Below, one piece after another: positions 1 to 32,667 of a stretch of 32,667 nt of DNA. Both the position numbers and the translations under genes were made by a program. Below the pieces are notes generated by a model, which was not told where the DNA came from, did not search any database, and saw nothing but the letters and a program-made list of their open reading frames with translations. Origin of the DNA: an uncultured Acidobacteriia bacterium (lineage in GTDB: Bacteria; Acidobacteriota; Terriglobia; Bryobacterales; Bryobacteraceae); contig CAITIX010000050.1 of the NCBI GenBank assembly GCA_903892565.1, forward strand, positions 1-32,667. Reading direction: 5' to 3'. Position 1 is the first letter of the stretch. Each line of letters starts with the position of its first letter.

Positions 1-97
1 AAGCATTTGGGGTGATGCCACTTGGCCGTATAACGCGCTAGCTGTAGGAGTGGCCGCCACGGTCCTTCCCAACCAGTTCGGCCCTTTCCTGGCATAG
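1..97 (+). CDS. Possible C-terminal tail of an unidentified protein, cut by the window start
   Basis: Reading from base 2, one frame stays open for 31 codons and stops at TAG 95-97; it ends in residues VLPNQFGPFLA and reads like ordinary protein with a mixed composition. The other two forward frames stop within about 45 bases. No domain can be recognised from so short a piece, and it could be chance. It would be the end of a gene lying to the left of the window. Confidence 0.35.
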   Translation, partial: SIWGDATWPYNALAVGVAATVLPNQFGPFLA

Positions 98-130
98 CGA
101 TGTTATGTCGCACGGGGAGAGGCAAAAGCA

Positions 131-153
131 GATCCCTCTTCGCTCGGGATGAC
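131..153 (+). repeat. Dispersed intergenic repeat, family A copy 1
   Basis: GATCCCTC then TTCGCTCGGGATGAC. It matches the copy at 15572-15597 except for three missing bases (GAC after CCTC). The ends ATCCC and GGGAT can pair, giving a small stem-loop. Confidence 0.6.
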
Positions 154-350
154 TGGGGTGTCGGTTGGGTTGAAAGGCAGAGGTCTCGTGTGATGTCGGC
201 GCTGAACCGCTTCCTATTGCTTTATCGATGGGGTCACGGCTCGGGTCCGATGTGTGGGGCTATAAGAGCTGGGATGACGATTGGGAGTCCGCTCATTTAC
301 ATTCGCGGTTCGGTGCTGTGAGGAGCTGGACCCGAAACGGGGAGCAAGCA

Positions 351-387
351 AAATCGCTCCCCAGGGTGTGACCCGGTGGAGCGATTT
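351..387 (-). terminator. Hairpin terminator downstream of the MBL gene
   Basis: AAATCGCTCC (351-360) and GGAGCGATTT (378-387) are a perfect 10-bp inverted repeat. The loop holds a further GGGT-gtg-ACCC stem (364-374), so the hairpin is almost fully paired. On the minus strand it lies about 40 bases after the stop of the MBL gene and its 3' arm runs into TTTTGC. A competing 7-bp stem, GGGGAGC (339-345) with GCTCCCC (356-362), shares bases with it. Confidence 0.6.
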
Positions 388-426
388 CGGTGAACACGTT
401 GTTGAACTGCGGTAGTTGAGAAGTTC

Positions 427-1293
427 CTACTTGTACTCGGTCTTGAAGCCGGGGAGGCTCCACATCATTTGGAGGCTGCCGGGCATCCAGTGGAATTCGG
501 CGACCATGACTTTGCCGATTTCGTCTTCGCTGGTGTGCTTCTTCACGAGCGCTGCGACGCGCTTGCTTTCCTTATCGACGTCGTTGCGATAGGCGAGCAG
601 GGCCGCCTTGTTGGTCACGGCGCCGTGGCCGGGGATGACGGTCTCGACGTCGAAGCCCTTCATTGCGGCGTCGAGAGTGCCGGGCCAGGACTTGAGGCTG
701 CCGCCGCCGGGATAATCGATGAGCGGCGTGTTGCCGGCCATGAGATCGCCCGTGTGGAGGACCTTGAGAGCGGGGAAGTAGACGACGGCGTCGCCATTGG
801 TGTGGCCGCGTCCGACGAAGCGCGCGACGACTTCCTTGCCGCCGAGGTAGAGGGTGGTTTCATCCTTAAACGTGACGCGAGCGGGGACGACTCCGGGAGG
901 CGCGTTCGATTGCTTGTGCTCCACGATGTTGATATGGGACTGCGTGGTGGAAATGATTTCCACGTTTTCGCCGAACATCTTGGCGTTGCCGCCGCTGTGA
1001 TCCGCATGATAGTGGGTGCTGATCACGTATTTCACGGGCTGGTTGGTGATGCTCTTGATGTTGGACATGATCTGTTCATGATCCATATCGTATTTATCGT
1101 CGACGAGGATGACGCCCTCGTTCGTGAGATAAACAGCGACGTTACCGCCATCGCCTTCGATTTCGTAGAGGTCGTCTTTGATCTTGTTCAGCTTCAACTG
1201 CGGAGGCTGTTTCTGGTTTTGCGTGTATGCCACGGCCGCGATCATCAACATGAGGATGACGGCAGGGATGTATACGAGGAGTTTCCGTTTCAT
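427..1293 (-). CDS. Secreted metallo-beta-lactamase-fold hydrolase
   Basis: This 288-residue protein is a zinc hydrolase of the metallo-beta-lactamase fold. The N-terminus (KRK, then about 18 hydrophobic residues to about 23) is a signal peptide or membrane anchor, so it acts outside the cytoplasm. The core motif H94-x-H96-x-D98-H99 is intact, with further metal ligands at H164 (GRGHTNGD), D183 (HTGD) and H223 (PGHG). These make an active di-zinc site likely. The substrate cannot be read; lactones, esters, thioesters and beta-lactams are all used by this fold. The gene is divergent from two NTF2-like genes that precede a second MBL gene. A TATATT box ends 7 bases before the ATG and no Shine-Dalgarno is visible, which suggests a leaderless mRNA. 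Confidence 0.9.
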   Translation of the reverse strand: MKRKLLVYIPAVILMLMIAAVAYTQNQKQPPQLKLNKIKDDLYEIEGDGGNVAVYLTNEGVILVDDKYDMDHEQIMSNIKSITNQPVKYVISTHYHADHSGGNAKMFGENVEIISTTQSHINIVEHKQSNAPPGVVPARVTFKDETTLYLGGKEVVARFVGRGHTNGDAVVYFPALKVLHTGDLMAGNTPLIDYPGGGSLKSWPGTLDAAMKGFDVETVIPGHGAVTNKAALLAYRNDVDKESKRVAALVKKHTSEDEIGKVMVAEFHWMPGSLQMMWSLPGFKTEYK

Positions 1294-1300
1294 GGGGCTA

Positions 1301-1306
1301 AATATA
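1301..1306 (-). promoter_or_regulatory. -10 box of a likely leaderless promoter for the MBL gene
   Basis: On the minus strand TATATT is followed by TAGCCCC and then the ATG at 1293. A start site about 7 bases after the hexamer would fall on the start codon. No convincing -35 box and no ribosome binding site were seen. Confidence 0.4.
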
Positions 1307-1361
1307 ACAGGTTTCGGCGATTCGGTGGAAGAAGTGGCCTGTCACAAAGAGGACGTAATGC

Positions 1362-1398
1362 TTCTGTCCGCTTCCTGACGGTCGCGGTTCGGTGCTGA
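1362..1398 (+). repeat. Dispersed intergenic repeat, family B copy 1
   Basis: This 37-base element contains CCTGACGGTCGCGGTTCGG and is 35/37 identical to the copy at 13229-13265; a 16-base fragment is at 303-318. All copies are between genes, with no fixed relation to gene starts or ends. Confidence 0.65.
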
Positions 1399-1537
1399 GT
1401 GCTTGCAATTTCACGTGGAGAGCACTCAGCGGTCGCGTGGTTGCCGGAGATCGACTATGCTATTTTGAGGCGCGGCTCTTGAGGCCCGCGGCGGTTGTGG
1501 TGCGTGCTGCGAAACGCGCAGCGGGAGATTGGATTCT

Positions 1538-1978
1538 ATGAGAGTGATGACCAGATTGTTTTGCGGATGGGCTACGCTCGCGATGCTGGCGTGTGTGCCT
1601 TCATTCGCGGCGCCAACGGCGGATGAGGCGAAAAAGCAAGAGATGGTGATGAACTGGTACCGCGAGGTTGTCGTGTCCGGCCATACGGAGCTCGCGTCGA
1701 AGTACATGGCGAGTTCGTTTGTGGAGCACGATCCCACGGTGGGAACCGATCTGGCGAGTTTCGTGAAACATTACGGCGCGGCGCCGAAGCCGATTGCGGC
1801 GAAGTTGCCGATGGCTCCGGTGAAGGCGTTCACCAAGGGCGATTACGTCACGCTGGTGTGGCAGCACGACGACAAAGATCCGAAAACGTCGACGCCGTAC
1901 AAGTACATTTCCTACGATGTGCTGCGGGTGAAAGATGGCAAGATCCAGGAGCACTGGAATAGTGCTCGAGTGCAGTAG
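1538..1978 (+). CDS. Secreted NTF2/SnoaL-like protein
   Basis: A 146-residue protein with a signal peptide (about residues 1-24, ending SFAA) and a single NTF2-like cone domain. The recognisable parts are the helix with MNWYREVV, the SFVEHDP segment and the C-terminal strand VLRVKDGKIQEHWN, which is typical of SnoaL-like proteins. Members of this fold bind or isomerise small molecules, but no specific activity can be assigned. ATG 1538 is chosen over the in-frame TTG at 1529 because GGGAG at 1523-1527 is well spaced for it. The next gene encodes a related protein 15-25 bases downstream, so the two and the following MBL gene probably form an operon. Confidence 0.82.
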   Translation: MRVMTRLFCGWATLAMLACVPSFAAPTADEAKKQEMVMNWYREVVVSGHTELASKYMASSFVEHDPTVGTDLASFVKHYGAAPKPIAAKLPMAPVKAFTKGDYVTLVWQHDDKDPKTSTPYKYISYDVLRVKDGKIQEHWNSARVQ

Positions 1979-2002
1979 TCCACTTCAGGAGAGATGAAGA
2001 AC

Positions 2003-2590
2003 ATGACGATTTCACGCATTCATTTCATGGCGGCTGGCGCGGTGCTCGCGATGGGTTGCGGATTTCTGCTGACGCAAGAAAGCATTGCGCAGGACAATCA
2101 CAACGACGCTCCGGCGGGGCTGCCGATTGCAGCGAAGTACGACTTGAGCTCCTTGAAGTACACGCCGGAAGAGCGCAAGAACCTGGATATGGCGGTGGCT
2201 TATTATCGCGATTGCGTGCAGTCCCACAATTTTGCGCTGCGCGATAAATTTCTGGCGCAGAGCGAAGTGAATCACAATCCGAACGATCCGACGACGCCGG
2301 ATGGTTTGATGGCGATGCTGAACAGCCGTTTTCCGAAGGCCGATCCTCCGCATAAGCAGATTGATCCACTGCCGAATTTGCTGATCGCCAAGGATGACAT
2401 GGTGCTGCTGATGTATGACCAGCAGGAAAAAGAGCCGCGTCCTTATACGTGGAGCCGGTTCGAGATGCTGCGGTTCCAGAACGGCAAGATCGTGGAGCAT
2501 TGGGATGTGGGCGATCGGCGGGCGAATTCGCAGAATTGGAAGATCGATTGGTGCGTGAAGGCGGGTCGCAAGGATTGTCCGACGCCATAG
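2003..2590 (+). CDS. Secreted NTF2/SnoaL-like protein, paralogue of the previous gene
   Basis: A protein of about 195 residues with a signal peptide (hydrophobic stretch MAAGAVLAMGCGFLL, cleavage near SIAQ) and an NTF2-like domain. The segments MAVAYYRDCV, VNHNPNDP and FEMLRFQNGKIVEHWDVGD match the pattern of the upstream neighbour, so the pair looks like an old tandem duplication. A C-terminal extension with two Cys (WCVKAGRKDC) is absent from the shorter paralogue and could form a disulfide. AGGAG at 1988-1992 fits ATG 2003 better than ATG 1994, which would be almost on top of it. Function is unknown; the setting between two secreted MBL hydrolases suggests a shared small-molecule process. 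Confidence 0.8.
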   Translation: MTISRIHFMAAGAVLAMGCGFLLTQESIAQDNHNDAPAGLPIAAKYDLSSLKYTPEERKNLDMAVAYYRDCVQSHNFALRDKFLAQSEVNHNPNDPTTPDGLMAMLNSRFPKADPPHKQIDPLPNLLIAKDDMVLLMYDQQEKEPRPYTWSRFEMLRFQNGKIVEHWDVGDRRANSQNWKIDWCVKAGRKDCPTP

Positions 2591-2629
2591 TTGGCGATTC
2601 CATTGGGAGACGGCGCATTGGGAGAAATC

Positions 2630-3616
2630 ATGGTGTTTCCGAAACAGCTCGCTCGGGTTGTGCCTTTTGTCGTGTTGGCAAGTGGATTGGTTTGCGCGCA
2701 GGAGCCGGCGGGAGCTCCCGCGGATTTGAATAAGCCGGAAGCGCAGGCGTTTATCGCGAAAGCAAAGAAAGCCGCGGGCACGCAGTGGGCCGGCGTGGAA
2801 CACTTCTTGTGCGAAGAGCCGCGCGGGGCGAGTGCGAACGATCCGCTGGTGGAGCCGACGAAACTTTTCGACAACCTGTATTTGCTAGGGAAAGACGGCG
2901 GCGAGATTTACGCGATCACGACATCGGCCGGAATCATTTTGCTCGGCTCGGGCGGCGCGACGGAAACGGAGACGGTGCTGCTGGCCGGGATGAAGAAGCT
3001 CGGGCTCGATCCGACGCAGATCAAGATTGTGATTGTGGCGCACGGGCATGCGGATCATTTCGCGGGTGCGAAATATTTGCAGGATCATTTTGGCGCACAC
3101 GTTTACATCGCGCAGCAGGATTGGGATTTGATTGAACGTCCCGCGCCTGCCGCCGCAGAAGGCAAGAAGAAGGCTGCTGGGCCTCCGCTGCCGAAGCACG
3201 ATATGTTGCTCGAAGAAGGAAAGCCGGTGGTGTTAGGCGATGAGAAGATCATCCCGGTGTTCATTCCGGGCCACACGGCGGGATCGATGGGGATGTTTTT
3301 CGAGGTGAGGGATAACGGCAAGAAGCACATGGCCGGGATCTTCGGCGGTGCGGTGCTGCTGGTGCGCGCGATGTCGGGAGATCGTGATCAATATGTGAAA
3401 TCGATCGCGCATTATCGCGAGATGGCGAAGAAGCTGAAGGTGGATGTGCAGCTCAAGGATCATCCGCTGATGGATGGAGAAGCCGACAAGCTCGTGAAGA
3501 TTCGCGCGCGCAAGAAGGGCGAGCCGAATCCGTTTCTGGTGGGCCAGGCCAGCTACGGGCGCTATCTTGATGTGATGAACGATTGCTTCGAGGCGCAGAT
3601 CGCGGCGCGGAAGTAG
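2630..3616 (+). CDS. Secreted MBL-fold hydrolase, subclass B3-like
   Basis: A 328-residue zinc hydrolase with a signal peptide (residues 1-23, ending VCAQ). Its metal ligands follow the order seen in subclass B3 metallo-beta-lactamases: H138-G-H140-A-D142-H143, then H215 (PGHTAGS) and H278 in KDHP. An insertion rich in Ala, Lys and Pro (about 171-188) follows the ligand cluster. The conserved strand before the motif reads LLGSGG where many relatives have an Asp (LIDxG). Hydrolysis of beta-lactams is possible but unproven, since B3-like sequences include many non-lactamases. ATG 2630 is preferred because GGGAGA lies just upstream; the open frame reaches back to TTG 2591. The gene follows the two NTF2-like genes with about 40 bases between. 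Confidence 0.85.
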   Translation: MVFPKQLARVVPFVVLASGLVCAQEPAGAPADLNKPEAQAFIAKAKKAAGTQWAGVEHFLCEEPRGASANDPLVEPTKLFDNLYLLGKDGGEIYAITTSAGIILLGSGGATETETVLLAGMKKLGLDPTQIKIVIVAHGHADHFAGAKYLQDHFGAHVYIAQQDWDLIERPAPAAAEGKKKAAGPPLPKHDMLLEEGKPVVLGDEKIIPVFIPGHTAGSMGMFFEVRDNGKKHMAGIFGGAVLLVRAMSGDRDQYVKSIAHYREMAKKLKVDVQLKDHPLMDGEADKLVKIRARKKGEPNPFLVGQASYGRYLDVMNDCFEAQIAARK

Positions 3617-3645
3617 TCGATGCGCTTAGTAAGTAGAAGACGCGC

Positions 3646-4020
<375 letters not shown>

Positions 4021-5391
4021 TTACGAATCGAAGTTGTACCCTTCTTCACCGTGCAAGCTGAGATCCATTCCCTGATCTTCATCGCGGGCGCTCATCCGGA
4101 AGCCTAAAGCGAGCGACGTGACTTTCAATGCGATGAGAGTTCCGACCACCGCGAATACGATTCCGATGATCGCACCAATCAGCTGGTTGAGGATTTGTCC
4201 CGGATTTCCGTCGACGGCTCCGAGGGGCGCGGCTTGACCGTTGGCGAGTTTGAGAGTGTCGTTGACGGCGCGTGTGGCGAAGACGCCGGTGAGCAGGCAT
4301 CCGATGAATCCGCCGACGCCGTGGACGCCGAACGCGTCGAGGGTGTCATCGTACTTGAGCTTTGCTTTGACCACGGCAACCATGGTGTAGCAGACGAATC
4401 CTGCGATGAAGCCGATGATGACGGCGCTGAAGGGTTGGACGAAGCCGGCGCCTTGGGTCACTGTTGCGAGGCCTGCGACGGCACCCGAAATCGCACCGAG
4501 TGCGCCGGGCTTGCCATTACGAATGCGTTCGGCAATCATCCAGGCGACGGCACCGGCGGCGGAGGCCAGGTGCGTGGCGACGAAGGCGCTCGATGCAAGA
4601 GAGGACGCGGCGAGCGCACTGCCGGCGTTGAAGCCGAACCATCCTACCCACAGCAAGCAGGCGCCGATGAAGCTGAGCACGAGGTTGTGGGGCGGCATGG
4701 GTTCTTGCGGATATCCGACGCGGCGTCCGACCCAGATTGCGGTTACCAGCGCCGAGAATCCCGAAGTGATGTGCACGACGGTTCCACCGGCGAAATCAAA
4801 GACCGGAATCTTGCCGCCGAGGAATGGATTCAGGTAGCCGCCGATTCCCCAGACCATGTGCGCAATGGGGAAGTACACCAAGAAGAGCCAGATAAGGGAG
4901 AAGAGTAGTGTGGAGCTGAATTTGACGCGTTCGGCGAAAGCTCCGGTGATGAGCGCGGGCGTGATGATGGCGAACATCATCTGGTAGATCATGAACGTCA
5001 GGTGCGGGATAGTGGGCGCGTAGTTCGCGTTGGGAGCGGCGCCGACGCCGTGCAGGAACGCGAATCGCAGATCGCCAAGAAACGCGTTGCCTTCCGCGAA
5101 GACCAGACTGTAGCCGCAGATCGCCCAGACTAACGTCACGACGGCCATCATCGCGAAGCTCTGCATCATGGTGCCGAGGACGTTGCGGCGACGCACCAGG
5201 CCGCAATAAAAGAGCGCGAGGCCGGGCCCCGTCATCATGAGGACGAGCGCGGCGCTGATGAGCATCCAGGCGTTGTCGCCTGCAGAGATCGCGGGCACTG
5301 CGGCGGGTGAGGGAAGCGGGCTATCGGTTTGCGCGAAGGCGCAAGCGGGCAGGCATAGATAGGCGAGTACGGCAAGAGTTCGCAGCGACAA
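4021..5391 (-). CDS. amtB: Ammonium transporter AmtB
   Basis: A 456-residue Amt/Rh family channel that conducts ammonium across the inner membrane. A signal peptide (ending CAFAQ) is followed by a Ser/Pro-rich linker and about eleven membrane helices, as in E. coli AmtB. The two pore histidines are visible in GGTVVHITSG and AFGVHGVGG. The C-terminal tail (MSARDEDQGMDLSLHGEEGYNFDS region) carries the conserved GMDxxxHGExxY signature that contacts PII. The chosen start is TTG 5391, because AAGGAG lies 7 bases upstream; an earlier TTG at 5418 has no such site. The gene is followed by glnK. A sigma-54-like element precedes it. Confidence 0.95.
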   Translation of the reverse strand: MSLRTLAVLAYLCLPACAFAQTDSPLPSPAAVPAISAGDNAWMLISAALVLMMTGPGLALFYCGLVRRRNVLGTMMQSFAMMAVVTLVWAICGYSLVFAEGNAFLGDLRFAFLHGVGAAPNANYAPTIPHLTFMIYQMMFAIITPALITGAFAERVKFSSTLLFSLIWLFLVYFPIAHMVWGIGGYLNPFLGGKIPVFDFAGGTVVHITSGFSALVTAIWVGRRVGYPQEPMPPHNLVLSFIGACLLWVGWFGFNAGSALAASSLASSAFVATHLASAAGAVAWMIAERIRNGKPGALGAISGAVAGLATVTQGAGFVQPFSAVIIGFIAGFVCYTMVAVVKAKLKYDDTLDAFGVHGVGGFIGCLLTGVFATRAVNDTLKLANGQAAPLGAVDGNPGQILNQLIGAIIGIVFAVVGTLIALKVTSLALGFRMSARDEDQGMDLSLHGEEGYNFDS

Positions 5392-5412
5392 ACGTGGTCT
5401 CCTTGAACCAGG

Positions 5413-5431
5413 CTGCAACGAGGAAGCCCGG
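5413..5431 (-). promoter_or_regulatory. Possible sigma-54 (-24/-12) promoter of amtB-glnK
   Basis: On the minus strand GGC at 5428-5426 and TTGC at 5418-5415 have the GG-N10-GC spacing of RpoN promoters. A start site about 12 bases further on would leave a short leader carrying the AAGGAG site before TTG 5391. The -24 half is imperfect (CTT after GG in place of CACG), and no NtrC site was recognised, so this rests on spacing and on the known nitrogen control of amtB in other bacteria. Confidence 0.28.
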
Positions 5432-5583
5432 AACGAACGATATTTAGTTGTAAGGAAGATTGTCGTCGAAAGGGAAGTGGTTCCGCAAGTGTGGGGAGTA
5501 AAACCCGCGTCTGAGGGGATTGGGAAATCTTGGTGGTACGCCGATGGATGTACTAGGAATCACCTCAGGCGGGAGTAAACACG

Positions 5584-5847
5584 ATGCGCGCTATTACCGA
5601 GAAGCTATTCAAAAAGTATCTGAAGCCGAATCCAGCGCGTCCGGGCGCGTATTATCAGTCGGGCCAGACGATGGTGATGATCGAATCCCGCCAATGGAAG
5701 CTGGCGTATTCGATCCACGAGAAAGTCACGTTTGACGTGACGGACGAAGCCGCGTTGCTGATTGAAGTTCCGGGCGATCACGGCGTGCACCTGGTGCCGT
5801 GGCACATGGTGCTGCGGATCACGGTCAGCGAAGGCTCTCACCTGTAG
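5584..5847 (+). CDS. Small protein of unknown function
   Basis: An 87-residue soluble protein that I do not recognise. It has no signal peptide or membrane segment. It starts with a basic helix-like stretch (ITEKLFKKYLKP), followed by beta-rich sequence (TMVMIESRQWKLAYSI, VTFDVTDEAALLIEV) and ends HLVPWHMVLRITVSEGSHL. GGGAG at 5571-5575 lies 8 bases before the ATG, and composition and codon use look like a real gene. It lies between divergent amtB and a toxin-antitoxin pair 48 bases downstream. Confidence 0.7.
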   Translation: MRAITEKLFKKYLKPNPARPGAYYQSGQTMVMIESRQWKLAYSIHEKVTFDVTDEAALLIEVPGDHGVHLVPWHMVLRITVSEGSHL

Positions 5848-5880
5848 GGCATTCTGACGTAGTGGAAGGGCAGCCGGTCG

Positions 5881-5886
5881 TATAAT
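5881..5886 (+). promoter_or_regulatory. -10 box directly before the antitoxin gene
   Basis: A perfect TATAAT is followed by nine bases and then ATG 5896. The start site would fall 2-4 bases before the ATG or on it. No Shine-Dalgarno fits. No good -35 box was found at 16-18 bp; the nearest (CTGACG, 5854-5859) is 21 bp away. Confidence 0.45.
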
Positions 5887-5895
5887 AAAGACGGT

Positions 5896-6114
5896 ATGAC
5901 GGCACGGGAAGTCCTCCATGAACTCGTCGACAAACTGCGAGACGATCAGACAGATCTTGCGTGCGATTTGATCGAAGATCTTCGCAACGCCGCGGATTCC
6001 GAGGGTTCACCGCGCGATGCCGGCGCCTTGGCTTCGCTGGATCGCGGACTTGCGGATGTGCAGGCGGGGCGTGTGAAATCTCTCGATGAATACGAACGTG
6101 AACGCGGGTTGTGA
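5896..6114 (+). CDS. Antitoxin of a RelE/ParE-type toxin-antitoxin pair
   Basis: A 72-residue, strongly acidic, helical protein. It overlaps the next gene by 4 bases and that gene encodes a RelE/ParE-like toxin, which is what identifies it. The N-terminal part (VLHELVDKLRDDQTDLACDLIEDL) is helix-forming and could dimerise, and the C-terminal tail SLDEYERERGL resembles the toxin-wrapping end of Phd/RelB-type antitoxins. A DNA-binding fold cannot be confirmed by eye. Such antitoxins neutralise the toxin by direct binding and usually repress their own operon. The promoter box lies right against the start codon. Confidence 0.75.
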   Translation: MTAREVLHELVDKLRDDQTDLACDLIEDLRNAADSEGSPRDAGALASLDRGLADVQAGRVKSLDEYERERGL

Positions 6115-6341
6115 GCTATCGCGTATTCCTGACACACGAGGCTGAGAAAGCTCTTGACCGTCTCGACCAATTGGCAGAGGATCCTTTCGATCATCGGCTA
6201 TCTTCCCAACTGGTAGAGCGCGGTGGTGTTCGCAAGTCTCGGGTCGGAGGATGGCGGATCCTTTACACAGCAGACCGCGAGCTGCGGATCTTAGCGGTGC
6301 TCGCTGTGGGTGCTCGCGGACAGGTGTACAAGGATACTTAG
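6111..6341 (+). CDS. RelE/ParE family toxin
   Basis: A 76-residue protein starting at GTG 6111, whose GTGA overlaps the antitoxin stop, a sign of translational coupling. It has the family layout: an N-terminal strand and helix (YRVFLTHEAEKALDRLD), a basic middle (GGVRKSRVGGWRILYTA) and a C-terminal strand (ILAVLAVGARGQVYKDT), matching the G-x-x-R-I-x-Y and VxxRxxVY pattern of RelE-like toxins. Members are either ribosome-dependent mRNA interferases or gyrase poisons; the sequence alone does not decide. It is slightly short for the family (85-100 is usual), but both ends of the fold are present. Confidence 0.8.
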   Translation: MSYRVFLTHEAEKALDRLDQLAEDPFDHRLSSQLVERGGVRKSRVGGWRILYTADRELRILAVLAVGARGQVYKDT

Positions 6342-6407
6342 AGGACGATTCGGCACGAATACCTCGACCCAAACGCTGCGGACGCAGACCGTGAGCGTCG
6401 GCCCATT

Positions 6408-7838
6408 CTACTTTAAATCATTGCGGAACACGACGCCGCCCTTCATCACGAACTTCACTCGTTCTGTTTCGGTGATGTCCGCGAGGGGGTCGCCGGCGAC
6501 GGCGGTGATATCGGCGTAGCGGCCTTTTTCAATAATGCCGACGTATTTGCCGAGTTCGAAATTGAGGCTCTCGGCGGCGTTGAGGGTGGCCATTTGGAGC
6601 GCCTGCGCGGGCGTCATGCCCCACTTCACGTAGTAGGCAAACTGGAACGCTTGTGCGCCGTGGCCCGCCATATAGGCTCCGCTGCCGAAGACTTCCTTGA
6701 AGCCTTCGCGAACCAGGCGCTTGAAGCTCAGTTCGGTGAGCGAGAGACGCGTGTACTTGCCGCCGGAGGATTTCAGGTCCTTCTCTTCGAGCTCGCCGAT
6801 GAGGTCCCACAGGGTCTGCATCACAGGGCGAATGGTGCCGTCCGGCATGGGCTGCTTCAAGAGGCGAATGGTTTCGTCGTCAAGGCCGGGAGCTCCAGTG
6901 ACGCCGACGGTTAAGTGCATCGGCATGTCGACACCGGCAACGATGCAGTTGCGCAAGCCTTCGCCGCCGTAGGCGTGGCAGGCGACTTTTAATCCACGAC
7001 GATGAGCCTCTTCGACCAGCGCCTGATTTTCTTCGAGCGTGAGCGAAGGGACGTTGATCATGGTGCCATCCGGTTTGAACGCGCCGCCGCCCGAGGCGGG
7101 ATAACCGCTGCCTTCGAAATCCTCTGTCTCGTAAACCTTAATCCAATCGACGCCGTAGTGGGCGCGTTCGCGCACGGCAGCGCGCGCGAGCCACGGAGAG
7201 TTCACATCGGCACGCAGCTGGTACGACGGCACGCCGGGGGCGAAGCCGAAGGGGACGACCGTGGACGGTGCTGGATAAGGACCTGCGCCGCGCGGGGCGA
7301 GCTGCGGGCCGGAGACTTGCAGGCGGGGGCCGACGATGGTGCCCTTGTTGATGGCGTCGCGGAGCTCGATGGTGCCGTAACTATATTGCGAGCCCATGTC
7401 CTGCAGGGTGGTGAAGCCCGCGTACATATCCTTCAACGCGTAGTGAGTGGCGACGAGCGCGGTGCGCGCTTCGTTGGGCTCGGGATCCTGCATGAGGTGC
7501 ACGTGGCGGTCGATGAGTCCGGGGAGCACGGTGGCGTGGCTGAGATCGATCACGCGGGCGCCTGCTGGAATCTGGATGCTAGCGGCAGGGCCGACGTCGG
7601 TGATGCGATCGCCCTTGATGAGGATGACTTGGTTGGGAAGATTTCTTCCCGTGCGCGCGTCGAACATTCTTCCGGCGCGAATGGCGACGCCGGCCGCGGG
7701 AGGCGGCTGCATCTCCATGGTGTTGAGGTTGAAGGGAGGCGTTTCGGGGCGTGGGGCCTGGGCGTAGATCGCTGGGGCGATGTTTAATAGAGCCACGCCA
7801 GCGACGACGGTCAGGCGATTTACAAAACACTTCTTCAT
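6408..7838 (-). CDS. Secreted amidohydrolase with an altered active site
   Basis: A 476-residue amidohydrolase-superfamily protein with a signal peptide (ending PAIYAQ). The best match by pattern is the imidazolonepropionase-like/peptidase group. H112-V-H114 after strand 1, K234 (DWIKVYE, candidate carboxylated Lys), H288 (VACHAYG) and H308 (MPMHLT) supply metal ligands. The strand-8 position that normally reads GTDAG reads FGSGAY, so the catalytic Asp is Gly387. The C-terminal signature GMTPAQALQMATLNAAESLNF and IEKGRYADITAVAGDPL is typical. GGAGGG lies 6 bases before the ATG. It is either inactive, uses another base, or acts on an unusual substrate. Confidence 0.88.
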   Translation of the reverse strand: MKKCFVNRLTVVAGVALLNIAPAIYAQAPRPETPPFNLNTMEMQPPPAAGVAIRAGRMFDARTGRNLPNQVILIKGDRITDVGPAASIQIPAGARVIDLSHATVLPGLIDRHVHLMQDPEPNEARTALVATHYALKDMYAGFTTLQDMGSQYSYGTIELRDAINKGTIVGPRLQVSGPQLAPRGAGPYPAPSTVVPFGFAPGVPSYQLRADVNSPWLARAAVRERAHYGVDWIKVYETEDFEGSGYPASGGGAFKPDGTMINVPSLTLEENQALVEEAHRRGLKVACHAYGGEGLRNCIVAGVDMPMHLTVGVTGAPGLDDETIRLLKQPMPDGTIRPVMQTLWDLIGELEEKDLKSSGGKYTRLSLTELSFKRLVREGFKEVFGSGAYMAGHGAQAFQFAYYVKWGMTPAQALQMATLNAAESLNFELGKYVGIIEKGRYADITAVAGDPLADITETERVKFVMKGGVVFRNDLK

Positions 7839-7919
7839 CAGAATCCCTCCACTCCGGATGGTCCGCAGAATTGCGCGGACAAGTTACCAGTATAGCGTGG
7901 AGGCTCTTCGGTGCGCGGC

Positions 7920-8423
7920 TTACTTGGCCTTCGGAGGATATTTCTCGATGGACTTGCGCACCATGTCGTTGAGTTTGCCTTCGATTTTCGAGGCGTCGCT
8001 CTTGTCTTCGCGCGCGATGGCGCGCCAGACGAGGGACATGGTCTTGGGATCGCGGAGATCGATCACGAGCGTGCCCTCGGAGTAGGGAACGCGGACGACG
8101 CGCGTGCCCCAGCCGCGCCATCCGGCGGGATAGGCTTCGGTTTCCACTTTGCGCTGCGTGCCGAGCGTGTAACGAACGTTGAGATCGGATTTCAAGGTTT
8201 GCGATTTCACAAGGCCGCGCGCGGTGAGATCGCGCTCGATATCGGCTTCAATCTGCTTCTTGACCAATTCGCTGTTGAGCGCGGGATTCTTGCTGTTCAA
8301 TGCGCCGCCGCGGATCAAAAACGTGTGGTACTGGTGGAAGTCCACTGTGGAATCGGATTCAACGGTGACTTGCTGGGCGAGGCCGAGCGAACTCATTAGG
8401 AGGAAGCAGGCGAGGGTTTTCAT
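7920..8423 (-). CDS. DUF4136 family secreted protein
   Basis: A 167-residue exported protein with a short signal peptide (ending LGLAQ). The opening of the mature protein, VESDSTVDFHQYHTFLI, matches the VxxDxxxDFxxYkTF pattern of DUF4136, and the rest (IEADIERDLTARGL, SDLNVRYTLG, GTLVIDLRDPKTMSLVWRAIA) fits the family through to its end. DUF4136 proteins are often outer-membrane lipoproteins; no lipobox Cys follows the signal here, so it may be soluble. Function is unknown. GGGAGA precedes the ATG at good spacing. It stands 81 bases upstream of the amidohydrolase on the same strand. Confidence 0.85.
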   Translation of the reverse strand: MKTLACFLLMSSLGLAQQVTVESDSTVDFHQYHTFLIRGGALNSKNPALNSELVKKQIEADIERDLTARGLVKSQTLKSDLNVRYTLGTQRKVETEAYPAGWRGWGTRVVRVPYSEGTLVIDLRDPKTMSLVWRAIAREDKSDASKIEGKLNDMVRKSIEKYPPKAK

Positions 8424-8488
8424 TTTCTGTACTCTCCCTTAGTTAACACCGATTTGGGAAAAAAGTCGCGGGGGTTACGTTGCTGGGG

Positions 8489-9274
8489 TTACCAGTGGGC
8501 CAATTCGCGGGCGGCTTGGCCGAGGCGCTTGCTGGCGATGAACTCCTGTCCGTTGCTGAGCGTGAGGAGCCAGCGTTGGCTGCTGAGGACGCTCATCTTG
8601 CGGACGTGATCGATGTTGACCAAAGCGCCGCGATGGATGCGACGGAAGTTCGAGGCTTCGAGGCGCTCCTGCAGCGCTTTCAGCGTTTGTGTTGCGAGAT
8701 ATTTTCGCTTAGCGGTGATGATCCAAACCAGGTCGCCGTCGGCCTGAAAGGCGAGGATCTCGTCGGCGCGCAGGAGGAAGTACTCGTCGCCGTCGCGTCC
8801 TACGATGCGGCCCGAGGGAGAGGGGGGCGGAGGTGATGGCGAGGCTCCCGCGACTGCGGCGGCATCGGGAAGCTCCTGCAATGCGGCGATGTTTTCGAAG
8901 GCTTGTTTGCCGCTCATGCGGCGCGCGCGTTCGACGGCGGCGGCGAGTCGGTCTTGGGCGACGGGCTTCAAGAGGTAATCGATGGCGCCTGCATCGAGGG
9001 CTTGAATCGCGAAACGATCGAAGGCGGTCACGATCACGACGGCGGGCATTTGTTCGCCGTGCTGGAGCTGGCGAACCACTTCGAGGCCTCCCATGCCGGG
9101 CATTTGGAGATCGAGGAGCACGAGATCCGGAGAGTGGCGGGCGATGAGTTCGAGTGCGCCGAGTCCATCGCCTGCTTCGCCGACGATGGTGATGCTGCCG
9201 ATGGCGTCCAGTTCTTCCCGCAGAATCCTGCGGGCGATGGGCTCGTCGTCAACGATGAGAACTTTGAGGGCCAT
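8489..9274 (-). CDS. LytTR-type response regulator
   Basis: A 261-residue response regulator. The receiver domain (about 3-120) has the acidic pocket D9/D10, phosphoacceptor D55 (LLDLQMPG), T83 and K103. A Pro/Ser-rich linker (about 136-153, PSPPPPSPSGR) leads to a LytTR DNA-binding domain (about 155-258) with the typical RIHRGALVNIDHVRKM and FIASKRLG segments. It is expected to bind paired direct repeats at target promoters once phosphorylated. The partner histidine kinase gene lies 42 bases upstream on the same strand, so both are likely co-transcribed. Confidence 0.93.
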   Translation of the reverse strand: MALKVLIVDDEPIARRILREELDAIGSITIVGEAGDGLGALELIARHSPDLVLLDLQMPGMGGLEVVRQLQHGEQMPAVVIVTAFDRFAIQALDAGAIDYLLKPVAQDRLAAAVERARRMSGKQAFENIAALQELPDAAAVAGASPSPPPPSPSGRIVGRDGDEYFLLRADEILAFQADGDLVWIITAKRKYLATQTLKALQERLEASNFRRIHRGALVNIDHVRKMSVLSSQRWLLTLSNGQEFIASKRLGQAARELAHW

Positions 9275-9286
9275 GTGAGGTTATAG

Positions 9287-9330
9287 AGCCATGTTCGATG
9301 AGACAGCCATGTTGGATTAAACAGCCGTGG
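9287..9330. repeat. 18-bp tandem repeat between kinase and regulator genes
   Basis: Two imperfect 18-base units (9287-9304 and 9305-9322, both starting AGCCATGTT) and a third partial unit lie across the 3' end of the kinase gene and the gap before the regulator gene. The kinase stop codon lies inside the second copy. Confidence 0.7.
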
Positions 9331-11227
9331 GCAAGGCGACGGCGCGGCTCACGGGAATGGAAAACGAGAGCTCCGTTGTATTGCCGGTGGTGCGGATGTG
9401 GATGTCGGCGGTTTCTCCATAGCAGAGCGTCAATCTGCGGCGCACGTTGCTCAGGCCGACACCGGCGCCTTCACCTGTGCCTTGCGTGGATGGCTGGGAA
9501 CGTATCTTAGATGAAACGTCCCAGGATGAAACGTCCCAGGATGAAACGTCCCAGGTGCCGGAGTTTGTGACGAGCACGACGATTTGACCATCGCGCGATT
9601 GAATCCGCAACTCGACGAAGCCGTCGCCTTGCCTGGCCGCGATGCCGTGCTTCACGGCGTTTTCGACCAGAGGCTGAATGGACAACACGGGGATTTCTAC
9701 ACTGGAGGCAGATGGATCTACGTCGACATGCGCGCGTAGTTTTGCACCGAGGCGGAGCTGTTCGATCTCGAGATACGCGTGCACGATGCGGATTTCTTCG
9801 GAGATCGTGATAAAGGCTCTGTCCGATTGCAGGAAGTAGCGGAACATATCCGAAAGGTTGAGGACGAGGCGGCGGGCCTCTGCGTTATCGCGCGAGATGG
9901 TTCCATACAGCGTGTTCAACGAATTGAAAAAGAAATGCGGATTGATTTGCGCTTGCAGCGCGCGGAGTTCGGCTTGCGAAACGAGTTGCTGCATTTGCTC
10001 GCCGCGCAGCTGCTCGACGTGTTCGACGACGGCGGAGGCGAGACGTGCGAGAACCGTGAAGTCCTCGCTTAAGTAGCGGCGTCCGCCGTGGCGAGGGCCG
10101 AGGAGCAGGAGGTGCGTGTCGCCGCGCGCGAAGGTGAAGGGCACGACGGCTTGCACCCAGGCGGGGAGATTCCAGGCGCTGGGGTTTAATACGGCGGCGG
10201 GCGAGGATCGCGCAGCACTTGATGTTGCGGCGTCTTCCCAGTGGAAGCGCTCGGCATGGAGAAAGCGGGCGATGCTGCGCGCGGCGAAGTTGAGATAGTC
10301 GGCTTCGGTGGAAGATCCCACAGTGGGGTTGCGAAGCTCGGCGACAGATTCATCCACATTGGAACGCAGGAACAAAACCTTGGTCACGAATCCCTGCGCG
10401 CGGTTGCGCACGTAGACGAAGCCGGTGAGCAGGAGACATCCGGTGACGAACAAGACGCCGACATCGAAAGGGTGATCGAGGTGGCCATTGAGATCGATAG
10501 ATTGGAGGGCGCGGGTGCCGATCAGGACGGCTGCGGCGCTGACGGTGGCGTTGACGATGAAGCGCACGAAGGTGTCCATCAGGAGAAAGCGATAGTCCTG
10601 GAGAAGCACGAGAAGAGCCAAGGGCAATCCGGCGTGGTGCACGGCGAGCTCGCCTTGCCACATGCCTCCGCCGGAGGCCGATCCAAAATGGAGGAAAGAA
10701 ATCGCAAACAAGAAGAGGAACATGGCGCCCGCGAGGCGCTGGCCGGCTGCGCGATTACTGGTGCGGAGATCGGCGATGACGGAGATGACGGTGAGCGCGC
10801 CAAAGCCGATGGTGACGAGCAAGAGCGCGGCGGAGTGAAATCGCGGGGATCCGGTGACGACGTCCGCGACATGGAGAAGGATGGAAACGGCGCTGAGGAG
10901 ATACCCGGTCATCCACAGGACTTTTCGAAAGGTCCCGAGAGAGATTTGCAGGAGCACGGCGGGCAAGAGGCTCAGGGCCGAGAAGCTGATGGTGGTGATG
11001 ACGTCGGTGGGCGCGTCGTCGCCTTTGCCTCCCGCGAGGCCGACGAGAGATCCGGCGTTCCACAGCATGGCGAGGGCCGCGGCCAAGGCTGGAAGGATGC
11101 TGCGATCTTCGCGTGTGCGCCGCCAGCTGACGACGAAGAGATAGAAGAGGATCCCGAAGATGAGAACTCCGGCGCAATGGCCAATGGTGTTGACCAGGAC
11201 GGGACCGTGAATGAGCCGGTCAGGCAT
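9317..11227 (-). CDS. LytS-type sensor histidine kinase
   Basis: A membrane histidine kinase of about 636 residues. The N-terminal half contains some seven or eight hydrophobic helices with short loops, then a GAF-like cytosolic stretch (about 310-400). The His_kinase domain follows with QINPHFFFNSLN (phosphoacceptor near H431) and an HATPase domain with PLVENAVKHG (N box) and GVGLSNVRRRL. The ATP-lid region contains three exact copies of WDVSS, encoded by a 15-bp tandem repeat. ATG 11227 is preferred, because the longer reading from TTG 11302 has no ribosome site and would abut the divergent phosphatase start. It pairs with the LytTR regulator downstream. The signal sensed is unknown. Confidence 0.92.
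   Translation of the reverse strand: MPDRLIHGPVLVNTIGHCAGVLIFGILFYLFVVSWRRTREDRSILPALAAALAMLWNAGSLVGLAGGKGDDAPTDVITTISFSALSLLPAVLLQISLGTFRKVLWMTGYLLSAVSILLHVADVVTGSPRFHSAALLLVTIGFGALTVISVIADLRTSNRAAGQRLAGAMFLFLFAISFLHFGSASGGGMWQGELAVHHAGLPLALLVLLQDYRFLLMDTFVRFIVNATVSAAAVLIGTRALQSIDLNGHLDHPFDVGVLFVTGCLLLTGFVYVRNRAQGFVTKVLFLRSNVDESVAELRNPTVGSSTEADYLNFAARSIARFLHAERFHWEDAATSSAARSSPAAVLNPSAWNLPAWVQAVVPFTFARGDTHLLLLGPRHGGRRYLSEDFTVLARLASAVVEHVEQLRGEQMQQLVSQAELRALQAQINPHFFFNSLNTLYGTISRDNAEARRLVLNLSDMFRYFLQSDRAFITISEEIRIVHAYLEIEQLRLGAKLRAHVDVDPSASSVEIPVLSIQPLVENAVKHGIAARQGDGFVELRIQSRDGQIVVLVTNSGTWDVSSWDVSSWDVSSKIRSQPSTQGTGEGAGVGLSNVRRRLTLCYGETADIHIRTTGNTTELSFSIPVSRAVALPTAV
9510..9554. repeat. 15-bp in-frame tandem repeat inside the kinase gene
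   Basis: Three perfect head-to-tail copies of GATGAAACGTCCCAG (9510-9524, 9525-9539, 9540-9554). On the coding strand they give WDVSS three times without shifting the frame. Confidence 0.95.
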
Positions 11228-11289
11228 CTCAGTACTAACGATATCCAAAATTTGTGGCTCGCATAAATCCAAGGGGCTTGCGAAGTACG

Positions 11290-11295
11290 TATAAT
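11290..11295 (+). promoter_or_regulatory. -10 box of a likely leaderless promoter for the phosphatase gene
   Basis: A perfect TATAAT is followed by TCCGCA and then ATG 11302. The expected start site coincides with the start codon. No Shine-Dalgarno or convincing -35 was found. Confidence 0.5.
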
Positions 11296-11301
11296 TCCGC
11301 A

Positions 11302-12246
11302 ATGGGCACTTTGCCGGCGGAACAGATGCAATGCATGGAGGTGTGGGGCGGAAGTCAGCTCACATCCCGGCGTGTGGTGTTCGGAGGATTGGATGCGTGG
11401 GTCTATAGCAAGCCCTACGGCGAGGCGGAACATGGCGGCGATGTTTACTATGCGTCGAGCTGTGCGACGGGGCGCATTAGCCGGTTGCTGTTAGCGGACG
11501 TGGCGGGGCACGGGGCCAAGGTCGCGTCGGTGGCGGCGGATCTGCGCAGCCTGATGCGGCAGTTCGTGAATCGTTTGGATCAGGCCGAGTTTGTAAGGCT
11601 TCTGAACCAGGAGTTTACGGAACTATCGGCGTTGGGATCGTTTGCCACGGCTGTGGTGGCGACGTTTTTCGAACCGAGCCGACGGATGTTGTTGTGTAAT
11701 GCGGGGCATCCGAGTCCGATCTTGTATCGAGCCGCAACGAAGGAATGGAGCGCGCTGGGGCAAGTAGGTTCGGGCGGAGGCGGGCCGCGCAATTTGCCGC
11801 TGGGGCTGATGAGCATTACCGAATACGAACATTTCGACGTCCAGTTGGAACCGGGAGATTGCCTGGTGGCGTATACCGATGCGCTGATGGAATCGACCGA
11901 TGAGAACGGCGAAATGTTGGGCGAAGAGGGCGTGCTGCGGATTTTGCGCACGTTCGGCGATCTGGAGCCCGACCAGTGGACCGACGCGTTGCTGAGCGAG
12001 ATCACCCGGCGATATCCAGAGAGCCTGGCGGCGGACGATGTTACGGTGCTGCTGGTGCGCGCGACAGGCGAAGCGTTGCAATATCCGGTGGCGGATAAGG
12101 TGCATGCGGCGGGAAGAATGGCGGCGGCTTGGGTGCGATCCTTTGGGCCGAATGCGGAGCCCGCTCCGTTTCCGGACCTGAGCTTGCCGAATATGGCGGG
12201 GGCGCTCATCCCGGCGTTGGCGCGTCGTTGGCGGGCGAAGACGTAA
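11302..12246 (+). CDS. SpoIIE-type PP2C serine/threonine phosphatase
   Basis: A 314-residue cytosolic protein made of a single SpoIIE/PP2C-type phosphatase domain. Metal-binding acidic residues are visible in GGDVYYA, LLADVAGHG, AYTDALMES and DDVTVLLV, and the CNAGHPSPIL motif is present, so it should be active. Such enzymes commonly dephosphorylate anti-sigma-factor antagonists (RsbU-like role), but no partner-switching genes are nearby. It has no recognisable sensor domain. The start ATG 11302 is chosen because a TATAAT box lies six bases before it; ATG 11326 after GGCGGAACAG is an alternative. It is divergent from the LytS-type kinase gene with only 74 bases between, so their promoters overlap. 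Confidence 0.9.
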   Translation: MGTLPAEQMQCMEVWGGSQLTSRRVVFGGLDAWVYSKPYGEAEHGGDVYYASSCATGRISRLLLADVAGHGAKVASVAADLRSLMRQFVNRLDQAEFVRLLNQEFTELSALGSFATAVVATFFEPSRRMLLCNAGHPSPILYRAATKEWSALGQVGSGGGGPRNLPLGLMSITEYEHFDVQLEPGDCLVAYTDALMESTDENGEMLGEEGVLRILRTFGDLEPDQWTDALLSEITRRYPESLAADDVTVLLVRATGEALQYPVADKVHAAGRMAAAWVRSFGPNAEPAPFPDLSLPNMAGALIPALARRWRAKT

Positions 12247-12366
12247 GTGGGCGTAACAGGCGGAAAGCGGTCCGTGCGGTGCGCTGCGTGTTATTCTGAA
12301 ACCGTTGATCAGGAGTTTTTTGATCCACCGATTTAACGACTAGCGTTCTGTTGATCCCCCGCAAAA

Positions 12367-13206
12367 ATGCGCACACGGAGTATTTTCGCGATTGGCCTGT
12401 TGATCCTCTCGGCTTGGGGCACAATGCGGGCGCAGAAGCCGTTTCAGCAGTATCCCGCGATCGAATACGAAGACTTCGCGTTGCCGAAGGATTGGAACAC
12501 GCCTGCGGAATGGACGCGCGCGCGGTTGCGTTATCCGGACATCACGGGCTATCCGAATCACAGCTTTTATCGCGATTTCTCGGGCTATTGGACGATGGAC
12601 TATCCGCGTTCGGACCGGCATCTGTTGGCCGGCGTGCGTCGCCTGACGAGGATCGACGCGCGATCGGTCGAACAGGTGGTGAGTCTCGACGGCACCGACG
12701 AGATTTACAACTGGCCGGCCGCGTATGCGGTGGAAGTGGGACATTGGCTGCTGCCGGACGATCAAGCTGCGCAGCTGCGCGAATATTTCAATCGCGGCGG
12801 GTTTTTGATGGTGGACGATTTTCATGGAACCGATCCGTATCGCGGCGTGCGCGAATGGGACACGTTCATGGCCGGGATGAAGAAGGTGTTTCCGAACAAA
12901 ACGTTCGAGGACCTGCGCGACGATGATCCGATTTTTCACACGATTTACGATGTGGATGATCGCGTCCAAGTCCCGGGCGCGCAATTCTTTGAGAGTCACA
13001 ATACGTTCGAAGACGGGGATAGCGGCAAGGAGCCGCACTGGCGCGCGATTCGCGACGATCGCGGGCGAATTGTGGTGGCGATTTGTCACAACATGGACCT
13101 GGGCGACGCGTGGGAATGGTCGGATGATCCGCGGTACAACGAGAAGTGGGCGGGGCTGGCTTATCGCATTGCAATGAATTACTACACGTACGATTTAACG
13201 CACTAG
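12367..13206 (+). CDS. DUF4159 domain secreted protein
   Basis: A 279-residue exported protein with a signal peptide (ending TMRAQ). The mature part matches DUF4159: ALPKDWNTPAEWTRARLRYP near the start, LAGVRRLTRI, LREYFNRGGFLMVDDFHG in the middle and YNEKWAGLAYRIAMNYYTYDLTH at the end. In other bacteria DUF4159 genes often sit with MoxR-type AAA ATPase and DUF58 genes; none is present here. The fold resembles class I glutamine amidotransferase-like proteins, but no catalytic triad was recognised and its role is unknown. No clear Shine-Dalgarno precedes ATG 12367. Confidence 0.88.
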   Translation: MRTRSIFAIGLLILSAWGTMRAQKPFQQYPAIEYEDFALPKDWNTPAEWTRARLRYPDITGYPNHSFYRDFSGYWTMDYPRSDRHLLAGVRRLTRIDARSVEQVVSLDGTDEIYNWPAAYAVEVGHWLLPDDQAAQLREYFNRGGFLMVDDFHGTDPYRGVREWDTFMAGMKKVFPNKTFEDLRDDDPIFHTIYDVDDRVQVPGAQFFESHNTFEDGDSGKEPHWRAIRDDRGRIVVAICHNMDLGDAWEWSDDPRYNEKWAGLAYRIAMNYYTYDLTH

Positions 13207-13228
13207 GGTGCTGCCGCGACGAACGTTA

Positions 13229-13265
13229 TTCTGTCCGCTCCCTGACGGTCGCGGTTCGGTGCCGA
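13229..13265 (+). repeat. Dispersed intergenic repeat, family B copy 2
   Basis: 37 bases, 35 identical to 1362-1398. It lies between the convergent DUF4159 and S9 peptidase genes. Confidence 0.65.
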
Positions 13266-13312
13266 ACACTAGCCTCTGATTGGAACTGGTGCCAACCCCG
13301 ACTAAACATGCG

Positions 13313-15406
13313 TTACTTCGTCCACTGGCCGAACCAATCAAGGACGGTGTGATACCACAGCGCGCTGTTCTGCGGCTTCAGCACCCAGTGGCCTTCGTCG
13401 GGGAAGACGAGCAATTTGGATGGGACTTTCTGCAGCTGCAAGGCAGTAAATAATTGCAGTCCTTGTCCGAGGGGGACCCGATAATCCAGCTCGCCGTGGA
13501 TCACTAGCGTGGGAGTTTTGAACTCGCGCACGTAGTTGCTGGGAGACCAGCGCGTGTAGAGCTCCGGACTATCGGAAGGCATGCCGTGGAATTCCCACAT
13601 GGGGAACCAGAGCTCCTCGGTTTCACGAGCTTCACTGGCGAGATCGAACACGCCATCATGCGACACCAGAGCTTTGAAGCGCGTACTGTGGCCCAGGATC
13701 CAATCGATCATGTAACCGCCATAGGAGCCGCCGGCGGCGACCATCTTGGTGTTGTCCACATAGGGCAGGGCGGCGACGGCATCGGTGACTGCCATGATGT
13801 CATCGAAGGCGCGGCCTCCCCAATCGCCGTTGACTTCGTCGACGAACTTTTGCCCGTAGCCGGTGGAGCCGCGGGGATTCGGCTCGACGACCACGTAACC
13901 CGCCGATGCGAATACCTGTGCGTTCCAGCGATAGGTCCAGGACTCGCCCCATGCGCCTTCCGGTCCTCCATGGAGCAAAAATGCCACGGGATATTTCTTC
14001 GCGGCGGAAAAGTTCGGCGGCTTAACGATGAACGAATGTACACGCGTTTTGTCGGCGCCATCCACCCAAAGTTCTTCGAGCGGCTGCAGCGCGGCGTTCG
14101 AAAGTAACGCGTCGTTCAAGTGTGTCAGGGCCACGCCGGTTCCGCCTCCCGAATTGGCGCGGTAGATCTCGAGCGGCCGCGCACCGGTTTGCTCGGTGTA
14201 GATCATCATGCGGCCGTCGCCGCTGAACTGGACGTCGTCTAAGGAGGATGCTCCGCTAATGATGGTGCGGACGCCTCCGCCGGTGGCCTGGATCATTTGC
14301 AATTCGGTGCGGCCGCGATCGAGCACGGTGAAGAAGAGCCGCGCGGAATCGGGTGCCCACGTAAAGCTATCGACCCAACGATCGATGGATTCGGTAAGGT
14401 TCGTGGTCTTGCCGGTGGCACGCTCCAGGACTTGCAGACGCCAGCGATCGGATTCATAACCGGGCTTGAATTGCGAAAGAAACGCCAGATATTTTCCGTC
14501 GGGCGAATACAAGGGCCCGGCATCGCCGCCGGGATTGAGCGTGATGCGCTTGGAATCGCCGCCGGCGAGGGGGACGGCGTAGATATCGGAATTCGTGCTG
14601 GTGGCGAGTTCGGGGTCGGCGTTGGCGACGTAGGCGAGTTCTAATGAGTCGGGCGAAATCGCGTAGCCGCGCGGACCACCGAGCGAAAACGGAGGAACGT
14701 CGTACGCGACGGGCGTGAGATCGCGGACATCGGTGCCGCCGATATTTTCGACGAGCAGATGCTGGCGGCGGACGCCTTGCCACTCGTTCCAATGACGATA
14801 AAGCAGGGACGTGTAGGTGTGGGCCTTCACCAAGCTCTTGGAATCGGTGTCGATCTTGCGCTGGTTGCAAGCGTCGTCGAAGGCGTTGGGCGAAACGCTG
14901 GAGGTGGACTTGCAATCGGGGTAGACGTTCGAGAGGAAGACCAGCTTCTGGCCATCGGGAGAGAGCAGCAATCCGGAGGCTTCGGTCGAAATTTGCGTGA
15001 TGCGCCGCGGACTGCCGCCATCGGCGTTCATGACCCAAATTTGGGATGTGGGGCTGGCGGCTGAATTGGTAGTGGCGTTCGCTTGTGCGAGCGCTCGATT
15101 TGAGACGAAATAGATGAGTTTCGAATCGGGTGACCAGACGGGATCTGTGTTGCTGGAACCATCGCGTGTGAGTTGGCGTGGCGCACCGCCTCCTGAGGGG
15201 ACGACATAGATGTGCGTGGTTTTCGCGTTTTTGTCGTAGTCGATGCTTTGCACCGTGAAGGCGACTTGCTTGCCGTCGGGCGAAAGGACGGGTCCGCCGA
15301 TGCGCTGGATCTTGAGCAGCGTCTCAACGTCGAAGGGACGCTTCTGCGCACACAGGGACGAGGCCAGCAACAATGTCGCGCAGGTGCAGGTGAGAAGAAA
15401 TCGCAT
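13313..15406 (-). CDS. Secreted S9 family peptidase (dipeptidyl/acylaminoacyl peptidase type)
   Basis: A 697-residue serine peptidase of the prolyl oligopeptidase clan. A signal peptide (ending SLCAQ) is followed by a beta-propeller of about 400 residues with WD40/TolB-like blades (repeats such as GGPVLSPDGKQVAF, DPVWSPDSKLIYFVS, GPLYSPDGKYLAFLS), then an alpha/beta-hydrolase domain (about 440-697). The catalytic triad is S561 in GGSYGGYM, D641 in HGELDYRVP and H673 in DEGHWV. It likely trims peptides taken up into the periplasm or outside the cell. Monocistronic. No Shine-Dalgarno is seen before ATG 15406. An 18-bp tandem duplication lies about 55 bases upstream. Confidence 0.95.
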   Translation of the reverse strand: MRFLLTCTCATLLLASSLCAQKRPFDVETLLKIQRIGGPVLSPDGKQVAFTVQSIDYDKNAKTTHIYVVPSGGGAPRQLTRDGSSNTDPVWSPDSKLIYFVSNRALAQANATTNSAASPTSQIWVMNADGGSPRRITQISTEASGLLLSPDGQKLVFLSNVYPDCKSTSSVSPNAFDDACNQRKIDTDSKSLVKAHTYTSLLYRHWNEWQGVRRQHLLVENIGGTDVRDLTPVAYDVPPFSLGGPRGYAISPDSLELAYVANADPELATSTNSDIYAVPLAGGDSKRITLNPGGDAGPLYSPDGKYLAFLSQFKPGYESDRWRLQVLERATGKTTNLTESIDRWVDSFTWAPDSARLFFTVLDRGRTELQMIQATGGGVRTIISGASSLDDVQFSGDGRMMIYTEQTGARPLEIYRANSGGGTGVALTHLNDALLSNAALQPLEELWVDGADKTRVHSFIVKPPNFSAAKKYPVAFLLHGGPEGAWGESWTYRWNAQVFASAGYVVVEPNPRGSTGYGQKFVDEVNGDWGGRAFDDIMAVTDAVAALPYVDNTKMVAAGGSYGGYMIDWILGHSTRFKALVSHDGVFDLASEARETEELWFPMWEFHGMPSDSPELYTRWSPSNYVREFKTPTLVIHGELDYRVPLGQGLQLFTALQLQKVPSKLLVFPDEGHWVLKPQNSALWYHTVLDWFGQWTK

Positions 15407-15459
15407 GGTGAAGGTTCAGGGAACGGGCGCGGCGTTCGGCGAGATCCCCGTTTCCTTAT

Positions 15460-15492
15460 TTAAATCTAACATCCGCTTTAAATCTAACATCC
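15460..15492. repeat. 18-bp-period tandem duplication upstream of the S9 peptidase
   Basis: TTAAATCTAACATCC occurs at 15460 and again at 15478, an 18-base period. The AT-rich copies could contribute promoter-like sequence for the minus-strand gene but no box was assigned. Confidence 0.8.
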
Positions 15493-15571
15493 ACTCGCGC
15501 ACTAGTGTCCTCACGGCAACCTCCGCCAAGGGGTCCTTTTCCAAGGTTTTCGCACCATCGAACGAAAAGCG

Positions 15572-15597
15572 GATCCCTCGACTTCGCTCGGGATGAC
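15572..15597 (+). repeat. Dispersed intergenic repeat, family A copy 2
   Basis: A 26-base copy starting GATCCCTCGACTTCGC and ending GGGATGAC. It matches 131-153 with a 3-base gap. ATCCC and GGGAT flank a short loop. It lies in the gap between folE and the S9 peptidase gene. Confidence 0.65.
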
Positions 15598-15628
15598 AAG
15601 AGTGTAAGTTGTGACGGGACGTTGTAAA

Positions 15629-16249
15629 TTAACTGCGAACTAACGCAAGAAATTCGTCGCGCGTGGCTTTCTGCCTACGGAATCCGCCGAGCATGGTGCT
15701 GGTGATGGTATCGGAATGCTGCTTTTCCACGCCGCGCATCATCATGCAGAAGTGCTGCGCTTCGCAGAGCACGCCGACGCCGCGGGGCGACACTACTTCG
15801 GCCACGGCTTCGGCGATCTGTTGCGTCATGCGTTCCTGCAATTGCAGGCGTCGCGCGAACATATCCACGATGCGGGGAAGCTTGCTGAGGCCGATGACTT
15901 TGTCCTTCGGCAAATAGGCGATGTGAACCTTGCCGAAGAACGGAAGCATGTGATGTTCGCACATGCTGAAGAACTCGATGTTCTTCACGACAACCATTTC
16001 GTCGCAGTTCACGCTGAAGAGCGCGTCGTTGACGATATCCTCGAGGCGCTTGTCGTAGCCGCTCATCAGATAGCGCATGGCCTTTTCGTAACGCTCGGGC
16101 GTTTTGACCAGACCCTCGCGAGAGGTGTCCTCGCCCAAGAGGCCCAGAACGTCTTTCATGCGCGCGGCAATCTGGCCTGGAGGTGGAACTTCCGTGGGTG
16201 TGTTCTTCTCCGAACGGGGAATCATCTTCAGTGCCGTTTTTGATCTCAT
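15629..16249 (-). CDS. folE: GTP cyclohydrolase I
   Basis: A 206-residue enzyme that converts GTP to 7,8-dihydroneopterin triphosphate, the first step of folate and of tetrahydropterin synthesis. The zinc ligands are C97 and H100 ([10 protein letters not shown]) and C168 ([11 protein letters not shown]), and the active-site run [20 protein letters not shown] is intact. The N-terminal 25 or so residues are a variable lead. ATG 16249 is chosen because it lies just after the stop of the upstream PTPS gene; longer readings would run far into that gene. It is last in an operon of two PTPS homologues and folE, so the product may be passed to them. Confidence 0.95.
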
Positions 16250-16251
16250 GG

Positions 16252-16659
16252 CTAGTTCTCGGTTTCCAATTCGAATGCGTTTCGGGCCGTCTCCGCAATG
16301 CGCACACGCATCAGGCGCGCGGGTAGCGTCCATTGCGATTTCAACATTCCTTCAATGGTGACCGCCAAGTTTTCCGTGGTTGTCACTTGATCTTGTAGTT
16401 CCTCGACCTCGGTGTTTAGATCGCGATGATCCACGCGTTGCAGCACTTGCGTTTCCACCAAAGCATCGAGCGCGGCGCGGTTCACGATCTGGCCGGAAGC
16501 GTCCAAGGGACCGTCTACGGTGACATCCAGCACGTAATCGTGACCGTGGCCGTAGGGATTATTGCACTTGCCGTACAACTTGGCATTCTGCTCCACACTC
16601 AACGCCGCTGTATTCAGGCGATGAGAGGCGACGAAGCGATAGCGTGAGGTGAGTTGCAT
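16252..16659 (-). CDS. 6-pyruvoyltetrahydropterin synthase homologue, complete active site
   Basis: A 135-residue PTPS/QueD-fold protein. Zinc ligands are H13 (VASH), H38 and H40 (GHGH). The catalytic Cys is C32 in [11 protein letters not shown], the same context as animal PTPS, and the DHRDLN and IAETA segments supply the Asp-His pair and the substrate-binding Glu. It should convert dihydroneopterin triphosphate to 6-pyruvoyltetrahydropterin or, as QueD does, to 6-carboxytetrahydropterin; the choice cannot be read. ATG 16659 is used since relatives begin just before this point; longer readings overlap the upstream gene. It is the middle gene of the pterin operon, 7 bases after its paralogue and 2 bases before folE. 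Confidence 0.9.
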
Positions 16660-16666
16660 GATGGTG

Positions 16667-17074
16667 CTAGCTTCCGCAGTCGACGTAGAGGTCGGCAGTT
16701 TCGTAGAGTCGGACGTTTTTGAGACGCGCATTGGGCACGGTGAGTCGCGCGGCCAGCCTGCGCCAGATTTCCTGCGCGATGTTTTCGGTTGTGGGAATCA
16801 CGGTGTCGAAGGGCGGGACTTCGCGATTCAGAAAACGGTGATCCATGGGATCGACGACTTCCTCGTTGATGATTTCCTTCAAGACGCGTAAATCGAACAC
16901 CATGCCGGTGACGGGATCGGGTTCGCCTTCCACGGTCACCTCCACCACATAATTGTGGCCGTGCCCGTGGGAATTGGCGTTGGCGCCGTAAATGGCGGCG
17001 TTTTCCTCGGCGCTCCAGGCGGGGTTGGCGCACACGTGGGACGCGGAGAACTCGGCTTTTCGAGTGAGTAGCAT
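16667..17074 (-). CDS. 6-pyruvoyltetrahydropterin synthase homologue lacking the catalytic Cys
   Basis: A 135-residue PTPS-fold protein, the same length as its downstream neighbour and alignable with it without gaps around the active site. Zinc ligands H13 (SASH), H38 and H40 (GHGHNY) are kept, as are the DHRFLN pair and the Glu in RLYETAD. At the catalytic Cys position it has Asn32 (YGANANSHGHGH against [12 protein letters not shown]). It may catalyse a different side-chain reaction, or form a mixed assembly with the intact copy. ATG 17074 fits family length; the frame upstream consists of HRT repeats and is probably untranslated leader. Confidence 0.85.
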   Translation of the reverse strand: MLLTRKAEFSASHVCANPAWSAEENAAIYGANANSHGHGHNYVVEVTVEGEPDPVTGMVFDLRVLKEIINEEVVDPMDHRFLNREVPPFDTVIPTTENIAQEIWRRLAARLTVPNARLKNVRLYETADLYVDCGS

Positions 17075-17117
17075 GGTCCTATGTGATGTAGTTCTATGTA
17101 CTGCGGTCCTATGTGAT
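17075..17117. repeat. Direct repeats in the leader of the pterin operon
   Basis: GGTCCTATGTGAT occurs exactly at 17075-17087 and 17105-17117, with a degenerate third copy (TTCTATGTACT) between. They lie immediately upstream of the first PTPS start and extend to its ATG. Confidence 0.75.
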
Positions 17118-17210
17118 TTTGATGCCATGGGGTGCGGGCGGGATGCAGAATATTCTACTTTCCTGGTCCCAACATTTTTTGGTCGCAACATTTCTTATTG
17201 CAACATCTAG

Positions 17211-17216
17211 TAAAAT
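17211..17216 (+). promoter_or_regulatory. -10 box of a likely leaderless promoter for the tlpA-like operon
   Basis: TAAAAT is followed by CATATC and then GTG 17223; no Shine-Dalgarno is present. No clear -35 at standard spacing. Confidence 0.4.
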
Positions 17217-17222
17217 CATATC

Positions 17223-17741
17223 GTGAACCGGCAACTGGACCGAATCTTGATGGCAGCCATCGCCGTGATGGCGATTGGCCTGGTATGGGTTGTTTCTGGC
17301 GTGTTGGAAGCCCACGTGGTGAAAGCGGGCGATATGGCGCCGGATTTCCGCATTGTCACGGACTCCGGGCGGACTGTGACGCGCGCCGATTTCGGCGGAA
17401 AGCTGCTGGTTTTGAACTTCTGGGCTTCGTGGTGCCCGCCGTGCGTGGAGGAAACTCCATCGCTGAATGCGTTCCAACAGCAGTTGAAATCGGACGGCGT
17501 GGTGGTTTTGGCTGTCAGCATCGACGCGAATGAAAAGCTGTACAAGCAGTTCATCGAGCGTTATAAGGTTCAGTTCAACACGGCGCGCGATCCTGAGGGG
17601 AACATCAGCGCGAGCTATGGAACGTTTCAGATTCCGGAGTCTTACATCATCGATACGACGGGCCATGTGCGCGAAAAAGTCATCAGCAATACGAATTGGA
17701 TGGATCCCGAGTTTATTGCTCGCGTGAAATCGCTGCTGTGA
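17223..17741 (+). CDS. TlpA/ResA-like membrane-anchored thioredoxin
   Basis: A 172-residue thiol-disulfide protein. One N-terminal membrane helix (about 9-28) anchors it, with the thioredoxin fold outside the cytoplasm. The redox site is W70-C71-P-P-C74 (NFWASWCPPC), followed by VEETPSLNAFQQQL, and the cis-Pro region reads QIPESYIID. Relatives reduce cytochrome c apoproteins or other periplasmic disulfides. GTG 17223 is the only reasonable start and has a -10 box six bases away. It overlaps the GlcD-type gene by 4 bases (GTGA), so the two are translationally coupled. Confidence 0.92.
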   Translation: MNRQLDRILMAAIAVMAIGLVWVVSGVLEAHVVKAGDMAPDFRIVTDSGRTVTRADFGGKLLVLNFWASWCPPCVEETPSLNAFQQQLKSDGVVVLAVSIDANEKLYKQFIERYKVQFNTARDPEGNISASYGTFQIPESYIIDTTGHVREKVISNTNWMDPEFIARVKSLL

Positions 17742-19186
17742 GCCCCGCTCCTCATACAAAGCCGAGTACATCCCTCGCATCCCGCATTCGTTCGATCCTC
17801 GGCGCGGAGCGCACGCTGGATCGTCCCGAAGACCTCGCACTCTATCAATACGACGGCAGCATCGATATCGCGCTGCCCGACGTGGTCGCGTTTCCTCAAA
17901 CGACCGAAGAAGTTATCGCGATCGTGAAGATCGCCGCAGAACTTGATGTGCCGCTCGTCGGCCGCGGTGCGGGTACTGGACTGAGCGGCGGTTCCATTGC
18001 TCGCGCGGGTGGTCTGATGATTTCTTTTGCGCGGATGAATCGCATCATAGAAATCGATCTGGCGAATGAATGCGCGGTGCTGGAACCGGGTGTCGTGAAT
18101 CTCGATATTTCTTTGGCCGTGGATGCCGATGGATATTTCTACGCGCCGGATCCTTCGAGTCAACGGGCGTGCACCATCGGCGGCAATGTCAGTGAAAATG
18201 CGGGCGGTCCGCACACGCTGGCGTACGGCGTGACGACGAATCATGTGCTGGGGCTGGAGGCGGTGCTGCCGGATGGATCGTTGATCCAGGTGGGCGGCAA
18301 ATCGGTGGAGACGCAACCGGGGCTGGATCTGCTGGGGCTGCTGGTGGGTTCGGAAGGCACGATGGTGCTGGTGACGAAGATCATCGTCCGGCTGATGAGG
18401 AAGCCGGAAGCGGTGAAGACGGCGCTGGCGATTTTCGAGCGTCCCGAGCATGCGGGCGATGCGGTGGCGCGCATGACGGCGGACGCGATTACTCCGGCGG
18501 CGGTGGAGATGTTAGACGGCGTCCTACTGCGGATGGTGGAAGAATCCTGCCATGCGGGTTATCCGGTGGACGCGGGCGCGGTGCTGTTGATCGAGATTGA
18601 AGGCTTGCGCGAGTCCGTGGATGAACAGGTCGAACAGGTTCGTGCGGCTTGCATTGCCAGCGGCGCTCGTGAATTTCGGCTGGCAAAGGATGCCAAGGAA
18701 CGCGAGCTCTTGTGGAAGGGACGCAAGAACGCGTTCGGTGCGATTGGGCGTGTTTCGCCGGCGTATTACGTGCAAGACGGCGTGGTTCCGCGCACACAAA
18801 TTGCGCCTACGCTGAGCTTGATCCTGGACGTGGCGCGGCGTTACAACTTAACGATCGGCAATATCTTTCACGCCGGAGATGGGAATCTGCATCCGCTGAT
18901 TTGTTTTGATCCGAAGGTGCCGGGCGAACTCGATCGGGTGCTGAAGGCGGGCGACGAAATTCTGGAGCACTGCATTGCCGTTGGCGGATCGATCACGGGC
19001 GAGCACGGCGTCGGCATGGAAAAGATGGAAATGATGGGCCGTCAGTTTTCACCCGAATCGCTGGCGATGATCGCGCGGTTCAAGAAGTTGTTTGATCCCA
19101 CGTGCCGTTTGAATCCGGGGAAGGCGCTGCCGACGGGTCACGGCTGCCGCGAAATCCGCCAAGTTGCGCACGATTTGCGATACTGA
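17738..19186 (+). CDS. FAD-linked oxidase, GlcD/D-lactate dehydrogenase type
   Basis: A 482-residue flavoprotein oxidising a 2-hydroxy acid such as glycolate or D-lactate. The N-terminal FAD-binding (PCMH-type) domain has PLVGRGAGTGLSGGSIA and GGNVSENAGGPHTLAYGV; the C-terminal FAD-oxidase domain has IGNIFHAGDGNLHPLI, with metal and substrate histidines, and GSITGEHGVGMEK. Length fits GlcD. No GlcE or iron-sulfur GlcF gene follows here, so it may work alone or with distant partners. GTG 17738 is chosen because it overlaps the tlpA-like stop (GTGA); an earlier ATG at 17696 would overlap by 46 bases. The final residues after LPTGHG are poorly conserved. Confidence 0.9.
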   Translation: MSPAPHTKPSTSLASRIRSILGAERTLDRPEDLALYQYDGSIDIALPDVVAFPQTTEEVIAIVKIAAELDVPLVGRGAGTGLSGGSIARAGGLMISFARMNRIIEIDLANECAVLEPGVVNLDISLAVDADGYFYAPDPSSQRACTIGGNVSENAGGPHTLAYGVTTNHVLGLEAVLPDGSLIQVGGKSVETQPGLDLLGLLVGSEGTMVLVTKIIVRLMRKPEAVKTALAIFERPEHAGDAVARMTADAITPAAVEMLDGVLLRMVEESCHAGYPVDAGAVLLIEIEGLRESVDEQVEQVRAACIASGAREFRLAKDAKERELLWKGRKNAFGAIGRVSPAYYVQDGVVPRTQIAPTLSLILDVARRYNLTIGNIFHAGDGNLHPLICFDPKVPGELDRVLKAGDEILEHCIAVGGSITGEHGVGMEKMEMMGRQFSPESLAMIARFKKLFDPTCRLNPGKALPTGHGCREIRQVAHDLRY

Positions 19187-19193
19187 GGGCGAG

Positions 19194-19853
19194 ATGAAAC
19201 GGAGCGCGTTACAGGTTTCCTTCGCTGACGTCGGTCGTGCATTCGGGCGTTCATTGGGGCGTTCATTTGGGCGTTCATTTGTTGTCGCGCTGCTGTGCGC
19301 GAGTCTTGCGGTGGCTGTTCCGCAGGTGCGTCCGGCTGCGGACGCTCACGGGAGCACCGACACGGTGGATGTGGTCGCTACCGTGATGCTGGAGCCTACC
19401 GATATGCGCAACGCACTGGGCGAGGATTTGGAATCCGGCTACGTCATTGTGCGGGTTAAGGTGTCGCCGAAGAGCGATCCTCTGCGCGTATCTCCGGATG
19501 ATTTCACGCTGCTCTCGCGGAAGAATGGCGATCGGGCGGATGCTATTTCTCCCTCGCAAATTGTTTCGAAGAGCGCGCTGACGGTGAAGCGCGATAACAG
19601 CGGCAGGCAGTGGGCGCAGATTACGAATCAGCCGGGCTTTACGGGAATCGCGGGGATCAAGCGAGACAATGCAGGGAAAGATGAATCCACGCTGCTCGCG
19701 GCGTTGAAGGCGAAACTTTTGCCGGATGCGGAGACGAAGAATCCCACGGAAGGGCTGGTCTACTTTGCGCTGGACGCTTCGAAGCTCAAGACCAAAGAGT
19801 TGACGTTGCTGTACAAAGGCGCGGGCGGACGCATCACGATTGATTTCAAGTAG
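19194..19853 (+). CDS. Secreted protein of unknown function
   Basis: A 219-residue exported protein I do not recognise. The unusually long N-terminal region contains GRSLGRSFGRSF, coded by a 12-bp tandem repeat, before the hydrophobic core (VVALLCASLAVAV). The mature part has a beta-sandwich-like pattern: VDVVATVMLEPTDMRNALG, SGYVIVRVKVSPKSDPLRVSPDDFTLLSRKNGDR, and an end GLVYFALDASKLKTKELTLLYKG that looks like a DUF4352-type surface domain. ATG 19194 is preceded by GAGGGCGAG and follows the oxidase stop by 7 bases, so it belongs to the same operon. Confidence 0.75.
   Translation: MKRSALQVSFADVGRAFGRSLGRSFGRSFVVALLCASLAVAVPQVRPAADAHGSTDTVDVVATVMLEPTDMRNALGEDLESGYVIVRVKVSPKSDPLRVSPDDFTLLSRKNGDRADAISPSQIVSKSALTVKRDNSGRQWAQITNQPGFTGIAGIKRDNAGKDESTLLAALKAKLLPDAETKNPTEGLVYFALDASKLKTKELTLLYKGAGGRITIDFK
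19240..19281 (+). repeat. 12-bp in-frame tandem repeat in the signal region of the secreted protein
   Basis: Units 19240-19251, 19252-19263, 19264-19275 and a partial copy follow CATTnGGGCGTT; they encode GRS-type repeats in the N-region of the signal peptide. Confidence 0.85.
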
Positions 19854-19902
19854 GCCGATTCTAAGTAGCTCCCTGCCGTAAGCAACGTTTTAGGAAAACA
19901 AA

Positions 19903-20364
19903 ATGATGGATTGGCTGATCAATGAGTGGCACGCCGTCGCAATGCCTGCGCTGCAAATTGCGATTACGTACGCACTGACGGCCATCATCGGTTGGCAGCG
20001 CGAAGAGGAAGAACACGGCGCGGGTGTGCGCACGTTTCCGATTGTCGGCATGGCAAGTTGCGGCTATTTACTGGTGCTGGGATCGAATCCCGACGTGGCG
20101 GCGCAATCGCGCGTGTTACAGGGCTTAATTACGGGTATCGGATTCCTGGGTGGCGGCGCGATCTTGAAAGACGGCTTCACGGTGCGCGGTACGGCCACGG
20201 CGGCCAGTGTTTGGAATGCGTGCGTGATCGGTGCGGCGGTGGCTATGAATCACTATGGGATCGCCGTTGTGCTGACGCTGCTGAATCTGTTCACGCTGCG
20301 GGCGCTGTTGCCGCTGAAATTGCGCTTGGATGCTCGGAAGTCGCAGGGCGTGGGGGGAATGTAG
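19903..20364 (+). CDS. MgtC/SapB family membrane protein
   Basis: A 153-residue inner-membrane protein with four to five hydrophobic helices, corresponding to the membrane domain of MgtC/SapB proteins. Family marks are IIGWQREEEEHGAGVRTF, GLITGIGFLGGGAILKDGF and TAASVWNACVIGAAVAM. It lacks the C-terminal cytosolic ACT-like domain of Salmonella MgtC, so it is the short form. MgtC proteins modulate ATP homeostasis or magnesium-limited growth, but no direct transport is proven. AGGA sits 8 bases before ATG 19903. The next gene begins 2 bases after its stop. Confidence 0.9.
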   Translation: MMDWLINEWHAVAMPALQIAITYALTAIIGWQREEEEHGAGVRTFPIVGMASCGYLLVLGSNPDVAAQSRVLQGLITGIGFLGGGAILKDGFTVRGTATAASVWNACVIGAAVAMNHYGIAVVLTLLNLFTLRALLPLKLRLDARKSQGVGGM

Positions 20365-20366
20365 AG

Positions 20367-20918
20367 ATGCCCAAAGGAAATAAAAAGGCGGTCTCGTCTT
20401 ACAGTATTGGGGTTGCGGCGGAAGCAATAGCAGCCGCCCAGTTCGCAAGGTGTGGATTTGACGTCTCTGTCCAATATGGAGCCAATCAGCCGGAATACGA
20501 CTTGATTGTCTCGACAAGAGACAAGCGTGACGATTGGTTTTTGAAGATTTCGGTCAAGGGTAGTCAGGACGGAAGCTGGGGGTTGACGCAGTCGTACCTA
20601 ACCAAGGGCAAGGCCGATTATCATGATGCCGCGGAAGTGTGGCTCCGCCGTCATGGGCCGAAGACGGCCCTTTGTTTCGTCCAATTCGAAAACGTTAAAT
20701 TTGACGAAATGCCGCGTATCTATCTTGCGACTCCTGCGGAAGTAGCAAAGCGGCTGAAGGATACAAGAAATGGGCAGGGCGACAGCATCCTCTACGAGAA
20801 TCATACGTTTGGATCCCGGTCGCGTTACGCAGGCACTTCCGAACGGATACCTGAAGAGTGGCTCTTGTCGAAAGCGCGAATCGACGGATTGCTCGCTCGG
20901 TTTCAAACTGGATCATAG
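20367..20918 (+). CDS. Predicted PD-(D/E)XK-type nuclease-fold protein
   Basis: A 183-residue soluble protein. The first third fits the PD-(D/E)XK pattern: a helix with E19 (GVAAEAIAAAQFARCG), a strand with D45 (QPEYDLIV) and a strand ending in K64 (FLKISVKGS). The middle acidic/Gln position of the (D/E)xK motif is Ser62, so catalysis is uncertain. The rest has DAAEVWLRR, ALCFVQFENV and IYLATPAEVAKRL, like stand-alone restriction-type or housekeeping members of this fold. ATG 20367 lies 2 bases after the mgtC-like stop. Codon use looks less GC-biased than its neighbours, which hints at transfer. The substrate is unknown. Confidence 0.65.
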   Translation: MPKGNKKAVSSYSIGVAAEAIAAAQFARCGFDVSVQYGANQPEYDLIVSTRDKRDDWFLKISVKGSQDGSWGLTQSYLTKGKADYHDAAEVWLRRHGPKTALCFVQFENVKFDEMPRIYLATPAEVAKRLKDTRNGQGDSILYENHTFGSRSRYAGTSERIPEEWLLSKARIDGLLARFQTGS

Positions 20919-20925
20919 ACGTGCG

Positions 20926-20985
20926 TGCCTGAACGGAGCGGCAGGCGTCGAGAAGAGTCTCGACGCGGCACGCAAGAGTGCGTGC
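20926..20985. repeat. Tandem stem-loop array in a convergent gap
   Basis: Three hairpins in a row lie between convergent genes. The first pairs GCCTG (20927-20931) with CAGGC (20942-20946). The second is a perfect 9-bp stem, 20945-20953 with 20958-20966. The third is a 7-bp stem, 20968-20974 with 20979-20985. The second and third share the tetraloop AGAG. There is no T-run after them; they could act as a bidirectional terminator or be a dispersed palindromic repeat. Confidence 0.7.
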
Positions 20986-21024
20986 GCCACGTTCTTCGGC
21001 GGCGTTGATCCTTCGACGGGCAAA

Positions 21025-22704
21025 TTACAACCTGCGCATGACGACGACGGTGATGTCGTCCGCTTGCGGGGCTCCTTCGGAAAAATTGGCGACGGCGGCC
21101 TGTACGGCCGCGACCACTTCCGATGCTGGGCGTCCGCGCATGGACGCCACAAGTTCGCCTAAGCGATCCTCTCCGAAATCCACGTCCGCGGGATTTGCCG
21201 CCTCGGTGACGCCGTCAGAGTAGAGCACCAGCGTATCGCCGGGTTCCATGCGAATGCGGAAGTCCTGGTATTTGGCGAAGGGCACGATGCCGAGGATGAT
21301 GCCGCCGCCTTTGAGTTGCTCGACCGAGCCGTCTTTACGCACCAGGAGCGGGGGATTGTGACCCGCGTTGGTGTAATTCAGCTCTCCCGTTTTCGGGTCG
21401 ACAATGGTCATGAAGAACGTGATGAAACGGTTGTTGGGACAATTGGCCGCCGTGTGCTTATTGAGGCGGACCATCTTATTGGCCAGGTCGTCACCGTCTT
21501 CGAACAGCACTTTGACGCGCGCCTGCAGGCTGGTCATCAGGAGCGAGGCGGGCATGCCTTTGCCGGCGACGTCGCCGATCAGCACGCCGATGCGGCCGTC
21601 GGGGAACGGAAGGTAATCGTAGTAATCGCCTCCCACGGTGCGGCAGGGCAGGGTGCCGGCGGCGATATCCATGCCGGAAACGTCGGGCGATTCGGAGGGC
21701 AGCAGGCCCATCTGAATGTGCGCGGCTTGTTCGAGCTCCTGCGCCATGGCTCGCTCGGCTACCTCGATTTCATTGAGGCGGGCGTGCTCAATGCGAATGG
21801 CCGCAACGTTGGCCATGACGGTGAGCAGGCCAAGATCCTCGCGTGTGAATTCGCGGATGAGGTCGGGCGTGTCGACATAGATGAGGCCGATGACGCGGTC
21901 GTTGGTTTGCAAAGGCACGGCGATCATACCGCGCACTTTGTTTTGGACGATGCTTTGTTGCTCGCGTAGAGCCTGATCGAGCTGCGTGTCGCGCACCAGG
22001 ATGGAGGTCTTCTCTTTCAGAACGCGATCGCGGACCGTTTTGGAGATTTTGAATCCAGCGCCACGGGCGGCGCGTACCAGGAGTTCGTCGTTCTCGAGCG
22101 TCATGAGGACGCCGCGGGCGGCCAGCACGGCTCCCATGGCGAGATCCATGATGACTTCGAAGAGTTCGTTGAGCGGGCGATAGCCGACCAGTTCGCGACC
22201 GGCGCGAATGAGCGCCTGCATCTGCGGGTTCACCTGGATCATCGACTGGTTCAGGTCGTTGGCAGCGGTCGGCCCGATGAGCGATTCCAGGCTCGCGGCA
22301 ACGGTGGTGGTGGATTTGTTCGCGGCCTCGGGCGCTTCGACGAAGACGACGTTCTCACGCGGAACTGTGGCGGTGTGGTCGTTGCCCGCAAATTCGATGG
22401 TGAGGCGTCCGGCAACCACCTGGTCGCGCCAGCCGAAGACGGTCGGCTGCTCTAATAGTTTTCCGTTGAGGAGCGTGCCGTTCTTGCTGCCGAGATCCTG
22501 CACTTGCCATGCGTCGCCCGTGCGCTCGAAGGACATATGGTGACGGGAGAGGCCGGAATCGTCGGGATAGGCTAGCTCGCAGGCGCTGGATCGTCCGAGC
22601 GTGATACGGTCGCGGTCGAGAGGGACGAGGATCGTCTTGCCATCGGTGCCGCGAACAAGGAGCTCGGTAGGAATTCTGGATGCGATGGAAGGAGTAGAGG
22701 CCAC
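21025..22704 (-). CDS. FHA-GAF-PP2C (SpoIIE-type) phosphatase
   Basis: A 559-residue signalling protein. An FHA domain (about 12-95, with LGRSSACELAYPDDSGLSRHH and DLGSKNGTLLNG) binds phosphothreonine peptides. A GAF domain (about 165-320) may bind a small ligand; it contains VRGMIAVPLQTNDRVIGLIYVDT. After a helical linker, the SpoIIE/PP2C domain (about 345-559) has GGDYYDYLPFPDGRIG, LIGDVAGKGMPASLLM, TNAGHNPPLL, LYSDGVTEA and DDITVVVM, so its metal site is complete. It likely links Ser/Thr kinase signalling to dephosphorylation of an unseen target. The start is GTG 22704, seventeen bases from the divergent transpeptidase frame. Confidence 0.93.
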   Translation of the reverse strand: MASTPSIASRIPTELLVRGTDGKTILVPLDRDRITLGRSSACELAYPDDSGLSRHHMSFERTGDAWQVQDLGSKNGTLLNGKLLEQPTVFGWRDQVVAGRLTIEFAGNDHTATVPRENVVFVEAPEAANKSTTTVAASLESLIGPTAANDLNQSMIQVNPQMQALIRAGRELVGYRPLNELFEVIMDLAMGAVLAARGVLMTLENDELLVRAARGAGFKISKTVRDRVLKEKTSILVRDTQLDQALREQQSIVQNKVRGMIAVPLQTNDRVIGLIYVDTPDLIREFTREDLGLLTVMANVAAIRIEHARLNEIEVAERAMAQELEQAAHIQMGLLPSESPDVSGMDIAAGTLPCRTVGGDYYDYLPFPDGRIGVLIGDVAGKGMPASLLMTSLQARVKVLFEDGDDLANKMVRLNKHTAANCPNNRFITFFMTIVDPKTGELNYTNAGHNPPLLVRKDGSVEQLKGGGIILGIVPFAKYQDFRIRMEPGDTLVLYSDGVTEAANPADVDFGEDRLGELVASMRGRPASEVVAAVQAAVANFSEGAPQADDITVVVMRRL

Positions 22705-22828
22705 GAAATTAGGTTATCATCATGGTCGAATGCGGGACTAGTTCGGCGGAAAGCTTGACCTTAAATCATTTGTCCTCGACAATGTTTTATAGAAGTGGCG
22801 CCACGGTACTGGCGCGGAGGATTGTAAC

Positions 22829-22858
22829 TTTGTATTTGCCAGATTTGTATTTGCCAGC
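22829..22858 (+). repeat. 15-bp tandem duplication at the transpeptidase start
   Basis: TTTGTATTTGCCAG occurs twice with a 15-base period and codes LYLPDLYLPA; the chosen start codon lies in the first copy. Confidence 0.75.
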
Positions 22859-24134
22859 CTTCGGTAAACGTTTGCGTAGAGGATTAGGCGCGGCACGAGT
22901 TGCTACCCCGATTGCGGCGGTACTGCTGCTGGTGGGCGGAAGCCCTGGGCTGATGGCCGAGCATAGGAAGAAATCGTCGTTCGCGAATACGTCGTCCACA
23001 ACCACTTCAGCGACGACCACTGCAACGCGCAAGGCGCCGGTGAAACGCAAGGGCGTCCTGCGGATTCTCGGTGGCCCATGGCGGACGCCGACGTATGCGG
23101 ATTCCACGGTGGGCGATCGCATCGACGGTGAGGACGCGGTGGTGCGCCGCGCGGCCATCGATGCGCTTGCGGGCATGAATGGCACGGTCGTGGTGACGCA
23201 TCCGGAAACGGGCTTGGTGCTGACGATCGTCAATCAAAAGCTGGCGCTGCAGGACGGCTTCCAACCTTGTTCCACGGTGAAAGTGCCGGTGGCGCTGGCG
23301 GCGTTGAGCGAATCGCTGGTGCAGCGCAATACCTCGATCCGTTTGCACGGACGCACGTCGGTGGGATTGACGGAAGCGCTGGCAAAATCGAACAACGAGT
23401 ATTTTGCGGCGTTAGGGCAGAAGCTGGGATTCGAACGCGTGAGCTATTACGCGAGGCTATTCGGCCTGGGTGAAAAAGCCGGGTTCAACATCGAAGGGGA
23501 GCATGCGGGCTTGCTGCCGCCTTCGGTTCCGCATAACGGCATCGGGATGATGACGAGTTTCGGCGATGGCATTTCCGTCACGCCGCTGGAGCTTGCGGCG
23601 CTGATGGGCGCGGTGGCCAACGGCGGGACGCTGTACTATTTGCAATATCCCAAGACGCTGGAAGAAGCTTCGATGATCCAGCCGCGCGTGAAGCGCCGTT
23701 TGGATATTGAGCCGCTCATTCCCGAAATTCAGCCGGGACTCGCAGGCGCTGTCGAGTACGGTACGGCGCGGAGGGCAGGCGCGGCGTCTGAAGAAATGAT
23801 TTATGGCAAGACGGGCACGTGCACGGATTCGCGAACGCCCACGCACTTAGGATGGTTCGGATCCTACACGGATTCGCCGAGCGGAAAGATCGCCGTGGTG
23901 GTGTTGCTCACAGGGGCCAAGGCCGTGAGCGGTCCGGCAGCTTCGGGTGTTGCGGGCAATGTGTACCGCAATCTGGATGCGGCGGGATACTTCGGCAAGC
24001 CGCACGGAACGCCTTCGACGCCAGGGACAACGGCGGCGAACAGAATCCCCGGCACGAATTATGCGCTCGCGTCCAGCTCTGATGTCAGCTCTTCCCACTC
24101 GGTGACGCGCGTTTCCAATTCTTTTCGGCAGTGA
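22830..24134 (+). CDS. Penicillin-binding transpeptidase-like protein
   Basis: A 434-residue serine transpeptidase/beta-lactamase-fold protein. Numbering from TTG 22830, the active-site motifs are S148-T-V-K151, S187-N-N189 and K327-T-G. A hydrophobic anchor (about 23-40) and a Ser/Thr/Lys-rich linker precede the catalytic domain; the usual PBP2/PBP3 dimerisation domain is missing, as in class D-like or solitary transpeptidases. It likely acts on peptidoglycan, or resembles a beta-lactam sensor. Start choice: GGAGG at 22816-22820 fits TTG 22830; in-frame ATGs at 22722 and 22782 lack such a site. The last 76 bases overlap the ABC-F gene on the opposite strand. Confidence 0.82.
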   Translation: MYLPDLYLPAFGKRLRRGLGAARVATPIAAVLLLVGGSPGLMAEHRKKSSFANTSSTTTSATTTATRKAPVKRKGVLRILGGPWRTPTYADSTVGDRIDGEDAVVRRAAIDALAGMNGTVVVTHPETGLVLTIVNQKLALQDGFQPCSTVKVPVALAALSESLVQRNTSIRLHGRTSVGLTEALAKSNNEYFAALGQKLGFERVSYYARLFGLGEKAGFNIEGEHAGLLPPSVPHNGIGMMTSFGDGISVTPLELAALMGAVANGGTLYYLQYPKTLEEASMIQPRVKRRLDIEPLIPEIQPGLAGAVEYGTARRAGAASEEMIYGKTGTCTDSRTPTHLGWFGSYTDSPSGKIAVVVLLTGAKAVSGPAASGVAGNVYRNLDAAGYFGKPHGTPSTPGTTAANRIPGTNYALASSSDVSSSHSVTRVSNSFRQ

Positions 24135-26005
24135 GTGAGGAGTCCGCTGACGCGGACGGTTTCCTCGGCGCTCTTGTAGTCGCCTAGGGCGGCCTCGTGC
24201 TGCTGGATTTGCGATTCGAGCGAAGAGATCTCTTCTTCGAGCTCCTTCACGCGCACGCGCATTTTCTGCGCCTTCATGGGATTCACTCGCGGCTTGTCGC
24301 GCTTGTCTCCCGTGTTGGCGTCGGGCGCGACGGGCGCAATCTCGGCGACTTTCGCCGGACCTGCCTGAGCGGCGGCCTGCTTCTCTAACAGAGCCTCCGG
24401 GCCGCCCGACTTTCTCCACAAATAGTCTTCGTAGTTGCCGGGATAAACATGGACGTGGCCCTCTTCGATTTCGAAAATGCGCAGGGCGAGATTGTCGATG
24501 AAATAGCGATCGTGCGAGACAAAGACAACCGTTCCGTTGTATTCCTTGAGCGCGTCGAGCAGGACGTCCTTGGCGCGCATGTCGAGGTGGTTCGTCGGTT
24601 CGTCGAGCAATAAGAAGTTGGACGGAGCCAGCAGCATCTTCGCCAACGCGTAGCGATTGCGTTCGCCGCCGGAAAGAACGCCGATGCGTTTGAAGACGTC
24701 GTCTTCGCTGAAGAGAAAGCATCCGAGCAGGCTGCGGAGTTCGGTTTGCGTGGAGCGAGGAGCCGCCGTGGCGATGTCGTCAATCATGCGCGCGTCGGGG
24801 TCGAGCTCCTTGTATTGATCCTGCGCGAAGTAATCGGGCGTCGTGTTGTAGCCGAGCTCGTAGGATCCTGTGGAAAGAGGCTCGGTTCCTGCCAGCAGTT
24901 TGATGAGCGTGGATTTTCCAGCGCCGTTCACGCCGACTAAGGCCACGCGGTCGCCACGTTCGATGACGAAGTTCGCGTCGCTAAAGACGTGCTTGGGGCC
25001 GTAGGTCTTGCTGACGCCCTTGAATTCGGCGACGATGCGGCCACTGGGCTTGGGCTGAGGAAACTTGAAATGAATCGTTTGCTCGTCGGGTGGGATCTCG
25101 ATGCGTTCGATCTTTTCGAGTTCTTTGATGCGCGACTGCACCTGCTTGGCCTTGGTGGCCTGCGCGCGGAAGCGATTGATGAAGGCTTCCAGTTGTTCGA
25201 TGCGGTCGCGCTGATTGCGATAGGCCGCGGTCAGTTGGTCGCGCCGCTCGGTTTTCTGCGCGAGATATTTGTCGTAGTTGCCGGAGTAGAAATGGACGTT
25301 CTTGTTCCAGACTTCGACGGTCTTCTTTACCGTGACGTCGAGGAAATAGCGATCGTGCGAAATCAGAATGTAAGCGCCGGGATAACCGTCAAGGTAAGAC
25401 TCCAGCCAATTGCGCGCGTCCAGATCGAGGTGGTTCGTCGGTTCGTCCAACAACAACAGGCTGGGACGATCGAGGAGCAATTTCGCAAGCGCCAAACGCA
25501 TCTGCCAGCCGCCGGAGAATTCTTCCGTGCGGCGTCCCCAGTCCTCTTTGCGAAAGCCGAGGCCATCGAGCACGGTTCCGACTTGCGCTTCGATGGAATA
25601 GCCGTCTTTATTGCGAAATTCGCTGTCGATGGCATGCGCGCGTTCGGCGGCCGAGGACCACTCGGGATCGGAGGGATCGAGATCCGCCATCTTGTGATGC
25701 AGCGCTTCGAGCTCCTTCTCCATTAAACGCAAGTTGTCGAAGACGGACATCGCTTCCTGAAACACAGTGCGTCCGGAAAGCGAGAGACCGTCTTGCGGCA
25801 GGTATCCGAGCGTCATGCCTTTGGCGTAGGAGATGCTGCCGTAATCGAGCGATTCCTTGCCGCAGAGGATTTTCAGCAGCGTGGATTTGCCCGTTCCATT
25901 CCCGCCGACCAGGCCGGTGCGTTCGCGTGGCGTGATCAGCCAATCGCAGTTTTCGAAGAGGAGTTTGTGGCCGAAACGTTTTCCGGCCCCTTGGAGTTGA
26001 ATCAT
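24059..26005 (-). CDS. ABC-F family ATPase (Uup/EttA type)
   Basis: A 648-residue protein with two ABC ATPase domains and no membrane segment, as in the ABC-F family, which act on the ribosome as translation factors or antibiotic protection proteins. Domain one has Walker A GGNGTGKST and signature FSGGWQMRLALAK; domain two has Walker A GVNGAGKST and LSGGERNRYALAK; both have LLLLDEPTNHLD or close forms. The linker between them contains a long charged helix (about 240-300). A C-terminal coiled coil (MRVRVKELEEEISSLESQI) resembles Uup. The gene starts 6 bases after the penicillin acylase stop, so they are one operon. The end overlaps the convergent transpeptidase gene. Confidence 0.95.
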   Translation of the reverse strand: MIQLQGAGKRFGHKLLFENCDWLITPRERTGLVGGNGTGKSTLLKILCGKESLDYGSISYAKGMTLGYLPQDGLSLSGRTVFQEAMSVFDNLRLMEKELEALHHKMADLDPSDPEWSSAAERAHAIDSEFRNKDGYSIEAQVGTVLDGLGFRKEDWGRRTEEFSGGWQMRLALAKLLLDRPSLLLLDEPTNHLDLDARNWLESYLDGYPGAYILISHDRYFLDVTVKKTVEVWNKNVHFYSGNYDKYLAQKTERRDQLTAAYRNQRDRIEQLEAFINRFRAQATKAKQVQSRIKELEKIERIEIPPDEQTIHFKFPQPKPSGRIVAEFKGVSKTYGPKHVFSDANFVIERGDRVALVGVNGAGKSTLIKLLAGTEPLSTGSYELGYNTTPDYFAQDQYKELDPDARMIDDIATAAPRSTQTELRSLLGCFLFSEDDVFKRIGVLSGGERNRYALAKMLLAPSNFLLLDEPTNHLDMRAKDVLLDALKEYNGTVVFVSHDRYFIDNLALRIFEIEEGHVHVYPGNYEDYLWRKSGGPEALLEKQAAAQAGPAKVAEIAPVAPDANTGDKRDKPRVNPMKAQKMRVRVKELEEEISSLESQIQQHEAALGDYKSAEETVRVSGLLTHCRKELETRVTEWEELTSELDASA

Positions 26006-26011
26006 GTGTGG

Positions 26012-28285
26012 TTAGCGGGGATGCACGGTCAGGACATTCTTGGCGTCGATTTTGCCGAACTGCATGGGAAGTCCGCGACGCGAATAGTAAGCATCCCACT
26101 GATCTTTATAGTGTCCGGAAAGCCGTTGCTCGGATTCACCGGTAACGAGCGTCGCCAGGGAATGATCCAGATCGCCAAGATTGTTGACGATGCGCATGGA
26201 TGGGCCGATGCGTCCTGTGTATTGCGCGATGCTCACGGGAGATCCGCCGAAAGAAACGGGCCCGATGTCGAAGTATTTCCCGATCAACGGCAATTGTCCT
26301 TCGACAGGGTTCGTCAGACGAAGCGCCTGAAATTGTCCCAGTTCCCAGCGCGAGATCTTGGAGCCTTGGCGCGCTGTTCCGTCTTTCAATGCTGCGTCGA
26401 ACGATTGCAGCAAGAGGGCATCATAGTCCGCGAACCAGCTTGCGGGCCGTTCGCGCAAGAGCTTTTCGATGATGGCGGGAAGAAAGTTCGGTGCATAGCC
26501 GGTCTTGTATTTTGGAGCGGCGTTCGCCAGGATGGCCTTGCGCAATTCGTCGTAAGTGAGTGTGGCGATCAAGCCGGCGGTCGAATCTTTCGTCATCAGG
26601 CCGTCCCACTTGCGGAGCTCGGCGATGGCGTCGGCCTGCGGCTGCGTGTTCGATTTCTTGCGATCCCATGCCGCCAGGATCTGTTTGGCCAGGAACTGGT
26701 GAAACGCAGAATAGACGTCGGTCTGGACGCGCAGCATCTCATCCGGCTGCCACTTGGGGCGCGATTCTAAAAGCTCGCGAATGTGCTGCACGCGATACGG
26801 CGGCGCGAAGTTGCCGTTCGGGGGAAGAGCCGCGTCCTTCGATTTCGCCTTTGCATCCGCAGGCAAGAACGGATTTTGGTTGGCCGTCGCGATGATGCCG
26901 GACGATGGATTGAACGCCTGCGGGAGCTCTTCGAACGGAATGTAGCCGGTCCATTCGCAGTCTCCGCTGGCGCCGTCGGAAGGGACGTCGCCACTGCATT
27001 TCGTCCGGATAGGCAAATGTCCCGTGGCGTGGTATCCGATGTTGCCGTCGACATCCGCATAAACGAAGTTCTGAGCGGGACCTGCGAAGCGGCTGATCGC
27101 CGCCGTGAAGTCCGTCCAATTGTGAGCGCGGTCTATATCGAGGAAGGGAAACGTGAAGCCGCCGGGTTCCGCGGCGGTCCAACGAAGGGAATACTGGCGG
27201 TCGCCGTCGCTGACGAAGACCGGACCGTGGCGCGTGATCCAGGTGGCGATCGGAGCGGGTTTCGCTCCCTTTACGCTGATGACGTCGCGTTCCAGATGAG
27301 CCTGTTCCTGGTGGCCTTGAAACATGTAACGCCCGCTGTTGAGATCGATGGTTTCCTGATACAGATCCTGCACGTCGTACTCGAGATTTGTGATGCCCCA
27401 GGCGATGCGGTCGTTGTGGCCGGTGACCACGCCGGGAATGCCGACAATCGTCGCGCCCGTGACGTTCAAGCCGGGAGCATCCAGGTGCACCAAATACCAA
27501 GGTGACGGGAGAGAAAATTCCAGATGAGGATCGTTCGCCAGAATCGGCTTGCCCGTCGAGGAGTGCGCGCCGGAAATCACCCAGGCATTGGAGCCGGGCT
27601 GCGGCGCCGTGGCCGCTGCCGCGGGCATCAGGAATTCGACCTTCGCTGGATCTCCCGCGGCCAGCATCTGCAGCTTGTTGATCTCCGCGCGCCAGCCGGG
27701 CGTGAGCTCGCGATACATTTCCAAGCCCGCGAGGATGCTGTCAGAAATGTTCCAGGGACGAGGGTCGTAGCGCAAGATCGCGAACTCGACCGGCAGGCGA
27801 TCGCGATGCGTGCCGATATATTCGTTCACGCCGCGCGCGAAAGCCGCGATGGCGGCGCGATCCTGCGGAGGAAGAATCCGCTCCTGCGCTTCGGCGATGC
27901 GGCGCAGGCGCAAGCGCCGTGCTTCGCGATCCGCCTCGGCCGTTGCCGCTCCCACGACTTCGGAAAGCTCGCCTGCCGCGCGACGTCGCAAGGCATCCAT
28001 CTGCCACAAGCGATCTTGCGCCATGGCGTAGCCTTCCAGGAAAAGAGCGTCCTCCACATTTGCAGCGTGAATGTGCGGGACTCCGAGATCGTCGCGCGTG
28101 ATGCTGGCCGCTGCCGAGACGCCGAGGGTGACGTCACCGGAAGTTTCGCCCAAAGGCCGCCATCCGTACCAATACACGCCGCCCACTACGGCGATCAATA
28201 AAACGGCTATGCTCAGATTTAAGGCTCGTAGCAGTGGAGTGTCAAACACTGTTTCGAGTTTAGCGAATCCTGTGAGTGCGGTCAC
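26012..28285 (-). CDS. Penicillin acylase family N-terminal nucleophile hydrolase
   Basis: A 757-residue S45 family enzyme, exported or anchored by one helix (about 21-37). It is made as a precursor and cuts itself into two chains, with Ser232 (PGSNAWVIS) becoming the N-terminal nucleophile of the beta chain. Other family marks are ITRDDLGVPHIHA, LEGYAMAQDRLWQMDALRR, ILANDPHLEFSLPSPWYLVHL and the Asn in IIATANQNPFLP. Such enzymes cleave amides, including penicillins and acyl-homoserine lactones; the substrate here is unknown. GTG 28285 is the outermost start and GTG 28249 is an alternative. It is upstream of the ABC-F gene in one operon, divergent from the CNNM-type gene. Confidence 0.93.
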   Translation of the reverse strand: MTALTGFAKLETVFDTPLLRALNLSIAVLLIAVVGGVYWYGWRPLGETSGDVTLGVSAAASITRDDLGVPHIHAANVEDALFLEGYAMAQDRLWQMDALRRRAAGELSEVVGAATAEADREARRLRLRRIAEAQERILPPQDRAAIAAFARGVNEYIGTHRDRLPVEFAILRYDPRPWNISDSILAGLEMYRELTPGWRAEINKLQMLAAGDPAKVEFLMPAAAATAPQPGSNAWVISGAHSSTGKPILANDPHLEFSLPSPWYLVHLDAPGLNVTGATIVGIPGVVTGHNDRIAWGITNLEYDVQDLYQETIDLNSGRYMFQGHQEQAHLERDVISVKGAKPAPIATWITRHGPVFVSDGDRQYSLRWTAAEPGGFTFPFLDIDRAHNWTDFTAAISRFAGPAQNFVYADVDGNIGYHATGHLPIRTKCSGDVPSDGASGDCEWTGYIPFEELPQAFNPSSGIIATANQNPFLPADAKAKSKDAALPPNGNFAPPYRVQHIRELLESRPKWQPDEMLRVQTDVYSAFHQFLAKQILAAWDRKKSNTQPQADAIAELRKWDGLMTKDSTAGLIATLTYDELRKAILANAAPKYKTGYAPNFLPAIIEKLLRERPASWFADYDALLLQSFDAALKDGTARQGSKISRWELGQFQALRLTNPVEGQLPLIGKYFDIGPVSFGGSPVSIAQYTGRIGPSMRIVNNLGDLDHSLATLVTGESEQRLSGHYKDQWDAYYSRRGLPMQFGKIDAKNVLTVHPR

Positions 28286-28314
28286 TCTTTTGCGCGCAAC
28301 AGGATGCCATTTTT

Positions 28315-29670
28315 ATGCCACTGCGACTGATTTTATTAGCGGCGATTGTAGCCTTGAACGGTTTTTTCGCCGCCGCCGAGGTTGCGTTGGTCTCCGTGAG
28401 GCTCTCGCGGCTGAAGGAACTTGCGGGGCAAGGCAGTGTGTCGGCCAGAGCGGCAATCGGTCTGTTGGCCAATCCCAATCATCTGTTGAGCGCCACGCAA
28501 GTGGGCGTCACGCTTGCGAGTTTGGGACTGGGCTGGGCGGGTGAGGACACCGTCTATCGCTTGGTGGTCTCGATACTGGATTGGATCTTCCCCACCATGG
28601 CGCAGCACTTGAGTGCGCCGCAAATCGCCTGGCTGCACGGTGGCAGTTTTGCGATGGCGTTTCTGATGATCAGTTTGGTGCACGTGGTATTGGGCGAAGT
28701 GCTGCCGAAGAACCTCGCGCTGGAGAAAGCGGATCAACTGGCGTTGCTGGTCGCGCCGCCGCTGCTCGCGTTTCGCAGACTCACCGCGCCGTTCGTGTTC
28801 GTGATCGAAAAATGCACCGCGGTGATCTCCCAGGCCATGGGGCTAAAGGGTGGACATGGTGCCGGGGGACATTCGGCCGAAGAGTTGAAATTCGTGATCG
28901 CCACCAGCCGTCACGAAGGCCACCTGGAAGGCTTCGAAGAAGCCGCAATCAATAAGCTGCTGGAGTTGCAGGATATCAACGCGCGCGAGATCATGACGCC
29001 GCGTATGGATATCGTTTCCGTGTCCATTGATGCGGGTCTGGACGAACTTCTGCGGCTCACGCTGCAGCACAAGCATTCGCGCATGCCGGTGTACGAGAAG
29101 TCTCCCGAACACATCATCGGCGTGCTGCATTACAAGGATCTGATGCGCGCGTGGCAGCAGCGCAAAAGTACGTCGGATCGCAATCTGCCGCAGCGTCCGT
29201 TCCGCGTGCGTCCCTACATGAGGGAGCCGCTGGTGGTTCCGGAAACCAAGCCGCTGAATCAATTGATCGACGAATTTCGTCGTCATAACACGCATCTGGC
29301 GATGGTGGTGGATGAGTTCGGTACGTTCACGGGCATGGTGACGCTGGAAGACGTGCTGGAGCAGATCTTCGGCGATATTTCGGACGAACACGATGTCAGC
29401 CGTCCGGTAGCGGCTGCGGGGGCTGCGGTTTTTGAACTGGATGGCAGCACGAACATTCGCGAATTGGCGTCGCAGTATTCCATTGAGCTTCCGGGGGACG
29501 CGGGTTTTGAGACGCTTGCAGGTTTCTTGCTGCAGCAGTTTGGATATATTCCGGCGCCCGGTGAATCCGTGATTTACGATGGACGCACGTTTATTGTGGA
29601 TCGCATGGATCGCAATCGCATTGCGCGCGTGAAGGTTTCGAACCTGCGGCCGGATCGTCTGGCGTCGTAA
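28315..29670 (+). CDS. CNNM/CBS/CorC-HlyC membrane protein (hemolysin family)
   Basis: A 451-residue protein of the HlyC/CorC (UPF0053) family. The N-terminal CNNM domain (about 1-180) has three or four membrane helices with FFAAAEVALVSVRLSRL and GVTLASLGLGWAGEDTVY. Two CBS domains (about 210-330) follow, with IMTPRMDIVSV and VVDEFGTFTGMVTLEDVLEQI, then a CorC/HlyC domain (about 345-445) containing ETLAGFLLQQFGYIPAPGE. Family members are implicated in magnesium or sodium-linked transport; the hemolysin name is historical. ATG 28315 is preferred, with AGGA ten bases before it. Confidence 0.93.
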   Translation: MPLRLILLAAIVALNGFFAAAEVALVSVRLSRLKELAGQGSVSARAAIGLLANPNHLLSATQVGVTLASLGLGWAGEDTVYRLVVSILDWIFPTMAQHLSAPQIAWLHGGSFAMAFLMISLVHVVLGEVLPKNLALEKADQLALLVAPPLLAFRRLTAPFVFVIEKCTAVISQAMGLKGGHGAGGHSAEELKFVIATSRHEGHLEGFEEAAINKLLELQDINAREIMTPRMDIVSVSIDAGLDELLRLTLQHKHSRMPVYEKSPEHIIGVLHYKDLMRAWQQRKSTSDRNLPQRPFRVRPYMREPLVVPETKPLNQLIDEFRRHNTHLAMVVDEFGTFTGMVTLEDVLEQIFGDISDEHDVSRPVAAAGAAVFELDGSTNIRELASQYSIELPGDAGFETLAGFLLQQFGYIPAPGESVIYDGRTFIVDRMDRNRIARVKVSNLRPDRLAS

Positions 29671-29710
29671 TCGCACGAGCTCGCAGCGTCCAGGGCCGTC
29701 TTTGCCTTTC

Positions 29711-29817
29711 ATTTATCTGGTTCAATAGCACCACTCGCGGTTGGTCTCGGCCATTAAAGAACCTACATCTCCTTTCCTGTCTATATCTTACGTTTGGTTG
29801 TGCGATTGCATTTCAAG
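29711..29817 (+). promoter_or_regulatory. Conserved leader element, copy 1
   Basis: This stretch aligns without gaps (offset 1170 bases) to 30881-30987, upstream of the related gene. The best core, 29729-29768, is 31/40 identical and contains CGGCCATTAAA; CTTACGTTTGG (29787-29797) and TTGCATTTCAAG (29806-29817) follow with identical spacing in both copies. It likely holds a shared promoter and operator, but no standard -35/-10 pair was assigned. Confidence 0.6.
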
Positions 29818-29862
29818 AAGGCGCAGAATGGCAGCAGTCAGGCCAGAAACGAGGATAAGAAA

Positions 29863-30699
29863 ATGAAAAAGACACTGTTCGCTACTTACTTGGGAATGAC
29901 GGCGGTTGTGGCGACATCGGCGTTCGCGCAGGATCCGTACTCGATGGGCGGCGGTGTCGGTGCTCCCGCGTACGATCAAAATTCGGCCGTTTATGATCAG
30001 TCGCAAGGCGGGTACAATCAGCAGCCCTACAATCCACAGGCATATGGTCAGCAGGGTTACGGCCAGCAGGGCGGGTATGCGCAGCAAGCTCAATATCCAG
30101 TGCAAGCGCCCGCCTACGGAGCCTACGGCGCTCCGCAGACCGTATACACGGCTCCGGTGTGTGGTGGAGGCTCCGTGTGGATCGACGGCTACTACGACGT
30201 CAACGGCTACTTCGTGAACGGGTATTGCGCGGTGCTGCCGTTCGCGGATGCCTATTGGATCGCGCCCCGGTTCTTTGGGGGACGTTGGACCGCCGGTTAT
30301 TGGGGACATCGCGGCTACGGGTACGGCGGCGGTTACGGCGGCGGTTACGGATTCCGCGGCGGTTATGAGAATCGCGGGTTTGGGGAGCGCGGCTTTGTGA
30401 ATCGTGGCTACGCGGCACCGAATGCGGGTGCGCGGTTCAATGGCGGATTTTCGGGCGGCGGAGGATTCTCCAGCGGGTTCCGCTCGCAAGCGGCACCGAG
30501 CTTCCGGGCTCCAGGTGGTGCCCCAAGCGCGCCGGCGCAGAGCTTCCGTGGTCCCTCGGGCGGTGGTTTTTCTTCAGGAGGATCGCGTAGTGGAGGGTCC
30601 TTTAACGGAGGTATGTCCGGCGGACACTCGGCGGGTGGCTTCTCTGGCGGCGGATCGCGCGGCGGTGGCGGTGGATCAGGTCACGGCGGACGCCGGTAG
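29863..30699 (+). CDS. Secreted glycine-rich YXWGXW-type protein
   Basis: A 278-residue exported protein. After the signal peptide (ending SAFAQ) come a Tyr/Gln-rich stretch with short repeats (about 30-105), a central domain with VWIDGYYDVNGYFVNGY and YWIAPRFFGGRWTAGYWG, and a Gly/Ser/Arg-rich tail of about 110 residues. The central part is clearly related to the next gene (AYWVAPRFVGGRFVAGYWG there), and resembles YXWGXW repeat proteins. Low complexity suggests an extracellular, aggregating or surface-bound role; no function is known. ATG 29863 follows GAGGATAAGAAA. The gene has its own strong terminator. Confidence 0.85.
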   Translation: MKKTLFATYLGMTAVVATSAFAQDPYSMGGGVGAPAYDQNSAVYDQSQGGYNQQPYNPQAYGQQGYGQQGGYAQQAQYPVQAPAYGAYGAPQTVYTAPVCGGGSVWIDGYYDVNGYFVNGYCAVLPFADAYWIAPRFFGGRWTAGYWGHRGYGYGGGYGGGYGFRGGYENRGFGERGFVNRGYAAPNAGARFNGGFSGGGGFSSGFRSQAAPSFRAPGGAPSAPAQSFRGPSGGGFSSGGSRSGGSFNGGMSGGHSAGGFSGGGSRGGGGGSGHGGRR

Positions 30700-30708
30700 T
30701 TTCGCGAG

Positions 30709-30792
30709 ACAACACCCGCAGGCATAAGCGGGAGTTGTGCAGGGGCTGGGGATGAGTTCGAATGGAACTCACCTCAGCCCTTTTTGTTTTTG
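30709..30792 (+). terminator. Rho-independent terminator of the glycine-rich protein gene
   Basis: GGGCTG (30743-30748) pairs with CAGCCC (30775-30780) and TGAGTTC (30753-30759) with GAACTCA (30765-30771), giving one long stem followed by TTTTTGTTTTT. A smaller hairpin (CCCGC with GCGGG) lies just upstream at 30715-30732. Confidence 0.92.
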
Positions 30793-31061
30793 GATGAGTC
30801 GTTCCTTATCTCCACTCCCTTTCCCAACCGCTTTTTCGTCCCGTCATGAAGTGCTTCGTAGTCGGGCTGGTTAAAGTTAAAATCCTCTGGCCGAATACCA
30901 CCACGAGCGGTCGAGCGCGGCCATTAAAAAGGCTACATGTGGCTTGTTTTCAATTGCTTATGTTTGGAACAGGAGTTGCATTTTAAGTGGGCGTGAGTGA
31001 GGCCAAGCGAAGCGGAAGCGAGCGAGGCAGACAAAAAAGAAAGTAAAAGGAGGAAAAGACA
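30793..31061 (+). promoter_or_regulatory. Long leader of the second YXWGXW-type gene, with conserved element copy 2
   Basis: This completes a 362-base gap between the two genes. Positions 30881-30987 match the leader of the previous gene without gaps (see copy 1). A purine-rich stretch (30988-31060) precedes the start and contains AAAGGAGG, a strong ribosome site about 9 bases before ATG 31062. No separate gene is seen in it. Confidence 0.6.
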
Positions 31062-31496
31062 ATGAAAAAGACTTTGATAGTTACGGTGATGGGAACGATG
31101 TTGATGGCGAATGCGGCGTTTGCCGAAGTGCGGTTCGGAGTGGGCGTGAATGTCGGTGGTCCCGTGGTGGCCGGTGCGTATGTTGGACCGCGCGTCGTTG
31201 TCCCTGCGCCTGTGGTTGTGAATCGGCCCTTCGTTGCGGTGCGTCCGCCGATGCCTGGTCCTGGCTACATTTGGGTTGACGGGTTTAACGGACCCCAAGG
31301 TTGGGTCGCAGGCTATTGGGCGCTGCCTCCGTATGGCGGTGCTTATTGGGTTGCTCCAAGATTCGTGGGCGGACGTTTCGTCGCAGGATATTGGGGTGGA
31401 GAACGTTTTGAGAATCGTGAACGCTTCGAAAATCGCGAACGCTTCGAGCATGAGCGTTCCGAGCGTGGCGAGTATCGCAACAGCTTTCGTCGCTAG
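31062..31496 (+). CDS. Secreted YXWGXW-type protein, paralogue of the previous gene
   Basis: A 144-residue exported protein. A signal peptide (ending AAFA) is followed by a Val/Gly/Pro-rich stretch (about 22-65), the family core YIWVDGFNGPQGWVAGYW and YWVAPRFVGGRFVAGYWGG (about 70-115), and a charged tail of ERFENR repeats. The tail is coded by an 18-bp tandem repeat (31401-31454). Homology to the preceding gene covers the core and the upstream leader, so they probably arose by duplication. No function is known; it lacks the Gly-rich tail of its neighbour. Confidence 0.87.
   Translation: MKKTLIVTVMGTMLMANAAFAEVRFGVGVNVGGPVVAGAYVGPRVVVPAPVVVNRPFVAVRPPMPGPGYIWVDGFNGPQGWVAGYWALPPYGGAYWVAPRFVGGRFVAGYWGGERFENRERFENRERFEHERSERGEYRNSFRR
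31401..31454 (+). repeat. 18-bp in-frame tandem repeat coding ERFENR
   Basis: Three units, 31401-31418, 31419-31436 and 31437-31454, each starting GAACG; a decayed fourth unit follows. They extend the charged C-terminal tail. Confidence 0.85.
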
Positions 31497-31516
31497 GTGA
31501 TCTGGAAAACGTTACA

Positions 31517-31568
31517 ACGGGCCGATGGAGTGAGAGACAAACTCTCTGCCATTGGCCCGTTTTGTTTG
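31517..31568 (+). terminator. Rho-independent terminator of the second YXWGXW-type gene
   Basis: ACGGGCCGATGG (31517-31528) pairs with CCATTGGCCCGT (31549-31560), a 12-bp stem with one G-U pair, followed by TTTGTTTG. The loop contains a further AGAG/CTCT pairing. It may also serve the convergent methyltransferase-like gene. Confidence 0.92.
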
Positions 31569-31602
31569 TCCGCGGACCAATGTTTTAGCGATGAACTTTT
31601 CT

Positions 31603-32208
31603 CTATCGGCGGACCAGCACTTCGCGCAGGTGATCTCTGGTGAGGAAGAATTTCACGGATTCGAAATCCTGGAACAATTTTTCCAACGACCGGTTGTTAA
31701 ACACCTGTGCGGGACGCCTCTGCGTGCGATGGGCCATCGTCACCGTCTTGCGATCTTGAATGCGATAAGACCAGGTCGGAATATTTTCCACGCGTTCATC
31801 GGCGTGAAACACGGCCAGCAGATTTGAGCCCGGACGCAGGATCCTGTGCAACTTCGCGACAACGGTTTGCAAGAGCGACGGCGTCAGGAACTGCAGCGAA
31901 TCCCACACGAGCGCGCCATCGAAGGATTGATCTTCAAAATCCATGGCCGCTTCCAGAAAGCGATTCACCAATAGAGGATTCGATTGGTTCTCGTAGAAAT
32001 CGCCCGTGACACCGAAGCATTGATCGAGCTGACGGCCGAAGTCGTCCGAATACAAGCCGTGCCCGTACTCAGTAATGAACGTGACGGTGGATTGGCTCAC
32101 GCCCGAAAAATCCAAGATGGATAATCCCGGACGAGCCTCGAGCGTGGTGCAGAACTGGTCGAGGCCGTTACTGTTTCGTGTCTCAGACGCCTGCAACGCG
32201 CGGACCAA
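31603..32208 (-). CDS. SAM methyltransferase-like protein with a degenerate motif I
   Basis: A 201-residue cytosolic protein with the outline of a class I SAM-dependent methyltransferase. The middle reads SFDGALVWDSLQFLTPSLLQ and LHRILRPGSNLLAVFH, as in the type 11 family (FDxxxxxxxLxxL and LkPGGxLL). The glycine-rich SAM loop, usually LDxGcGxG, is LDFSGVSQSTVTF, so SAM binding may be weak or lost. The C-terminal part (RVENIPTWSYRIQD) is not assigned. TTG 32208 is the furthest start and lies four bases after the bactofilin stop; a later TTG at 32196 is possible. It is probably co-transcribed with the bactofilin gene. Confidence 0.7.
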   Translation of the reverse strand: MVRALQASETRNSNGLDQFCTTLEARPGLSILDFSGVSQSTVTFITEYGHGLYSDDFGRQLDQCFGVTGDFYENQSNPLLVNRFLEAAMDFEDQSFDGALVWDSLQFLTPSLLQTVVAKLHRILRPGSNLLAVFHADERVENIPTWSYRIQDRKTVTMAHRTQRRPAQVFNNRSLEKLFQDFESVKFFLTRDHLREVLVRR

Positions 32209-32211
32209 CCT

Positions 32212-32667
32212 TTATCGTTTTGTCTCCGGCGCACCGCTGGTTGCACCACCCGCGGCGGTGGCCGTCGGCGTCACAGCGGAAGCCGTGCCCTGCGGTTTGG
32301 GTTGCGTGGACGGTACAATCTTCGGCTCGGTGCGGATGATGTCGATGTTGCCTTTGAAAATGGCTCCGTCTTCGATTTCAATGCGAGCGGTACGGATGTC
32401 GCCGATCAAGGTCGCGCCTTTGCGAATCGTTGTCTTGTCGCTGGTTTCCACGTTACCTTGCAGCGTGCCGATCACGACCACTTCGCGCGCTTTTACGGAA
32501 GCTTGCACCTTGCCGTTCGGTCCGACCGTTAAGCGATGCTCCTGCAACTCGACGGTGCCCTCCGTCGTTCCGTCGATCGTGAGATCTTCTCCGGTGATGA
32601 TCTGGCCTTTTACGACTACGGATTTCCCAAGCACCGCATTCCCTCCTGCACGAGTGGATTCAAACAC
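32212..32667 (-). CDS. Bactofilin (polymer-forming cytoskeletal protein), 5' end at window edge
   Basis: A DUF583/bactofilin protein of at least 151 residues. The core (about 12-115) is the right-handed beta-helix made of short turns: VVVKGQIITGEDLTIDGTTEG, TVGPNGKVQASVKAREVVVIG, TTIRKGATLIGDIRTARIEIEDG. The flanks are disordered, the C-terminal one rich in Pro, Thr and Ala. Bactofilins polymerise without nucleotide and scaffold cell-shape, peptidoglycan or polar proteins. The frame is open to the last base, and the first codon seen is GTG 32667, so the true start may lie here or outside the window. Confidence 0.9.
   Translation of the reverse strand: MFESTRAGGNAVLGKSVVVKGQIITGEDLTIDGTTEGTVELQEHRLTVGPNGKVQASVKAREVVVIGTLQGNVETSDKTTIRKGATLIGDIRTARIEIEDGAIFKGNIDIIRTEPKIVPSTQPKPQGTASAVTPTATAAGGATSGAPETKR

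Follow-up and report, generated by a model that had tools for sequence, protein, structure and literature searches.

A tandem PTPS gene pair in Acidobacteriota with reciprocally retained active-site residues: an apparently relocated cysteine in Bryobacterales and a possible split enzyme

In characterised PTPS, Cys42 is contributed by one chain and Asp88-His89 by its neighbour. Two trimers packed head to head make up the enzyme, and its zinc sites lie between adjacent monomers (PMC7546909); the title of Burgisser 1995 speaks of an intersubunit catalytic triad. The motif CxxxxxHGH defines PTPS-II, and CExxHGH is the motif of the hybrid PTPS-I/III proteins that serve both queuosine and folate (PMC5041015). 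In the PTPS-III of Plasmodium, the Glu38 enzyme, a change of Cys to Glu at the active site changes the product (PMC2229834). Bacterial PTPS with single or dual domain structure are the subject of Kong et al. 2006, going by its title, and parts of the reciprocal pattern described here may already be in print there. No description of a PTPS heteromer or of a relocated PTPS cysteine was found among the matches listed from the open-access literature. Deoxyhypusine synthase, whose fold is unrelated to that of PTPS, offers an analogy from another reaction and is used here as an analogy only. In trypanosomatids its active form is a heteromer of an impaired and a catalytically dead paralog (PMC3663545).

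The window (the whole stretch of DNA that was analysed, 32,667 nucleotides from an uncultured Acidobacteriia bacterium) carries two PTPS genes followed by folE. Read from the open reading frames and the sequence, the order on the minus strand is a PTPS paralog with Asn at position 32, a paralog with Cys at position 32 and then folE, with 7 bases between the first and second copies and 2 bases between the second copy and folE. The initial annotation had described a tandem pair of 135-residue PTPS proteins packed with folE, one of which has Asn for the catalytic Cys and keeps the other catalytic residues. The open reading frames, Pfam and the alignment to rat PTPS all agree with this description. 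The features are as follows.

16667..17074, minus strand: first (upstream) PTPS copy, P0002, Cys15/Asn32 type; 135 residues plus stop, from Pfam and structure match
16252..16659, minus strand: second (downstream) PTPS copy, P0001, with the PTPS-II motif CxxxxxHGH; 135 residues plus stop, from Pfam and structure match
15629..16249, minus strand: folE, GTP cyclohydrolase I; PF01227, E 2.8e-74, the sole match in the genome
17030..17032, minus strand: Cys15 codon of the first copy, two residues past zinc ligand His13; from sequence, Cys in 91/94 distinct Bryobacterales-type first copies
16979..16981, minus strand: Asn32 codon of the first copy, the canonical catalytic Cys position; from sequence, variable in Bryobacterales
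16838..16843, minus strand: Asp78-His79 codons of the first copy; retained in 162/162 first copies or domains
16564..16566, minus strand: Cys32 codon of the second copy; retained in 160/161 second copies or domains
16426..16431, minus strand: Asp77-His78 codons of the second copy; intact in the window, often lost in relatives

Both copies belong to the Pfam PTPS family (PF01242, cut-off 22.4 bits), with 119.5 bits and E 1.1e-34 for the first and 84.7 bits and E 6.4e-24 for the second. The best solved-structure match of the first copy is 1b66, rat PTPS (E 2.5e-32), and the alignment places Asn32 of its motif GANANSHGHGH opposite the Cys of GKCNNPNGHGH. The second copy is best matched by 3i2b (E 7.9e-27), which we take to be human PTPS, and its motif C-NNPYG-HGH has Cys at 32 and fits CxxxxxHGH. 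Both copies keep His13, His38 and His40, the Asp-His pair and the C-terminal Glu, and both have the PTPS-II residue set of three zinc histidines, Asp-His and pterin Glu. Cys15 of the first copy had gone unmentioned in the initial annotation. Scores against the broad PTPS model NCBIfam TIGR00039 are 85.9 and 71.8 bits, under the cut-off of 125.5, and a third PTPS protein of the source genome, on contig C87, also falls under it at 90.6. The QueD/PTPS-I model NCBIfam TIGR03367 (cut-off 89.25) gives 48.4 and 69.8 bits for the pair and 109.1, a pass, for the C87 protein. Neither window copy contains the CxxxHGH motif of QueD/PTPS-I or the ExxHGH motif of PTPS-III. The CxxxxxHGH motif of PTPS-II is absent from the first copy, and Cys32 is missing from 94/94 distinct Bryobacterales-type first copies; these first copies could belong to PTPS-V or PTPS-VI.

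The locus thus shares with rat PTPS and other animal PTPS-II the sequence family, the zinc ligands, the pterin Glu and Asp-His, as well as CxxxxxHGH in the second copy, but the animal enzyme is a single protein and here there are two paralogs. The first copy differs further from PTPS-II in lacking Cys32 and having Cys15, and the second copy, in relatives, in often lacking Asp-His. Like the PTPS-III described in PMC2229834, the first copy has lost the catalytic Cys and retained the other residues; in PTPS-III, however, Glu takes the place of the Cys and a folate precursor is made, whereas in this case the site is unconstrained and a Cys appears at another position. Fused pairs, as in the dual-domain PTPS of the title of Kong et al. 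2006, also occur in Acidobacteriota, although the pair in the window consists of two genes with a relocated Cys. A plasmid search for relatives returned 12 records, all below 60% identity, 9 of which are annotated as QueD or 6-carboxytetrahydropterin synthase.

A scan of the window found 2 promoter-like sites against 1.0 in shuffles and 5 terminator-like sites against 2.7, and nothing clear emerged. Upstream of the pair and divergent from it lies a TlpA-like redoxin gene (17223-17741, plus strand), which has a BLAST match in 78/80 related loci; to our knowledge it has no link to pterins. Conserved neighbours were clustered from 161 loci with a folE match. A gene judged truB-like by eye is found downstream in 27 loci, and no pterin reductase was recognised by eye in the first residues of the 25 largest neighbour clusters.

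Eighty related loci were fetched by a pattern search whose pattern included the Cys15 peptide. The initial annotation had asked whether the Asn copy always adjoins a Cys copy; a Cys-type copy stands next to the first copy in 80/80 of these loci, one of which (L059) has a partner that looks broken. That partner, at 5538-5729 of L059, is an open frame without the HGH part, and its first copy is intact. The pair is accompanied by folE in 79/80 loci, the stretch for L012 stopping at a contig end. Among 81 aligned first copies, Cys15 was present in 79 and position 32 held mixed residues. Since the pattern was biased towards Cys15, a separate look was taken at 17 loci of families f1 and f88 from whole-protein genome searches, 3 of which repeat earlier loci. 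Cys15 was found in 16 of these and Cys32 in none, the exception being L166. Families f1 and f88, which belong to the same order, are called Bryobacterales here because the repeated loci tie f1 to Bryobacteraceae or Candidatus Sulfopaludibacter records.

The 94 distinct Bryobacterales-type first copies have Ala, Glu, Asn, Ser, Gly, Asp or Thr at position 32 and never Cys, and at position 15 they have Cys (91), Thr (2) or Leu (1). The weight that had been placed on Asn as a meaningful residue is not supported: in Bryobacterales the residue at position 32 is free to drift, and what is both new and conserved is Cys15. Among the other pair-bearing families of the class, the first copy has Tyr15 in 55/55 and Cys32 in 55/55 distinct copies. 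Position 15 is the sole fixed difference between the 94 and the 55 when each group must reach 85% or more. The residues found in at least 95% of the 55 and in less than 60% of Bryobacterales are those at 15, at 32 (Cys in 55/55, then none) and at 29 (Phe in 54/55, then mostly Tyr); position 115 was also flagged in this comparison, from four sequences only. Apart from position 15, Cys32 alone is invariant in all 55 and falls below 60% in the Bryobacterales type.

A tree from which columns 15 and 32 were withheld groups the Bryobacterales first copies in a single clade among Terriglobia first copies (SH-aLRT 100). The tree is a quick one from few columns with many open forks, in which f18 second copies and single copies of other families fail to sort cleanly, and it was used solely for this clade. 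The gain of Cys15 and the release of Cys32 thus fall on one branch. This is a single event, yet coincidence of the two is unlikely because no other changes became fixed. At the level of sequence, these comparisons establish for Bryobacterales a single coupled switch from Tyr15/Cys32 to Cys15 with any residue at 32. The pattern looks like a relocated cysteine and not like decay.

Cys15-type first copies keep the zinc ligands in 90/91, Glu97 in 89/91 and Glu125 in 91/91, and because these residues are retained the Bryobacterales first-copy pocket seems to be in use. Cys15 is a candidate thiol of that pocket, as base, zinc ligand or structural residue. Every type conserves position 15 well, as Tyr, Leu or Cys, so its conservation alone is no proof of catalysis by Cys15. 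A single-sequence monomer model of the first copy, of low quality (pLDDT 68.0), places Cys15 just past a strand at 2-14; that of the second copy (pLDDT 35.7) was unusable.

A few Bryobacterales loci stand apart. The first copy of L166 (3775-4209) has Leu15, Glu32 and a loop two residues shorter (GLESQTHGHNY), changes that represent a further step after relocation, and its genome has folB. In L027 and L074 the first copy is Thr15/Ser32 and the second has His-Met for Asp-His, the only such pairs among the Bryobacterales loci read. L007, titled as a Bordetella parapertussis MAG, carries a Bryobacterales-type pair identical to that of G187 (f1), and the title looks mislabelled.

Nine catalytic positions were read in 166 adjacent pairs or fused domain pairs of the fetched loci, with a profile built from window-type copies and one QueD. 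Dropping pairs of identical sequence (L083, L084, L197 and L200) gave 162 distinct pairs; L003, which covers the window locus a second time, and L149 and L201, stretches of 100 bases, were also left out. Gapped residues, in the L059 second copy and in copies truncated at contig ends, stand outside the counts. Asp-His is present in the first copies of all 162 pairs and Cys32 in 59/162. Second copies retain Cys32 in 160/161 readable cases, the three zinc His in 160/161 and the equivalent of Glu125 in 160/160, and Asp-His is intact in 102/160. Cys32 is missing from one second copy only, the middle domain of a three-domain protein (L148), which also serves as first partner to the domain after it. 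The 58 Asp-His losses in second copies all lie in well-anchored local alignment. Pairing and reciprocal retention can thus be read directly from the aligned copies.

By group, second-copy Asp-His is intact in 55/90 pairs of the Cys15 type, 45/58 of the Tyr15/Cys32 type and 1/8 fused proteins. Loss of Asp-His where the first copy still has Cys32 occurs in 13/58 pairs, against 37/93 tandem pairs whose first copy lacks Cys32 (Fisher p 0.033, uncorrected for relatedness), and the coupling of the two losses is weak. In f88, 7/7 second copies read keep Asp-His though their first copies lack Cys32. The window pair has Asp-His in both copies, so the split is incomplete here.

A wider view of Acidobacteriota took in the stronger matches among 184 matching genomes. 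Fused proteins of f15 (five loci) and G005 carry Asp-His but no Cys32 in the leading domain, and their last domain has Cys32 with Asp-His no longer intact. G374 and G356 have three-domain proteins that divide the residues in the same way, the domains before the last having Asp-His and no Cys32, and an adjacent pair in G156 follows this reciprocal pattern too. In five genomes (G055, G098, G176, G192 and G278) each of the two copies sits on its own contig. Asp-His survives in one of them, from which Cys32, Glu125 and one or two of the zinc ligands are gone; its partner retains the Cys, the zinc ligands and the Glu and has Asp-Arg, Asp-Cys or Glu-Arg for Asp-His. Twenty-one loci have an unpaired copy, complete in each case (18 with Leu15, 3 with Tyr15), and no strong partner-type match was found in these 21 genomes, where the only matches besides the complete copy are 7.7e-11 or weaker. 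Two cases are misfits: G349 has a degraded second type (Asp-Cys) near a contig end for which no strong partner was found, and L141 has one complete copy and a nearby copy lacking both Cys32 and Asp-His. Two loci, L266 (1027-2613) and L148 (3337-4629), carry three PTPS domains in one open frame, with a full zinc-Cys pocket only in the last domain and Asp-His only in the first two.

The initial annotation had offered a mixed-subunit enzyme as one reading, and the reciprocal retention in 162 distinct pairs suggests that it is the best one, because the triad of known PTPS is intersubunit. We infer hetero-oligomerisation from this pattern and hold with about even confidence that the two proteins are subunits of one zinc-dependent enzyme of the PTPS-II kind, most likely yielding 6-pyruvoyl-tetrahydropterin. 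The substrate would be the FolE product, 7,8-dihydroneopterin triphosphate. The exchange of triad residues between subunits would be shared between the two paralogs, the second copy supplying the zinc-Cys32-Glu pocket and the first copy supplying the Asp-His dyad while keeping its own zinc and pterin pocket. Within that first-copy pocket the cysteine would have moved from position 32 to position 15, where we infer a catalytic use for it. Once the paralogs are mixed, loss of Cys in one and of Asp-His in the other would cost nothing at one class of site.

Two separate homo-oligomers, with the Cys15 first copy converting dihydroneopterin triphosphate, or a pterin further along the pathway, in another reaction, are an unlikely alternative. 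The first copy has its own Asp-His, zinc ligands and pterin Glu and could be self-sufficient, and the Plasmodium enzyme illustrates how a change of Cys to Glu at this site alters the product (PMC2229834). The pairing is consistent, however, and reciprocal loss extends to fused proteins, in which separate homo-oligomers seem unlikely; second copies without Asp-His would, moreover, have no triad on their own. We consider it quite unlikely that Cys15 is instead a fourth zinc ligand (His13-x-Cys15, His38, His40) in a non-catalytic scaffold that donates only Asp-His. Cys15 does stand two residues past a zinc ligand, and first domains or partners elsewhere keep Asp-His and lose Cys and often zinc ligands or Glu125, but the pterin-site residues Glu97 and Glu125, which a scaffold would not need, are nearly invariant in the Cys15 type.

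The product of the pair is probably of the biopterin type, most likely 6-pyruvoyl-tetrahydropterin, which fits the PTPS-II motif of the second copy. No biopterin-dependent aromatic hydroxylase (PF00351) was matched in the source genome, whose assembly is 95.6% complete; the family, considered for phenylalanine hydroxylase as a user of the product, is present in 20/121 class genomes. The source genome has three PTPS matches, the third being a QueD-type protein on contig C87 (L001 1495-1878) with the motif CENVHGH. It also has one match to folE, one to folK, two to Pterin_bind (one of them a folP candidate) and a QueC. The initial annotation had asked whether the genome lacks folB or queD. A folB match is indeed missing, in an assembly of 95.6% completeness that makes absence no proof, but the CExxHGH protein of QueD type is present.

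That the pair, or its first copy, bypasses FolB by making 6-hydroxymethyl-dihydropterin is very unlikely. The source genome combines the missing folB match with folK and a folP candidate, and the distribution of folB had suggested such a bypass: it is above cut-off in 54/399 class genomes, comprising 31/347 with a first-copy match and 23/52 others (lists crossed by eye), and the 31 all belong to f1 or f88. Against this, neither copy contains ExxHGH, and among QueD-type proteins in the 30 loci returned (f3 genomes and G433 left out) CExxHGH is found in 17/19 folB-lacking genomes and 0/10 folB genomes. The exceptions are G442, without the Glu, and G130, which has a CARL QueD and one further PTPS. 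The hybrid QueD motif tracks the absence of folB better than the pair does; the bypass was set aside, and a folate role for the pair is unlikely. In two folB-bearing f3 genomes, PTPS-family matches with one in-frame stop each were seen (G376:C186 and G416:C92).

The pair occurs together with folB and a non-hybrid QueD in six f1 genomes (G418, G461, G468, G483, G516 and G550). In six f88 genomes checked, the pair are the only PTPS matches in all, and QueC is missing from three, weak in one (G519, 2.1e-5) and clear in two. In these six f1 genomes, and in those f88 genomes that have no QueC match, the pair seems to be needed for neither folate nor queuosine.

Ordinary decay, with the first copy a relic, is extremely improbable: position 32 does vary widely in Bryobacterales, but throughout the part of the order that was sampled the first copy persists, and its Asp-His, zinc ligands, Glu and Cys15 hardly vary. 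The initial annotation had likewise argued against decay from the catalytic residues kept, and the zinc ligands, Asp-His and Glu retained in relatives uphold the argument. It had named random residues at position 32 together with loss of zinc ligands, or an independent single-copy distribution, as signs of decay. The outcome of that test is mixed: position 32 did prove near-random, but the zinc ligands are kept in 90/91 of the Cys15 type and no single-copy Bryobacterales locus appeared among those read.

Taken as a whole, the account is tentative, and we would put it at somewhat under an even chance: a one-event move of a cysteine to a place beside the zinc in Bryobacterales, an obligate heteromer sharing the intersubunit triad, and a split PTPS, its Asp-His and its Cys carried by different partners, that evolved more than once in Acidobacteriota as tandem, fused and separate-contig forms. 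If the account is true, an annotation of one copy by itself as PTPS or QueD, or of the first copy as dead, could mislead. The locus would then show clearly, in a natural enzyme, how a functional residue can change place inside an active site, with ancestral-type and derived-type enzymes both at hand for swaps. It would also add several apparent examples of paralogs that have lost complementary parts of their active sites, and would point to an unassigned pterin product in Acidobacteriota.
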